In this document: piece after piece, positions 1-64,000 of the stretch
Layout: each line of letters begins with the position of its first letter
Position numbering within the stretch: position 1 is the stretch's first letter
Source: Dechloromonas denitrificans
Lineage (GTDB): Bacteria > Pseudomonadota > Gammaproteobacteria > Burkholderiales > Rhodocyclaceae
Assembly (NCBI RefSeq): GCF_020510665.1
Contig: NZ_CP075187.1
Location: 3,355,001-3,419,000 of the forward strand
Direction of reading: 5' to 3'
DNA: 64,000 bases
The notes under the pieces: generated by a model
Databases searched by the model: none
The model's input: only the letters and a program-made list of their open reading frames with translations
Told to the model about the DNA's origin: nothing
Position numbers and translations under genes: made by a program

Positions 1-74
1 ACCATCTGGGTCTGGACCAGCGAGCCCGCGTGATGGTCACCATTCAGGATGGCAACTGGAAGCTGGCGCGCTGA
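1..74 (+). CDS. C-terminal end of an ABC transporter substrate-binding protein (partial)
   Basis: The window opens inside a gene. Reading from base 3, the last 23 codons end at TGA 72-74. The tail DQRARVMVTI...NWKL is nearly the same as the tail of the next gene (DQRARVMVTI...AWKL), so this is almost certainly a second, tandem copy of the same periplasmic binding protein family (Peripla_BP_6, Leu/Ile/Val-type). Only the end is visible, so neither ligand nor integrity can be judged. Confidence 0.75.
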   Translation, partial: HLGLDQRARVMVTIQDGNWKLAR

Positions 75-203
75 TCGCCCCGAAACTGGCCGGCTTCTCC
101 ACCTGACGCAAGAAGCAACCGTTCCGCTGTACGCAGCATTGCCTGATCGGGTGGCGCTGCGTGGTAGACTCCGTTTTTTCCGCCTTTTTCCTGGGAGACA
201 TAG

Positions 204-1343
204 ATGTACAAGAAACTGACGCTGGCTGTTCTGACCGCACTGTCCACCATGGCTCTGGCCGACATCAATGTCGGTGTTTCACTCTCGGCGACAGGCCCGG
301 CCGCCTCGCTCGGCATTCCGGAAAAGAACACCATCGCGCTGCTGCCGACGACCATCGGTGGCCAGAAGGTCAATTACATCGTGCTCGACGATGCGACCGA
401 CCCAACTGCCGCGACCAAGAACATCAAGAAACTGATCGGTGAGAACAAGGTCGATGTCGTGATCGGCTCGACCACCACGCCAAATTCGCTGGCCATGATG
501 GATGTCGCGGTCGACAACGAAACGCCGCTGATTTCGATGGCTGGCTCGGCGATCGTCGTCGAACCGATGGATGCCAAGCGCCAGTGGGTGTTCAAGACGG
601 CCCAGAACGATGCCCACATGGCCACCGCGCTGGTTCAGCACATGACCGACAAAAATGTCCAGACCGTCGCCTTCATCGGTTTTGCCGATGCCTACGGCGA
701 AGGCTGGTTCAAGGAATTCGCCAAGATTGCCGAAGCCCGCAAGCTCAAGGTCGTTGCCAGCGAGCGCTTCCAGCGCAACGACACCTCGGTGACCGGCCAG
801 ATCCTCAAGATCATGGCGGCCAAGCCGGATGCCGTGCTGGTCGGCGGCGCCGGCACACCGGCTGCGTTGCCCCAGAAGGCGCTCAAGGAAAAAGGCTACA
901 AGGGCCTGATCTACCAGACCCACGGCGTCGCCAACAACGACTTCCTGCGCGTCGGTGGCAAGGATGTCGAAGGCGCCTTCCTGCCGGTCGGCCCGATGGT
1001 TGTGGCCGCCCAGTTGCCGAATGACAATCCGGTCAAAAAATCGGCCATGGAATACGTTGCCAAGTACGAAGCCGTGCATGGCAAAGGCAGCGTCAGTTCC
1101 TTCGGCGGCCACGCCTGGGATGCCGGCGTGCTGCTGCAAAGCGCCATTCCGCTTGCATTGAAGAAAGCACAGCCGGGCACCAAGGAATTCCGCAAGGCAC
1201 TGCGCGATGCACTGGAAAACAGCAAGAACCTGGCCGGCGCCCACGGCATCTTCAACACGTCCGCAAACGATCACCAGGGTTTTGACCAGCGCGCCCGCGT
1301 CATGGTCACGATTGAAAACAACGCCTGGAAACTCATCAAGTAA
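204..1343 (+). CDS. livK: Branched-chain amino-acid-type ABC transporter substrate-binding protein
   Basis: A 379-residue periplasmic binding protein of the LivK/Peripla_BP_6 family. It would capture a small ligand (branched-chain amino acid, amide or aromatic acid in this family) and deliver it to the LivHMGF permease encoded downstream. The first 19 residues are a signal peptide (MYKKL, hydrophobic core, cleavage after ALA before DINVG). The mature start (NVGVSLSATGPAASLGIPE) is the family's typical ligand-lobe opening. The start ATG follows the purine-rich CTGGGAGA. It is the second of two tandem binding proteins and is followed by permease and ATPase genes in the same direction. The actual ligand cannot be read from sequence. 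Confidence 0.88.
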   Translation: MYKKLTLAVLTALSTMALADINVGVSLSATGPAASLGIPEKNTIALLPTTIGGQKVNYIVLDDATDPTAATKNIKKLIGENKVDVVIGSTTTPNSLAMMDVAVDNETPLISMAGSAIVVEPMDAKRQWVFKTAQNDAHMATALVQHMTDKNVQTVAFIGFADAYGEGWFKEFAKIAEARKLKVVASERFQRNDTSVTGQILKIMAAKPDAVLVGGAGTPAALPQKALKEKGYKGLIYQTHGVANNDFLRVGGKDVEGAFLPVGPMVVAAQLPNDNPVKKSAMEYVAKYEAVHGKGSVSSFGGHAWDAGVLLQSAIPLALKKAQPGTKEFRKALRDALENSKNLAGAHGIFNTSANDHQGFDQRARVMVTIENNAWKLIK

Positions 1344-1427
1344 GTAACAATCTGCCGCCACCAGGGCTCACCCGCCAGCCGGGTACGAGCCACTGGTCGG
1401 CGCTGCGGTCTCACACTCTCCGGTAGC

Positions 1428-2468
1428 ATGGACCTTCAAATCCTCCTTCTTCTCGGCCAGGATGGCATCACCAATGGTGCCATCTATGCGCTGCTGGCTC
1501 TGGCCCTGGTGCTGGTCTTCACGGTCACCCGCATCATCTTCATTCCACAGGGCGAGTTCGTTGCCTACGGCGCACTGACGCTGGCCAGCCTGCAGGCTGG
1601 CAAGGTGCCGGGCACCGTCTGGCTGCTGCTCGTTCTTGGCTGCCTTGTCGCCTTGCTGGATGGCATCGCACTGGTTCGTGAAGGCCGCTACCGCAAACTG
1701 CCACCGCTGCTGATTGCCAACATCGGCGTGCCCTTGTTGTGCGCGGCGGGATTGTTCGCCATACCACCGACCGAACTGCCGCTCTGGATTCAGGTGGTCG
1801 TTTCGATGCTGCTGGTCGTGCCGCTCGGCCCGATGATCTACCGCGTCGCCTATCAGCCGCTGGCGGGTGCCTCGGTGCTGGTCCTGCTGATTGTGTCGGT
1901 TGCCGTGCACGTCGCCATGATCGGCCTGGGCCTGCTCTTCTTCGGCGCAGAAGGTTCGCGCACGCCGGCCTTCACCGACCTCAGCTTCGAGCTGGCCGGC
2001 GCGCCGCTGCAAGGCCAGACCATCCTTGTTGTCGTCGCCTCCGCCGTATTGATCATCGGCCTCTATTTCTTCTTCGAACGGACGATTTACGGCAAGGCGC
2101 TGCGCGCCACGGCGATGAACCGGACCGGCGCCCGCCTGATGGGTATTCCGCCCATCCTCGCCGGCAAGCTATGTTTCACGTTGGCCGCTGCAATCGGTGT
2201 CTTCTCCGGCATCCTGATCGCGCCGATCACGACCATTTATTACGACTCCGGCTTCCTGATCGGCCTCAAGGGCTTTGTCGGGGCGATCATCGGCGGCCTG
2301 GCTTCGTACCCGATTGCCGCGCTCGGTGCCATTCTGGTCGGCCTGCTTGAATCGTATTCCTCCTTCTACGCCAGCGCCTTCAAGGAAGTCATCGTATTTA
2401 CGCTGATCATCCCGGTGCTGCTCTGGCGCTCGCTGACCTCAACCCACGTCGAGGAGGAGGAAGAATGA
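1428..2468 (+). CDS. livH: Branched-chain amino-acid-type ABC permease LivH
   Basis: A 346-residue integral membrane permease of the LivH family (BPD_transp_2), forming one half of the translocation channel in the inner membrane. The N-terminus ([22 protein letters not shown]) and the later GIPP and [13 protein letters not shown] segments are family hallmarks, with about eight hydrophobic helices in between. It is somewhat longer than a typical LivH (about 300 residues), with an extra hydrophobic stretch around residues 50-130. Its TGA overlaps the ATG of the LivM-LivG gene by 4 bp, so the two are probably translationally coupled. No strong Shine-Dalgarno is visible before 1428. Confidence 0.9.
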
Positions 2469-4225
2469 TGCGCCATCTGCCGATCGCCCTTTTCGTCGCG
2501 CTGCTCGGCATCAGTCCGCTGCTGCTGCCCGAGTTTCATGTCACGCTGCTCAATTACATCGGGCTGTACGCCATCGTTGCCGTCGGTCTGGTCCTGCTGA
2601 CCGGCGTCGGCGGCCTGACCTCGTTCGGCCAGGCGGCCTTTGTCGGCCTCGGTGCTTACACAACCGCCTGGTTGACCACGGCCTACGGTCTGTCGCCCTG
2701 GCTGACCCTGCTGATCGGCCTGGCCATCACCGCGTCGGTGGCGTTGTTCCTCGGTTTCATCACTTTGCGCATGGGCGGCCACTACCTGCCGCTTGGCACC
2801 ATTGCCTGGGGCATGAGCCTATATTTCCTGTTCGGTAATGTTGAATTCCTTGGCGGCCATACCGGTATCACCGGCATTCCGACCGTCGAACTGTTTGGCT
2901 GGGAACTGAAATCAGGGCGTGAATTTTTCTACCTGATCTGGCTGGTCGTCCTGCTCGCCATCCTGACCATCCGCAATCTGCTCGATTCACGTCAGGGCCG
3001 CGCCATCCGCGCACTCAAGGGCGGCACGGTGATGGCCGAGGCGATGGGCGTCAATACGCCGCAGGCCAAGATCGTCATTTTCCTGATCGCCGCCTTGCTG
3101 GCCAGCATTTCCGGCTGGCTCTATGCCCACCTGCAACGCTTTGTGAATCCGACGCCATTTTCACTGACCCAGGGTATCGAATACCTGTTCATGGCCGTCG
3201 TCGGCGGTATCGGTCACGTCTGGGGTGCCGTACTCGGCGCCGGGCTGATCACCATCCTCAAGCAATGGCTGCAGGACCTGCTGCCGCAATTGCTCGGCCA
3301 GAGCGGCAATTTCGAGATCATCGTCTTCGGCATCGCCATGGTGCTCATTTTGCAGCGGGCGCGTGACGGTATCTGGCCGCTGATTCTCAAGCTCGTGCCG
3401 GAACGCCGGGTCAAGCGCGCCGTGCCGCAAGCCGACGCCATGCCGCGCCGCCAACTGGCCGAGGGCGGCACGCTGCTGCTGGAAGCCACGGAGGTAACCA
3501 AGCGCTTCGGCGGACTGGTCGCCAACAACCAGTTGTCGCTCACCGTCAAGGCCGGTGAAGTCATGGCGCTGATCGGGCCGAACGGCGCCGGCAAGAGCAC
3601 GATGTTCAACTGCATTTCCGCGGTCAACCCGGCCAGCGAGGGCAAAATCGAGTTTCTCGGCGAGTCGACCGCGAAGATGGTTTCGCGCGACATTGCCCGG
3701 CGCGGCATGAGCCGGACGTTCCAGCATGTCCGCCTGCTTGGCCAGATGTCGGTGCTCGAAAACGTGGCCATCGGCGCCCATCTACGCGGCAGCAAGGGGG
3801 TTCTGGCCGCCGCCTTGCGCCTCGACCGTACCGAAGAAAACCGCCTGCTGGCCGAAGCTGCCCGTCAGATCGAACGCGTCGGCCTGGCCGAGCACATGTT
3901 CGAACCGGCCGGCAGTCTCGCCCTTGGCCAGCAGCGCATTGTCGAAATTGCCCGTGCACTATGTTCCGACCCCTGCCTGCTGTTGCTCGACGAGCCGGCG
4001 GCCGGCCTGCGCTATCGTGAAAAACAGGCATTGGCCGAACTGCTCGGCAAGCTGCGCAGCGAAGGCATGGGCATCCTGCTGGTCGAACACGACATGGATT
4101 TCGTCATGGGCCTGGCCGATCGCATCGTCGTCATGGAATTCGGCGAGAAAATCGCCGAGGGCCTGCCGGAAGAAATTCAGCGCAACCCGAAGGTGCTCGA
4201 AGCCTACCTCGGCGGCGTGGAGTAA
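2465..4225 (+). CDS. livM: Fused LivM permease-LivG ATPase of a branched-chain amino-acid-type ABC transporter
   Basis: A 586-residue fusion. Residues about 1-310 are a LivM-type permease ([47 protein letters not shown]). After a linker rich in basic residues, about 340-586 are a LivG-type ABC ATPase: Walker [10 protein letters not shown] at 371-379, the degenerate signature LALGQQR usual for LivG, and Walker B ending D509-E510. The two functions are separate genes in E. coli but occur fused in several proteobacteria. The fusion fixes permease to ATPase stoichiometry. ATGA overlap with livH upstream, 3 bp gap to livF downstream. Confidence 0.92.
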
Positions 4226-4228
4226 ATC

Positions 4229-4990
4229 ATGACCAAGCACCCGCATTTGCACGACCACGAAATCATCCTCGAAGTGAAGGATCTGCGCGTCGCCTACGGC
4301 AAGGTCGAAGCCTTGCACCAGGTCAGCCTGACCATCCGGCGCGGCGAAATCGTCACCGTCATCGGTCCGAATGGCGCCGGCAAGACGACCTTGCTTTCCG
4401 CCCTGATGGGCTTGTTGCCGGCCGATGGCGACATCGTCTACATGGGCCATGCCCAGGGCCGCGAGCGTCAGGTCGAAACCCTGGTTCGCCAGGGGATGAC
4501 GCTGGTACCGGAAAAGCGCGAGCTGTTCTCCGAAATGAGTGTCGAGGACAACCTGGTCCTCGGCGCCTTCGACCGCTACCGCACCGGCCACCGCGACCAC
4601 ATGGAAACGATGGACGAGGTTTTCGAACTTTTCCCGCGCCTCGAAGAACGCCGCAACCAGCTGGCCGGCACTTTATCCGGCGGCGAACGCCAGATGCTGG
4701 CGATGGGCCGCGCACTGATGGCCAAGCCCAAACTCTTGATGCTCGATGAACCCAGCCTGGGGCTTGCCCCGCTGATCATCAAGGAAATTTTCCGCATCAT
4801 TTCCGAACTGAAAAAGACCGGCGTCGCCATCCTGCTGGTCGAGCAGAATGCCCGCGCCGCGCTGCAAATCGCCGATTACGGCTATGTGCTGGAAACCGGT
4901 GAAGTCTCGCTGGCCGGCCCGAGCAATGAGCTGGCGGCCGATCCGCGGGTGATCGAAGCCTATCTCGGACTCGGGCAAAAGCAGCACTGA
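4229..4990 (+). CDS. livF: Branched-chain amino-acid-type ABC ATPase LivF
   Basis: A 253-residue cytoplasmic ABC ATPase, the second nucleotide-binding subunit of the LivHMGF transporter. Walker [10 protein letters not shown] is at 46-54, the signature LSGGERQ starts at 149, and Walker B LLMLDEPSLGL follows. The PSLGLAP and LVEQN segments are typical of LivF. The N-terminus has a short His-rich stretch (HPHLHDHE) ahead of the domain. It starts 3 bp after the LivM-LivG stop and is the last gene of the operon. It converges on the response-regulator gene with 21 bp between the stops and no obvious terminator hairpin. Confidence 0.93.
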   Translation: MTKHPHLHDHEIILEVKDLRVAYGKVEALHQVSLTIRRGEIVTVIGPNGAGKTTLLSALMGLLPADGDIVYMGHAQGRERQVETLVRQGMTLVPEKRELFSEMSVEDNLVLGAFDRYRTGHRDHMETMDEVFELFPRLEERRNQLAGTLSGGERQMLAMGRALMAKPKLLMLDEPSLGLAPLIIKEIFRIISELKKTGVAILLVEQNARAALQIADYGYVLETGEVSLAGPSNELAADPRVIEAYLGLGQKQH

Positions 4991-5011
4991 ACCCGGGGCG
5001 ACCGCGGCAAG

Positions 5012-6697
5012 CTAGGCTTCCGGCACGACCCCGTTCTTGCGCGCGACAGAAACGTAGAGCTCGCGGGCCGAAGCCACTTTCTGGCTCTTGCGGTCCTTGC
5101 GCTGGGCGCGTTGCAGATAAACGACGCCCTTCGCGGCCAGATCGGCATCCCAGCCCTTCTGGTCAAGCAGCGTGAAAATGGCCTTGGCCGCATTGATCAG
5201 GAATTGCAGGTTGGGAACCTGCTCGGCAGCCTGGATCAGCAACTGCACGGCACCGTCCAGATCGCCGCTACGCGCCGCCAGCACGCCCTTGTTGTTGAGT
5301 TCGATGATTTCCTTGCCAACCTGATCGAGCAAGGCCTTGCCGGCATCCGGTTGACCGGTTTTTTCAAAGACGCTGGTGATCTGTTCGGTCAGATGCGGAT
5401 CTTCGTGATTCTCTGCCGCAACCTGACGCATCAATTTCTGGGCCGCCTCCTGCTTGCCCGTGGCAAAGCAGGCATGCGCCAGATCGACCGCCAGCCGCTG
5501 GGAAACATGCCGGCCCTTTTCTGCAGCCTCGGCGCTGACCTGCTGTTGCAGCTCAAGCGCCCTGTCGACCAGTTCCTTGGCTTTTTCAGCCGATCCTTCG
5601 GCTTCAAGACAAAGGCTTTCAGTCACCAGCACTGCCAACTCGCCCTGCTTGTCGCCCCGCCACTCACGCTTCATCTCGGCCGCCAGCTTGCGCGAGCCAT
5701 CGATTTCACCGCGCTCGACCAGCACGCGCGACAGGTTGGCGAAATCATCGACAGTGCGCAGCGTCGATCCCTTGCTGCGCTGAATCACCTTGCCATACGC
5801 CTTTTCAGCCGAGAGAAAATCCTTGTTGCGCACCGCTACATCGCCAACCAGACGCTGACGCACGGTGTTGTGCGGTGAGGCATCGGCTGCCCGCTGCAAA
5901 GCTTGCTGCGCCGAATCCAGACGCCCCTGGGCCTCGTGCACCGAAGCCAGGAAATCGTAGGCCGAAAGATATTCCGGCGTGTCCTGAGTCACCTGTTCGG
6001 CCAGTTGCTCGGCTTCATCCAGCGATCCGCGGTCGCGCAGGGCAGTCGCCAGGCCCATCTTGGCCCACGGCACCACCCGCCCTTCAAGCACATGACGAAA
6101 AACTTCCTCGGCCTCACGCGTCTTGCCCAGCGAATGCAGTAACTCGCCCTTGAAACGCAAGGCGTCGTACATGAAAGCGGGTTGCTGCTGGATAACGCGG
6201 TCACAGGCTGCGATGGCTTCCTGCAAGGCCCCCCGTTCGATCTGCTCGTAAATCTTGCGCAGGATATGTTTCTTGTAGATAGCCTTAACCAGCCGGGCCT
6301 GCAACTGCTCGGCGGTAAATGGCTTGATCAGGTAGTCATCCGGTGCCAACTCAGCCAGCGCAACGACATTGGTGTAACCGCGTTCGCTGGTAATGATCAG
6401 ATAAACCGTCGACAGCGGAATCAGGTGCGCATGGCGCAGTTCCTCCAGCAGTTGCTGGCCGTCACGGCCGTCATCGAGGACGAAATCGGAAAGAATGATA
6501 TCGAAACGGTTGGCCTTGACCTGGCGAATCACCTCGGCGGAATTGCCGGCACCGTGCACCGCAGTAACGCCCAGTGCCGAAAGCATCAGGCGCATGGAAT
6601 CGCGTGCCGGAGAATGGCGATCAACGATCAGAACCCGTTTTTTTGTCAGTGACTGCTGTAAAACCAGCAGCATCTCGTCGTTATCAAGGGTGGCCAT
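5012..6697 (-). CDS. Response regulator with C-terminal TPR repeats
   Basis: A 561-residue cytoplasmic protein. Residues about 20-140 are a CheY-like receiver: phospho-acceptor D71 in DIILSDFVLDDG and the invariant lysine K125 in YLIKPF. The acidic pair near the N-terminus is reduced to one aspartate (LIVDRHS). The rest is a long array of TPR-like helix pairs (for example GALQEAIAACDRVIQQQP, LDSAQQALQRAADASP), expected to be a protein-binding platform rather than a DNA-binding output. No kinase gene is adjacent. It is divergent from mnmG, with 190 bp between start codons. Resembles the receiver-TPR regulators of betaproteobacteria; partner unknown. Confidence 0.85.
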   Translation of the reverse strand: MATLDNDEMLLVLQQSLTKKRVLIVDRHSPARDSMRLMLSALGVTAVHGAGNSAEVIRQVKANRFDIILSDFVLDDGRDGQQLLEELRHAHLIPLSTVYLIITSERGYTNVVALAELAPDDYLIKPFTAEQLQARLVKAIYKKHILRKIYEQIERGALQEAIAACDRVIQQQPAFMYDALRFKGELLHSLGKTREAEEVFRHVLEGRVVPWAKMGLATALRDRGSLDEAEQLAEQVTQDTPEYLSAYDFLASVHEAQGRLDSAQQALQRAADASPHNTVRQRLVGDVAVRNKDFLSAEKAYGKVIQRSKGSTLRTVDDFANLSRVLVERGEIDGSRKLAAEMKREWRGDKQGELAVLVTESLCLEAEGSAEKAKELVDRALELQQQVSAEAAEKGRHVSQRLAVDLAHACFATGKQEAAQKLMRQVAAENHEDPHLTEQITSVFEKTGQPDAGKALLDQVGKEIIELNNKGVLAARSGDLDGAVQLLIQAAEQVPNLQFLINAAKAIFTLLDQKGWDADLAAKGVVYLQRAQRKDRKSQKVASARELYVSVARKNGVVPEA

Positions 6698-6887
6698 GCG
6701 CTTTGCTTAACGTGTGCGTATCCAGCCAAGGTACTGCACTTCCGAGCGAACAGCAAGAAGGGCAAGGCTTTCGGGCCACATCACCGGGATCACCCAAGGC
6801 TCCATCCAGGCTGGCAAAAACCTGTGTTTTTTCAGCGACCTGACGTAAAATCCGCCTCCCGATACTGCGCTGCAACATTGCCCAACC

Positions 6888-8777
6888 ATGCTCTATCCCA
6901 CCCGTTTTGACGTGATCGTTGTCGGCGGCGGCCATGCCGGCACCGAAGCTGCGCTGGCTGCGGCAAGAGCGGGCGCGAACACGCTGTTGCTGACGCACAA
7001 TCTCGATACGCTGGGAGCAATGAGTTGCAACCCGTCGATCGGCGGCATCGGCAAGGGCCATCTGGTCCGTGAGGTCGACGCGCTCGGTGGGGCGATGGCT
7101 GCAGCGACCGATGAGTCCGGTATCCAGTTCCGCATTCTGAATGCCTCGAAAGGCCCGGCTGTACGCGCCACACGCGCCCAGGCCGATCGCGTGCTGTACA
7201 AGCAGGCGATTCGCGGTCGACTCGAAAACCAGCCCAATTTGACCATCTTTGCCGAAGCCTGCGATGACCTGATCGTCGAAGGCGACAAAGTCTGCGGCGC
7301 TGTGACCCAGCTCGGCATCCGCTTTTTGGCCGATGCCGTGGTGTTGACCGCGGGAACCTTCCTCAACGGCAAGATTCACGTCGGACTGGAAAACTACACC
7401 GGCGGCCGCATGGGCGATCCGCCCTCCGTATCGCTGGCCGGCCGTCTGAAGGAACTGAAGCTGCCGCAAGGCCGCCTGAAGACCGGCACGCCGCCACGCC
7501 TGGACGGCAAGACCATCGATTTTTCAGTGATGGAAGAACAGCATTCGGACAACCCGATGCCGGTCTTTTCCTTCCTCGGCAACGCGGCCCAGCACCCGCG
7601 CCAGTTGCCATGCTGGATCACCGAAACCAACGAGCGCACGCACGACATCATCCGCAGCGGCCTGGACCGTTCGCCGATGTACACCGGCGTCATCGAAGGC
7701 GTCGGCCCGCGTTACTGCCCGTCGATCGAGGACAAGATCCACCGCTTTGCCGACAAGAACCAGCACAACGTCTTCCTCGAACCCGAAGGCCTGACGACGC
7801 ACGAGATCTACCCGAACGGCGTGTCAACCAGCCTGCCCTTCGACATCCAGCTGGCGCTGGTCCGTTCGATCCGCGGCATGGAAAACGTGCACATCCTGCG
7901 CCCCGGCTACGCCATCGAATACGACTTTTACGACCCGCGCGGCCTCAAGGACACGCTGGAAACCAAGGCGATCAACGGCTTGTTCTTCGCCGGACAGATC
8001 AACGGTACAACTGGTTACGAAGAAGCCGCCGCGCAAGGCCTGCTGGCCGGCGTCAACGCAGTACGCTATGTGCGCGGCGAGTCCGGCTGGTGCCCGAAGC
8101 GCAATGAAGCCTACCTCGGCGTGTTGGTCGACGACCTGATCACGCGCGGTGTTTCCGATCCCTACCGGATGTTCACCAGCCGTGCCGAATACCGCCTCAG
8201 CCTGCGCGAAGACAACGCCGACCTGCGCCTGACCGAACAGGGCAGGGCGCTTGGCCTGGTCGACGATGCACGCTGGGACGCCTTCTGCCGCAAGCGCGAC
8301 GCCGTCGCCGCCGAGCAGGAACGCCTGAAGGCAACCTGGGTCAATCCAAAAATCACGCCGTCCGAAGATTGCGTCCGCGTCCTCGGTAAAGCCATCGAAC
8401 ACGAGTACAACCTGTTCGAGTTGCTGCGTCGGCCGGAAGTCTCCTACGCATCGCTGCTCACCTTGCCGGGCGCCGGCGAAGCACAGACCGACCCGCTGGT
8501 TGTCGAGCAACTGGAAATTTCGGCCAAGTATCAGGGCTACATTGATCGGCAAGCCGACGAAGTGGCGCGGTCGACCAGCTATGAGAGCATGATTTTGCCG
8601 GCCGATCTGGATTACGGCACCGTCGCCGGGCTGTCCAACGAGGTCAAGCAGAAGCTGACCCAGCATCGGCCGCAAACCATCGGCCAAGCCTCGCGTATCC
8701 AGGGCATCACCCCGGCCGCCATCTCGCTGCTGCTGATCCATCTCAAGCGCCACAATCTTTCGCAGGTGGCCGTATGA
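6888..8777 (+). CDS. mnmG: tRNA uridine-5-carboxymethylaminomethyl modification enzyme MnmG
   Basis: A 629-residue FAD-dependent enzyme that, with MnmE, installs the (carboxymethyl)aminomethyl group at wobble U34 of certain tRNAs. The dinucleotide-binding motif [19 protein letters not shown] begins at about residue 10. [17 protein letters not shown] and [12 protein letters not shown] are MnmG signatures, and the C-terminal helical domain (SNEVKQKL...[15 protein letters not shown]) is intact. It has the family's usual full length. It heads a run mnmG-rsmG-parA-parB with 4 bp overlaps, a block usually found near the replication origin. Confidence 0.97.
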
Positions 8778-9391
8778 GCCGCAACGCACTGGCCGCAGGC
8801 CTCGCCGAATTGCACCTTGAGCTCCCCCAAGCAACGCAGGACAAACTGCTCGCCTTCCGCGACCTGCTGCTCAAGTGGAACAAGACCTACAACCTGACCG
8901 CGCTGCGCGATCCGGCCCAGGCTGTCTCGCACCATTTGCTCGACTCGCTGGCCATCCTGCCGCATATCGGTTCAGGCGCGCTGCTCGATGTCGGCAGCGG
9001 TGGTGGGCTGCCCGGCATTCCGCTGGCTATCACCCGCTCCGAACTTTCGGTCAGCATGGTCGATACCGTCCAGAAGAAAGCCACCTTCCTGCAGCAGGCA
9101 AGCATCGAGCTGGGACTGAAGAATGTCGCGGTGCACCACGCCAGAGTCGAAGAAATGACCGGACAGTACGCCCAGATCAGCTCGCGGGCTTTTTCCGAAC
9201 TGGCACTGTTCGTCAGCCTGACCCGCCACTTACTCGCCCCGGGCGGCCGCTGGCTGGCCATGAAGGGCGTCCGTCCTGACGAAGAAATCGCCGCACTGCC
9301 GGCCGATGTATCGGTTGAAACGATCATTCCGCTCAGCGTACCGGGGCTGGATGCCGAAAGACATTTGATCATTTTGAAAGCCGGGTCATGA
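8774..9391 (+). CDS. rsmG: 16S rRNA (guanine-N7) methyltransferase RsmG
   Basis: A 205-residue SAM-dependent methyltransferase that modifies G527 of 16S rRNA (E. coli numbering). The SAM-binding glycine loop [17 protein letters not shown] lies around residue 70, followed by the family motif [15 protein letters not shown]. The N-terminal [14 protein letters not shown] segment is an RsmG hallmark. Its ATG overlaps the mnmG stop by 4 bp and its own TGA overlaps the parA start by 4 bp, indicating coupled translation along mnmG-rsmG-parA-parB. Confidence 0.96.
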
Positions 9392-10149
9392 AAGTACTCG
9401 CCATCACCAACCAGAAAGGCGGCGTCGGCAAGACCACGACAGCCGTCAATCTTGCCGCCTCGCTTGGCGCCGAAGGTCAGCGCGTCCTGCTGATCGACCT
9501 CGATCCGCAAGGCAATGCAACCACCGGTGCCGGAATCACCAAAAAGGAAGCCCTGCCGACGGTGTATCAACTGCTGATCGGTGCCGCGACCTTGAGCGAG
9601 GTTTGCATCCACACCGAATTCGGTTTCGACATCCTGCCGGCCAACCGCGAACTGGCCGGCGCCGAAGTCGAACTGATCGAACTCAGCGAGCGCGAATACC
9701 GCCTGAAAAATGCGCTGCAAGCCGGTCATGCAACCTACGACTTCATCCTGATCGACTGCCCGCCAGCCCTCAACATGCTGACGGTCAACGGCCTGGTGGC
9801 ATCGGATTCCGTGCTGATCCCGATGCAATGCGAGTATTACGCACTGGAAGGCCTGTCCGACCTGGTCGAGACGCTGCGCAAGGTGCGCGCCCACTTGAAC
9901 TCCCGGCTCGAAATCGAAGGTCTATTGCGGACCATGTACAACGCCCAGAGCACGCTGACGCAACAGGTTTCAAACGAACTCGAAAGCCACTTCGGTAACA
10001 AGGTCTACAAGACCATCGTGCCACGCAATGTCCGCCTCGCCGAAGCCCCGTCCTACGGCAAGCCGGTCATCGCTTTTGACAAAAATTCCAAGGGCGCGCA
10101 AGCCTACAGCGCGCTCGCCAAAGAAATTCTCGAAAGGGTCGCCCCATGA
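9388..10149 (+). CDS. parA: Chromosome-partitioning ATPase ParA (Soj)
   Basis: A 253-residue P-loop ATPase of the chromosomal ParA/Soj type. The deviant Walker A KGGVGKTT is at residues 10-17. [11 protein letters not shown] and [15 protein letters not shown] follow in the usual order. There is no N-terminal DNA-binding domain, as expected for the short chromosomal class. It works with the adjacent ParB and parS sites to move the origin region at segregation. ATGA overlaps on both sides link it to rsmG and parB. A parS-like site is noted at 24173-24188. Confidence 0.96.
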
Positions 10150-10997
10150 TCAAGATGAAAGGACTCGGCCGCGGCCTTGATGCCCTGCTTTCCGGCAACG
10201 ACAAGCCGCACGGCGACGAGCAACGCAATTTGCCGGTCGAGCGCCTGCGCCCCGGCAAATACCAGCCGCGCACGCACATGGACGATGCCGCACTGGCTGA
10301 ACTGGCCGCCTCGATCAAGGCGCAGGGCGTCATGCAACCGATTCTGGTGCGCGCCATCGACCCGACGCCGGGTGCCGAACGCTACGAAATCGTCGCCGGC
10401 GAACGCCGCTGGCGTGCCTCCCAACTGGCCGGCCTGAGCGAAGTGCCGGTGCTGATCCGCAGCATTCCGGATGAACAGGCGCTGGCCATGGCGCTGATCG
10501 AGAACATCCAGCGCGAGAATCTCAACCCACTCGAAGAAGCCCAGGGCCTGCAACGCCTGATCGACGAATTCGGCCTGACCCACCAGCAGGCAGCCGATGC
10601 CGTAGGCCGCTCACGCCCGGCAGCGACCAATTTGCTTCGTTTACTGCAGTTGACCGCAGCAGTCCAGGAACTCCTCATGGCCGGCAAAATCGACATGGGT
10701 CACGCCCGCGCCCTGCTGCCCATCCCCGGAGCGCAGCAGGTTGCACTGGCCCAGCGCATCATCCAGAAATCGTTGTCCGTGCGCGAAACCGAACGCCTCG
10801 TCCAGCAGATCATCAACCCGCCCAAACCATCCACAGTCCAGCCTGTCGACCGCGACATTCTCCGCCTCCAGGAAGAGCTTTCGGATGTCATCGGCGCCGC
10901 CGTGGCGATCCGCAGCAACAAAAAGGGCGCCGGTAAATTGACCATCGAATTCAACGATCTCGACCAGCTCGACGGAATTCTCGGACGCCTCCGGTAA
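10146..10997 (+). CDS. parB: Chromosome-partitioning DNA-binding protein ParB (Spo0J)
   Basis: A 283-residue ParB. The N-terminal GLGRGLDALL is the ParA-interaction box seen in chromosomal ParB proteins. The CTPase/ParB box ERLRPGKYQPRTH and GERRWRASQLAG follow, then the helix-turn-helix (LTHQQAADAVGRSRPAATNLLRL) that reads parS, and a C-terminal dimerisation domain. The start is ATG 10146, which overlaps the parA stop; an in-frame ATG lies four codons later. No terminator hairpin is visible in the 116 bp to atpI, which instead contain the atp promoter. Confidence 0.95.
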   Translation: MIKMKGLGRGLDALLSGNDKPHGDEQRNLPVERLRPGKYQPRTHMDDAALAELAASIKAQGVMQPILVRAIDPTPGAERYEIVAGERRWRASQLAGLSEVPVLIRSIPDEQALAMALIENIQRENLNPLEEAQGLQRLIDEFGLTHQQAADAVGRSRPAATNLLRLLQLTAAVQELLMAGKIDMGHARALLPIPGAQQVALAQRIIQKSLSVRETERLVQQIINPPKPSTVQPVDRDILRLQEELSDVIGAAVAIRSNKKGAGKLTIEFNDLDQLDGILGRLR

Positions 10998-11041
10998 ACC
11001 AGTAATGGCCAGCCGGACATTGAGGAAAACCCGTAATTTCA

Positions 11042-11071
11042 TTGACGTACGGCGTTTAACTCTTGTATCAT
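11042..11071 (+). promoter_or_regulatory. Probable sigma70-type promoter of the atp operon
   Basis: TTGACG (11042-11047) and TATCAT (11066-11071) are separated by 18 bp, a good match to the vegetative -35/-10 pair. Transcription would start near 11078, about 36 nt before the chosen atpI start. The pair lies in the gap between parB and atpI and is the only strong promoter-like sequence before the nine-gene operon. Positions are read by eye. Confidence 0.65.
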
Positions 11072-11113
11072 TTAGGTCTGTGTGGCACAGCCGGTCAACG
11101 ATTGCAGGGCACC

Positions 11114-11455
11114 ATGTATAGAGCGATTTTCCTCCAGTTTGGTGCAGCGCTGATAACAGCGATCGGGGCCGGTGCAATAGTAGGAACACGGGGGCTTGTT
11201 TCGGTGGGATTGGCGGCTGTTGCCTGCATACTTCCCAACCTTTTCTTCGCCATCCGTCTGACGATGGTGAATGATCGCTCTGGCGCCTCTTACGCAGCGA
11301 ACTTCTTCATCGGTGAGTTCCTCAAGATTGCAGCCACCATCGGATTACTGGCAATCGCCGTCAAGGGGTATCCCGAGATGCACTGGCCCAGCTTGCTGAT
11401 CGGCTTTGCGATTGTCTTGCATGCAGGTTTTATAGCGTTTTGGAAGAAATCCTGA
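11114..11455 (+). CDS. atpI: ATP synthase protein I (AtpI)
   Basis: A 113-residue membrane protein of the AtpI family, thought to help assemble the c-ring of the F1Fo ATP synthase. Four hydrophobic stretches are visible (for example FGAALITAIGAGAIVG and LIGFAIVLHAGFIAFW). An in-frame start exists at 11063 but lies upstream of the -10 box of the atp promoter, so ATG 11114 (MYRAIFLQF) is chosen; a GCAGGG stretch precedes it. First gene of the atp operon; the atpB start follows its stop by two bases. Confidence 0.85.
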   Translation: MYRAIFLQFGAALITAIGAGAIVGTRGLVSVGLAAVACILPNLFFAIRLTMVNDRSGASYAANFFIGEFLKIAATIGLLAIAVKGYPEMHWPSLLIGFAIVLHAGFIAFWKKS

Positions 11456-11457
11456 TT

Positions 11458-12324
11458 ATGTCTACAGCAGGCCACGAAACAGCAGCAAACGCGCCGACCG
11501 CCGGCGAATACATCGTCCACCACCTGACGCACTGGAACTCCACCGGTCACGCTCAGAAGGACGTCATTGATTTCAGCGTGATCAACCTCGACACCATGAT
11601 TTTCTCGGTGTTGATGGGCATCATCGGTCTTTTCGTCATGTGGCGCGTCGCCAAGAGCGTCACCTCTGGCGTACCGGGCCGCATGCAGGCTGCCGTCGAA
11701 ATCGTCCTCGAAATGGTCAACGACCAGGCCAAGGGCATCGTCCATAGCGCTGAATCGCGCAAGTTCGTCGGCCCTCTCGCGCTGACCGTTTTCATCTGGA
11801 TTTTCCTGATGAACTCGATGGACTTCCTGCCACTCGATCTTCTGCCGACCATTTGGCAAACCATCACTGGCGATCATCACGCCTATCTGCGCGTTGTCCC
11901 ATCCGCTGACCTGAACGGCACCCTCGGCATGTCCGTCGGCGTCCTGCTCGTCTGTGTTTATTACAACATCAAGATCAAGGGCATCGGTGGCTGGGTGCAT
12001 GAACTCTTCACCGCACCGTTCGGTAGCCACCCGCTGCTTTATCCAATCAACTTCGCCATGCAGATGATCGAATTCCTCGCCAAGACCGTTTCCCACGGCA
12101 TGCGACTGTTCGGCAACATGTACGCAGGCGAACTGGTCTTCATGCTGATCGCCCTGATGGGTGCAGCATGGTCGGCCAGCGCAACCGGAGTTTCCCTGTT
12201 TGCCGGCCACGTCATTGCCGGCTCGATCTGGGCAATCTTCCACATCCTGATCGTTGCACTGCAGGCTTTCATCTTCATGATGCTGACACTGGTCTACGTT
12301 GGCCAGGCACACGAAGCACACTGA
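11458..12324 (+). CDS. atpB: F1Fo ATP synthase subunit a
   Basis: A 288-residue polytopic Fo subunit that forms the proton half-channels against the c-ring. The conserved helix with the essential arginine is visible in KTVSHGMRLFGNMYAGELVF, and the following transmembrane segments are present. The open frame reaches back to 11440, but ATG 11458 (MSTAGHET) is preferred because GGAAGAAA lies at proper distance upstream and the longer form would overlap atpI. Second gene of atpIBEFHAGDC. Confidence 0.95.
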   Translation: MSTAGHETAANAPTAGEYIVHHLTHWNSTGHAQKDVIDFSVINLDTMIFSVLMGIIGLFVMWRVAKSVTSGVPGRMQAAVEIVLEMVNDQAKGIVHSAESRKFVGPLALTVFIWIFLMNSMDFLPLDLLPTIWQTITGDHHAYLRVVPSADLNGTLGMSVGVLLVCVYYNIKIKGIGGWVHELFTAPFGSHPLLYPINFAMQMIEFLAKTVSHGMRLFGNMYAGELVFMLIALMGAAWSASATGVSLFAGHVIAGSIWAIFHILIVALQAFIFMMLTLVYVGQAHEAH

Positions 12325-12362
12325 TTTGTAGTAACTTTGTAGTCTTTACTTTTTTAACTTAG

Positions 12363-12623
<261 letters not shown>

Positions 12624-12661
12624 TCGGTCCTCACCCGATCAACTTTTAGAGGACTAGAACC

Positions 12662-13132
12662 GTGAATCTGAACGCAACGTTGTTTGCACAGCTCGTTGTG
12701 TTCTTCATTCTGGCGTGGTTCACGATGCAATTCGTGTGGCCCCCCATTGTGAAGGCGCTCGACGAGCGTGCGAAGAAGATCGCGGATGGACTGGCTGCCG
12801 CCGAACGCGGCAAGCATGATCTCGAACTGGCCACCAAGCGCTCTACGGAAGCACTCCGTGAAGGCAAGGAAAAAGCCGCCGAACTCCTGGCTCAAGCTGA
12901 AAAGCGTGCTGCTCAGGTAGTCGAAGAAGCGAAAGTTACGGCCAAGGCCGAAGCTGACCGCATCGTCGCCGGCGCCAAGGCTGAAATCGACCAGGAAGCT
13001 GTCCGCGCCAAGGAACAATTGCGCGAACAAGTCTCTGCCCTGGTTGTATCCGGTGCAGAAAAAATTCTGCGCCGCGAGATTAATGCCCAGGCTCATGCCG
13101 ATATTCTGGCCACGATCAAACAGGATCTGTAA
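12662..13132 (+). CDS. atpF: F1Fo ATP synthase subunit b
   Basis: A 156-residue peripheral-stalk subunit. One N-terminal transmembrane helix ([20 protein letters not shown]) is followed by a long charged, Ala-rich coiled coil ([21 protein letters not shown]). It tethers the F1 head to the membrane. The start is GTG at 12662, placed by the AGAGGA Shine-Dalgarno upstream and by the alignable N-terminus [10 protein letters not shown]. Five bases separate its stop from atpH. Confidence 0.95.
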
Positions 13133-13137
13133 AGCTT

Positions 13138-13671
13138 ATGGCTGAATCTGTCACCATCGCCCGCCCCTATGCTGAAGCTGCCTACCGGATAGCTCAGGAA
13201 ACCGGGGCGCAGGGCATCTGGGCTGCACGCCTTGCGCGTTTGGCCTTGATCGCCCAGGACGGGGACATGGCTTCGGTCATGGGCAATCCCCGGCTCTCCG
13301 CCGAGCAGGTTGCTGAACTGTTCATTTCGCTGTCGGAAGATAGCGACGCAACACTCGGCAGCTTTATTCGTACCCTCGCAGAAAACCGGCGTCTCGCGCT
13401 CCTGCCGGAGATTTCCCGGCTTTTCGACCTGGCCAAGAGCCAGGAAGAAGGGGTCAAAGAGGCGGTGGTGCATTCCGCATTTCCCATTGACGACGCCCAG
13501 GTGTCGACGCTGCTCAAGCAGCTCGAAGCCCGCTTTGGTACCCGTCTGACAGGCCGTGTCGTTATCGATCCGTCCCTGATTGGTGGGGTTAAGGTCGCCG
13601 TGGGTGACCAGGTGCTGGATGCTTCAGTCCGCGGCAAACTCGACTCGATGGCCGTGGCGCTGAACAACTAG
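13138..13671 (+). CDS. atpH: F1Fo ATP synthase subunit delta
   Basis: A 177-residue soluble stalk subunit (OSCP/delta family) that caps the alpha3-beta3 head and binds subunit b. N-terminal ARPYAEAAYRIA and C-terminal GGVKVAVGDQVLDASVRGKLDSM are the diagnostic segments. It has the normal length. It begins 5 bp after atpF and lies 9 bp before atpA, where AGGAGAA serves as the next ribosome-binding site. Confidence 0.95.
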   Translation: MAESVTIARPYAEAAYRIAQETGAQGIWAARLARLALIAQDGDMASVMGNPRLSAEQVAELFISLSEDSDATLGSFIRTLAENRRLALLPEISRLFDLAKSQEEGVKEAVVHSAFPIDDAQVSTLLKQLEARFGTRLTGRVVIDPSLIGGVKVAVGDQVLDASVRGKLDSMAVALNN

Positions 13672-13680
13672 GAGAATTTC

Positions 13681-15219
13681 ATGCAGTTGAATCCTTCCGA
13701 AATTTCTGAACTGATCAAGAGCAAGATCCAGAACCTGCAAGGCGCATCGGAAGTGCGCACGCAGGGCACCGTGGTTTCCGTCACTGACGGTATCGTCCGC
13801 GTGCATGGTCTGCAAGACGTCATGCAAGGCGAAATGCTGGAATTCCCCGGCAACACCTTCGGCATGGCACTCAACCTCGAGCGCGACTCCGTCGGCGCTG
13901 TTATCCTTGGCGAATACGAGCACATTTCCGAAGGCGACGTTGTCAAGACAACGGGTCGCATTCTGGAAGTGCCGGTTGGTCCGGAACTCCTTGGTCGCGT
14001 GGTCAACACGCTGGGCCAGCCGATCGACGGCAAGGGTCCGATCAACGCCAAGGAAACCGACAAGCTGGAAAAGGTTGCGCCGGGCGTTATTTGGCGTAAG
14101 TCCGTTTCCCAGCCGGTGCAAACCGGCCTGAAGTGTGTGGACTCCATGGTTCCGGTTGGTCGTGGTCAGCGCGAGCTGATCATTGGCGACCGCCAAACCG
14201 GTAAGACCGCCGTTGCTGTCGATGCCATCATCAACCAGAAGGGCACCGGCGTTTTCTGCGTCTATGTCGCTATTGGTCAAAAGGCTTCGACCATCGCCAA
14301 CGTCGTTCGCAAGCTGGAAGAACACGGCGCGATGGCCAACACCATCGTTGTTGCTGCTTCCGCTTCTGAATCCGCTGCACTGCAGTACCTGGCTCCTTAC
14401 GCTGGCTGCACGATGGGTGAGTACTTCCGCGACCGCGGTCAAGACGCCCTGATCGTTTATGACGATCTGACCAAGCAGGCTTGGGGCTACCGTCAGGTTT
14501 CCCTGCTGCTGCGCCGCCCGCCAGGCCGTGAAGCCTACCCGGGTGACGTGTTCTATCTCCACTCACGCCTCCTCGAACGCGCTGCTCGCGTTTCCGAAGA
14601 ATGGGTTGAGAAGTTCACCAATGGCGAGATCAAGGGCCAGACTGGTTCGCTGACCGCACTGCCGGTTATCGAAACCCAGGCTGGCGACGTTTCCGCATTC
14701 GTTCCGACCAACGTGATCTCAATCACCGACGGCCAGATCTTCCTGGAAACCGACCTGTTCAATGCCGGTATCCGTCCTGCTATCAATGCCGGTATCTCCG
14801 TGTCCCGCGTCGGTGGTGCTGCCCAGACCAAGCTGATCAAGAAGCTCGGCGGCGGTGTCCGTCTGGCCCTGGCCCAGTACCGCGAACTCGCTGCATTTGC
14901 CCAGTTTGCTTCCGATCTCGACGAAGCAACCCGCAAGCAGCTGGAGCGTGGCCGTCTGGTGACCGAGCTGATGAAGCAAGCCCAGTACTCGCCGATGAGC
15001 ATCTCCGAAATGGCCGTCACGCTGTATGCAGCTGACAAGGGCTACTTCGACGACGTCGAAGTCAAGCGTGCTCTGGAATGCGAAAAGGCCATGCTCGGTT
15101 ACCTCAAGGCTAACTGTGCCGACGTCATGAATACCATGGAGTCGTCTGCAGACCTCAGCGGTGATACCGAAAAGGCTCTGGCCGCCGGCATCACCGCCTT
15201 CAAGGGCAGCTGGGCCTGA
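13681..15219 (+). CDS. atpA: F1Fo ATP synthase subunit alpha
   Basis: A 512-residue non-catalytic nucleotide-binding subunit of F1. The P-loop GDRQTGKT is at 169-176, and the [19 protein letters not shown] segment and the late RVGGAAQ motif ([13 protein letters not shown]) are intact. It has normal full length and a clean AGGAGAATTTC leader. Codon use is more biased than in the flanking operons, as expected for a highly expressed gene. Confidence 0.97.
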
Positions 15220-15236
15220 TCAGCTAGGAGAATTGC

Positions 15237-17538
<2,302 letters not shown>

Positions 17539-17563
17539 TGCAGTTTCTGGATAGGAGCCATTC

Positions 17564-17989
17564 ATGGTTATGACTGTTCATTGTGATGTCGTCAGTGCCG
17601 AAGAGTCCATCTTCTCCGGCCTGGTCGAGGTTGCGGTGTTTCCCGGCGAAGCCGGGGAACTCGGCATTCTGCCGCGCCACACCCCGCTGCTCACTCGCAT
17701 CAAGCCCGGCACTATTCGTCTGAAGGTGCTGGACCAGAGCGAATTCGAGCTGGTTTATGTGTCTGGCGGCATGCTGGAGGTACAGCCCGACATGATTACC
17801 GTGTTGGCTGACACCGCCATCCGTGCCCACGACCTGGACGAAGCCAAGGCGCTTGAAGCCAAGAAGCGGGCCGAAGAAGCACTGGCCAACCGGAAAGCAG
17901 AAATGGATTACGCTGCGGCCGAATCCGAACTGGCGCAAGCAATTGCACAGCTTCAGACGATTCAGCATCTGCGCAAACATACGCACTGA
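17564..17989 (+). CDS. atpC: F1Fo ATP synthase subunit epsilon
   Basis: A 141-residue subunit with an N-terminal beta-sandwich ([31 protein letters not shown]) and a C-terminal two-helix hairpin ([28 protein letters not shown]) that can extend to inhibit ATP hydrolysis. ATAGGAG precedes ATG 17564; a second in-frame ATG two codons later is also possible. Last gene of the operon; the terminator behind it is interrupted by IS copy 1. Confidence 0.95.
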
Positions 17990-18005
17990 TTCCGGAACAG
18001 CGGAT

Positions 18006-18031
18006 AAAAAAAGGGCAGCCAAGGCTGCCCT
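18006..18031. terminator. Left copy of the atpC/ubiJ bidirectional terminator hairpin
   Basis: Seven A residues (18006-18012) lead into the inverted repeat GGGCAGCC-AA-GGCTGCCC followed by a single T, after which IS copy 1 begins. With the right-hand copy it reconstructs an ordinary bidirectional intrinsic terminator (A tract, GC stem, T tract) between atpC and the convergent ubiJ. In this left copy the T tract has been cut off by the insertion, so atp transcripts would rely on the IS-borne terminator at 18044-18076. Confidence 0.8.
18012..18031 (+). repeat. Left 20-bp target-site duplication of IS copy 1
   Basis: These 20 bases are identical to 19633-19652 on the other side of the IS. The duplicated sequence is exactly the terminator hairpin: A, eight-base arm, AA, eight-base arm, T. 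Because the bordering bases T and A can also be counted as IS ends, the duplication may be read as 18 bp. Confidence 0.9.
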
Positions 18032-18043
18032 CAGACTGCTGAC

Positions 18044-18076
18044 AAAGCCTCCAAGCGATTGGGGGCTTTATTTTTT
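18044..18076 (+). terminator. IS copy 1 left-end inward terminator
   Basis: Arms AAAGCCTCCAA (18044-18054) and TTGGGGGCTTT (18059-18069) pair over 11 bp with one T:G wobble around a GCGA loop, followed by ATTTTTT. Transcripts entering the IS from atpC would end here. The T tract runs into the TATAAT box of the transposase gene. Confidence 0.7.
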
Positions 18077-18081
18077 ATAAT
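18076..18081 (+). promoter_or_regulatory. -10 box of the transposase gene, predicted leaderless transcript
   Basis: A perfect TATAAT lies only 6 bp before the transposase ATG at 18088. Transcription normally begins about 7 nt after the -10 box, so the mRNA would begin at or next to the start codon. No convincing -35 element is seen at 17 bp, and the T tract of the terminator overlaps the box. The same arrangement exists in copy 2. Confidence 0.55.
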
Positions 18082-18087
18082 GCAGGC

Positions 18088-19560
18088 ATGCTCAAGCCTG
18101 TCTACCCCGCCCAAACGGAACTGGAGATGGTGACGTTGGAGCAATTGGTCCCGAAAGACCACTTGCTCCGGCTGCTCGACCAGCACATCCGGTTTGATTT
18201 CATTCGTGAAGCGACCCAGCACCTGTATTGCGAGAACAATGGCCGACCAGCGATTGATCCGGTGGTGTTGTTCAAGATGTTGTTCATTGGCTACCTGTTC
18301 GGGATTCGCTCCGAGCGACGGCTGGTGAAGGAAATCGAGGTCAATGTGGCTTACCGCTGGTTTCTCGGCTTTCGACTGACGGACAAAGTGCCGGATGCCT
18401 CGACGCTGTCGCAGAATCGGCGTCGCCGCTTTGTCGGGACGGACATTGAGCAACGCATCTTCGACGGGATTGTCGAGCAAGCCATTGAGCATAAGCTGAT
18501 TGGCGGGCGGGTGCTTTACACGGACAGCACGCATCTGAAGGCGAATGCCAACAAACGGCATTTTGAGGTGCATCAGGTCGAGCAAACCCCTGCGGCCTAC
18601 CTGGCCGAACTGGATGCAGCCATCGAAACGGACCGAGCCGCCGCGGGCAAGAAGCCGCTCAAGCGTGATGACGATGATTCGACACCGCCGATGAAGGAGG
18701 TCAAGGTCAGCACGGTCGATCCCGACGCAGGTTTCATGGCCCGCGACAACAAGCCGACCGGCTTCTTCTATCTGGATCACCGGACTGTCGATGGCGTGCA
18801 TGCTTTGATCGTCGATACCCATGTCACGCCGGGCAATGTCCATGACAGCCAGCCCTACCTTGCCCGCCTGGATCGGGTCATGGAGCGCTTTGATCTGGCC
18901 GTGGGCGCCGTCGGGCTGGATGCCGGGTATTTCACCCCGCAAGTCTGCAAGGGCCTCCTCGAGCGGGCACTGTTCGGGGTGATGGGCTACAAGCGACCCA
19001 CACACCGCGATGGCTATTTCTACAAACGGGACTATCTCTACGATGCGGTCCAGGACTGCTACCGCTGCCCGGCCGGGGAGGTTCTACCGTACCGGACGAC
19101 CAACCGGCTGGGTTATCGCGAATACGCCTCGAACCCGGCGCGGTGTGCCGATTGCGGCGTGCGCGGGCAATGCACGCAGAGCCGGAACCATCAGAAGCTC
19201 GTGACCCGACATCTCTGGGAAGGTTTCAAGGAAGCGATCAACGCCAATCGCCTGAGCGACCTGGGCAAACGGCTGTACGCCCGGCGCAAGGAAACGGTGG
19301 AGCGCAGTTTTGCCGATGCCAAGGAGTTGCACGGCCACCGTTACGCCCGTTTCCGTGGCTTGGCCAAGGTGCAAGCGCAGTGCCTGCTCTCGGCGGCCTG
19401 TCAGAACATGAAGAAGATGGCCCTGTTGCTGGCCCGCAAGGCGGCAGCCTTATTGGCCAAAATCCTCGCACGAACCCGTTTTGCCGCCCCATTCGCCCGC
19501 CATCTTTGGCAGATCGGGGTTCCTAACCTGAATTTCAGAATCCGCCTCGCTTCGGCTTGA
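18088..19560 (+). CDS. IS1182-family transposase (copy 1)
   Basis: A 490-residue DDE transposase. An N-terminal DUF772-type domain (PKDHLLRLLDQHIRF, NGRPAIDPVVLFKMLFIGYLFG) precedes the catalytic core. Likely catalytic residues are D146 (YTDSTHLKA), D278 (GLDAGYF) and E405 (RRKETVERSFADAK). A CADC/CGVRGQC cysteine cluster around 351-361 may bind zinc. The frame is intact, so the element may be active. It differs from copy 2 by two residues: P193 here is S there (KKPLKR/KKSLKR), and L here is I in CKGLLERA/CKGILERA. No Shine-Dalgarno is visible; translation is probably leaderless. Confidence 0.93.
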   Translation: MLKPVYPAQTELEMVTLEQLVPKDHLLRLLDQHIRFDFIREATQHLYCENNGRPAIDPVVLFKMLFIGYLFGIRSERRLVKEIEVNVAYRWFLGFRLTDKVPDASTLSQNRRRRFVGTDIEQRIFDGIVEQAIEHKLIGGRVLYTDSTHLKANANKRHFEVHQVEQTPAAYLAELDAAIETDRAAAGKKPLKRDDDDSTPPMKEVKVSTVDPDAGFMARDNKPTGFFYLDHRTVDGVHALIVDTHVTPGNVHDSQPYLARLDRVMERFDLAVGAVGLDAGYFTPQVCKGLLERALFGVMGYKRPTHRDGYFYKRDYLYDAVQDCYRCPAGEVLPYRTTNRLGYREYASNPARCADCGVRGQCTQSRNHQKLVTRHLWEGFKEAINANRLSDLGKRLYARRKETVERSFADAKELHGHRYARFRGLAKVQAQCLLSAACQNMKKMALLLARKAAALLAKILARTRFAAPFARHLWQIGVPNLNFRIRLASA

Positions 19561-19597
19561 AGCCAGGAGTCTCCCTGATTTCCAACCAGAAAAACAA

Positions 19598-19619
19598 AAC
19601 CCCCGAAAAATCGGGGGTT
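19598..19619 (-). terminator. IS copy 1 right-end inward terminator
   Basis: Stem AACCCCCGA / TCGGGGGTT with a four-base loop. Read on the minus strand it is followed by TTTTGTTTTT, so it would stop transcription entering the element from ubiJ. Read outward it lacks a T tract. It lies just after the transposase stop codon. Confidence 0.7.
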
Positions 19620-19632
19620 CGTCAGCAGTCTG

Positions 19633-19656
19633 AGGGCAGCCAAGGCTGCCCTTTTT
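19633..19656. terminator. Right copy of the atpC/ubiJ terminator with target-site duplication
   Basis: 19633-19652 repeats 18012-18031 base for base, followed here by the original T tract (19652-19656) and TATTT-like sequence. For ubiJ transcripts coming from the right, the hairpin remains but the downstream U tract is replaced by IS sequence, which supplies the terminator at 19598-19619. Confidence 0.8.
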
Positions 19657-19676
19657 ATTTGCCCGGAGTCACGGTA

Positions 19677-20246
19677 TCAGAGACTGGCCACTCGTTTTTC
19701 AAGACGGGCCAAATCATCGCGCAACCGATTGATTTCGCTGCCAAAATTAACGATTTCAACTTGATTCACCAGCAGGCCGGAATCTTCCCGGATGTACTCG
19801 CTGACATTGTCGACTACTCGCCGGGTACTCCCCAGGCAATGAGCAGAAAGATCGCGCAGGGTCATCAAGGTGCGGCGGGCCGGTATATCACCGACCAGAC
19901 GAGCCAGATCGCCCTCTGCATCCCAGCGCAAATTGCGGAAGACGAAGGCCAGCGTTTCAGCCAGATCGGCTGAACCTGACAGCCGGACCGATGAAAAAAG
20001 ATTGTCGCGGTCGACCATCAATTTGACTGGCAAATCGGCCGGCAGGGTAATGGTGACCAGGGCAGGGGAAGTGGTGTCACAAGGGCTGAATTGTCCCTGG
20101 GCGTTAATCACCAGAGCGAGAACCAGAGGCCCCGCTTCAATCTGAAGACGCGCACCGGAATGGCTGCGCAGCCGCTCTGCAGCCCACGGCTCGCCATCAA
20201 GCAGATGATTCAGCGCAGGGACAAGAATTGATTCAATGGATGCCAT
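19677..20246 (-). CDS. ubiJ: Ubiquinone biosynthesis accessory factor UbiJ
   Basis: A 189-residue protein with an SCP2-like lipid-binding fold in the first 110 residues (GARLQIEAGPLVLALVINAQG) and a C-terminal helical region ending in a coiled coil (VEIVNFGSEINRLRDDLARLEKRVASL). UbiJ is part of the soluble ubiquinone-biosynthesis complex, holding polyprenylated intermediates. It follows ubiE with 21 bp between them on the same strand, matching the ubiE-ubiJ-ubiB order common in proteobacteria; ubiB is not next here because the IS and the atp operon follow. Confidence 0.85.
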   Translation of the reverse strand: MASIESILVPALNHLLDGEPWAAERLRSHSGARLQIEAGPLVLALVINAQGQFSPCDTTSPALVTITLPADLPVKLMVDRDNLFSSVRLSGSADLAETLAFVFRNLRWDAEGDLARLVGDIPARRTLMTLRDLSAHCLGSTRRVVDNVSEYIREDSGLLVNQVEIVNFGSEINRLRDDLARLEKRVASL

Positions 20247-20267
20247 CGGACTGACTTGGGCCAGGCT

Positions 20268-21005
20268 TTAGAACTTGAACCCGCGATGCAGCGCAACAAC
20301 GCCGAGCGCCAGGTTGAAATACTCAACCTTTTCGAAGCCGACACCTTCCATCATCGATTTGAGTTCTTCCTGCCCCGGATGAACCCGAATCGACTCGGAA
20401 AGATAGCGATAGCTATCCGAATCGTTGGTCACCAGCTTGCCGACGCGTGGAATCACCTGGAAGGAATAGAAATCGTACAGCGGCGCCAGCGGCTTCCAGA
20501 CCTGTGAAAACTCAAGGACCAGCAAGCGCCCACCCGGCCGCAGCACACGGCGCATTTCAGCCAGTGCGGCATCCTTGTGCGTCATGTTGCGCAAGCCGAA
20601 GGCAACGGTCACACAATCAAACCAGTCGTCAGGGAAGGGCAGTTTTTCAGCATCGCACTGGGCAACCGGGAGCATGTAGCCTTTATCGAGCAGACGGTCC
20701 CGGCCGCGGGCCAACATGGCATTGTTGATGTCCGTCAGCCAGACCTGACCGCTCTTGCCAACGCGTTTGGCAAAAGCCAGCGACAGGTCTCCGGTGCCGC
20801 CAGCCACATCCAGTACGCGCGAACCTTCGCGCACACCGCTGCGCTGAATGGTGAATGCCTTCCAGAGCCGGTGCATGCCACCCGACATCAGATCGTTCAT
20901 CAAATCGTAGCGGCTGGCTACAGAATCAAATACGTCTGCGACGCGGCGGGCCTTTTCCTGCTCGGCAACGGATTCGTAGCCGAAATGGGTAGTATCGTTT
21001 TTCAT
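20268..21005 (-). CDS. ubiE: Ubiquinone/menaquinone C-methyltransferase UbiE
   Basis: A 245-residue SAM-dependent C-methyltransferase of quinone biosynthesis. The SAM loop [17 protein letters not shown] and the UbiE signatures [17 protein letters not shown] and [21 protein letters not shown] are intact. A GTG at 21032 is in frame, but ATG 21005 ([13 protein letters not shown]) matches the family start and lies 4 bp after the stop of the upstream DUF971 gene, which suggests coupled translation. Confidence 0.94.
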
Positions 21006-21009
21006 GATT

Positions 21010-21429
21010 TCAGTGATGTTGACCGCAGCCACCGGCTGCTGGACGAGTACGGGTATCGATATCGCGGGACAAACCCTGGGCTTCGAGTTGGGTCAGATAT
21101 TCAGCCCACAGTTCGCTGTGATGTTTCCCCAGATTGTAGAGAAGATCCCAGGAGTAGAGACCGCTGTCATGACCATCCGAATAGACAAGACGCAAGGCAT
21201 AAGTACCGACCGGTTCGATGCGTTCGATATCGACATTACGTTTACCCGCCTGCAGGGTTTCCTGACCCGGGCCATGACCGCGAGCCTCGGCTGAAGGCGT
21301 CATTACACGCAAATACTCGAAATCAAGCTGGAAAGATTCACCACTTTCGTAGTTCAGCTCCAGCAATCGAGATTTCTGGTGCAACTTGATTTCGTTTGGA
21401 ATGGGCGTATCCCGATCCATACCCGCCAT
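21010..21429 (-). CDS. DUF971 (gamma-butyrobetaine hydroxylase-like N-terminal domain) protein
   Basis: A 139-residue protein carrying a single DUF971 domain ([29 protein letters not shown] ... [25 protein letters not shown]). This small domain occurs at the N-terminus of carnitine-pathway hydroxylases and alone in many proteobacteria, where its role is not settled. It sits directly before ubiE, as in other betaproteobacteria. The C-terminus is His/Gly-rich (GGCGQHH). A GAGAACACT leader precedes ATG 21429. Confidence 0.85.
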
Positions 21430-21491
21430 AGTGTTCTCCTGGATAAGACCGTTAGTTTAGCGTACTCGCAGGACCAAGACGGCAAGATAGG

Positions 21492-23018
21492 TCAAACCGG
21501 CAAGTAGCTGATCCGGTCAAAATCGGCACCGCGCTGCAGGATATGGTGCATTTTGACCAGCCATGTTTCGCTGCCCGAGCTGACTTCAAGAATCCGGCCC
21601 GGCTGGTAGACGCCAAAAGGCATCACGATGGAGCTTTCTTCCTTGATCGCCGGCAGGGCCGGCAACTGGAAAGCTCTGACATAGCGTTTGCTGTCAGCCG
21701 ATTTATCTGCCGCGAGGCGCACGCCAATACCCGTTGGCAAGCCCGGCAAGGTTGCAACACCGACAATCACGCTGGCATCCGGTTTTTCCATCAGCCAGGC
21801 AATTTGAGCCAGCAAGAAATGTTCGCCATCATGCGGCGAAATCAGCACCAGCTGGCTGTGCATGATCTTGTGGCCGGCATTGCTGCGCATCAGCCGAAAA
21901 CCGTTGGCGGACTGATCGATCGCAGCCCACTCGTCGATCGGAAAATTGGCCTTGGGCTGCGCTGAAACCACCTGGGAGGTTTCAATCCGGTCACGGAAGG
22001 TGAACAGCTGCTCCAGTTCCTTGCGCGAATAGGCCAGTGCCGCATCGGGCTGAACAAACTCTTTGCCCGTCACGAAAAAATGCATCGCATCAAAGCCGCT
22101 CGCAACGCGGGCAGTGCCTTTGGCGGCAAACCTTCTGAATTTCCTGGGCGATTCGGTTTGTGCCCACGGGCGAATCAGGCGGTTCAGCAGCTGGATGACC
22201 TGTCCCGTCGTTTCCTCACCCAAGCCGAGTTGCGACGGTGTAATCCGCTCACGCAACTGGTGCAGCATGTGCTGGATTTGCTGGCTCAATTGCAGCGTAT
22301 CCAGCCTGCGCGCATCGCTACCGGGAACGGCAAGCTGTTTGCCCGAATGCAGCGCCAGATCCTTTTCCAGTTCGATCACGTAGGGGCAGGCAGCCTGTTC
22401 ACGCCCCATCGGATGAATTGACACCAGACCGGCCCACATGCCGGCCCAATGACGGATCAGGTTCATTTCCCTGAAACTGCTGCGGTAAGGGCTGGCCAGG
22501 TCGACCAGCAGCAGGGTGACGTAAGCTGCCGCACAGTGCGTTTCCTGGGTTCCATGTTCAAGCGCATCCTCAACAGGCGTGGTTGTCACCCCCCATTGTT
22601 CTGCCGCGCTGTAATAGCGGTGCAAACGGCGCCATGCACCGGGAGGCAATTCCCGGCGTGCTCGGAAATGCTCAAGAATGACCATCCCGCTGTAGTAGAG
22701 GCAACGGTGCAGGATGGTGGCAACCAGTTCGGCATAATCCGGATTACCGGCATCGGGCTCGACCAGACGGGCGCAGAGGGCATAAGCCTGGCTCATCTTT
22801 TTCCAGACCCCGACAACCCGGCCAAACACGGCCGCTTCGTCATCCGCAAGGATCAGGGGCTTGTTCTGATAGCGGCGAGCCAACTCTTCCTCGACATAGC
22901 ACATCGGCGGACGGGCCTGTTCGAGCAAAGCCAGCAGGCAATCGGGAGCAGGCGGCTGGGTCAGCAGGGCATCGAGAAACTCGACCAGCTGCTGCTCGGC
23001 CATGACCAGATTGCTCAA
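21492..23018 (-). CDS. Conserved protein of unknown function, possibly PilZ-like at the C-terminus
   Basis: A cytoplasmic, mostly helical protein of at least 508 residues that I do not recognise by name. Near residue 380, AIDQSANGFRL has the DxSxxG pattern of c-di-GMP-binding PilZ domains, but a clear RxxxR partner is not seen, so this is only a hint. The start is unsettled: TTG 23018 and ATG 23003 lack a Shine-Dalgarno, while the frame stays open for 25 more codons (DSRFSTPLVIRDQ...) back to an ATA at 23093 that overlaps the TAG stop of the HIT gene and has GGAGG just upstream. No signal peptide or membrane segment. Confidence 0.7.
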   Translation of the reverse strand: MSNLVMAEQQLVEFLDALLTQPPAPDCLLALLEQARPPMCYVEEELARRYQNKPLILADDEAAVFGRVVGVWKKMSQAYALCARLVEPDAGNPDYAELVATILHRCLYYSGMVILEHFRARRELPPGAWRRLHRYYSAAEQWGVTTTPVEDALEHGTQETHCAAAYVTLLLVDLASPYRSSFREMNLIRHWAGMWAGLVSIHPMGREQAACPYVIELEKDLALHSGKQLAVPGSDARRLDTLQLSQQIQHMLHQLRERITPSQLGLGEETTGQVIQLLNRLIRPWAQTESPRKFRRFAAKGTARVASGFDAMHFFVTGKEFVQPDAALAYSRKELEQLFTFRDRIETSQVVSAQPKANFPIDEWAAIDQSANGFRLMRSNAGHKIMHSQLVLISPHDGEHFLLAQIAWLMEKPDASVIVGVATLPGLPTGIGVRLAADKSADSKRYVRAFQLPALPAIKEESSIVMPFGVYQPGRILEVSSGSETWLVKMHHILQRGADFDRISYLPV

Positions 23019-23089
23019 TGGCAGGCGGGAAAGGTAATCCTGTCCGGCCTGCTGATCGCGAATGACGAGAGGGGTCGAGAACCGGCTGT

Positions 23090-23539
23090 CTATGATGCCT
23101 CCGGGATATACGGCAAATCAGCCAGCGCAGCATCCAGTGCGGCAGTGATGCGTTGATTGCTGATTTCTGGCCGGGCAGTTGTACTTTCCCGCTGGACCAG
23201 CCCCCAGATGGGTTCGGGGAAGTTCCGGTCATCCTGCCAGCGAGGAATGATGTGCCAATGCAAATGCGGCACGACATTGCCGAAACTGGCCAGATTGATC
23301 TTGTCCGGGGAGAACAGGTCACGCACGACTTTTTCGACCTGCAAGACAACCGCCATCAGATAGCGCTGATCGGCGCTGCCCAGATCGCTCATTTCCCGTA
23401 CGTGCCGGCCCCAGATAACCCGGCAGAATCCCGGGAAGTTCGCATCGGCAACGCGCACAATCCGGCACGCAGGAGATTGCCAGAGAATTTCCCCGCCAGG
23501 GTTGTTGCACAGTTCACAGGTGCCGTTGCTGGTGTTCAC
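23090..23539 (-). CDS. HIT-family hydrolase
   Basis: A 149-residue histidine-triad protein. The catalytic triad motif HLHWHIIPR is present around residue 96. An N-terminal CELCNNPGG cysteine pair could bind zinc. Members hydrolyse nucleotide phosphoramidates or dinucleoside polyphosphates; the substrate here is unknown. The gene lies directly upstream of the unknown 508-residue protein on the same strand. Confidence 0.88.
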   Translation of the reverse strand: MNTSNGTCELCNNPGGEILWQSPACRIVRVADANFPGFCRVIWGRHVREMSDLGSADQRYLMAVVLQVEKVVRDLFSPDKINLASFGNVVPHLHWHIIPRWQDDRNFPEPIWGLVQRESTTARPEISNQRITAALDAALADLPYIPEAS

Positions 23540-23619
23540 GTCAAATCACTCCGGTCATTCCAACAGAATTACACCGTCTGGCCAATATCGCAAGTTGAAC
23601 CGGAAAATGCCTGGATTGC

Positions 23620-23632
23620 ACGGTCGACCGCG
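23620..23632. repeat. Palindromic motif ACGGTCGACCGCG, occurrence 1
   Basis: The 10-base palindrome CGGTCGACCG lies in the gap between the FAD oxidoreductase stop (23648) and the HIT start (23539). The same core recurs in intergenic DNA at 48567 and 58862 and, with one change, at 52070. Function unknown. Confidence 0.5.
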
Positions 23633-23647
23633 AAATCCAGGCCAGAA

Positions 23648-26600
23648 TCACAGCAAAACGCGCTCAATCCCGCCGTTATTGGCGCGATCGACATATTGTG
23701 CAGCCCAGTTTTCACCCAGCAGATGCTTGGCCATCTCGACCACGATGTAATCCGCCTTGGTACTGGCATCGTCATCGTAACGCGACAGCCCCTGCAGGCA
23801 GGCCGGACAGGATGTCAGAATCTTGACCTCACCGCTAAAGCCATCAGCCCGCAGCTTCTCGGCACCGCTTTCAATTTCCTGCTGCTTGCGGAACTTCACC
23901 TGGGTCGCAATATCCGGCCGTGAATAGGCGAAGGAACCGGAATCACCACAGCATCGATCGGTCAGCGGCACTTCCTGGCCCATCAGCGACTTGGTCACGG
24001 CGAGCGGGTTGTAGGCCTTCATCGGGGTATGGCAGGGATCGTGGTACATGTAACGCGTACCATTCACCCCCTCCAGCTTGACGCCCTTTTCCATCAGGTA
24101 TTCGTGGATGTCGAGCAGGCGGCAACCGGGGAAGATCTTTTCAAACTGGTACTTCTGCAACTGATCCATGCATGTTCCACATGAAACAATCACCGTCTTG
24201 ATATCAAGGTAGTTCAGCGTATTGGCGACGCGATGGAACAACACGCGGTTGTCCGTCGTGATCTTCTGCCCCTTGTCTGCATCGCCGGAAGCGTTCTGCG
24301 GGTAGCCGCAGCACAGGTAGCCCGGCGGCAGCACCGTCGTGGCACCCGTTTCGTAAAGCATCGCCTGCGTGGCCAGACCGACCTGCGAGAACAGACGCTC
24401 CGAGCCGCAGCCCGGGAAGTAGAAGACTGCTTCCGAATCGCCGCTCGCCACCTTGGGATTGCGGATGACCGGAATAACCTTGTCATCCTCGATATCAAGC
24501 AAGGCGCGTGAAGTCCGCTTCGGCAGGTTGCCCGGCATCGGCCGGTTGAGGAAGTGGATGACCTGCGTCTTGACCGTCGGCGCGCCCACTGTGGCCGGCG
24601 GATGCGCCCGGGTATCCTGGACCAGGCCAATCGCCTTGGCCGCCTTGTGGGCCAGACGCTGGGCCTTGAAACCGAAGTCCATCATCACGCCGCGCATCAG
24701 CTTGATGGTCGCCGGGTCCTTCAGATTCAGATAAGTCATCGCCGCCGCGGTACCGGGGCTGAAGCGCTTCTTGTCCTGTTTGCGCAGGAAATTGCGCATC
24801 GCCACGGAAACATCGCCAAAATCGATGTCGACCGGGCAAGGCTTGACGCAACGATGACAGACCGTGCAATGGTCGGCAACATCGTTGAATTCGTCGAAAT
24901 GCTTGAGCGAAATGCCGCGCCGTGTCTGTTCCTCGTACAGGAAGGCCTCGACCAGCAGCGAGGTACCGAGAATCTTGTTGCGCGGGCTGTAGAGCAGGTT
25001 GGCGCGCGGCACGTGGGTCGAGCAGACCGGCTTACATTTGCCGCAACGCAGGCAGTTCTTGACCATGTCCGAAATCTTGCCGATCTCGGACTGCTCCATG
25101 ATCAGCGACTCGGTGCCAAGCAAGCTGAACGACGGCGTGTAGGCATTGCCCATGTCGCCACCGGGCATCAGCTTGCCCTTGTTGAAACGGCCTTCCGGGT
25201 CGACCTTCTGCTTGTAGGCGCGGAAGGGGCCGATTTCCTCGTCGGAGAGGAATTCAAGCTTGGTGATGCCGATGCCGTGCTCGCCGGAAATCACACCGTC
25301 CAGACCGCGCGCCAGGTGCATGATGCGTTCGACCGCCTTGTGCGCCGTCTGCAGCATCTCGTAGTTGTCGGAATTGACCGGGATGTTGGTATGCACGTTG
25401 CCGTCGCCGGCGTGCATGTGCAGGGCGACGAAAACGCGGCCGCGCAGCACTTCCTTGTGGATCGCTTCGATACGCTCAAGGATCGGACGATAAACGCTGC
25501 CATCAAAAATCTTGGACAGGCGAGCCTTCAGTTCCTGCTTCCACGAGGTGCGGACCGAAAAATCCTGCATGCGGTGGAAAAGCACCGGATTGGCCGCCTT
25601 GTTGGTCAATTCTCCAGCCACCACGCCATAGTCGGCAAACTGAGCCTCGGCGTCGGCCAGCGGCATGTCCAGATTGGCCAGCAGCCAGGCCCAGCGGCGA
25701 CGGACCGAAGCTACATAATCCAATGCAGCCTGGCGGCGATCGCCGATCAGCACGGCCTTGTCGACATTGGCATCGCCTTCGTGCAGCGGCAATTCGCCTT
25801 CGAGGAGTTGGCTCAGGGCATCGCACAGCGCCAGCTTGTTCTGCGTGGACAGCTCGATGTTGATGCGCTCGATGCCGTCGCAGTACTCGCCCATGCGCGG
25901 CAGCGGAATAACCACGTCTTCATTGACCTTGAAGGCGTTGGTGTGGCGCGAAATGGCGGCGGTGCGCGAACGATCGAGCCAGAATTTCTTGCGTGTTTCA
26001 GCGTCGACCGCGATAAAGCCCTCGGCAGCACGCAGATTGCACATGCGTACAACTTCGGAAGCGGCCTTCATCACCTCGGCTTCGTCGTGACCGACGATGT
26101 CGCCGATCAGGACCATCTTCGGACGGCCGTGGCGTTTGGCCTTGGTCGCGTAGCCGACGGCCTTCACGTAGCGCTCGTCGAGGTGTTCGAGACCCGCCAG
26201 CTGGACACCGGCGGCATGGCCGGCACCGCCCGGCTTGAAGTAATCGGTGATTTCAACAATCGCCGGCACGGCCTCACGGACCTGGCCGAAGAATTCGAGG
26301 CAAACAGTGCGCGAGATCGGCGGCATCTTGTGCAGTACCCAGCGCGCCGCGACGATGATGCCGTCGGTCCCTTCCTTCTGCACGCCCGGCACGCCGCCGA
26401 GGAACTTGTCGGTCACGTCCTTGCCCAGGCCGACCTTGCGGCAAGCGGCACCGGGCATGCTGAGGACTTCTTCGCTCAGCAGCTTCTTGCCGCTCGGATC
26501 AAAGCGCTTGAGGCGGAATTCGACCAATTCCTGCTCGTGGATCTTGCCGTAGTTGTGGTTGAGGCGTTCGACCTCCAGCCAGTTGCCGTCCGGATCGACC

Positions 26601-27523
26601 ATCTTCCACCAGGCCAGATTGTCGAGCGCGGTGCCCCACAGCACGGCCTTCTTGCCGCCGGCGTTCATCGCGATGTTGCCGCCGATACAGGAAGCCGAGG
26701 CCGAAGTCGGGTCGACCGCGAAAACGCGGCCGGCCAGCGAGGCAGCTTCGGAAACGCGGTCGGTCACGACACCGGCACCGGTGCGGATGGTGGCGTAGGC
26801 TTCCGTATGCCCCGGGAGAACGATGTTCTCGACCGGACTCATGTCGATCAGCTTTTCGGTATTGATCACCGCCGAATACGGCGTCAGCGGCACGGCGCCG
26901 CCGGTATAGCCGGTGCCGCCGCCACGCGGGATGATGGTCAGGCCGGCTTCGAAACAGCCGCGCACAAGGTGACCGATCTCTTCCTCGGTATCCGGGTAGA
27001 GGACGACGAAGGGGTATTCGACACGCCAGTCGGTCGCATCGGTGACGTGCGAAACGCGAGCCAGGCCATCAAAGGCGATATTGTCCTTGCGCGTGTGCTT
27101 GCCGAGAATCTTCTGGACCTTGCGGCGCAGATCATAGGTTTCGGAAAACCGTGCTGCGAAGCGGTCGACCGCAGCCTGTGCAGCGGCAACCAGACGCTTG
27201 ACCTTGGCAGCCCGCTCGGGGTCCTCCGTCTCGCTTTCTGCCCGGCGCTTCTCGACCTCGGTCAGGCGATGGCGCAGGGCATTGACCAGCGCATTGCGGC
27301 GCTCCTGGTTATCAAGCAGGTCGTCTTCGAGATACGGGTTGCGCTGCACGACCCAGATGTCGCCCAGCACCTCGTAAAGCATGCGTGCCGAACGCCCGGT
27401 AACGCGCTCGACGCGAAGCTCGTCGAGAATTGCCCAGTTATCGGCGCCAAGCAGGCGGATGACGATCTCGCGATCGGAAAACGAGGTGTAGTTGTAGGGG
27501 ATTTCGCGCAGGCGGGCAGTCAT
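23648..27523 (-). CDS. Large FAD/iron-sulfur oxidoreductase (DUF3683, GlcD-like, FeS, CCG domains)
   Basis: A 1291-residue multidomain protein. An N-terminal DUF3683-type domain (about 1-150) is followed by an FAD-binding_4 domain ([13 protein letters not shown]) with an FAD-oxidase C domain as in D-lactate/glycolate dehydrogenases. Two 4Fe-4S ferredoxin-like motifs follow ([26 protein letters not shown]), then two CCG domains (FPGCGSE...LCCGYP; SCGTC...DPCHT...CCGDSG) as in heterodisulfide-reductase/GlpC-type subunits. It probably oxidises a 2-hydroxy acid and passes electrons to the quinone pool from the cytoplasmic side; the substrate is not known. The codons around the CCG motif SCGTC contain a parS-like sequence. 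Confidence 0.88.
24173..24188. promoter_or_regulatory. parS-like site inside the FAD oxidoreductase gene
   Basis: TGTTCCACATGAAACA differs from the chromosomal parS consensus (TGTTNCACGTGNAACA) at a single central position. It is about 14 kb from parAB. On the coding strand it spells GTT TCA TGT GGA ACA, a run of codons unusual for this GC-rich genome. The single mismatch is what preserves a conserved cysteine codon. ParB binding is unproven. Confidence 0.45.
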
Positions 27524-27619
27524 GGGAGCAGCCGGAGGTCCGTCAAAAGGTGGATTTTAGCGTATTGCAACGCAACATGCCGGCACAGGTGGACTGGTCC
27601 GGCCGGGCAAAGTTCAGCT

Positions 27620-27650
27620 TTCCCTGCAAACCGGCCAATTTGACCGGCAA
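27620..27650 (-). terminator. Weak terminator-like hairpin after the YqaA gene
   Basis: On the minus strand CCGGTC-AAATT-GGCCGG can form a six-pair stem (one T:G) followed by TTT. It lies in the 149-bp gap between the YqaA stop (27673) and the oxidoreductase start (27523), which otherwise shows no clear signal. The stem is short and the U tract poor. Confidence 0.3.
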
Positions 27651-27672
27651 ATGGGGAATGCTCAACCTTCGT

Positions 27673-28098
27673 TCAGAGACCGATGGCGCCCTGGGCCACC
27701 AGCCAGTAACGGACAAATTTGCCCAGCGCCATGAACAGGCAGCAGGCCGCCCAGTGCAAGCGCAACCAGCCGGCCGCGATGCACAGGGCATCGCCAATCA
27801 GCGGCAACCACGAGAAGAGCAGCAGGGGGCTTCCCCAGCGCTCGACCCATGCCTTGGCCGGCAGCGACTCCAGGCGTTGCCAACGTGGCAGGTAGCGCCC
27901 GCAACCCCAGGAAAACATGCCGCCCAGCGTGTTGCCTGCGGTCGACACGGCTAAAGCGGCAAAAAACGATTCCGGCTGGAGACGCAGCAACGCAAACAAC
28001 GCGACTTCCGAACCTCCGGGCAATAGCGTCGCAGCCAGAAAACTGTAGAGGCCAAGCCCCCACAGACCATACACCGGATCAAATTCAAGCAGGCTCAA
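27673..28098 (-). CDS. YqaA-family (DedA-like) membrane protein
   Basis: A 141-residue inner-membrane protein of the YqaA/SNARE-associated (DedA-like) family. [19 protein letters not shown] and [18 protein letters not shown] are characteristic, with about four transmembrane helices. Relatives of this superfamily are implicated in lipid transport and membrane homeostasis; the role of YqaA is not defined. It starts with TTG at 28098, overlapping the TGA of the chemoreceptor gene (TTGA), so translation is probably coupled. Confidence 0.82.
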
Positions 28099-30110
28099 GT
28101 CCGGAAGCTGGCCGCACTCTGTTCCAGACCCCGTGCCACACCTTCAAGCGCCCGGACTTCTCCGAGCAACTGCCTGGCCTGGTTCGAATTCAACTCGGCA
28201 CCTTCGGCAATCCGTTCAACCGCCTGGGAAATGGTGTGGCTGGTTGCACCTTGCTGTTGTGCCGCACTGGCGATCTCGGTCGATGCCTCAACCGAGCGCC
28301 GACCTGCTTCGGCAATCGCCCCCAGTGCTGTTTCAGCATCGGCCGCCAGACGTCGGGCCTCCTGGGCCTGCTGAGCGATCTGCTTGGCGGCTTCGGCCGC
28401 ACGGGCCGTGCCGGACGAAGTGGCAGAAACCGTCTGGGCAATACGATTGGTGAATTGCGTCGACTTCTCGGCCAATTTGCGCACCTCGTCGGCCACCACG
28501 GCAAAACCCCGCCCGGCCTCACCGGCCCGCGCAGCTTCAATGGCCGCATTGAGTGCCAGCAGATTGGTCTGATCGGCCAATTCCGAAATCGAACTGGCCA
28601 TGCCGGCGATTTCGCTGGCATTGACCGCCAGCTGAGCCATCAAGGCCTCGGCACTAGCCGTTTCCTGGGCGATCTTGTGCATTTCGGCAGAGACCGAATT
28701 CGCCGCAGAAGTACCCTGCTGGGCCAGCGCAAGGGTTTCACCTGCCGCATTGGCCGATTGCCGGGTCTGATTCGCCGTATGCGAAATGCTTTCCGAAAGC
28801 TGTTCGATTGCCGTCGCCAGTTCAGCCGCCGAGGCGGATTGCTCATCGGCGGAAGAGGTGGCTGCCAACGCAGCCTGTTCGAGCGACTTGGCAGAAGAGA
28901 AGGCGGTGGCCGAGGCGCTTGAAATATTGCCAATCAAGCGACCGATGTTGTCGCGCGCAGTATTTGCCTCGTGTGCAATGATGCCGATTTCGCAACTGGC
29001 GCTCGGAATCGGCTGGGAAAAATCCCCCGCCCCCATGCGACGAACGCCCTCAACCACCGGCTGCACGCCGGCCAGGCCCCGTGTGGCCGCAAACCAGGCG
29101 GCAAGAGCACAAAGCACGGCCCCCAGCAAACAGGCAAACCCCAGTTGCAGGCGAATCGAGCTTGCATTCTTGTTGTATTCATCGATCCAGGTTCCCCCGG
29201 CGACCGTCCAACCCCAACTCGGCGAACGTTTGAAGACGACGATTTTTTCGCGCTCCCGGCCTGTTTCGTCGTTATAGGGATAAACGATGGTCCCTTCATC
29301 CTTGGCGGACATTCGCGCCGCCAGCATCGGCAAAGGTCCCTGAACTTCGCGCGCCGTCTTGCCCTCCAGCTTGGGATGCAAGGTCAGGAAGCTGTCATCC
29401 GTATTTTTTTCGATCTTGATCGCGTACGGGTAACCAGTATCGCCGAATTTCATTTTTTTCAGCGTTTCATTCAGGCGCCCCATGTCTTCGCTGACATCGC
29501 TGCGCACCGACCAGGCCCCCAACACCTTGCCCTGGGCGTTTTTGAGCGGCAAAAATGCGCTGACATAAAACTTTCCGCCACGCTGGACAACGCCCGACCA
29601 TTCCTTGCCCTCCAAAACCGTCAGGGTTTCCGGCGCATTGGCTGCAATCGGCTTGCCAACCATGCTCTTGCCCTCCTTGTCCTTGAGCAAGGTGGCAACG
29701 CGCACCATCTCTCCCTGACTATTCAGGAGCAGCAGCGCAGGTTCGGCAATCAGAATCTCCTTCCAGCGAGCCATCAAACGCTCATTGGCATTGACCACTT
29801 CGCCGGCAACCCGGAAAACCGGCAGGCCGAAAGCGTCCTTTTCGGTCGAAACATCAGCGGCTTTCAGCGTGTCACCCAGCATGGTCTTGAGCACGCCCAA
29901 GCGTTTCATGCCCGCCGCCTCGTGACTTTTTGAGGTCAGCTCAAGCAGATCGACGACCGCCGATACCTGACCCCGGGCAGCCTCTTCCGCACTGGCTCGC
30001 TCCGCTTTCGAGAAGGTGAGCAATGAAAACAAGGCAACTGCTGCGAAAGCAATCGCACAAACGGCAGCAACCACCGCACTCACCCGCGTAGCAAGCTTTT
30101 CCGACAACAT
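28095..30110 (-). CDS. Methyl-accepting chemotaxis protein with a periplasmic Cache domain
   Basis: A 671-residue chemoreceptor. An N-terminal transmembrane helix ([22 protein letters not shown]), a periplasmic Cache-type sensor domain (about 40-310; [30 protein letters not shown]) and a second membrane helix lead to a cytoplasmic signalling domain. Its hairpin tip, [40 protein letters not shown], is canonical. A HAMP region is only weakly recognisable ([14 protein letters not shown]). ATG 30110 is preferred over 30143 because GGGAGAAG precedes it. The C-terminus lacks the CheR-binding pentapeptide. Ligand unknown. Confidence 0.92.
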
Positions 30111-30237
30111 TACTTCTCCCTGAAAGACCTGTTTTTTCGCCAATTCTGCGCTGAAGACCCTTGCCCCGCAATGCCTGGAAAGACAAAGGCGCCCCTAAGC
30201 TGCTAGATTTCGTCTTTTGCCTTACCGGAAATCCACC

Positions 30238-31776
30238 ATGCATGCCGTCCCCGACTACCTTGAAAAAGTTCTGAATGCTCAGGTTTACGACGTGGCAATC
30301 GAAACGCCGCTCGAACTGGCCAACAACCTTTCTGGCCGGGTCGGCAACAAGATCATTCTCAAGCGCGAGGACATGCAGCCGGTTTTCTCCTTCAAGCTGC
30401 GCGGTGCCTACAACAAGATTTCCAGCCTTTCTGCCGAAAAGCTGAAGCGCGGCGTGATCTGCGCCTCGGCCGGCAACCATGCCCAGGGTGTCGCACTGTC
30501 AGCCAGCAAATTGGGCTGCCGGGCCGTGATCGTCATGCCGACCTCGACACCGGGCATCAAGATCGACGCGGTCAAGTCACGCGGTGGCGAAGTCGTGCTG
30601 CACGGCGACTCTTTCGACGAAGCCTATGCCCACGCGGTCGAACTGGAAAAAAGCGAGAAACTGACCTTCGTTCACCCCTTTGACGACCCGGAAGTCATCG
30701 CCGGCCAAGGTACCGTGGCGATGGAAATCCTGCGCCAGCATTCGCGCCACAATGGGCCGATCACGGCCATTTTCTGCGCCATCGGCGGCGGCGGCCTGGC
30801 GGCGGGCGTTGCGGCCTATATCAAGCGCCTGCGTCCGGAAATCAAGGTGATCGGCGTTGAAACCTTCGATGCCGACGCCATGAAGCAATCGCTGGCTGCC
30901 GGCAAGCGCGTCCGGCTCGACCAGGTTGGCCTGTTTGCCGATGGCACCGCCGTCAAATTCGTCGGCGAGGAAACCTTCCGACTGTGCAAGGAATACCTCG
31001 ATGAAGTGATCCTGGTCGATACCGATGCCATCTGCGCGGCGATCAAGGATGTTTTCGAAGACACCCGCTCGATTCTCGAACCGGCGGGTGCGCTCGCTGT
31101 CGCCGGGGCCAAGGAATACGCCCGCCAGCACAAGCTGAAAGACAAGAACCTGATCGCCGTGACCTCCGGTGCCAACATGAATTTCGACCGTCTGCGCTTC
31201 GTCGCCGAGCGGGCTGAAGTCGGCGAACGCCGCGAAGCCGTGCTCGCCGTGACGCTGCCGGAGAAGCCGGGCGCCTATAAAAAATTCCTCGGCCTGATCG
31301 GCAAGCGCAACGTCACCGAATTCAACTACCGCTATCACACGGCCAGCGAAGCCCACGTTTTTGTCGGTTTGCAGGTCGTTGACCGCAACGAATCGACCAA
31401 GCTGGTCGAGCAACTGAGCAAGCACGGCTACCCGACCATCGATCTGACCGACGACGAAATCGCCAAGAACCACATTCGCCACATGGTCGGCGGTCACGCC
31501 CCGCAGGTCTGCGAACAGGGCATGAGCGAGTTGGTCTACCGCTTCGAATTCCCCGAAAAGCCGGGCGCGCTGATGAATTTCCTGACCCAGATGAGTGCCG
31601 GCTGGAATATCAGCCTGTTCCACTATCGCAACCACGGCGCCGACTATGGCCGGGTATTGGTCGGCATGCAGGTGCCGCCGGGCGAAATGGGTCAATTCCG
31701 GGAGTTCCTGAAGAACCTCGGCTACGCCCATTGGGACGAGAGCAAAAACCCGGCTTACAAGCTTTTTCTTGGTTAA
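30238..31776 (+). CDS. ilvA: Threonine ammonia-lyase, biosynthetic
   Basis: A 512-residue PLP enzyme that deaminates threonine to 2-oxobutanoate, the first step of isoleucine synthesis. The PLP lysine is K53 in FSFKLRGAYNK, the phosphate-binding loop SAGNHAQG follows, and GGGGLA holds the cofactor. Two C-terminal ACT-like regulatory domains (EKPGAYKKFLGLIG; EKPGALMNFLTQM) match the allosteric, isoleucine-inhibited long form. An upstream TTG at 30217 is in frame, but ATG 30238 is preferred, with GGAA upstream. Confidence 0.95.
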   Translation: MHAVPDYLEKVLNAQVYDVAIETPLELANNLSGRVGNKIILKREDMQPVFSFKLRGAYNKISSLSAEKLKRGVICASAGNHAQGVALSASKLGCRAVIVMPTSTPGIKIDAVKSRGGEVVLHGDSFDEAYAHAVELEKSEKLTFVHPFDDPEVIAGQGTVAMEILRQHSRHNGPITAIFCAIGGGGLAAGVAAYIKRLRPEIKVIGVETFDADAMKQSLAAGKRVRLDQVGLFADGTAVKFVGEETFRLCKEYLDEVILVDTDAICAAIKDVFEDTRSILEPAGALAVAGAKEYARQHKLKDKNLIAVTSGANMNFDRLRFVAERAEVGERREAVLAVTLPEKPGAYKKFLGLIGKRNVTEFNYRYHTASEAHVFVGLQVVDRNESTKLVEQLSKHGYPTIDLTDDEIAKNHIRHMVGGHAPQVCEQGMSELVYRFEFPEKPGALMNFLTQMSAGWNISLFHYRNHGADYGRVLVGMQVPPGEMGQFREFLKNLGYAHWDESKNPAYKLFLG

Positions 31777-31787
31777 TTCTATTTGGT

Positions 31788-31817
31788 TATAATTTTGTGA
31801 AAATCAATTCTTTCACA
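31788..31817 (+). promoter_or_regulatory. Putative promoter and operator of the sulfate-binding protein gene
   Basis: TATAAT at 31788-31793 begins 12 bp after the ilvA stop; the best -35 (TTTCTT, 31765-31770, 17 bp away) is poor and lies in ilvA. Just downstream, TGTGAAA (31796-31802) and TTTCACA (31811-31817) form a perfect seven-base inverted repeat across the expected start of transcription, suitable as a repressor or CysB-like operator. Inferred from sequence only. Confidence 0.45.
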
Positions 31818-31835
31818 GAATAAAGCGCACTACCT

Positions 31836-31878
31836 AAACTCCAGTCATCGCCATTTCGGCCCCATGACTGGAGTTTTT
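31836..31878 (+). terminator. Terminator-like leader hairpin before the sulfate-binding protein gene
   Basis: AAACTCCAGTCAT (31836-31848) pairs perfectly with ATGACTGGAGTTT (31864-31876) over 13 bp, with a 15-nt loop and a run of five T (31874-31878) that ends one base before the ATG at 31880. It could end ilvA transcription, but the downstream gene's only GGAG Shine-Dalgarno lies inside the 3' arm. The hairpin may therefore attenuate transcription or block translation of the sulfate-binding protein. Confidence 0.65.
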
Positions 31879-31879
31879 C

Positions 31880-32875
31880 ATGCGCAAAATCATTCTTTCT
31901 GCGGCGTTGACCGCAGTATTCGCCCTGAGCAGCGCCTTTGCCCAGACCTCGCTGCTCAATGTGTCCTACGACCCGACCCGCGAGCTGTACAAGGACTTCA
32001 ACGCTGCCTTCGGCAAGCACTGGCAGGGCAAGACCGGCCAGCAGATCAATTTCCGCCAGTCGCACGGCGGCTCGGGCAAACAGGCAATGGCCGTGCGCGA
32101 CGGGTTGGAAGCCGATGTCGTCACCTTGGCGCTGGCTTACGATATCGACGCACTGGTCGAACGCAAGCTGATTCCGCCCGACTGGCAGAAGCGCTTTCCG
32201 AACAACTCCTCGCCTTACACCTCGACCATCGTCTTCCTCGTCCGCAAAGGCAATCCGAAAGCGATCAAGGACTGGGGCGACCTGGCCAAGCCGGGCGTCG
32301 GCGTGATCACCCCGAACCCGAAAACTTCGGGCGGCGCCCGCTGGAATTATCTGGCAGCTTGGGCCTGGGCGCTGAAGCAGCCGGGCGGCAACGAACAGAA
32401 GGCGGCCGAATTGCTCAAGGCCATTTTCAAGAATGTACCGGTACTCGATTCCGGCGCTCGTGGCTCGACGACCACCTTCGTCGAACGCGGCCTGGGCGAC
32501 GTACTGATTGCCTGGGAAAACGAGGCGCAGCTGGCGGTCAACGAGATCGGCAAGGACAAATTCGAAATCGTCGCGCCCAGTCTCTCCATCCTCGCCGAGC
32601 CGCCGGTAGCAGTCGTCGACAAAGTCGTTGAAAAGCGCGGCACGCGCCTGACGGCCCAGGCTTACCTCGACTATCTGTACTCCGAAGAAGGCCAGAACAT
32701 CGCCGCCAAACATTACTACCGGCCGCGTGATGCCAAGGTGGCGGCGAAGTATGCGGCCCAGTTCCCGAAGATCAAGCTGGTGACCATCGACGACACCTTC
32801 GGCGGCTGGCAGAAGGCACAAAAGACCCACTTTGCCGATGGCGGCAGCTTCGATCAGATTTATCTGAAGAAATAG
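31880..32875 (+). CDS. sbp: Sulfate/thiosulfate ABC transporter substrate-binding protein
   Basis: A 331-residue periplasmic sulfate-binding protein. The signal peptide is about 21 residues ([21 protein letters not shown], cut before [11 protein letters not shown]). [24 protein letters not shown] and [20 protein letters not shown] are the family's ligand-pocket motifs. No CysT/CysW/CysA permease or ATPase gene follows, so this is an orphan binding protein that must work with a transporter elsewhere. Next genes are a degenerate EAL protein and cysteine synthase, which gives the locus a sulfur-assimilation theme. Confidence 0.92.
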
Positions 32876-32889
32876 CGCAGGAGAGCAAC

Positions 32890-33663
32890 ATGCCGCTGAT
32901 CGACTTGATCCACTATTTCAACCGCAACAATGCCGTTGGCGAAAGCACGCTTTATCTTGAGGAAGGACGGGCCGCCGCCTGGCATGATGGGCTGCGCCTG
33001 CGTTCGCTGTTCCAGCCTATCGTCAATCTGCAAACCGGGCGAGTCGTCGGCCACCAGGCCTTGCTCGCCGCCGAGAACGAAGTCGGAGAGGCTCTGGACA
33101 GCGACGCTGCGTACCAGCGTTGCACGTCGGATGAGGCGGTCGTGCATTTCGACCGCCTGTGCCGCACCGTACATGCCCTGAATTTCCTCGCCCAGCACCG
33201 CCACGCCGGCGGCTACTTGCAGCTGTCTGTCCATCCCCGCCATTTGCTGGCCGTTCCCAGCCAGCACGGGCTGGTTTTCGAAACCATCCTCAAATGCTGC
33301 GGGCTTGCCCCGGTCGACATCGTTCTGGAGCTGAAAACCGGCATTCATCCGGATGATGCCCGATTCGCCGCAGCGGTTGAAAATTACCGCGAGCGCGGCT
33401 ATCGGATTGCGTTCTCAAGCCAGGGCGAGCATCCGGAATTGTTTGCGCCGGATATCGTCAAATATCTGGTTACAACGCTCGGCACCCCATCCTTTCCCGC
33501 AGGGGCACTGATTCACGTCGATCAGCTGGACACGCGGGAAGATCTTGAAATCGCCCGGGCAAGCGGAGCGCGGCTAGGGCAGTGCATTCTTTTCGGGAAT
33601 GCCGCCCGTGACTGCGTTTCTACCCACAAGCCCGATGGACTCGCCTACAATCTGCGCGACTGA
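32890..33663 (+). CDS. Degenerate EAL-domain protein, probably non-catalytic
   Basis: A 257-residue protein with an EAL fold ([26 protein letters not shown]) but without the catalytic residues. The EAL glutamate is glutamine (HQALL), the metal-binding Asn is Gln (YLQLSVHP), ELTE reads ELKT, and the DDFGTG loop reads AFSSQG. It is expected to lack c-di-GMP phosphodiesterase activity and instead to bind a nucleotide or protein. It lies 14 bp after the sulfate-binding gene and 14 bp before cysK in the same direction, so it is probably co-transcribed with sulfur genes. AGGAGAG precedes its ATG. Confidence 0.82.
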
Positions 33664-33677
33664 ACTCTGGAGCCACC

Positions 33678-34610
33678 ATGAAAATCGCCAACAACATCAC
33701 TGAACTGGTCGGCAATACCCCGCTGGTTCGCATCAATCACCTGAACGCCGGCAACGGTGCCACCATTGCTGCCAAGCTCGAATTTTTCAACCCCGGCCAC
33801 AGCGTCAAGGACCGGATCGCCGTTGCCATGCTCGACGCAGCACAACTGGCCGGCAAAATCGGGCCGGACACCGTCGTCCTTGAGCCAACCTCGGGCAATA
33901 CCGGCATCGGCCTGGCCATGGTCTGCGCCTCACGCGGCATCAAGTGCGCCTTTGTCATGCCGGAAACAATGAGCCGCGAGCGCAAGCTGCTGCTCAAGGC
34001 CTACGGCGCCGAGCTGATTCTGACGCCGGGCCCCGAAGGCATGGGCGGCGCAATCAAGAAAGCCGAAGAACTGGCCGCTGCCGATGCGCGCTACTTCATT
34101 CCGCAGCAATTTGAAAACCCGGCCAATCCGGCGGTTCACCGCAGCACGACGGCTGAAGAAATCTGGCGCGATACCGATGGCCAGGTGGATATCTTTGTTG
34201 CCGGCGTCGGCACGGGCGGCACAATAACCGGCGTCGGCGAAGTGCTCAAGGCACGGAAACCGGGCGTCAAGATCGTTGCCGTCGAGCCGGACGCTTCACC
34301 GGTACTGTCCGGCGGCGCCAAGGGACCACACCCGATTCAGGGGATTGGCGCCGGCTTCGTGCCGGGCGTGCTGAACACGGCCGCCTACGATGAAGTCATT
34401 CGCGTCAAGAATGAAGATGCCTTTGCCACGGCACGCCAAATGGCAACCGAAGAAGGCCTGCTGGTCGGCATTTCTTCCGGCGCAGCCACCTGGGCGGCAC
34501 TCGAACTGGCCAAACGCCCAGAAAATGCCGGCAAGCTGATCGTCGTGATCATTCCGTCATTCGGCGAACGCTATCTGTCCACCGCTCTTTATCAGCACCT
34601 CGAAGTTTGA
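33678..34610 (+). CDS. cysK: Cysteine synthase (O-acetylserine sulfhydrylase)
   Basis: A 310-residue PLP enzyme that makes cysteine from O-acetylserine and sulfide. The PLP lysine is K44 in PGHSVKDR, the substrate loop is TSGNTGIG, and the phosphate-binding loop is GTGGT in [11 protein letters not shown]. The C-terminal [11 protein letters not shown] matches the CysK type rather than CysM. CTGGAG precedes ATG 33678. Its TGA overlaps the TTG start of the next gene. Confidence 0.93.
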
Positions 34611-35737
34611 GTATTTTCGACCGCATCATCGACCGGCAAGCTTCCGGCTCCATTAAATGGAGCAAGTACGCCGGTCGCGACATCCTGCCCCTGTGGGTTG
34701 CCGATATGGATTTTGCAGCGCCGCCCGCGGTGCTTGAGGCGCTGCAAGAACGTCTGACGCATGCTGTCTTTGGCTATGGTCATGCGCCGACATCGCTCAC
34801 AGAGTCAGTACTCACTCACCTTGTGAGCGAGTATCAATGGCAAGTGGAAGCTGACTGGATCGTTTGGCTGCCGGGTCTGGTCAGCGGGCTGAACATTGCC
34901 TGTCGTGCGATCGATGGCGAAGTGCTGACTGCCACGCCGATTTATCCGCCCTTCCTGTCGGCCCCGAAATTGTCCGGACGCGTACTCAACCGGGTCGATC
35001 TGGCCCAAACCGACGGGCGCTGGCATTGGGACAAAAATGCCCTGAGCGAGGCGTCGACCGCAGCAACCCGCCTTTTCCTGCTCTGCCATCCGCACAACCC
35101 GGTCGGCCGTTGCTGGAGCCGGGAGGAACTGCTCGATCTCGCGGCGTTTGCCGAGGCACGCGACCTGATCGTCTGTTCGGATGAAATCCACTGCGGCCTG
35201 ATTCTCGACGCCGACAAGCACCACATCCCCTTCGCCAGTCTGTCGCCCGATGCGGCCAAGCGCAGTATCACGCTGATGGCCCCGTCGAAAACCTTCAATA
35301 TTCCCGGCCTCGGCTGCGCTTTTGCCGTCATTCCGGATGCCGGCCTGCGCCGCCGTTTCCTGCGCGCCATGGATGGCATCGTGCCGCACGTCAATGTGCT
35401 CGGTCTGGCCGCCTGCGAAGCGGCCTATCGTGACTGCACCGAGTGGCATCACGAGCTGATCGCCTATCTGGCCGGCAATCGCGATTTACTGGAAGCTGCG
35501 GTCAACGCCATTCCGGGCATCAAAATGAGTCACGTCGAAGCCACTTACCTGGCCTGGATCGACGTGCGCTCACTCGGACTGGCTCAAGCGGCCGCCCACT
35601 TTGAAGCACACGGCCTCGGTTTGTCGGATGGCGCCGATTTTGGCGCTCCCGGCTGGCTCAGGTTGAATTTCGGCTGTCCGCGCAGCACGCTCGAAGAAGC
35701 CCTGCGGCGTTTCAAACAAGCCTGCACCGCACGATGA
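34607..35737 (+). CDS. patB: PatB/MalY-type aminotransferase (putative cystathionine beta-lyase)
   Basis: A 376-residue fold-type I PLP enzyme. The N-terminus ([21 protein letters not shown]) and [11 protein letters not shown] are typical of the PatB/MalY C-S lyases; the PLP lysine is K228 in [12 protein letters not shown]. It probably cleaves cystathionine or cysteine S-conjugates, in keeping with cysK next door. The start is TTG 34607, which overlaps the cysK stop (TTGA). Its own stop overlaps the next ATG. Confidence 0.85.
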
Positions 35738-36024
35738 ATCCCTACACGCTCGCTGTTTTTGCCCTGTTACTGGCCGCCGTTGCACAAACCAGTGCGGCCT
35801 GGATTGCGACCGAACTTTTCCTGCTCAAAGGGCAGGGCAGCACACGTCGTCGGGCCTGGTTGGCCATCTCACTGGCCGCAATGCTGCTCGCCCTGCAACA
35901 CGGCAACGCCATCGAACTGGCCATGCGCACAGGGCTTTACGATCTGCGCCAGGCTTTGCTGGCGATGCTTGTTTCGCTGCTCTTCGCCCTCGGCCTGTTC
36001 AGCATCCGGCGGTCGACGGACTGA
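35734..36024 (+). CDS. Small hypothetical membrane protein
   Basis: A 96-residue protein with three hydrophobic segments (TLAVFALLLAAVAQTSAAWIA, AWLAISLAAMLLALQ, ALLAMLVSLLFALGLF) and short charged loops. No family is recognised. Its ATG overlaps the patB stop by 4 bp, supporting translation. Its 3' end overlaps the convergent fau gene by 26 bp. Confidence 0.65.
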   Translation: MNPYTLAVFALLLAAVAQTSAAWIATELFLLKGQGSTRRRAWLAISLAAMLLALQHGNAIELAMRTGLYDLRQALLAMLVSLLFALGLFSIRRSTD

Positions 36025-36586
36025 AAATGCCGTTTTCGGTGACGATCCAGTCGAGACGCTGATCGTGTATTTCCGGCCGGATGCTGTCCAGCCGGTTGAT
36101 CTCGAAACCGACGCCGACCGCCAACGGGCGCGGCTCAAGCGCAGCCAGCGTCCGGTCAAAATAGCCACCGCCATAACCGAGCCGATAACCTGCAGCATCG
36201 AAGCCATTAAGTGGCAGCAAAATCAGGTCCGGATGGACAAATTCGCCATCCTGCGGCGTCGGAATCCCGTAACGGTCAGGACTGAGCTGCGTTGTCGCGG
36301 TCCACAAGCGAAATGCCAGCGGTTTGGCCTCGGCGACGACAACCGGTAAAGCCAGATGTACGCCTCGCTTTGCCCAGGGCTCGGCAATCGCCCGCACATC
36401 CGGTTCGTGTTTGATCGGCCAGCAAAATGCGGCAATCCGAGGCGCCGGCAGCCCGCTCAGCAAATGCCCGACAATCTCGGCCGACAAGGCCGCATGACGG
36501 GCTGGCGGCATGGCCGACCGGCGCGCCACCATCTCGCGCCGCAACGCCCGCCGCCAGCCCGTGTTATCCTCGATCAGCTCACTCAT
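35999..36586 (-). CDS. fau: 5-formyltetrahydrofolate cyclo-ligase
   Basis: A 195-residue enzyme converting 5-formyl-THF to 5,10-methenyl-THF with ATP, salvaging a storage folate. The ATP-binding signature GYGGGYFDRTL is intact, and the N-terminal RRALRREMVARRSAM helix is typical. Divergent from slt, with only 14 bp between the two start codons, so each promoter must lie within the other gene's reading frame. It overlaps the small membrane protein gene at the 3' end. Confidence 0.9.
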   Translation of the reverse strand: MSELIEDNTGWRRALRREMVARRSAMPPARHAALSAEIVGHLLSGLPAPRIAAFCWPIKHEPDVRAIAEPWAKRGVHLALPVVVAEAKPLAFRLWTATTQLSPDRYGIPTPQDGEFVHPDLILLPLNGFDAAGYRLGYGGGYFDRTLAALEPRPLAVGVGFEINRLDSIRPEIHDQRLDWIVTENGIFSPSTAGC

Positions 36587-36600
36587 TCGTCAAATCTAGC

Positions 36601-38532
36601 ATGAAGTTTCGCCTTCTCGTTTTAAGCCTGTCCCTTTCCTTCCCTCTTTTCGCGCAGGACAGCCGCGACCTCGCCTTCCTCACCGCCCGTGACGCCTTCC
36701 GGGCTGGCGACCGCAACAAGCTGGAGCGCGCAACCGCCCAACTCGGCAATCACGAACTGGCGCCTTACGTCGAAAGTTACCGTCTGCGCATGTGGATGGA
36801 TCAGGGCGACGCCAGTGCGATGCGCACCTTCTTCGAGCGCAACGAGAAAAGCTATGTCGCCGAAAAGCTGCGCGTCGACTGGATTCGCTGGCTGGCCAAG
36901 CGTTCCACGTGGAACGAGGTGGAAACGGAATACGCCCGCCTGATCGCCCCGGAACCGGACGTCGTTTGCATCAACCAGCAAGCCCGTCTGGCGCGTGACG
37001 ACAAAACCGTTCTCGATGAAGCCGCAAAACTCTGGCTGACCCAGCTTGAGCCGCCGGAACCATGTCGTCCGGTGATCGACGCACTGGTCAGCGGCCAACG
37101 CATGAGCAGCGACGATGTCTGGCAACGCGCCCGTCGCCAGATCGAGGCCAACCGCCCGGGCTGGGCCAAGACCACGCTGAATTACCTGCCGGACAGCCAG
37201 CTCCCGGAGAGTCGGGCGCTCGACAGTGCGATCAGCAATTCGATGGGCTATCTCGTCCGCCAGCCAGGCAACTGGGCGTCGAGCCGGGCAGGGCGCGAAC
37301 TGGCAGCCATCGCCATTCAACGGATGGCAGCCAACGACCCACGTGCCGCAGCCGACGAGCTCGACAAGCTCAAGGGCAAGATGCAGGACTCTGAAAAGCA
37401 GTGGGCCTGGGGTCAGATCGGCCTGCAGGCCGCCAAGAAACACATGCCGGAAGCCGTGGCCTGGTTCAATGCCGCCGGCAAGACGACGCTTTCCGAAGAT
37501 GCTTACCAATGGAAGGTACGTGCTGCACTGCGCGCCCAGGAATGGGGCACCGTCCTGAAAACCATTGAATCGATGCCGCCCGAACTGGCGGCCAGACCCG
37601 AATGGATCTACTGGCTGGGCCGCGCCCAGAAAGCCGGTGGCCGGACGACGGATGCCGATGCCTTGTTCGAAAAGATTGCCGGCCAGTCCAATTTCTACGG
37701 CAATCTGGCCGATGAGGAACTGGGTCGTAGCGTCATGCCACCGCCCAAGGCCAAACCGCCAACCAGCGAAGAACAAAAAACAGCGCGGGAAAATCCGGGC
37801 ATTCGCCGGGCTCTCGCGTTTTTCCGGCTCGACATGCGAACAGAAGCCGTCAAGGAATGGAACTGGTCGCTGCGCGGCATGGATGATCGCGAACTGCTCG
37901 CCGCCGCCGACCTGGCCAAGCGTAACCAGATCTGGGACCGGGCGATCAACACCGCCGACCGGACCAAGAACGAACACGATTACAGCCTGCGCTTCCTCGC
38001 ACCTTACGGCGAGCATGTCCGGCCGGCAGCCCAGAATCAATCGCTCGATGATGCCTGGGTGTACGGTCTGATGCGCCAGGAAAGCCGCTTTATTACCAGT
38101 GCAAAATCGAATGTCGGCGCCTCCGGGCTGATGCAGTTGATGCCGGCAACCGCCAAATGGGTGGCCAAGAAAATTGGCCTGCGCGAGTACAACCACAGCC
38201 AGGTGCACGACACGCAAACCAACGTCCTGCTCGGCACCAGCTACATGCGCCTGGTCATGGAAAACCTCGACAATCACCCGGTACTGGCTTCTGCCGCCTA
38301 TAACGCCGGGCCGGGCCGGGCCAAGAAATGGCGCGCCGAGCGTCCGCTGGAAGGGGCAATCTATGCCGAAACCATCCCGTTCAGCGAAACACGCGACTAC
38401 GTCAAGAAAGTCATGAGCAATGCGGTTTATTACTCGGCCCTGTTCAATGGCAAGCCGGATTCGCTGAAAGCCCGGCTGGGTGTCGTCGGCGCGCGCACAT
38501 CGGATGCGCCAAAAGACGCAGATTTGCCTTAA
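36601..38532 (+). CDS. slt: Soluble lytic murein transglycosylase
   Basis: A 643-residue periplasmic Slt70-type enzyme that cleaves peptidoglycan with formation of 1,6-anhydro-muramic acid. A signal peptide (MKFRLLVLSLSLSFPLFAQ) is followed by the alpha-superhelical U and L domains and a C-terminal lysozyme-like catalytic domain with E494 in MRQESRF, SNVGASGLMQLMPATA and YNAGPGRAKKW. The frame is open back to 36427, but only ATG 36601 gives a signal peptide. Confidence 0.93.
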   Translation: MKFRLLVLSLSLSFPLFAQDSRDLAFLTARDAFRAGDRNKLERATAQLGNHELAPYVESYRLRMWMDQGDASAMRTFFERNEKSYVAEKLRVDWIRWLAKRSTWNEVETEYARLIAPEPDVVCINQQARLARDDKTVLDEAAKLWLTQLEPPEPCRPVIDALVSGQRMSSDDVWQRARRQIEANRPGWAKTTLNYLPDSQLPESRALDSAISNSMGYLVRQPGNWASSRAGRELAAIAIQRMAANDPRAAADELDKLKGKMQDSEKQWAWGQIGLQAAKKHMPEAVAWFNAAGKTTLSEDAYQWKVRAALRAQEWGTVLKTIESMPPELAARPEWIYWLGRAQKAGGRTTDADALFEKIAGQSNFYGNLADEELGRSVMPPPKAKPPTSEEQKTARENPGIRRALAFFRLDMRTEAVKEWNWSLRGMDDRELLAAADLAKRNQIWDRAINTADRTKNEHDYSLRFLAPYGEHVRPAAQNQSLDDAWVYGLMRQESRFITSAKSNVGASGLMQLMPATAKWVAKKIGLREYNHSQVHDTQTNVLLGTSYMRLVMENLDNHPVLASAAYNAGPGRAKKWRAERPLEGAIYAETIPFSETRDYVKKVMSNAVYYSALFNGKPDSLKARLGVVGARTSDAPKDADLP

Positions 38533-38569
38533 AATTCAAGTTTTTCGAGTTTCGACTTCGGGGTTCCAG

Positions 38570-39532
38570 ATGGCCATCAAAAAAGTCTTGTTGCTGGGGG
38601 GTAGCGGATTCATCGGTACCTATATCGCCAATCGCCTGTCGCAACGCGGTATCGAAGTCACGATTCCGACCCGTCGTCGCGAGCGCACCAAGGCGCTGAT
38701 CATCCAGCCGAACATCGAGATGCCGGAAGCCAACATCCACTGCGAGCAAACGCTGGCCGCGTTGATGCAGGGTCAGGATGCCGTGATCAACCTGGTCGGC
38801 ATCCTGCACAGCCGTGACGTCCAGCTGCCGTACAGCCGCGACTTCGCACAGGCGCACGTCGAACTGCCGAAGAAAATCATTGCGGCCTGCAAAACAGCCG
38901 GCGTCCGTCGTCTGGTGCACATGAGCGCCCTGCAGGCCGACTCGAAAGGCCCGTCCGAATACCTCTGCTCCAAGGGTGATGGTGAAGCCCTCGTGCTCGC
39001 CGCCAAGAACGAACTCGATGTCACGGTTTTCCGTCCGTCGGTCATTTTCGGCCTCGGCGACTCCTTCCTGAACACCTTTGCTTCCGCCCTGAAGAAGCTG
39101 CCGATCTTCCCGCTCGGTTTCGGCCATGCCCGCTTCCAGCCTGTCTGGGCGGCAGACGTAGCCGATGCTTTCGTCGACAGCCTGAGCGACGAAGCCACTT
39201 TCGGCCAGACCTACGAACTGGTCGGCCCCAAGGTTTACACGCTACGCGAACTGGTGGACTACACCGCTGAGCTGACTGGCAGCAATGCCACCATTCTGCC
39301 CCTGTCGGAAGGCTGGGCCTATCTGCAGGCCGGGTTGATGTGGCTGGCACCGAATCCGCTGCTTTCGCCGGACAACCTGCGCTCGATGCAGGTCGACAGC
39401 GTCGGCCAGCCGGGTGCCACGGTATTGGCCCACTGGCAGCCGACGGCCCTCGAAGCCATCGCCCCGTCCTACATCGCGCTCAACACGCCGAAGGGCAAGC
39501 TCGACAGCTTCCGCTTCCGCGCCGGGCGCTAA
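38570..39532 (+). CDS. NAD(P)-binding epimerase/NDUFA9-like protein
   Basis: A 320-residue atypical short-chain dehydrogenase. The Rossmann motif GGSGFIGTYIANRL is at the N-terminus. Overall it resembles the bacterial relatives of the complex I 39-kDa subunit (NDUFA9) and NmrA-like epimerases. The open frame extends upstream to 38480 but overlaps slt; ATG 38570 (MAIKKVLLLGG) is chosen. It precedes cca by 16 bp and is probably co-transcribed with it. Substrate unknown. Confidence 0.82.
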   Translation: MAIKKVLLLGGSGFIGTYIANRLSQRGIEVTIPTRRRERTKALIIQPNIEMPEANIHCEQTLAALMQGQDAVINLVGILHSRDVQLPYSRDFAQAHVELPKKIIAACKTAGVRRLVHMSALQADSKGPSEYLCSKGDGEALVLAAKNELDVTVFRPSVIFGLGDSFLNTFASALKKLPIFPLGFGHARFQPVWAADVADAFVDSLSDEATFGQTYELVGPKVYTLRELVDYTAELTGSNATILPLSEGWAYLQAGLMWLAPNPLLSPDNLRSMQVDSVGQPGATVLAHWQPTALEAIAPSYIALNTPKGKLDSFRFRAGR

Positions 39533-39548
39533 GCCCGCCGGCCCGACC

Positions 39549-40787
39549 GTGCAGATTTACATCGTCGGCGGCGCTGTCCGCGACGAATTGCTCGGACGGG
39601 CCAATGCCGACCGCGATTACGTCGTCGTCGGCGCCACCCCGGAAACCATGCAGGCCCATGGTTTCCGTCCGGTCGGCAAGGATTTCCCGGTGTTTCTCCA
39701 TCCCAAAACGCAGGAGGAGTACGCACTGGCCCGCACCGAACGCAAGTCCGGTCACGGTTACCACGGTTTCACCTTCCACGCGGCGGCCGATGTCACGCTT
39801 GAAGAAGATCTCGCCCGGCGCGATCTGACGATCAATGCCATGGCCAAGGGCGATGATGGCCAGTTGGTCGACCCTTTTCACGGTCAACGCGACTTGGCGG
39901 CCAAAATCCTGCGCCATGTCGGTCCGGCTTTTGCCGAAGATCCGGTACGCATCCTGCGCATTGCCCGTTTTGCCGCTCGTTTCAGCGACTTTAGCGTTGC
40001 CCCGGAAACAATGGGGCTGATGCGCCAGATGGTCGATTGCGGCGAGGTCGATCACCTTGTTGCCGAACGTGTCTGGCAGGAAGTGGCCAAAGGCCTGATG
40101 GAAGACCAGCCATCGCGCATGTTCGAAGTGCTGCGCGAGTGTGGTGCGCTGCTGCGCCTGATGCCGGAACTCGACAAGCTGTTCGGTGTGCCTCAGCGCC
40201 CCGACTACCACCCTGAAGTCGATACCGGCATACACACGCTGATGGTCATCGACCAATCGGCCCGGCGCGGTTTCGGGCTGGCCGTGCGCTATGCGGCGCT
40301 GACCCACGATCTCGGCAAGGGTGAAACGCCGGCCGACATCCTGCCGCGCCACATTGGTCACGAAGAACGCAGCGTTCGCCTGGCCGAACAACTGGGCGCT
40401 CGCCTCAAGGTCCCGAACGACTGCCGTGACCTGGCTTTCCTGATGGCGCGCTACCACGGCAACGTGCATCGCTCTGCCGACCTGAAAGCCAGCACCATCG
40501 TCACGCTTTTCGAGAAAACCGACGCGCTGCGTCGCCCGGAGCGTTTCAAGCAATTGCTCGACACCTGCCTGTGTGACTACACCGGTCGGCTGGGTTGGGA
40601 AAACCGGCCTTACCACAGCCCGCAACGGCTGCTGGACGCCCTTGCTGCGGTCAACCGGGTCGAAGCCGGGAAAATCGCGGCCGCCTGCAGCGATAAGGGG
40701 AGCATTCCCGAACGCATTCATCAGGCACGGGTCAAGGCCGTCCAGGCGCTCTCAGATGATGCGGGAAACCAGCCAGAGCAGCAGTGA
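39549..40787 (+). CDS. cca: CCA-adding tRNA nucleotidyltransferase with HD domain
   Basis: A 412-residue enzyme that builds or repairs the 3' CCA end of tRNAs. The nucleotidyltransferase motif GGAVRDELLG...DRDYVVVG and the RRDLTINAMA and EDPVRILRIARFAARF segments are intact. A C-terminal HD phosphohydrolase domain (HTLMVID ... ALTHDLGKGETP) makes it the bifunctional type found in beta- and gammaproteobacteria. The GTG at 39549 gives the expected N-terminus VQIYIVGGAVRDELLG; the upstream open frame to 39414 is low-complexity shadow of the preceding gene. Its 3' end overlaps the convergent DUF2905 gene. Confidence 0.92.
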   Translation: MQIYIVGGAVRDELLGRANADRDYVVVGATPETMQAHGFRPVGKDFPVFLHPKTQEEYALARTERKSGHGYHGFTFHAAADVTLEEDLARRDLTINAMAKGDDGQLVDPFHGQRDLAAKILRHVGPAFAEDPVRILRIARFAARFSDFSVAPETMGLMRQMVDCGEVDHLVAERVWQEVAKGLMEDQPSRMFEVLRECGALLRLMPELDKLFGVPQRPDYHPEVDTGIHTLMVIDQSARRGFGLAVRYAALTHDLGKGETPADILPRHIGHEERSVRLAEQLGARLKVPNDCRDLAFLMARYHGNVHRSADLKASTIVTLFEKTDALRRPERFKQLLDTCLCDYTGRLGWENRPYHSPQRLLDALAAVNRVEAGKIAAACSDKGSIPERIHQARVKAVQALSDDAGNQPEQQ

Positions 40788-40949
40788 GAAAATCAGGGTC
40801 GAAGCAAACGGAAAAGCGTAAGTCCGGCCCCTAAAGCGAAAAGCCGTATCACCCGGCAGCTTGCCGAAGCGAATAAAGCGCGCCAGATGCGGGCTGATGA
40901 TGCCCAGCAGAAAAATCGCGATAACCAGCGTCAAGATCCATTTCAACAT
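40752..40949 (-). CDS. DUF2905-family small membrane protein
   Basis: A 65-residue protein with two transmembrane helices (LKWILTLVIAIFLLGIISP and FPFASTLIFSLLLWLVSRII) joined by the conserved FIRFGKLPGDTAFRFRGRTYAFP loop that defines DUF2905. ATG 40949 is preferred over 40988 because AAGGCAAA lies just upstream. It overlaps the 3' end of cca by 36 bp on the opposite strand. Function unknown. Confidence 0.82.
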   Translation of the reverse strand: MLKWILTLVIAIFLLGIISPHLARFIRFGKLPGDTAFRFRGRTYAFPFASTLIFSLLLWLVSRII

Positions 40950-41008
40950 TTTGCCTTGCACAGCAGGGTGAAAGTCGCATTTAATCACGCTTCACCCAAC
41001 GGATTCCC

Positions 41009-41815
41009 ATGCTCAAAAATCAAATCGTTGAAGGGCTAGAAGTTTTTTCCTGCCTGCCTGCCAAGAAAACAAAACGTCCGCCCGTCCTCTTCGTGCACGG
41101 CGCTTTTGCCGGCGGCTGGATGTGGACCGAAACCTTCATGCCGTTTCTCGCCAAGGCCGGCTATCCCTGTTACGCCGTGTCGCTGCGCGGTCACGGTGGC
41201 AGCCATGGCCGCGACCAGATCGACTGGCATTCGGTCACCGATTACGTCGACGACATCGGCACGGTGGTCGACTGGCTGGGCGAAACGCCGGTCCTGGTCG
41301 GACACTCGATGGGCGGCTTCATCGTCCAGAAATACCTTGAGCGTCATCAAGTACCGGGCGCCGCACTGGTCTGCTCGGTGCCGCCGCAGGGCCTGATTGC
41401 CGCACAATTCCACCTGATGTTCCAGAAACCGCAATTGTTCATGGACATCAACCGGATCATGAGCGGCAATTACCCGGATACCGAAATCCTGCGCGAAGCG
41501 CTGTTTGCCGGTGAAATCGACGAAACCATGCTGGCCGCCTGGCTCGACCGGATGCAGCCGGAATCGCACCGTGCGCTGTGGGACATGTCGATGTTCAATC
41601 TGCCCAATCTGCACGCCATGCATCGTCCGCCCATGCTGATCCTGGGAGCCGAACTTGATGTACTGGTTCCCGCCTTCCTGGTCCAGACCACTGGGCAGAC
41701 CTATGGATTGCCGGCCCATATTTTCCGCGGCATGGGCCATGCCGTCACCCATGAAAAGGAATGGCCGCTCGTTGCCGCCGCCTTGCAGGACTGGCTGGCC
41801 GAAATCAGGCCTTGA
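41009..41815 (+). CDS. Alpha/beta-fold hydrolase
   Basis: A 268-residue alpha/beta hydrolase. The oxyanion region is FVHGAFAGGWMW, the nucleophile is S100 in VGHSMGGF, the acid is likely the Asp in LGAELDVLVP and the base is the His in MGHAVTHEKEW. Residues between the nucleophile and the acid form a cap. There is no signal peptide. Substrate cannot be read from sequence. Its 3' end overlaps the convergent YjfB-like gene by 11 bp. Confidence 0.85.
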   Translation: MLKNQIVEGLEVFSCLPAKKTKRPPVLFVHGAFAGGWMWTETFMPFLAKAGYPCYAVSLRGHGGSHGRDQIDWHSVTDYVDDIGTVVDWLGETPVLVGHSMGGFIVQKYLERHQVPGAALVCSVPPQGLIAAQFHLMFQKPQLFMDINRIMSGNYPDTEILREALFAGEIDETMLAAWLDRMQPESHRALWDMSMFNLPNLHAMHRPPMLILGAELDVLVPAFLVQTTGQTYGLPAHIFRGMGHAVTHEKEWPLVAAALQDWLAEIRP

Positions 41816-41996
41816 TATCGACGCTGTTACCCAGATTCGGTGGATTGTTCGGCACATCGGGTAGTGCAGCAATCAATTGCATGGCACTTTGCGCCTGAAT
41901 ATCCATCGCTTTCTTGAGCACCAGCGTCCCGACCGCATCTCCGGTCTGGGCTTGTGCGAGGGCAGAAGAAAGACTGCCGAGTGAGGAAATATCCAT
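41805..41996 (-). CDS. YjfB-like putative motility protein
   Basis: A 63-residue cytoplasmic protein matching the small YjfB family: MDISSLGSLSSALAQAQTGDAVGTLVL then KKAMDIQAQSAMQLIAALP. Relatives are annotated as motility-associated from their flagellar regulation in Bacillus; the function is not known. The longer in-frame start at 42071 would overlap the promoter; ATG 41996 has a GGAGCAAGAG leader. Confidence 0.7.
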   Translation of the reverse strand: MDISSLGSLSSALAQAQTGDAVGTLVLKKAMDIQAQSAMQLIAALPDVPNNPPNLGNSVDIKA

Positions 41997-42027
41997 GTTG
42001 CTCTTGCTCCAATCCGGAGAAAATACT

Positions 42028-42055
42028 ACTTTAGTACAGTTATAAAACCTGTCAA
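42028..42055 (-). promoter_or_regulatory. Probable promoter of the YjfB-like gene
   Basis: On the minus strand TTGACA (42055-42050) and TAAAGT (42033-42028) are 16 bp apart, placing the start of transcription around 42021, some 25 nt before ATG 41996. A sigma28-type motif was not seen. The -35 box is only 4 bp from the ATG of the divergent gene at 42060. Confidence 0.5.
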
Positions 42056-42059
42056 AGCA

Positions 42060-43022
42060 ATGAGCCAGCACGACGCACCTGACACCTCTTCTGCCATTCT
42101 TCGGGCCATCCAGGCCAAACGGGATCGCAGCACGGAGCGCACCACCGATATCGCCGCATTTGAATCATCATTGCTCGCCGATATTGCGACATTTGATCTC
42201 GATGCTGCCGAGAAACGTGCCCAACAAGAGCATGTTGCTGCGTCAAGAGCTGGCATGAGCGATCCGCAACTGGTTTTCCCTGCGCTCGCCCCAAACCGCA
42301 CCAGTGCCTCCCCAGCAACGGCCAAGCCGCAAGCAAAATCAGCCGATCAGGCTGCGTTGACCGTGGAAAAGCGCGGCGGTCTGCTCGACCAGCTACGTCA
42401 GCAGGCGGATGTTCGGCAGCGTGAACTGCATTCCGCCCTGGCCCAGCGCACGTCCTCGAACGTCGCCATCGACCAGGCATTGAACTATCTGTTTTTCTAT
42501 CTGCACGACTTTGTCCAGCAACTCAATGTCGTCAAACCAGAAATCCCGCGCGAATACGTTCTGCTGGATACGATCAAGCTCAACCGGCTCAACTGGCAGG
42601 AAGGTTTTTCGGATTACCGCAAGCAATCGCAGGGTGACGGCGCCCTGATCGAACTGGTGACTTTTTCATACTCGCTGAGCAGCCCCGGAACGATCATCGT
42701 CGAACGCGAGGGACTGGCGATCGAGCGTTTCCGTACACAACTCTTCGATTTCGGCCTGCAGTTCACCTGCAAGGAATTCCGCAACCAGCGCCGCTTTGTC
42801 GAACGTGCAGAATTCGAAATTCAGCCTCAAATCAGTGTCAATGCACGCTGGAAGGCTGATTTCGACAAAGGCGTCCTAATCCTCGAAACACGCAATCTGG
42901 AACGCCTGGGCAGCGCCATTTTCACCATTTCGCCGCTGCAGCTCGATGATGCGCTGCTCGATGAATTCGGCCGACTGATTCTTGGTCAGCCGAATCAATT
43001 CCGCGAGCTGGCCAGACGCTGA
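42060..43022 (+). CDS. Conserved hypothetical protein
   Basis: A 320-residue cytoplasmic protein I do not recognise. The first 130 residues are charged, Ala/Gln-rich and probably coiled or disordered (ILRAIQAKRDRSTERTTDIAAFE; TASPATAKPQAKSA). Residues about 135-320 look like a folded alpha/beta domain (NYLFFYLHDFVQQLNVVKPEIPREYVL; FDFGLQFTCKEFRNQRRFVERAEFEI). No signal peptide or membrane helix. No good Shine-Dalgarno is visible before ATG 42060. Its stop is 3 bp from the convergent methyltransferase gene. Confidence 0.7.
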   Translation: MSQHDAPDTSSAILRAIQAKRDRSTERTTDIAAFESSLLADIATFDLDAAEKRAQQEHVAASRAGMSDPQLVFPALAPNRTSASPATAKPQAKSADQAALTVEKRGGLLDQLRQQADVRQRELHSALAQRTSSNVAIDQALNYLFFYLHDFVQQLNVVKPEIPREYVLLDTIKLNRLNWQEGFSDYRKQSQGDGALIELVTFSYSLSSPGTIIVEREGLAIERFRTQLFDFGLQFTCKEFRNQRRFVERAEFEIQPQISVNARWKADFDKGVLILETRNLERLGSAIFTISPLQLDDALLDEFGRLILGQPNQFRELARR

Positions 43023-43025
43023 AGA

Positions 43026-44186
43026 TCAGAGACGGTGACTCTGGTCGCCACTCTTGAAGCCGCACAGGCTGTCTTCGATATTTCGCCCGATGGCGATCAC
43101 TTTGAACAGCTCGCCCATCTCGTGCGGCATCAGCAGTTTGTTCACCGCTCCGCTCGCCCGGATGTATGTCGGCGTCGCCTGGGGCAGAGCCGCCAGGCAC
43201 TCGAGAATGCCGCAATTGAGCAAAAACTGGCCCTGACTGGTATAGCCAAGAAGCTCCAGGCCGGCACCATGGGCAGCCGCGATAATCGCCGTGAAATCGA
43301 CGTGGACCGTGACATCCTGCAAACCGGGCAGATAAAACGGATCCGGATGCGCATGATGACGGTAGTGGCACATCAAGGTCCCGCGCCCGCGTTGCTGGTG
43401 ATAAAACTCACGCCTTGGGAACCCGTAGTCGATCAATAGCAACGCACCGCACTGCAAGCGATGTCCCCATTCTGCCGCCCAGGCGCCCGCCGCCAGACTG
43501 ATTTCACTTTCGAAACCCGGCGGCAGGTGACATTGCTCGCCAATTTTTTCTGCCGCGGCCAAGAGCGCACCGGTTGCGGGTCGTTCGATCCACGTGAAAC
43601 ATCCCTCTGGGGAAATGCCGACACAGCGTTCGGCGATAGCCGGGTCGCGCCACGCGACAATATCGGCCGGCATGGCATCGAGTAGCTCGTTGGCCAGGAC
43701 AACACCGGAAAACTGATCGGGCAGGGCATCCAGCCAGGTCACCCGTGAAAGCAGGTGAGGGGCGGCTTGAGCCAGCGTTTCCTGCTGCCGTTGCCGCAGG
43801 TCAGCCGATAAATCAAGAATCAGGTACTGGGTTGGCAGCGCATTGATTTGTTCAAGAGCCAGCAGCAAATCGGCCGCCAGGCGACCGGAGCCGGCCCCCA
43901 CTTCGAGGATGACCGGCGCTGACAGTTGCATGATCTGTGCAACCTGATGCGCCACTGCCTGGCCGAAAAGAGGCGTCATTTCCGGAGAAGTGACAAAATC
44001 ACCAGCCGCGCCAAACTTGCGTGCCCCCGCGGTGTAGTAGCCAAGACCCGGCGCATAGAGGACCAACTCCATGAAACGGCTGAACGAAATTTGGCCGGAA
44101 TTCCTGGATATTTCGTCTGAAATCAATTGCTTCAAAGACTCGCTATGGGCGAGAGCGTCTGGATCCGGCACGGGAAGATTCATCAT
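43026..44186 (-). CDS. MidA/NDUFAF7-family SAM-dependent methyltransferase
   Basis: A 386-residue protein of the class I methyltransferase family that includes NDUFAF7/MidA, an arginine methyltransferase needed for complex I assembly in mitochondria. The signatures ISFSRFMELVLYAPGLGYYTAGARKFGAAGDFVTSPE and VILEVGAGSGRLAADLL are clear, as is LIDYGFPRREFYHQQRGRGTLMCHYRHHAH. The target in bacteria is not established. It is transcribed divergently from the FIST gene. Confidence 0.87.
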   Translation of the reverse strand: MMNLPVPDPDALAHSESLKQLISDEISRNSGQISFSRFMELVLYAPGLGYYTAGARKFGAAGDFVTSPEMTPLFGQAVAHQVAQIMQLSAPVILEVGAGSGRLAADLLLALEQINALPTQYLILDLSADLRQRQQETLAQAAPHLLSRVTWLDALPDQFSGVVLANELLDAMPADIVAWRDPAIAERCVGISPEGCFTWIERPATGALLAAAEKIGEQCHLPPGFESEISLAAGAWAAEWGHRLQCGALLLIDYGFPRREFYHQQRGRGTLMCHYRHHAHPDPFYLPGLQDVTVHVDFTAIIAAAHGAGLELLGYTSQGQFLLNCGILECLAALPQATPTYIRASGAVNKLLMPHEMGELFKVIAIGRNIEDSLCGFKSGDQSHRL

Positions 44187-44282
44187 GATGTCACTGTTTT
44201 AGTCAGATTTAAGCCGCAAAATTACAAAAACCGGCCTTATTTGTGATATTTTTGTCATAAATACACGCCAAAGGGAAGCGTC

Positions 44283-45425
44283 ATGCACATCAAACAGATT
44301 GTCATTCGGAAAGCAGCCGAGCTGAACAGCAAACTCGCTTCTTTATCGCTGGCCGATCCCGATCTGCTGCTTCTTTTCGGCTCCGTACCCCAAATGACCG
44401 AACCCGGTCTGTCCGATACATTGCGTGCCGCATTCCCCAAAGCCCGACAACTCGGTTGTTCAACGGCAGGGGAAATCACTTCTGACGGTGTCGATGATGG
44501 AAGCTGCACGATCACCGCTGTCAAATTTGCCACTACACGCTTACTTGCGGCCAGCACGCAGCTTACCGGAATGGCCGACTCCTTTGGGGCCGGCGAACGC
44601 ATTGGCCGGCAACTTGCTGCGGTCGACCTGAAAACCGTGCTGATTTTCGGCCCGGGGGTCAATATCAATGGCAGCGCCCTGGTTGACGGACTGACCAGCA
44701 TCATCGGCAATGCAGTGCCGATCACCGGCGGTTTGGCCGGCGATGGTGGTGCATTCAAGCAGACATTCACGCTTGGCCAGGAAGGCGTTTCCGAACATGG
44801 GGTCGTCGCTATCGGTCTGTGCGGCAACGCTCTGTCCTTCGGCCATGGCTCCTTCGGCGGCTGGGAACCCTTCGGCCCGGCCCGCAAGGTGACGCGCTGC
44901 GAGGGTAATATTCTTTACGAACTCGATGGCGAGCCGGCGCTCGACATCTACAAACGCTATCTTGGCGAACACGCCCAGGACCTGCCGGCCTCTGGCCTGT
45001 TGTTTCCTTTTGCGATGCTCGGCGAGGATCACAACGCCATCGGTCTGATTCGCACCATCCTGGGCGTCGATGAAACCAGCGGCAGCCTGACCCTTGCTGG
45101 AGAAATCAACGTTAATGGTTATCTCAAGCTGATGCACGCCAGTACGGATAAACTGGTCAACGGGGCCGAGGCAGCTGCTGAAGCAGCCAAATCCTTGCTC
45201 GAAGCACCCGGAGAATCACTGGCCATCCTGGTCAGCTGCGTTGGCCGCAAATTGGTCATGGGTACCCGCGTTGATGAGGAAGTCGAAGCCGTTGCCGAGA
45301 TTTTCGGCAGCAAAGCCGTCCTCACCGGGTTTTATTCTTATGGTGAAATCAGCCCATTCACACCGGGCACATCCTGCAAGCTGCATAATCAGACAATGAC
45401 CATCACCTACCTCGGAGAAGTCTGA
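44283..45425 (+). CDS. FIST-domain sensory protein
   Basis: A 380-residue protein with FIST N (about 30-220; CSTAGEITSDGV, GPGVNINGSALVDGL) and FIST C (about 225-365; EPALDIYKRYLGEHAQ, VLTGFYSYGEISPF) domains. FIST modules are proposed small-molecule sensors placed next to signalling genes. Here the gene ends 11 bp before a large hybrid histidine kinase in the same direction, so the two very likely form one sensory unit. AAGGGAAG precedes ATG 44283. No signal peptide; cytoplasmic. Ligand unknown. Confidence 0.88.
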   Translation: MHIKQIVIRKAAELNSKLASLSLADPDLLLLFGSVPQMTEPGLSDTLRAAFPKARQLGCSTAGEITSDGVDDGSCTITAVKFATTRLLAASTQLTGMADSFGAGERIGRQLAAVDLKTVLIFGPGVNINGSALVDGLTSIIGNAVPITGGLAGDGGAFKQTFTLGQEGVSEHGVVAIGLCGNALSFGHGSFGGWEPFGPARKVTRCEGNILYELDGEPALDIYKRYLGEHAQDLPASGLLFPFAMLGEDHNAIGLIRTILGVDETSGSLTLAGEINVNGYLKLMHASTDKLVNGAEAAAEAAKSLLEAPGESLAILVSCVGRKLVMGTRVDEEVEAVAEIFGSKAVLTGFYSYGEISPFTPGTSCKLHNQTMTITYLGEV

Positions 45426-45436
45426 ACCGACAAGCC

Positions 45437-48400
45437 ATGCAAAAGACCCTTCTGCGCCAGCTTAAACGCAGCATCGGCGTCGCCGATGAGACGGAACTCG
45501 CTCGTTTGCTGGCCACCCTGCAGGCGGCAGCTGAAACGGCTGATCCGGCGTTGCAGGGGCTGCTGGCCGGATTTGGGGATTTGCTTGAGCGGGTCGGCAG
45601 TTGCTACGATCAATACGAGCGTGACCTTGAGTTGCGCACGCGCAGCCTTGAAATCTCATCAGGCGAACTGTCGGCAACCAACGACAAGCTGCGCAACGAA
45701 CTGGCCGGGCGTGAAAGTGCACTCAAATCGCTGCGCGCAGTTGCCCGGGATTTGCTGCCGCAAAGCGATCCGCTTGAAAATGAGCAGGCGCTGGCCGATG
45801 ACGATATCGCTGTCCTGTCGCAAAAAATCGGGGAGCTGGTCGCTGAAAGTGAGCAAGGTCGCCGCCAGTTGGCCAACCAGAAATTTGCCCTCGACCAGCA
45901 CGCCATCGTCAGCATCACCGATGCCAACGGTACCATTCTTTACGCCAACGATCGGTTTTGTGCGATCAGTGGCTACACGCTTGAAGAACTGATCGGGCAG
46001 AACCATCGCATCGTCAATTCAGGCATGCATCCGACGTCGCTGTTCCGCGACATGTGGGGCACGATCAGCCTCGGTCAGGTGTGGCATGGCGAAATGTGCA
46101 ACCGGGCCCGGAACGGCGACCTTTACTGGGTCAATGCGACCATCGTTCCCTTGCTCGATGAAGCCGGGCAGCCGGAGCAATATATCGGCATCCGGACCGA
46201 AATCACCGACCGAAAACTGATGGAAAGCCAGTTGTCAGAACAACTGCACCTGGTCGAGGAGTTGATCGAAGCCATCCCGCTGCCGGTCTACATGAAGAAT
46301 ACCGCCGGACGTTACATGCGGCTCAACCGCGCCTTCGAGTTGATGTTCAATGTCCGCCGCGAGGATTTCATCGGACGCACACTGTTCGATGTGCTTTCGC
46401 CGGAAGATGCCCGTATCCATGCCGAGAAGGACGCCGAACTCTTCGCCGTCAAAGGCACCCAGATTTACGAGGCATCGGTGCACAACCAGGACGGCCTGCG
46501 CTTTGACACGATTTATCGCAAAGCGTCGCTCAACCGGCGGGATGGCAGCCCTTACGGTCTGCTTGGCACGATCATCGACATTACCGAGCGCAAACAGGCC
46601 GAAGCCGCCAGCCTGCTCGCCAAGGAGGCGGCCGAAGCGGCCAGCCGGGCAAAGAGCGATTTTCTGGCCAATATGAGTCATGAAATCCGTACGCCGATGA
46701 ACGGCATCATCGGCATGACGGATTTGGCCCTGGATACGGCGTTGACCGAAGAACAGCGCGAATTCCTGAGCATCGTCAAATCATCGTCCGAAGCCTTGCT
46801 GACGATCATCAACGATATCCTCGATTTTTCAAAAATCGAAGCCGGCAAACTGTTGGTCGAGCATATTTCCTTCGATCTCCATCGTGTCATTGCCGATACC
46901 TTGAAGACGCTGGCCCTGCGCGCCCATGAGAAAAACATCGAGCTGGTTTGCGAGATCCAGCATGATGTTCCGCGCCAGGTCATCGGTGATCCCAGCCGGA
47001 TTCGTCAGGTTCTGCTCAATCTCATCGGCAACGCGATCAAGTTTACCGAAAAGGGCGAAATTGCCCTCAAAACCTCGTTGACCGCAAAACTCGACCCGCA
47101 GGCCACGATCCAGTTTTCCGTCCGCGACACCGGCATCGGCATCAGCCAGGACAAGCAGCTGCTGATCTTCGACGCCTTCTCGCAGGAAGACACCTCGACA
47201 ACCCGCAAATACGGCGGTACCGGCCTCGGCCTGTCGATCTCACGTCGCCTTGTCGAACTGATGGGCGGAGAAATGGGCTTGATCAGCGAGCCGGGGAAGG
47301 GCAGCACCTTCCATTTCGCCATCCCGCTGGAGATCGATGCCCAACCGGCCCCCATGCCCGCCTGCCAGATTGATCTACGCGGGCGACGGATGCTGATCGT
47401 CGATGACAACGCAACGAACCGTCGCGTCCTGTGCGGCATGCTTGCCGCCTGGAACGTGATCACCGAAGACGTCGATTCAGGCAGCGCAGCGCTGGTCCTG
47501 ATGCGCAATGACACCCGCGGCTTCGACTGCATCATCCTTGATGCCCACATGCCGGAGATGGATGGCTATGCACTGGCCAGTTGTCTGCGCAGCGAACATG
47601 CCGATTTGCCCCCGATGCTGATGCTCTCATCCGGTGCCATGCGCGGCGATGGCCAACGATGCCAGGAAGCCGGTATCGCCGGCTTCTTCTCGAAGCCGAT
47701 CGCCTCGGAAGAACTGCTTGCCGCACTCTGTCGGGTTTTCGACAACGCAAGCCGCGAACCATCGGCACCGCCAACCCAGTTGGTCACACGCCATGCACTG
47801 CGCGAATTGCAGCGTACGCTGGATATCCTGCTGGTCGAAGATCATCCGACCAATCAGAAACTGGCTCTCGGCCTGCTGGAAAAATGGGGACATCGGACCA
47901 CCCTGGCCAAACACGGCCAGGAAGCGCTGGATATTCTCGATCACCAATCGTTCGACCTGATCCTGATGGATATGCAGATGCCGGTCATGGGCGGGCTAGA
48001 TGCAACACGCCTGTTCCGCGAGCGCGAGGCCATCAAACAACAGGTGCGGACACCGATCATTGCCATGACGGCGGCAGCAATGCAGGGCGACAGGGAAGCC
48101 TGTTTCCGGGCAGGCATGGATGACTACATCTCGAAGCCGATCAAGACCAAGGAGCTGCTTGAGAAACTGCTCGGTTTCGGGGCACGAATCGACCCGCCGG
48201 ACGAGGAACCCGGTGCCTTCGACTATGCCGCAGCACTGCGCAGCGCAGACCGCGAGACTGTCGAAATCATTGCCGACGTTTTTCTCGACACCTGGGAGCG
48301 CGATCTCGCTCGCATGCGTGATGCGCTAACCGACAACGATGCTGCAACGCTCGAACGACTGGCCCACAGTTTTCGGGGATCGCTCGCCTGTTTTGCAGCA

Positions 48401-48550
48401 GAGCCCGCCGTACGGGTCGCCAGTAGCCTTGAAGTACGGGCCAAAAATGTTCAACTCGACGGTATTGCGCAGGAAATCGATTCGCTGGAAACAGAAATTC
48501 GTGCGATCTCACGTCATCTAGTCGCTATCAGCAAGCACCCGGCAAGGTAA
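45437..48550 (+). CDS. Hybrid sensor histidine kinase (PAS-PAS-HisKA-HATPase-REC-REC-Hpt)
   Basis: A 1037-residue cytoplasmic phosphorelay kinase with no transmembrane segment. An N-terminal coiled-coil region is followed by two PAS domains (about 150-265 and 275-395). HisKA has phospho-acceptor H415 in MSHEIRTPMNG, and a HATPase has NLIGNAIKFTEKG and GGTGLGLSIS. Two receivers carry acceptors D702 (ILDAHMPEMDG) and D845 (LMDMQMPVMGG), and a C-terminal Hpt has H977 in AHSFRGSL. Input is probably delivered by the FIST protein encoded just upstream. The partner response regulator is not in the window. Confidence 0.93.
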   Translation: MQKTLLRQLKRSIGVADETELARLLATLQAAAETADPALQGLLAGFGDLLERVGSCYDQYERDLELRTRSLEISSGELSATNDKLRNELAGRESALKSLRAVARDLLPQSDPLENEQALADDDIAVLSQKIGELVAESEQGRRQLANQKFALDQHAIVSITDANGTILYANDRFCAISGYTLEELIGQNHRIVNSGMHPTSLFRDMWGTISLGQVWHGEMCNRARNGDLYWVNATIVPLLDEAGQPEQYIGIRTEITDRKLMESQLSEQLHLVEELIEAIPLPVYMKNTAGRYMRLNRAFELMFNVRREDFIGRTLFDVLSPEDARIHAEKDAELFAVKGTQIYEASVHNQDGLRFDTIYRKASLNRRDGSPYGLLGTIIDITERKQAEAASLLAKEAAEAASRAKSDFLANMSHEIRTPMNGIIGMTDLALDTALTEEQREFLSIVKSSSEALLTIINDILDFSKIEAGKLLVEHISFDLHRVIADTLKTLALRAHEKNIELVCEIQHDVPRQVIGDPSRIRQVLLNLIGNAIKFTEKGEIALKTSLTAKLDPQATIQFSVRDTGIGISQDKQLLIFDAFSQEDTSTTRKYGGTGLGLSISRRLVELMGGEMGLISEPGKGSTFHFAIPLEIDAQPAPMPACQIDLRGRRMLIVDDNATNRRVLCGMLAAWNVITEDVDSGSAALVLMRNDTRGFDCIILDAHMPEMDGYALASCLRSEHADLPPMLMLSSGAMRGDGQRCQEAGIAGFFSKPIASEELLAALCRVFDNASREPSAPPTQLVTRHALRELQRTLDILLVEDHPTNQKLALGLLEKWGHRTTLAKHGQEALDILDHQSFDLILMDMQMPVMGGLDATRLFREREAIKQQVRTPIIAMTAAAMQGDREACFRAGMDDYISKPIKTKELLEKLLGFGARIDPPDEEPGAFDYAAALRSADRETVEIIADVFLDTWERDLARMRDALTDNDAATLERLAHSFRGSLACFAAEPAVRVASSLEVRAKNVQLDGIAQEIDSLETEIRAISRHLVAISKHPAR

Positions 48551-48565
48551 ACTCGCCCCTTTTTC

Positions 48566-48577
48566 ACGGTCGACCGC
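48566..48577. repeat. Palindromic motif ACGGTCGACCGC, occurrence 2
   Basis: Lies in the 62-bp gap between the hybrid kinase stop and the ttcA start. Same core CGGTCGACCG as at 23621 and 58862. It is a perfect 10-base inverted repeat; no T tract follows, so it is not an ordinary terminator. Confidence 0.5.
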
Positions 48578-48612
48578 AGTCTTTTGTCTGATTTCCGGCA
48601 AGCAGACGGCAA

Positions 48613-49491
48613 ATGCGCAAATTCATCATGACGATCTCAAACACTCTGCAAAAACTCCGCAAATCCCTCGAAAGCCGCACCGGCAAAGCCATTGCCGACT
48701 ACAACATGATCGAGGATGGTGACACCGTACTCGTCTGCCTGTCTGGCGGGAAAGACTCCTACACGCTGCTCTCCGTCCTGATGGCCTTGCAACAACGCGC
48801 ACCGATCAAGTTCCGCCTGATCGCCATGAATCTCGACCAGAAGCAGCCCGGCTTTCCGGCCGATGTCTTGCCGCGCTATCTCGATTCGGTGGGGATTGAG
48901 TATCGGATTGTCGAATCCGACACCTATTCGATCGTCAAAGACAAGATTCCGGAAGGTAAAACCACCTGTTCGCTCTGTTCCCGCCTGCGTCGCGGCATCA
49001 TTTACCGTACCGCCAAAGAGTTGGGGGCCAACAAGATCGCCCTCGGCCACCACCGTGACGACATGGTGCACACGCTGTTCCTGAACCTGCTGTTTGGTGG
49101 CAAGCTGAAAGCCATGCCCCCAAAACTGGTCACTGACGACAAGGCACACATCGTGATTCGTCCGCTGGCCTATTGTGCCGAGAGCGATATTGCCAAATTT
49201 GCCCGCGGCATGGAGTTCCCGATCATTCCTTGCAACCTCTGCGGCTCGCAGGAAAATCTGCAGCGCCAGAAAATCAAGGAAATGATGGCCGACTGGGACA
49301 AACGTTTTCCGGGCCGGACCGAATCGGTGCTCACCGCAATGCAGAATGTCGTGCCATCCCATCTCGCCGACAACCGGTTTTTCGACTTCAAAGGCCAGAC
49401 GCTGGACACCGCCATCGAAGAAGGCGATATTGCTTTTGATGCCCCGGAAATGCCATTGTCAGGTAGCATTCCAATCAACCTGTCATTTTAA
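48613..49491 (+). CDS. ttcA: tRNA 2-thiocytidine biosynthesis protein TtcA
   Basis: A 292-residue ATP-dependent enzyme that thiolates C32 of tRNAs using an iron-sulfur cluster. The PP-loop SGGKDS is at 44-49, with the two CxxC pairs [12 protein letters not shown] and [14 protein letters not shown] that hold the cluster, and [20 protein letters not shown] in between. The start may be ATG 48613 or ATG 48628 ([10 protein letters not shown]); neither has a strong Shine-Dalgarno. Confidence 0.94.
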
Positions 49492-49529
49492 TCCGAACTC
49501 CCTTTCGCCACTTCCGCCACTGATCCGGT

Positions 49530-50411
49530 ATGAGCCAAGCGCAACAAAGACGAGTCATCATGTTTGCCGACATATCGGGCAGTGCCGGGCTGTTCGAGCA
49601 TCTCGGCCAGGCCGAGGCGGCCTATGCCATCGAACGTTGCGTCAACCGGATGTCCCGCTCGATCGAAGGCTATGGCGGACTGATTGGTGAAATGGTCGGT
49701 GACGAATTACTCGCCAGTTTCGAAACCGCGGCAGAAGCCTGCCTTGCCGCCATCGACATGCAGCAGCGCATCGCCGATCTGCCCGCGGTGTCGGGGCACA
49801 AACTGAGTATTCGTATCGGCATTCATGCGGGCCAGGTCAGTTTCAACGGACAAAAACCGGTGGGCGAAACAGTCACCACGACCGCTCGGATTGCCGGCAT
49901 CGCCGGTGGCGACCAGATTCTCGCCAGTTCGGTCATTCAGGCTGAAATCATCGATCATCCGGCCATCATCCTGCAGGCCCAACCCGGCCGTGGGACGATC
50001 CGCGAGTCGACCGCCTCGGTCAGCCTGTTTCTGGTTCGGAATCCGGCCCCCAAGGAAGATGCCGCTGCCGCACCAGCGGCTGCTCAAGCGGCAAAACTGA
50101 CAATTCGCTATCGTGGTAAATCGTTCCTGATGGACGAAAAAAGTCAGACGCTCACCTTTGGCCGCGATCTGGGATGCAAGATTCTGGTTGAAGATCGCAA
50201 AGCCTCTCGTCAGCATGCCCGGATCGAACTTCGGCCAGAGGGATTCTTTCTGGTCGACACAAGCACCAATGGCAGTTTTGTCAGCTTCGGAAAACATCGG
50301 GAAGTCATGGTCAGGCACCATGAAATGCGCCTCGAAGGTGAGGGCTGGATCGCCTTTGGCAACTCCGGCAACGACCCTTCGGCAGACAAGGCCGAATTCA
50401 GCCTGCAGTAA
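49530..50411 (+). CDS. Class III nucleotidyl cyclase-like protein fused to an FHA domain
   Basis: A 293-residue cytoplasmic protein. Residues about 8-165 are a class III cyclase domain with both metal-binding aspartates (D14 in FADISGSAG, D58 in EMVGDELLASF), and IGIHAGQV follows. Whether it makes cAMP or cGMP is not evident. After an Ala/Pro-rich linker, about 190-285 form an FHA phosphothreonine-binding domain (LTFGRD, RKASRQHARIE, DTSTNGSFV). It may couple Ser/Thr phosphorylation to cyclic-nucleotide output. It ends 4 bp before a bidirectional terminator broken by IS copy 2. Confidence 0.87.
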   Translation: MSQAQQRRVIMFADISGSAGLFEHLGQAEAAYAIERCVNRMSRSIEGYGGLIGEMVGDELLASFETAAEACLAAIDMQQRIADLPAVSGHKLSIRIGIHAGQVSFNGQKPVGETVTTTARIAGIAGGDQILASSVIQAEIIDHPAIILQAQPGRGTIRESTASVSLFLVRNPAPKEDAAAAPAAAQAAKLTIRYRGKSFLMDEKSQTLTFGRDLGCKILVEDRKASRQHARIELRPEGFFLVDTSTNGSFVSFGKHREVMVRHHEMRLEGEGWIAFGNSGNDPSADKAEFSLQ

Positions 50412-50413
50412 AT

Positions 50414-50439
50414 AAAAAGGCCATCCGAAGATGGCCTTT
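50414..50439. terminator. Left copy of the cyclase/psiF bidirectional terminator with target-site duplication
   Basis: Bases 50416-50439 (24 bp) are identical to 52041-52064. They consist of a ten-base arm (AAAGGCCATC), the loop CGAA and the exact complementary arm GATGGCCTTT. Five A residues precede the GC stem. IS copy 2 starts at the next base. The intact ancestor would have been a bidirectional terminator between the cyclase-FHA gene and psiF. Confidence 0.85.
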
Positions 50440-50452
50440 CAGACTGCTGACG

Positions 50453-50474
50453 AACCCCCGATTTTTCGGGGGTT
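50453..50474 (+). terminator. IS copy 2 inward terminator (transposase 3' end)
   Basis: AACCCCCGA / TCGGGGGTT stem followed on the plus strand by TTTTGTTTTT. It faces into the element and would stop transcription arriving from the cyclase-FHA gene, replacing the host U tract that the insertion separated from its hairpin. Confidence 0.7.
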
Positions 50475-50511
50475 TTGTTTTTCTGGTTGGAAATCAGGGA
50501 GACTCCTGGCT

Positions 50512-51984
50512 TCAAGCCGAAGCGAGGCGGATTCTGAAATTCAGGTTAGGAACCCCGATCTGCCAAAGATGGCGGGCGAATGGGGCGGCAAAACGGGTTC
50601 GTGCGAGGATTTTGGCCAATAAGGCTGCCGCCTTGCGGGCCAGCAACAGGGCCATCTTCTTCATGTTCTGACAGGCCGCCGAGAGCAGGCACTGCGCTTG
50701 CACCTTGGCCAAGCCACGGAAACGGGCGTAACGGTGGCCGTGCAACTCCTTGGCATCGGCAAAACTGCGCTCCACCGTTTCCTTGCGCCGGGCGTACAGC
50801 CGTTTGCCCAGGTCGCTCAGGCGATTGGCGTTGATCGCTTCCTTGAAACCTTCCCAGAGATGCCGGGTCACGAGCTTCTGATGGTTCCGGCTCTGCGTGC
50901 ATTGCCCGCGCACGCCGCAATCGGCACACCGCGCCGGGTTCGAGGCGTATTCGCGATAACCCAGCCGGTTGGTCGTCCGGTACGGTAGAACCTCCCCGGC
51001 CGGGCAGCGGTAGCAGTCCTGGACCGCATCGTAGAGATAGTCCCGTTTGTAGAAATAGCCATCGCGGTGTGTGGGTCGCTTGTAGCCCATCACCCCGAAC
51101 AGTGCCCGCTCGAGAATGCCCTTGCAGACTTGCGGGGTGAAATACCCGGCATCCAGCCCGACGGCGCCCACGGCCAGATCAAAGCGCTCCATGACCCGAT
51201 CCAGGCGGGCAAGGTAGGGCTGGCTGTCATGGACATTGCCCGGCGTGACATGGGTATCGACGATCAAAGCATGCACGCCATCGACAGTCCGGTGATCCAG
51301 ATAGAAGAAGCCGGTCGGCTTGTTGTCGCGGGCCATGAAACCTGCGTCGGGATCGACCGTGCTGACCTTGACCTCCTTCATCGGCGGTGTCGAATCATCG
51401 TCATCACGCTTGAGCGACTTCTTGCCCGCGGCGGCTCGGTCCGTTTCGATGGCTGCATCCAGTTCGGCCAGGTAGGCCGCAGGGGTTTGCTCGACCTGAT
51501 GCACTTCAAAGTGCCGCTTGTTCGCGTTCGCCTTCAGGTGGGTACTGTCGGTGTACAGCACCCGCCCGCCAATCAGCTTGTGCTCAATGGCTTGCTCGAC
51601 AATCCCGTCAAAGATGCGTTGCTCAATGTCCGTCCCGACAAAGCGGCGACGGCGATTCTGCGACAGCGTCGAGGCATCCGGCACTTTGTCCGTCAGTCGA
51701 AAGCCGAGAAACCAGCGGTAAGCCACATTGACCTCTATTTCCTTCACCAGCCGTCGCTCGGAGCGAATCCCGAACAAGTAGCCAATGAACAACATCTTGA
51801 ACAACACCACCGGATCAATCGCTGGTCGGCCATTGTTCTCGCAATACAGGTGCTGGGTCGCTTCACGAATGAAATCAAACCGGATGTGCTGGTCGAGCAG
51901 CCGGAGCAAGTGGTCTTTCGGGACCAATTGCTCCAACGTCACCATCTCCAGTTCCGTTTGGGCGGGGTAGACAGGCTTGAGCAT
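50512..51984 (-). CDS. IS1182-family transposase (copy 2)
   Basis: An intact 490-residue DDE transposase with the same domain layout and catalytic residues (D146, D278, E405) as copy 1. Two residues differ: KKSLKR here against KKPLKR, and CKGILERA against CKGLLERA. Around codons 70-165 there are about fifteen silent third-position or leucine-codon differences, ten of them within about 56 bp, whereas the rest of the gene is almost identical. The start lies 6 bp after a TATAAT box, so the transcript is probably leaderless. Confidence 0.93.
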   Translation of the reverse strand: MLKPVYPAQTELEMVTLEQLVPKDHLLRLLDQHIRFDFIREATQHLYCENNGRPAIDPVVLFKMLFIGYLFGIRSERRLVKEIEVNVAYRWFLGFRLTDKVPDASTLSQNRRRRFVGTDIEQRIFDGIVEQAIEHKLIGGRVLYTDSTHLKANANKRHFEVHQVEQTPAAYLAELDAAIETDRAAAGKKSLKRDDDDSTPPMKEVKVSTVDPDAGFMARDNKPTGFFYLDHRTVDGVHALIVDTHVTPGNVHDSQPYLARLDRVMERFDLAVGAVGLDAGYFTPQVCKGILERALFGVMGYKRPTHRDGYFYKRDYLYDAVQDCYRCPAGEVLPYRTTNRLGYREYASNPARCADCGVRGQCTQSRNHQKLVTRHLWEGFKEAINANRLSDLGKRLYARRKETVERSFADAKELHGHRYARFRGLAKVQAQCLLSAACQNMKKMALLLARKAAALLAKILARTRFAAPFARHLWQIGVPNLNFRIRLASA

Positions 51985-51990
51985 GCCTGC

Positions 51991-52028
51991 ATTATAAAAA
52001 ATAAAGCCCCCAATCGCTTGGAGGCTTT
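51991..52028 (-). promoter_or_regulatory. IS copy 2 inward terminator overlapping the transposase -10 box
   Basis: Mirror image of the copy 1 left end: an 11-bp stem (52028 to 52003) followed by ATTTTTT that runs into TATAAT (51996-51991) and, 6 bp later, the ATG at 51984. Transcription from psiF would stop here, and the transposase promoter begins at the same spot. Confidence 0.65.
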
Positions 52029-52040
52029 GTCAGCAGTCTG

Positions 52041-52066
52041 AAAGGCCATCCGAAGATGGCCTTTTT
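52041..52066. terminator. Right copy of the cyclase/psiF terminator with target-site duplication
   Basis: 52041-52064 repeats 50416-50439 exactly and is followed by the remaining T residues of the original T tract (52062-52066). psiF transcripts read through this hairpin into the IS end, where the IS terminator lies. Confidence 0.85.
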
Positions 52067-52069
52067 CAA

Positions 52070-52080
52070 TGGTCGACCGC
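52070..52080. repeat. Palindromic motif TGGTCGACCGC, occurrence 3
   Basis: One base different from the CGGTCGACCGC motif found in three other gaps. It lies directly after the psiF stop codon (TAA complement at 52082-52084) and next to the terminator duplicated by the IS. Confidence 0.4.
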
Positions 52081-52081
52081 G

Positions 52082-52345
52082 TTACTTCGCGCCACCGGCC
52101 TGAGCATCAGCAACACATTTTTTCACGAAGCTGTTCTTTGCAGCTCCAGCCAGTTTCTTTTCCTTGGCCGTCGCATTGCAGGTTGCAGCAGCCGGACCTT
52201 GTGCGTCGGCTTCGCATTTTTTCATGAAGCTGTTCTTGGCGGCACCTGCCAGTTTCTTTTCGGCAGCACGCGAAGCGCAATCATCGGCGGCATAAACGGA
52301 TGAAGCGGCAAAAGCAACGAGCAGCAGGCTAATCAGTTTTTTCAT
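52082..52345 (-). CDS. psiF: PsiF-repeat secreted protein
   Basis: An 87-residue exported protein: signal peptide MKKLISLLLVAFAASSVYA, then two near-identical PsiF repeats (AAEKKLAGAAKNSFMKKC and AKEKKLAGAAKNSFVKKC), each with a Cys partner upstream (DDCASRA, ATCNATA). In E. coli psiF is phosphate-starvation inducible; the function is unknown. It has its own 50-bp gap to hprK, in which GATAGT/ACTATC can pair but no T tract follows. Confidence 0.85.
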   Translation of the reverse strand: MKKLISLLLVAFAASSVYAADDCASRAAEKKLAGAAKNSFMKKCEADAQGPAAATCNATAKEKKLAGAAKNSFVKKCVADAQAGGAK

Positions 52346-52395
52346 CGTTCAGTCCCTCGGGGTTGGTTGATAGTAGCCGGGCAACTATCGATCAT

Positions 52396-53331
52396 TCATG
52401 CATCATCGTCAAGCATCATGCGCTGCTGACGATCCATGAAGTCCTGCATGCTGTCGATCCCCCGCAGCTGCAGAATCGTGTTGCGCACGGCCGCCTCCAG
52501 CAAGACCGCCAGATTACGGCCTGCAGCAACCGGAATCACAACCTTCCTGACCGGCACTCCCAGCACTTCCTGGGTTTGGGCATCGAGCGGCAAACGGGGG
52601 GCATCACCGGCAGAGACCGTCTTTTGCAGATGCACGATCAGTTTGAGTTTCATTTTCCGGCGGGAAGCCGTTTCGCCGAAAATGGTCCGGATATTCAGCA
52701 AGCCCAGACCGCGCACCTCCAGGAAGTCGCGCAACATGCCGGGGCAGCGCCCTTCGATCGTGGCCGGTGCAATACGGGCCATTTCGACCACATCGTCAGC
52801 GACCAGACCGTGGCCACGCGAAATGAGCTCAAGTGCCAGTTCGGATTTGCCAACCCCGGAATCACCGGTAATCAGCACGCCCATGCCCAGCACATCCATG
52901 AATACGCCATGCAGATTGACCGTATCAGCCAGTCGGGCAGACAGGTAAATGCGCAGCAGGTCAATCACTGCCGAGCACGGCTTGGGGGACAGGAGCAACG
53001 GCGTATTCGTCTGCTTGCAGGCGTCGATCAGGATATCCGGAGGTGTCAGACCATCGGCAACGATGACTGCTGGCGGCAAGGCCGCAAGCAGGTCGAGAAA
53101 CATCTGCGCGAAGCGACGCTCTCCGATGCGGAAAGCCCAGTCATATTCGGCCTGCCCCATGACCTGCAGTCGTTCTGGGTGAATGATGTTGATGTGCCCA
53201 ACCACATCGGCACCATAGTTGTTCGACAACTTGATCTCGATGTTGCGTTCGGCCTGCTGCGCCATCATCCAGCTGAGCAGCAGCTTTTCCCGATTATCTT
53301 CGTAGAGCTGGGTCAGGCTGATGTGACGCAC
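52396..53331 (-). CDS. hprK: HPr kinase/phosphorylase
   Basis: A 311-residue enzyme that phosphorylates and dephosphorylates HPr on a serine. N-terminal DRTGG-like domain, then H141 in HGVFMDV, the P-loop GDSGVGKS at 156-163, and the C-terminal signature around VRGLGLLNIRTIFG and QTQEVLGVPVRKVVIPVAAGRNLA. The start is GTG 53331, 9 bp after the ptsN stop. With ptsN and rpoN it forms the nitrogen-PTS group common in betaproteobacteria; HPr and EI genes are not in the window. Confidence 0.94.
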   Translation of the reverse strand: MRHISLTQLYEDNREKLLLSWMMAQQAERNIEIKLSNNYGADVVGHINIIHPERLQVMGQAEYDWAFRIGERRFAQMFLDLLAALPPAVIVADGLTPPDILIDACKQTNTPLLLSPKPCSAVIDLLRIYLSARLADTVNLHGVFMDVLGMGVLITGDSGVGKSELALELISRGHGLVADDVVEMARIAPATIEGRCPGMLRDFLEVRGLGLLNIRTIFGETASRRKMKLKLIVHLQKTVSAGDAPRLPLDAQTQEVLGVPVRKVVIPVAAGRNLAVLLEAAVRNTILQLRGIDSMQDFMDRQQRMMLDDDA

Positions 53332-53340
53332 GTAACTGGC

Positions 53341-53787
53341 TCAGGCCTGAAACAGGGTAACCACAGCGGCAGGATCGCTTGCCGCAAGCAAGGCTTCCCG
53401 GAATGGTTTTTCGGCAAAGCGCTGGGCCAGTTCGGAAAGAATCTGGAGATGTTGCTCGGTCGCCTGCTCTGGAACCAGCAGCACGAACAGGAGATTGACC
53501 GGACGCCCATCCGGCGAGTCGAACGGTACGGGAGTTGCCAGACGCAAGAAAGCACCGGCAGCCTGCTTGAGGCCCTTGATCCGACCGTGCGGAATGGCAA
53601 TACCTTGCCCAAGACCGGTCGAACCCAGTTTTTCACGGGCAAAGAGGCTTTCGAAGACAACCGCACGGGCAAGCCCGAGATGACTCTCGAAAAGCATGCC
53701 GGCCTGTTCGAAGACCCGCTTTTTGCTGCCGGCCTCAAGATCAAGAATGACCTGGGTGGCTGACAGAATATTGGCTAAGGGGTTCAT
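53341..53787 (-). CDS. ptsN: PTS-Ntr EIIA component
   Basis: A 148-residue regulatory phospho-carrier of the nitrogen-related PTS. The phosphorylated histidine is H67 in GIAIPHGRI, with FAREKLGSTGLG just before it. In relatives it controls potassium transport and other targets by its phosphorylation state. ATG 53787 (MNPLANILSATQVIL) is chosen over the in-frame codon at 53841, which lies next to the hpf stop. Located between hpf and hprK. Confidence 0.93.
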   Translation of the reverse strand: MNPLANILSATQVILDLEAGSKKRVFEQAGMLFESHLGLARAVVFESLFAREKLGSTGLGQGIAIPHGRIKGLKQAAGAFLRLATPVPFDSPDGRPVNLLFVLLVPEQATEQHLQILSELAQRFAEKPFREALLAASDPAAVVTLFQA

Positions 53788-53841
53788 AGGAAAATTCAGT
53801 GATGCATGGGCCGCAGCGCGGTGGCTGCGGCCGAACGGCAA

Positions 53842-54165
53842 TTATTCAGCCGCGAGAATGACAGGCTTTTCACCGCGATGGTGATCCTGAACTTTTTGCT
53901 TGTATTTCTGGACCTGGCGATCAAGCTTGTCGAACATCGAGTCAATCGCTGCGTAGAGGTCGTCACCGGACTCTTCGACATGCATGTCCTTGCCCGGAAC
54001 GTGGACGGTCACTTCTGCTTTCTGCTTGAGCTTCTCGACAGACAAAATCACGTTAACGCCGGTGACTTTATCGAAATGGCGAACAACAGGGTCAAGTTTG
54101 TTTTCAACGTACTCGCGCAAAGCAGGGGTAACGTCGATATGGTGACCAGTGATCTGCAGATTCAT
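53842..54165 (-). CDS. hpf: Ribosome hibernation promoting factor
   Basis: A 107-residue short HPF (RaiA-like) that binds the 30S decoding region and helps form inactive 100S ribosomes. MNLQITGHHIDVTPALREYVENKLDPVVRHFDKV and GDDLYAAIDSMFDKLDRQVQKYKQKVQDH are diagnostic. It follows rpoN by 15 bp, the conserved rpoN-hpf-ptsN order. AGGAGAAAAGC precedes the start. Confidence 0.94.
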   Translation of the reverse strand: MNLQITGHHIDVTPALREYVENKLDPVVRHFDKVTGVNVILSVEKLKQKAEVTVHVPGKDMHVEESGDDLYAAIDSMFDKLDRQVQKYKQKVQDHHRGEKPVILAAE

Positions 54166-54180
54166 GCTTTTCTCCTCTCT

Positions 54181-55650
54181 CTACAGGGTCTTGCGTAAAT
54201 TGACCGGCGGGATGTTAAGCGATTCACGGTATTTGGCTACTGTGCGTCGGGCTACAACGATTCCCTGCTGGCCTAGTATTTCGGATAATTGGCTATCCGA
54301 CAAGGGCTTCTTGCCATCTTCTGCGCCGATCAGTTGTTTGATCAGTGCCCGGATGGCCGTTGCAGAACACGCACCACCGGTATCGGTGGCAACGTGACTG
54401 CCAAAAAAGTATTTCAATTCAAAGATACCGCGCGGCGTGGCCATGTATTTCTGGCTGGTAACGCGTGACACGGTCGACTCGTGCAAACCGAGAATATCGG
54501 CAATCTCGCGCAGCACGAGCGGACGCATCGCCACTTCGCCATGCTCGAAAAACTGGCGCTGACGATCGACGATCGCCTGGGTAACACGGTGAATCGTTTC
54601 AAACCGTTGCTGAACATTCTTGATCAGCCAGCGTGCTTCCTGCAGCTGGCCGGTCATGTTGCCGTTTCCTCGACGCTGGCGTGACAGGATTTCAGCGTAC
54701 AACCGATTGATCCGCAAACGCGGATAGGCATCCGGATTGATATAAGCCGTCCACTTTCCCTTGAGCTTGCGAACCATCACGTCCGGGGTGATATAGCGCG
54801 CTTCAATGGCTGCAAAACGTGCGCCTGGGCGAGGATCAAGGCTGACGATCAAGCTGTGTGCCGCTTTCAGGGCGGGATCTTCGCAATCCGTCAGACGACG
54901 GATTTTGGCAAAGTCGCGGGCAGCGAGTAATTCAAGGTGTTGCTCGACAATGGTCAGCGCCAGGTTGCGCACCGGGTTTTCCGGCAAAACCTTCAGTTGC
55001 AGGGCGAGGCATTCTTTCGGCCCACGCGCACCGATACCTGTCGGATCGAAACTCTGGATATGGCGAAGCGCAATTTCCAGCTCCTCCAGCTCGATTTCAT
55101 ACTCGGGCGGCAGGGTTTCCCACAGCTCGTCGAGAGACGCCGAGAGATAGCCATCATCATCAAGCGCTTCGATCAGGAAACGCACCAGGCTGCGATCCCG
55201 GTCCGACAGCTGGGTCATGCCCAATTGCCAGCCAAGGTGATCGCGCAAACTGGTTGTTGCGGCATGGATGTCGTGGCTGTCGCTGTCATCGTCCTCATCG
55301 CGACCAGCCCCGGTATAGGTACCGGCATCGGATGACCAGCGATCGTCATCGACGTCGGATGGCGCACTCGGGATATCCTGCTCGCGCTCTTCACGCGCAT
55401 CCCGTTCATCGCGCTCAGCCCGCTGTTCGCGCTCCCCTTCGTCGCTCTTTGGCGCATCGAATTGCTGGGCCGAAGAATAAGACTCCGTTCCGGCATCATC
55501 ATCCCGTTCGAGCATCGGATTTTCAAGCAGATAGCGCTCGATTTCCTGCTGCATCTCGATCGTCGATAGTTGCAGCAATTTGATTGATTGCTGCAACTGT
55601 GGCGTCAGGGCCAGATGCTGGGAAAGCTTGAGTTGAAGAGCCGGTTTCAT
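54181..55650 (-). CDS. rpoN: RNA polymerase sigma-54 factor
   Basis: A 489-residue sigma54. Glutamine/leucine-rich region I (LKLSQHLALTPQLQQSIKLLQLST) binds AAA+ activators, and a long acidic region II spans about 55-120 (EGEREQRAERDERDAREERE). Region III has the core-binding and DNA-binding parts, ending in the RpoN box ARRTVAKYRESLNIPP. Full length. It lies between lptB and hpf, as in most proteobacteria. Confidence 0.96.
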   Translation of the reverse strand: MKPALQLKLSQHLALTPQLQQSIKLLQLSTIEMQQEIERYLLENPMLERDDDAGTESYSSAQQFDAPKSDEGEREQRAERDERDAREEREQDIPSAPSDVDDDRWSSDAGTYTGAGRDEDDDSDSHDIHAATTSLRDHLGWQLGMTQLSDRDRSLVRFLIEALDDDGYLSASLDELWETLPPEYEIELEELEIALRHIQSFDPTGIGARGPKECLALQLKVLPENPVRNLALTIVEQHLELLAARDFAKIRRLTDCEDPALKAAHSLIVSLDPRPGARFAAIEARYITPDVMVRKLKGKWTAYINPDAYPRLRINRLYAEILSRQRRGNGNMTGQLQEARWLIKNVQQRFETIHRVTQAIVDRQRQFFEHGEVAMRPLVLREIADILGLHESTVSRVTSQKYMATPRGIFELKYFFGSHVATDTGGACSATAIRALIKQLIGAEDGKKPLSDSQLSEILGQQGIVVARRTVAKYRESLNIPPVNLRKTL

Positions 55651-55678
55651 CGAATGGGGTAGGGACGCTGCTTATCGG

Positions 55679-56412
<734 letters not shown>

Positions 56413-56416
<4 letters not shown>

Positions 56417-56856
56417 TCTTCGGCTCCGCGCATCACTCGGCGTATGGCGTCGCCGGAAAAACCTCGATATTGCAAAAATCGCATCTGTTTGCCGCGCTCT
56501 TCAGCCGATTGCGGCAACTGCTTGAACTTTCTCGCCCAAACCTGACGACAACGCTCGGTCTCGTCCCCTGCTTCCGGCAAGGCGGCTGCAATTTCATCGT
56601 CGCTCACGCCGGTCTGGCGCAATTCCTGGCGCAACCGGGCGTTGCCGTAACGTCCGGCCCGGGCAACGACGCGCTGAGTGGCAAAACGGGAATCCGAGAG
56701 CAGGCGCTCCGTCTGCAGTCTTTCGAGGACAGCATCGAGCTGTTCCTCGGATTCTGCCTGCGCGGCGAGTTTGGTCTTCAACTCCGCCCGGCTGTGATCA
56801 CGCCGGGTCAGAAGTCGAAGAGCCGCAACACGCAGCGCAACAACCGGATCAGGCAT
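56413..56856 (-). CDS. recX: RecA regulatory protein RecX
   Basis: A 147-residue RecX, which binds and destabilises RecA filaments. Tandem three-helix repeats are visible: [54 protein letters not shown] and [18 protein letters not shown]. The frame is open to 57057, but ATG 56856 ([16 protein letters not shown]) matches the family and overlaps the end of recA by 8 bp. Confidence 0.9.
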
Positions 56857-57877
56857 CAGCCTTGGCAGCCTTGACCGGCTTGATGACGTTGGTACTGGCT
56901 GCCTCACGAATGCCGGCTTCGATTTCCTGGGCAATTTCGGGGTTGGCACGCAGGAACTCGCGAGCGTTGTCCTTGCCCTGGCCGATTTTTTCGCCTTTAT
57001 AGGCGTACCAAGCACCGGATTTGTCGACCAGCTTGTGGGCGACGCCCATTTCGACAATTTCGCCCTGACGGGAAATGCCTTCGCCGTACAGGATGTCGAA
57101 AATGGCTTCGCGGAAAGGCGGGGAAACCTTGTTCTTGACGACCTTGACCTTGGTTTCGCTGCCGATCACTTCATCGCCCTTCTTGATGCCGCCGATACGG
57201 CGGATGTCGAGGCGGACGGAAGCGTAGAACTTGAGGGCATTGCCGCCGGTGGTGGTTTCCGGCGAACCGAACATGACGCCGATCTTCATCCGGATCTGGT
57301 TGATGAAGATGACCAGCGTGTTGGTCTTCTTGATATTGGCGGTCAGCTTGCGCAGCGCCTGGGACATCAGGCGGGCGTGCAGGCCGACCATCTGGTCGCC
57401 CATCTCGCCTTCGATTTCGGCGCGCGGGGTGAGGGCGGCGACGGAGTCGACGATGATGATGTCGACCGAGCCGGAACGCACCAGCATGTCGGCGATTTCC
57501 AGCGCCTGTTCGCCGGTATCCGGCTGCGAGATCAGCAGGTCGCCGACATTGACGCCAAGCTTCTGGGCATATTGCGGATCGAGCGCATGTTCGGCATCGA
57601 TGAAGGCCGCAGTACCGCCGAGCTTTTGCATTTCGGCAACGACCTGCAGACACAGCGTCGTCTTGCCTGAGGATTCCGGACCGTAGATTTCAACTACACG
57701 GCCACGCGGCAGACCGCCAACGCCCAATGCGATGTCCAGACCGAGCGAACCGGTCGAGACAACCTGAATGCCTTCGTCAATTTCAGCATCGCCCATCTTC
57801 ATGATGGAACCTTTGCCGAACTGCTTTTCGATCTGTTGCAGCGCTGCGGCGAGCGCCTTTGCCTTGTTGTCGTCCAT
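56849..57877 (-). CDS. recA: Recombinase RecA
   Basis: A 342-residue RecA: P-loop GPESSGKTT at 66-73, the [35 protein letters not shown] segment (L2 loop and beyond) and a C-terminus ending in Lys/Ala. It carries out strand exchange and co-protease activation of LexA. ATG 57877 ([13 protein letters not shown]) has AGAGGT 7 bp upstream; the ATG two codons earlier would leave no space, and the longer open frame to 58117 crosses the promoter region. A LexA-type box lies at 58051-58068. Confidence 0.97.
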
Positions 57878-58050
57878 GGGCATACCTCTAGAATTTGACG
57901 GAATTATGGCACAGGGGCCAAAGATGGAATAGAAATTGCAGTTACCGGGTTCATGATCACTACCGATAGACACCGCCGACGGTGAATGCGTATGCTCCAC
58001 ACCTTTCGTCGAAGCTTTGCGTATAGCGAGCAGCGCACGACACACAATAT

Positions 58051-58068
58051 ACTGTGTATATTTACAGT
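58051..58068 (-). promoter_or_regulatory. lexA box: LexA (SOS) box controlling recA
   Basis: ACTGTGTATATTTACAGT contains CTG-N10-CAG with an AT-rich centre, the LexA operator pattern of beta/gammaproteobacteria. It lies about 175 bp upstream of recA and 75 bp upstream of the divergent pseudouridine synthase, so it could repress either. A TATATT on the minus strand (58051-58046) beside it may be the recA -10 box; a matching -35 is weak. The rest of the 266-bp recA to rluA gap shows nothing else clear. Confidence 0.7.
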
Positions 58069-58142
58069 TATACCGTTGGCGCCCTGCGAATGCAAGTCCG
58101 CATTGCTGCCTTGCCATTTCGCCGCCTGCAGATTTTCCGCCA

Positions 58143-58793
58143 ATGACGTATTCACCGCCCCCGCTCGCCCCCCTCGATTATCTTTACACCGACCCGTCGA
58201 TGATCATCGTCAACAAGCCGCATGGCCTGCTGTCGGTGCCGGGGCGCGGCGAAGCGAAGCAGGATTGCCTGCTGACCCGGGTTCAGCGCGATTTTCCCGA
58301 TGCGCTGACCGTCCATCGGCTCGACATGCAAACCTCGGGGCTGCTGGTTTTTGCACGCGGGCCGGAAATGCACCGCCGGCTGTCGCGCCAGTTCCAGGAC
58401 CGCAAGGTGGACAAGCTGTACGTCGCCGTAGTGATCGGCCAGCCGGAAAACAAGAGTGGCGAAATCAACCTGCCGCTGATCGTCGATTGGCCGAACCGGC
58501 CGAAGCAGATGGTCGACTTCGAGCTTGGCCGCCCCTCACTGACGCGCTATCGCGTTGTGTCGACCGCCGCAGATGGCCGCAGCAGCCGCGTCGAACTGGA
58601 GCCGGTGACCGGCCGTTCGCACCAGTTGCGGGTTCATTTATTGTCGATCGGCCACCCCATTCTCGGTGACGATCTTTACGGCGGGGAAGCTGAATTCATG
58701 GCCGACCGCCTGCAATTGCACGCCCGCGATCTGGCGGTCTTTCACCCACTGACCGAAGAGCGCCTGGAATTTCACTGCCCGGTTCCATTCTGA
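58143..58793 (+). CDS. rluA: RluA-family pseudouridine synthase
   Basis: A 216-residue enzyme that isomerises uridine in rRNA and/or tRNA. The catalytic aspartate is D61 in [26 protein letters not shown] and the C-terminal [24 protein letters not shown] are the family signatures. The short length without an S4 domain suits the RluA (23S U746/tRNA U32) type. An upstream in-frame codon at 58017 would include the LexA box, so ATG 58143 is chosen. Confidence 0.88.
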
Positions 58794-58831
58794 ACGCTTC
58801 GGGCAAGCGCAACGACAACCCGCATTGACCG

Positions 58832-58837
58832 TATAAT
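58832..58837 (+). promoter_or_regulatory. -10 box upstream of the symporter gene
   Basis: A perfect TATAAT between rluA and the symporter. The TTGACC next to it (58825-58830) is too close to act as its -35, and no good -35 is seen at 17 bp. Transcription would begin near 58844. Confidence 0.4.
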
Positions 58838-58860
58838 TCCCGCGTTTTCAACCTCTTGCC

Positions 58861-58872
58861 ACGGTCGACCGC
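58861..58872. repeat. Palindromic motif ACGGTCGACCGC, occurrence 4
   Basis: Lies 6 bp before the symporter ATG (58879), exactly where a Shine-Dalgarno would be expected; none is present. In the mRNA the CGGUCGACCG palindrome could pair with itself. Same core as at 23621 and 48567. Confidence 0.5.
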
Positions 58873-58878
58873 GCAAAA

Positions 58879-60375
58879 ATGCTGATTTGGTTCGTCGTCC
58901 TTTACCTGCTCGTTTCCATCGGCATCGGCCTGTTTGCGGCAACCCGCGTTCATAGCGCCAAAGACTTTGCCGTCGCCGGACGCCACCTGCCGCTGCCGGT
59001 CGTGACCGCAACCGTATTTGCCACCTGGTTTGGTGCCGAAGCTGTCTTCGGCGTTTCCGCCACCTTCGTCAAGGAGGGCTTGCGCGGCGTCGTTGCCGAC
59101 CCATTCGGCTCGGCCATGTGCCTGATCATCGCCGGCTTCTTTTTCGCCAATAAACTCTACAAGCTGAATATCCTGACGCTCGGCGATTATTTCCGGATGC
59201 GTTACAACCGCAGCGTCGAAGTCCTCACCACGCTCTGCATCGTGGCCAGCTATCTCGGCTGGGTGTCGGCCCAGATCAAGGCGCTCGGCCTGGTGTTCAA
59301 TGTCGTGACCAGCGGCTACATCAGCCAGAGCGCCGGCATGATCCTCGGCGCCGCCATCGTGCTGACCTACACCACCTTCGGCGGCATGCTCTCGGTCGCC
59401 ATTCTCGATTTCGTCCAGATGGGCGTCATCATGGGCGGCATGCTGTACATCGGCTATATCGTCTCCGGCCTGACCGGCGGCGTCGAATTGGTCATCAATC
59501 ACGCGTCGACCGCAGGCAAGCTCGATTTCTTTCCGCCGCCCGACCCCTGGCAATGGCTGACCTTTCTCGGCGCCTGGATGACGATGATGCTCGGCTCGAT
59601 TCCGCAACAGGATGTCTTCCAGCGCATCACCTCCGCCAAGAGCCAGAAAATTGCGCTCTGGGGTTCGGTGCTCGGTGCCTCGATCTACTTCTGCTTCACC
59701 TTTGTGCCAATGTTCATCGCCTATTCGGCAACGCTGATCGACCCTGAACTTTTCAACGGCCTGCTGCAGACCGATTCGCAGCTCGTCCTGCCAACCCTTG
59801 TCCTGCAACACACCCCGGTCTTTGCCCAAGCCATTTTCTTCGGCGCCGTGCTATCGGCCATCATGAGTTGCTCGTCGGCCACCTTGCTGGCACCTTCGGT
59901 CGCTTTTTCGGAAAACATCATCCGCGGCTTTTTTCCACACATGGATGACCGTCGCTTCCTGATGGTCATGCGAGCTTCGATCGTCGTCTTTGCCTGCATC
60001 GTCCTGAGCTTTGCGCTCAACTCCAACGCCAGCATTTTCAAGATGGTTGAAAATGCCTACAAAGTCACGCTGGCCGGTGCTTTCGTTCCCTTGTTCTTCG
60101 GTGCTTTCTGGCGGCGCGCCAGCACGCAGGGTGCGCTCTGTGCCATTTTCGGCGGCCTCGTTTCATGGCTGCTGATCGAACTGCTGGTCGGCGAAGCCAG
60201 TCTTGTCCCGCCGCAACTGATCGGCCTGGCCGTCAGCATGACGGGCATGGTCGCCGGATCCTTGCTGCCGCAATGGGTCGGCCATGCCATGCCGCTCGAA
60301 GACATGCACAGCGCCTTGCACCATCGCGCCGCAGCGGAAACCCACCACACGGCAGAACATCCGCACCGCCATTAA
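58879..60375 (+). CDS. Sodium:solute symporter family protein with His-rich C-terminus
   Basis: A 498-residue inner-membrane transporter of the SSS family with about 13 hydrophobic helices. VAGRHLPLPVVTATVFATWFGAEAVFG, LTLGDYFRMRYNRSVEVL and GSIPQQDVFQRITSAKS are typical. The substrate is not evident. The last 23 residues contain eight histidines (HSALHH...ETHHTAEHPHRH), a possible metal-binding tail. No Shine-Dalgarno is visible; a palindrome occupies that position. Confidence 0.87.
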   Translation: MLIWFVVLYLLVSIGIGLFAATRVHSAKDFAVAGRHLPLPVVTATVFATWFGAEAVFGVSATFVKEGLRGVVADPFGSAMCLIIAGFFFANKLYKLNILTLGDYFRMRYNRSVEVLTTLCIVASYLGWVSAQIKALGLVFNVVTSGYISQSAGMILGAAIVLTYTTFGGMLSVAILDFVQMGVIMGGMLYIGYIVSGLTGGVELVINHASTAGKLDFFPPPDPWQWLTFLGAWMTMMLGSIPQQDVFQRITSAKSQKIALWGSVLGASIYFCFTFVPMFIAYSATLIDPELFNGLLQTDSQLVLPTLVLQHTPVFAQAIFFGAVLSAIMSCSSATLLAPSVAFSENIIRGFFPHMDDRRFLMVMRASIVVFACIVLSFALNSNASIFKMVENAYKVTLAGAFVPLFFGAFWRRASTQGALCAIFGGLVSWLLIELLVGEASLVPPQLIGLAVSMTGMVAGSLLPQWVGHAMPLEDMHSALHHRAAAETHHTAEHPHRH

Positions 60376-60475
60376 AACGGGTTCAAATGGCCCGATAAGT
60401 CACGATCACCTGACATTGAGTCGGAAGCGGGGCGCGCTGCAACCAAAACAGAATGATTGTTACCAAAGATAAGGG

Positions 60476-60504
60476 CTGACGGCACCGTCGATAGTCCATA
60501 AAAT
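60476..60504 (+). promoter_or_regulatory. Promoter of the VanZ gene with predicted leaderless transcript
   Basis: CTGACG (60476-60481) and TAAAAT (60499-60504) are 17 bp apart. The ATG at 60511 is only 6 bp after the -10 box, so transcription would start at the start codon. The start codon itself lies in the palindrome GGGACATGTCCC (60506-60517). The rest of the 135-bp gap after the symporter shows no terminator. Confidence 0.45.
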
Positions 60505-60510
60505 TGGGAC

Positions 60511-61569
60511 ATGTCCCAGTTTTCCCGCGGCCCCATCCTGCTTTCCCGCTACCTTGCACTCGCCTGGCTCGGGTTGGTCATCTACGGCAGCCTGCACCCG
60601 TTTACCGGCTGGCGCGACACCGGCATTTCACCTTTTGCCTTTCTCGAAGGCGGCCTGCCGCGCTATTGGACCTTCTTTGACCTGGCCGCCAATGTCGCGG
60701 TCTACCTGCCACTCGGCTTCTTTTTGACCCTGGCGCTTTATGGTCTGCCGGGACGGCTGACCGCACTTGTACTCGCCGTGCTGCTAGCCGGCGGCGTCAG
60801 TTTTGGCATGGAAGCCATACAAAGCTGGCTTCCGTCGCGCGTCCCGTCCAATCTTGATCTGGCCTGCAACAGTCTGGGCGGATTATTCGGTGCGATGTGG
60901 GCCCAAAGCGTCGGGCCACGCGTTTTTGCGCGGATTTCAGCCTGGCAGGATGAGGTCATCGCCCCGATTCCACACGCCGAACTCGGCCTGACCCTGCTTG
61001 GCCTCTGGCTGCTCGTCCCGCTGTCGCCGGAAACCCTGCTGTTCGGTGCAGGTGATTTGCGTCAGACGCTCGGTTTGAGCGGCGCGGTGCCTTTTGCTGC
61101 CGAAAGCTTCATGTTGATCGATGCCAGCATCACCGCCTTCAATGCCCTGGCGGTCGGGCTGATTGTCCGGATGTTGTGCGCCCGCCTGATCGTCGCCTAT
61201 CTGATCGTGCCGCTTTTTCTGCTGCTCGGACTGGCCATCCGGACACTGGCCGCAGCCATCCTGATCAGCCCGGGCGAAGCACTGGCCTGGCTGACCCCTG
61301 GAGCCCAGACCGGTCTGGGACTCGCTGCCATCACCCTCGCACTGACCCTGCTGCTACCCGCCACGCCGCGCCTGATGATCGCGGCCATGGCCTTGATGGC
61401 CGGTACCGTGCTGGTCAATCTGGCGCCACCCAACCCGTACTCGACCGCCGCTCTGGCCACTTGGCGGCAGGGTCACTTTCTCAATTTCAACGGCCTCACC
61501 CGACTCGTGGGTACGCTATGGCCTTTCCTGACCCTGCCATTTCTGCTCCTGACAACACGTCGACCGTAA
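60511..61569 (+). CDS. VanZ-family membrane protein
   Basis: A 352-residue polytopic membrane protein. The VanZ-like core is in the first 140 residues (AWLGLVIYGSLHPFTGWRD, FFDLAANVAVYLPLGFFLTL, EAIQSWLPSRVPSNLDLACNSLGGLFGA), followed by five or more extra helices. VanZ proteins are linked to glycopeptide tolerance in Gram-positives; in proteobacteria the role is unknown. Its 3' end overlaps the P-type ATPase gene by 52 bp. Confidence 0.85.
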   Translation: MSQFSRGPILLSRYLALAWLGLVIYGSLHPFTGWRDTGISPFAFLEGGLPRYWTFFDLAANVAVYLPLGFFLTLALYGLPGRLTALVLAVLLAGGVSFGMEAIQSWLPSRVPSNLDLACNSLGGLFGAMWAQSVGPRVFARISAWQDEVIAPIPHAELGLTLLGLWLLVPLSPETLLFGAGDLRQTLGLSGAVPFAAESFMLIDASITAFNALAVGLIVRMLCARLIVAYLIVPLFLLLGLAIRTLAAAILISPGEALAWLTPGAQTGLGLAAITLALTLLLPATPRLMIAAMALMAGTVLVNLAPPNPYSTAALATWRQGHFLNFNGLTRLVGTLWPFLTLPFLLLTTRRP

Positions 61570-64000
61570 GCTGGCATGCGGAAACGGCCGAAAATGCCGC
61601 CCGGCGCCTGTCGACCGACCTGCAGCGCGGTCTCGACGCGATCGAGGCCGATGCGCGGCTCACCCGGTACGGCCCCAATCAATTAAGCCGGAGCAGTGCG
61701 ACTCCGGGCTGGAAACGGTTTATCAGCCAGCTTTCCCAGCCGCTCGTCATCGTCCTCCTCGGGGCCGGCAGCATCACCGCCGGACTGGGTGAGTGGATCG
61801 ACAGCAGCGTCATTTTCGGCGTCGTTCTGGTCAACGCTGTCATCGGCTACTGGCAGGAAGCGCAAGCCGAAGGCGCCCTGGCCGCCCTGGCCCGGACCGT
61901 CAGCACCCCGGTAACCGTCTTGCGCAGCGGCCAGCATCAGCAACTCGACGCCCGCCAACTCGTTCCCGGCGACATCGTGCAACTTGCCGCCGGCGACCGC
62001 ACCCCGGCCGACCTGCGTATTTTTCATCAGCGCGAATTGCACACGGATGACTCGATGCTGACCGGCGAATCACTGCCGGTCAGCAAACACAGCGAAATCA
62101 TCGGGCAGGAAACAATGCTGGCCGAACGCCACAACATGGCCTACGCCGGCACCACCGTGGTGGCGGGTCAGGGCAGTGGCATCGTGATTGCCACCGGCGA
62201 TACCACGGAGACCGGGCGCATTGCCGGCCTGATCGCCGCGGCAGATGAACTCGCCACACCATTGACCCGCAAGATGACAGCCTTCTCGAACTGGCTGCTT
62301 TGGGCGATCGGCGGGCTCGCGCTGCTCACTTTCGGAATCGGGCTGGCGCGCGGCGAAAGCGCCTTCGAGATGTTCATGGCCGCGGTTGCCCTGGCCGTCG
62401 GCGCGATTCCGGAAGGACTGCCGGCGGCCGTCACCGTCACCCTGGCCATCGGCGTTGCCCGCATGGCACGCCGCCGGGCGATCATCCGGCACTTGCCGGC
62501 CGTCGAAACACTGGGCAGCACCACCATTATCTGCTCGGACAAAACCGGCACCCTGACCGAAAATGCCATGACCGTTCGCGCCCTTTGGGTGGCCGGCCAA
62601 AATTTTGCGGTCAGCGGCCACGGCTACGCACCGGAAGGCACGATCAGCCAACAGGAAAATCCCGCCGGGATCACCGGCGCCTTGCGGGAAATGCTCGTTG
62701 CCGGCGCCCTGTGCAACGATGCCCACCTGAATCGCAGCGGCCCGCACTGGAAAATCACCGGCGACCCAACTGAAGCGGCCTTGCTGGTCGTCGCCCGCAA
62801 AGGCGGCCTGGACGAACAGACGCTCAGGACCTTGCTGCCACGCCATGACGAGCTCCCGTTCGATGCCTGCCGCCAATACATGGCCACGGCGCACCGGACG
62901 GATCGCGGGCAACAGCTTTACCTGAAAGGCGCAGTGGAAAAGCTGCTGCCGCTTTGCCGCGGTCAACTGCAACAAGAGGGTCAAATCGCTCCATTCAAGC
63001 CGAGCGATGTCGAGCAGGCCGCACACGCGTTGGCCGGGCAGGGAATGCGCGTCCTGCTGCTGGCCAGCCGACAATGCCCGGGCAACGCACCGCTCGACGA
63101 TGCCACCGTCGCCGACCTGACGCTGCTCGGCCTGGTCGGCATGATCGATCCGCCACGCAAGGCGGCGATCGGCGCCATCCGCCACTGCCACTCGGCCGGC
63201 ATCCGGGTCAAGATGATCACCGGCGACCATGCCGTCACGGCACAAGCCATTGCGCGCCAAATCGGCCTGAACAGCGAACGGGTGATAACCGGCCGGGAAC
63301 TGGCCCGACTCGATGAACCGGCATTGGCCGCCGCCGCTCACGAGGCCGATGTCTTTGCCCGCGTGGAACCCGAGCAAAAACTGCGTCTCGTCCGCGCCTT
63401 GCAGGGCCGTGGCGAAGTGGTGGCGATGACCGGCGACGGCGTCAACGACGCCCCTGCCCTGAAACAAGCCGATATCGGCATTGCCATGGGCCAGGGGGGC
63501 ACCGAAGTGGCCAAGGCCGCCGCCGACATGGTGCTGACCGACGACAATTTCGCCAGTATCGAAGCCGCTGTCGAAGAAGGGCGGGGCGTCTGGGACAATC
63601 TGGTCAAATTCATCACCTGGACACTGCCGACCAATTTTGGCGAAGGCCTGGTCATCGTTGCCGCCATCATTTTCGGCGCAACATTGCCGATCACGCCGCT
63701 GCAGATTCTCTGGATCAACATGACCACCGCCGTGCTGCTCGGCCTGACGCTGGCCTTCGAGCCGATCGAGCGTGGCATCATGCAACGACCACCACGCCGA
63801 CTCGACACACCGGTCCTCGACCGCGCCCTGATCCGGCGCATCACGCTGGTTTCACTGTTGCTGCTCGCCGGTTCATTCGGCCTTTTCCTGCGCCAACTCG
63901 ATCAGGGCCACACCCTTGCCGAAGCTCGCACTGTCGCGGTCAACGTCTTCGTCATGGTCGAAATCTTCTACCTGTTCAACTGCCGCTCACTGACTGTCGG
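61518..64000 (+). CDS. Cation-transporting P-type ATPase (partial, 3' end beyond window)
   Basis: About 827 residues are visible without a stop, so the gene runs off the window. Residues about 15-80 are the cation-ATPase N-domain (WHAETAENAARRL...RYGPNQLS). TGES is at T182, and PEGLP in helix M4 marks the P2-type (Ca2+/SERCA- or Na+-like) group. The phosphorylated aspartate is D341 in CSDKTGTLT, and the hinge TGDGVND has D640. The last visible helix region is NVFVMVEIFYLFNCRSLTVG. ATG 61518 lies inside the VanZ gene and is the only good start in frame. The ion cannot be settled from sequence alone. Confidence 0.9.
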   Translation, partial: MAFPDPAISAPDNTSTVSWHAETAENAARRLSTDLQRGLDAIEADARLTRYGPNQLSRSSATPGWKRFISQLSQPLVIVLLGAGSITAGLGEWIDSSVIFGVVLVNAVIGYWQEAQAEGALAALARTVSTPVTVLRSGQHQQLDARQLVPGDIVQLAAGDRTPADLRIFHQRELHTDDSMLTGESLPVSKHSEIIGQETMLAERHNMAYAGTTVVAGQGSGIVIATGDTTETGRIAGLIAAADELATPLTRKMTAFSNWLLWAIGGLALLTFGIGLARGESAFEMFMAAVALAVGAIPEGLPAAVTVTLAIGVARMARRRAIIRHLPAVETLGSTTIICSDKTGTLTENAMTVRALWVAGQNFAVSGHGYAPEGTISQQENPAGITGALREMLVAGALCNDAHLNRSGPHWKITGDPTEAALLVVARKGGLDEQTLRTLLPRHDELPFDACRQYMATAHRTDRGQQLYLKGAVEKLLPLCRGQLQQEGQIAPFKPSDVEQAAHALAGQGMRVLLLASRQCPGNAPLDDATVADLTLLGLVGMIDPPRKAAIGAIRHCHSAGIRVKMITGDHAVTAQAIARQIGLNSERVITGRELARLDEPALAAAAHEADVFARVEPEQKLRLVRALQGRGEVVAMTGDGVNDAPALKQADIGIAMGQGGTEVAKAAADMVLTDDNFASIEAAVEEGRGVWDNLVKFITWTLPTNFGEGLVIVAAIIFGATLPITPLQILWINMTTAVLLGLTLAFEPIERGIMQRPPRRLDTPVLDRALIRRITLVSLLLLAGSFGLFLRQLDQGHTLAEARTVAVNVFVMVEIFYLFNCRSLTV

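Follow-up and report, generated by a model that had tools for sequence, protein, structure and literature searches.

An insertion sequence (IS) of the IS1182 family, two copies of which lie in the window (the whole 64,000-bp stretch of Dechloromonas denitrificans DNA that was analysed), probably takes a folded palindrome as its target and is inserted by symmetric cuts at the two feet of the stem, with the result that the whole stem-loop is duplicated. We infer that the palindrome is captured as a cruciform, and give this reading a probability of about 0.8. The data suggest that the transposase reads the shape of the DNA more than its letters.

The element and its two copies in the window

The features of the two copies are as follows (positions are those of the window).

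50440..52040, minus strand: IS copy 2, 1601 bp, with the terminal inverted repeat CAGACTGCTGAC at both ends
50416..50439, no strand: copy 2, left 24-bp target duplication, a full hairpin (AAAGGCCATC-CGAA-GATGGCCTTT) resembling a bidirectional terminator and present once in the empty site of genome G031
52041..52064, no strand: copy 2, right 24-bp target duplication, an exact direct repeat of 50416..50439
50452..50475, no strand: copy 2, subterminal hairpin at the transposase-distal end (GAACCCCCGA-TTTT-TCGGGGGTTT), its foot at base 13 from the tip
52003..52028, no strand: copy 2, subterminal hairpin at the transposase-proximal end, its foot at base 13 from the tip
50512..51984, minus strand: copy 2, transposase gene, 490 aa, IS1182 family
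18032..19632, plus strand: IS copy 1, with its transposase at 18088-19560, plus strand
18012..18031, no strand: copy 1, left 20-bp hairpin duplication (AGGGCAGCC-AA-GGCTGCCCT)
19633..19652, no strand: copy 1, right 20-bp hairpin duplication
18044..18069, no strand: copy 1, subterminal hairpin at the transposase-proximal end
19597..19620, no strand: copy 1, subterminal hairpin at the transposase-distal end

The first-pass annotation of this DNA had described copy 2 as lying within a 24-bp direct repeat that is itself a complete hairpin, and this is what the sequence contains, the repeat being exact and the hairpin having ten-base arms and a CGAA loop. Its further statement that the target of copy 2 is unrelated to that of copy 1 also holds, as the 20-bp repeat of copy 1 has a different sequence. 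Over 1601 bases the two copies of the IS have 19 differences. At both window targets the full palindrome runs from A5 to T5 and is 28 bp long, and the edge of the repeat falls inside the outermost possible A:T pair, by 2 bp at copy 2 and by 4 bp at copy 1. In the occupied site of copy 1 each hairpin copy retains one of the two tracts and has the other across the IS.

The transposase is encoded by a single open reading frame of 490 aa with DDE_Tnp_1 and DDE_Tnp_1_6 domains and scores 473.5 bits against the IS1182 family model NF033551, the curated cut-off of which is 270. Residues D146, D278 and E405 are invariant across 18 aligned transposase sequences and, by this conservation alone, are the putative catalytic DDE residues. 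An AlphaFold2 model of the protein was poor (pLDDT 63, pTM 0.47), and a search by sequence for a relative of solved structure gave no convincing match (ribosomal L13 at E 0.005 and a TnsB at E 0.06).

All twenty copies in the genome duplicate a hairpin

The genome carries 20 copies of the IS that are 97-100% identical, plus one lone end fragment (L022), and all 20 copies sit in hairpins of differing sequence. The duplications are 17-32 bp long (mean 21.5, n = 20), and every one of them begins with A, ends with T and encloses a hairpin; the two repeat copies differ by one base at L009 and by two bases at L010. The hairpin flanks the IS on both sides in 20/20 copies, rather than being removed without duplication as in replacement of the IS1272 type.

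The first-pass annotation had proposed from the two window copies that duplication length follows hairpin length, and had named a constant length, or no link to inverted repeats across the genome, as the result that would count against it. The 20 copies range from 17 to 32 bp and all lie on hairpins. Constant length, the mark of a fixed stagger, is thus found neither within this one genome nor in the pooled set described below (16-32 bp). Plotted over the insertion sites of this genome, duplication length follows that of the GC stem-loop core (r = 0.82). Total palindrome length, which was tried first as a predictor, was weak in this genome, there being no significant correlation of duplication length with the palindrome including its A/T tracts (r = 0.37, p = 0.11), and it was replaced by the GC core and by a position-resolved test of pairing.

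At each target the position of the first cut was read from the right flank of the IS and that of the second from the left flank, so that the two measurements come from opposite sides of the element. Measured in this way, the cuts mirror each other exactly about the dyad of the hairpin in 17/20 copies (shuffled mean 2.7, maximum 11 in 100,000), and the number of A residues kept equals the number of T residues kept in 17/20 copies (shuffled mean 6.1, maximum 14).

In L019 (far end L021), one of the 20 copies, 1328 bp of other DNA (3057-4384) splits the IS at its position 1556, close to the start of the transposase. This inserted DNA has the ends GACCCGTCCT and AGGACGGGT, is unrelated to the IS and is flanked by the 6-bp repeat CATTAT.

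Empty sites in a sister genome

The sister genome G031 belongs to the same genus, has 98% amino-acid identity at one neighbouring gene and gave no transposase match. G031 was searched for empty sites with 19 flank pieces as queries, in addition to the locus already in hand. Of the 20 insertion sites, 16 are unoccupied in G031 and contain one hairpin each; the empty sites of L005, L008, L012 and L019 were absent from the matches in G031, that of copy 1 being among these. At all 16 recovered sites the overlap of the two flanks on the G031 hairpin equals the duplication seen. The empty site of copy 2 is a single hairpin with one loop base changed, and in the hairpins of L006 and L014 both arms differ between the two genomes with pairing preserved. 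The cuts of L002, L003 and L011 are genuinely asymmetric, since the same register is found at their empty sites.

The hairpin behind the gene orthologous to 49530-50411 recurs in relatives L175-L179, where it has a similar stem (GGCCATC..GATGGCC) and the T tract is missing.

Site-specific pairing begins at the cut

Elements with transposases of 56-94% identity were taken from Dechloromonas/Azonexus, Alteromonadaceae, Acidobacteria, Desulfuromonadales and other genomes, in up to 20 copies. Of 87 copies attempted (the 20 above included), 77 were located by their end patterns; those not located in this way were L158, L143, L041, L039, L042, L023, L055, L025, L026 and L027. Contig ends cut L024, L028, L030, L034 and L037, and L038, L043-L053, L084, L086, L087 and L090 were outside the pooled count. 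Long repeats of 16-32 bp flank 74 of the 77 located copies, the other three (L132, L093 and L040) having no long repeat at the ends chosen. Among the unlocated copies, L041 has a 13-bp repeat and, judged by eye, no convincing hairpin.

Symmetry about the dyad is exact at 67/74 pooled sites (7.5 on average after shuffling, with a maximum of 19). Relative to the GC core, the cut position has a variance of 1.1, versus 4.6 with the lengths shuffled, and 0/20,000 shufflings gave a value as low. Over the 67 symmetric sites duplication length again follows the GC stem-loop (r = 0.76), and its Spearman correlation with total pairing including the A/T tracts is 0.50. Mean pairing over the 74 sites is 0.91 within a site versus 0.42 between sites, as expected of a target that is an inverted repeat of any sequence.

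The sample was extended with plasmid loci, 14 out of 60 listed among 1476 matching records, which have 41-60% identity and eight of which are from Bacillota. Matched hairpin duplications of 18-30 bp were found at 11/14 of these loci (10/11 symmetric, six in Bacillota); at L166, L169 and L170 no matched repeat was found. Altogether 77 of 85 insertions, from the original genome and from relatives in several phyla, are symmetric about the hairpin dyad. Of the eight sites off the dyad, six are displaced by 0.5-1.5 bp and two (L033 and L097) by 5-6 bp, and at these two the repeat copies differ in sequence.

A position-by-position test over the 85 sites compared arm pairing within one site with that between sites at each distance from the cut. 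The excess of within-site pairing is small or nil outside the cut (z = 0.2-1.8 at -2 to -10 and 3.0 at -1), rises to 3.6 at +1, a position almost always occupied by A, and reaches 10-12 from +2 inward. Site-specific pairing therefore begins at the cut, indicating that cutting occurs at the feet of the stem. Taken with the symmetry of the cuts, this switching on of pairing indicates that structure, and not a fixed stagger, sets the duplication. The earlier proposal that the transposase cuts at the bases of the stem without a fixed stagger was thus upheld, at 77/85 sites by symmetry and at 16/16 by empty sites, with a play of 0-5 bp in the A/T tracts. At 58/67 symmetric sites the cuts fall 1-3 bases beyond the outermost G:C pair. 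Note that Watson-Crick pairs run beyond the cut at 43/67 symmetric sites (A:T pairs only in 37/43), and hence the last pair by itself does not define the foot.

Where the insertions land

Scanned with a looser stem minimum, 18/20 targets in the genome have an A-rich 5' flank and a T-rich 3' flank. The exceptions are L018, which is one-sided, and L003, which is mis-scored, its palindrome extending through the tracts. By these flanks the 18 targets resemble Rho-independent terminators, in which a T tract follows a GC-rich stem, and are putative terminators. A 400-kb sample of the genome served as background. Its hairpins whose stem core is 7 bp or longer number 163, of which 14 have both flanks, 32 have one and 117 have neither; in the same core class both flanks are present at 11/12 targets (Fisher p = 6e-10). 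Within the window 79 hairpins have a stem core of at least 6 bp, and A-rich 5' plus T-rich 3' flanks occur only at the two targets and at the IS end hairpins. The first-pass annotation had called the two targets the only strong bidirectional terminators seen at convergent gene ends in the window, and this was borne out, the IS end hairpins aside.

Such flanks could also be what the enzyme recognizes. It might bind two inverted A-tract motifs (AAA|A) with flexible spacing in B-form DNA, and terminators would then be targeted only for carrying an A tract and a T tract. This agrees with the strong preference for hairpins having both flanks and with the base composition at the feet: the first base inside the cut is A at 0.89 of 148 feet (74 sites), and A has a frequency of 0.74-0.84 at -1 to -3. 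However, cuts made independently at two motifs should fall out of register, yet they are symmetric and the A and T residues kept are equal in number at most sites. Moreover, spacings that vary from 16 to 32 bp pass through over a full turn of the helix, a range that should be beyond a rigid dimer on duplex DNA, and some targets (e.g. L137 and L092) are without the A. We regard such duplex recognition as unlikely.

Gene context was assigned by a codon-usage score, which classified 17/20 sites and left three unclassified. An estimate based on the longest open reading frames misread both window copies and was replaced by this score. The classified sites comprise 11 between convergent genes, six between co-directional genes and none between divergent genes, compared with 32/176 convergent among background intergenic regions (p = 9e-5). 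The idea that the element inserts between convergent genes is correct for both window copies (L001 and L008); over the genome this is the commonest context (11/17) but not the sole one. That convergent ends are preferred may be no more than a consequence of the target requiring a tract on each side.

Each site in the genome has one or more scored genes ending no more than 66 bp before it. On the flank and gene-context data alone, targeting and selection against other sites are inseparable, and the harmless position of all 20 copies is what would be expected if insertion were random and only insertions into terminators survived, those elsewhere having broken genes or operons. Survivorship, however, cannot produce symmetric cuts at stem feet or a duplication equal to the hairpin. 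In addition, the same pipeline gave mostly 4-bp repeats for distant IS1182 members, and the unrelated insertion in L019 made a 6-bp repeat. Random insertion without structural targeting is therefore very improbable.

Hairpins at the ends of the element

Most elements of the clade have a hairpin resembling the targets directly inside the terminal repeat at both ends. The foot of this hairpin is exactly at base 13 at the left end of 19/25 elements and at the right end of 22/25, the criterion being at least 7/9 pairs, which shuffled interiors reach in 72 (left) and 57 (right) of 2500 cases. By the score used, 20/25 clade elements have a hairpin at both ends compared with 0/19 distant elements, the 25 including near-identical elements. 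The left-end arms covary between elements, positions 4-9 pairing at 0.58-1.00 within elements versus 0.24-0.68 between them. The six Bacillota elements for which a matched repeat was found have even the left tip within a stem, the foot being base 2 of the element and 9-11 of 11 pairs being formed; nine pairs are reached in 13/3000 shuffled interiors and in 0/19 other elements.

The end hairpins suggest that the enzyme partly recognizes its own ends as hairpins. Alternatively, they may stop incoming transcription; right-end hairpins have inward-facing T-rich stretches, which left-end hairpins often do not. In 50416-50475, reading outward on the transposase strand, only TT follows the end hairpin, and the duplicated host terminator may thus be what ends the transposase transcript.

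A model for hairpin duplication

DDE transposases normally leave a duplication of fixed length, which is set by the geometry of the strand-transfer complex. In our model a dimer of a DDE transposase holding both IS ends would capture the palindrome as a cruciform, which is a four-way junction, and each of the two hairpins facing each other would have one 3' end of the IS joined to its 5' foot. The feet at a four-way junction would be adjacent whatever the length of the stem, and hence one fixed active-site geometry could give a variable duplication once the arms unfold and repair copies them. As the terminator is duplicated rather than destroyed, both flanking genes can keep one, which suggests how an IS may reach many copies while doing little damage.

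Hairpin targeting and symmetric cuts are also predicted if the enzyme instead captures a hairpin on one exposed strand, at a replication fork or in a transcription bubble, and replication and transcription do expose such strands. Two points make this improbable. The protein matches DDE transposase families, and among its matches there were no HUH or tyrosine families. Moreover, duplication of a whole hairpin by a DDE enzyme should require attack on both strands at the two 5' feet, and a single-stranded hairpin would not provide these.

The cruciform reading can be carried a step further, although we hold this extension only tentatively and consider it somewhat more likely to be wrong than right: the transposase of this clade may be a hairpin-foot enzyme that recognizes a four-way junction not only in the target but also at the IS ends, where the six Bacillota left ends have their stem foot at the second base and most proteobacterial ends have a hairpin 13 bases in. 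Were this so, a supplied palindrome would program the target and the length of the duplication would be a read-out of the extruded arm. The duplicated, deleted and ~4-bp outcomes seen in the family would then differ only in the strand or the place on the junction that is attacked.

Distant IS1182 members differ in their targets

Distant members of the family, about 30% identical to the present transposase, still score above the cut-off of the IS1182 model NF033551 (5/5 tested). A candidate repeat of 3-9 bp was found at 24/32 of their loci and was 4 bp long at 20 of these, the count being made on candidates restricted to 3-9 bp; an unrestricted scan gave a 14-bp imperfect repeat at L078. Repeats (DR) of 4 bp are given for ISPse1 (PMC3281130) and ISCaa15 (PMC3196728).

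The 4-bp targets (L101, L104, L119 and those of other distant members) have in common the degenerate dyad-symmetric consensus GAatGnCcGCt...GGCC...aGCgGnCatTC. Over 19 such sites pairing within a site was 0.447, compared with a mean of 0.407 and a maximum of 0.500 between sites; by subclade, the values within and between sites were 0.424 versus 0.443 and 0.469 versus 0.362 (maximum 0.527). An imperfect palindrome centred on the repeat was found at 7/24 sites at p <= 0.01. Duplication of the loop (pathway c of Wan) was considered for these elements and set aside, as the shared dyad-symmetric sequence explains the sites at least as well. The 4-bp members seem to read sequence more than structure, and their GGCC-centred consensus looks like a separate, sequence-specific targeting rule.

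The 4-bp members (ISPse1 and ISCaa15; L104, L119 and L063 here) thus share the NF033551 model with the present element but differ from it in having mostly 4-bp repeats, a sequence consensus without clear within-site covariation, no end hairpins (0/19) and separate branches in the transposase tree. A branch with an SH-aLRT value of 99 separates the hairpin duplicators from the rest in a quick tree of 44 transposases, IS1272 not included. One change of duplication mode on this tree is enough; a warning given by the program concerns long branches that meet at L111.

Relation to known systems

Hairpin targeting within the IS1182 family has already been reported for IS1272. In PMC5678879 and PMC4923244, IS1272 and TnSha1, IS1182-family elements of staphylococci, are described as having target hairpins of unrelated sequence with no primary-sequence consensus. 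Furi 2016 (PMC4923244) reports for TnSha1 and IS1272 that several target hairpins are confirmed terminators and that the deletions are blunt. In target choice the present element works like IS1272: it belongs to the same family, its target hairpins are unrelated in sequence and share no primary-sequence consensus, and several are of the terminator type. A tandem duplication of the left end is also found in both (IS1272L there, L132 here). The present element is without the defining hairpin replacement, however, for IS1272 deletes the hairpin without duplication whereas the clade described here duplicates the whole hairpin.

Whole stem-loop duplication is drawn in pathway b of Fig. 13 of Wan 2017 as a hypothetical branch only, and the same paper, citing Siguier 2015, mentions without detailed data that some IS1182 members target palindromes (PMC5678879). 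In the passages of the literature searched, with ISfinder, TnPedia and Siguier 2014/2015 outside the scope, duplication of a whole hairpin was not described as something actually observed; as the rule of a clade it appears to be new. What Wan had drawn as a hypothetical branch for IS1272 is the rule of a clade and can now be tested. A clade whose duplications of 16-32 bp follow the fold is a natural data set for structure-directed transposition, and annotation that expects short repeats may miss such duplications.

IS elements that insert in REP palindromes also have a palindromic target, described as repetitive REP sequences (PMC1525189), whereas the hairpin sequences used here vary from site to site.

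Folded DNA is likewise recognized in IS200/IS605 transposition and in integron attC recombination. These use HUH or tyrosine enzymes acting on single strands, without target duplication, and the present clade differs in having DDE_Tnp_1-type domains.

Rearranged and tandem copies

At L040, L042, L093, L166 and L169 the hairpins at the two IS ends are both complete but differ from each other, which suggests that copies have recombined or that adjacent DNA has been rearranged. Three copies in Dechloromonas denitrificans (L025, L026 and L027) have cyclically permuted flanking hairpins (x-IS-y, z-IS-x and y-IS-z), pointing either to copies having recombined or to an assembly error at the repeats. 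In L132 (G213) the left end, comprising the terminal repeat and its hairpin, occurs twice in tandem, with the 20-bp hairpin repeat located beyond the extra copy. Finally, L140 and L153 (G663) are tandem IS copies with one hairpin repeat in common, an arrangement consistent with a second insertion into the duplicated hairpin of the first copy and hence with no strict target immunity.
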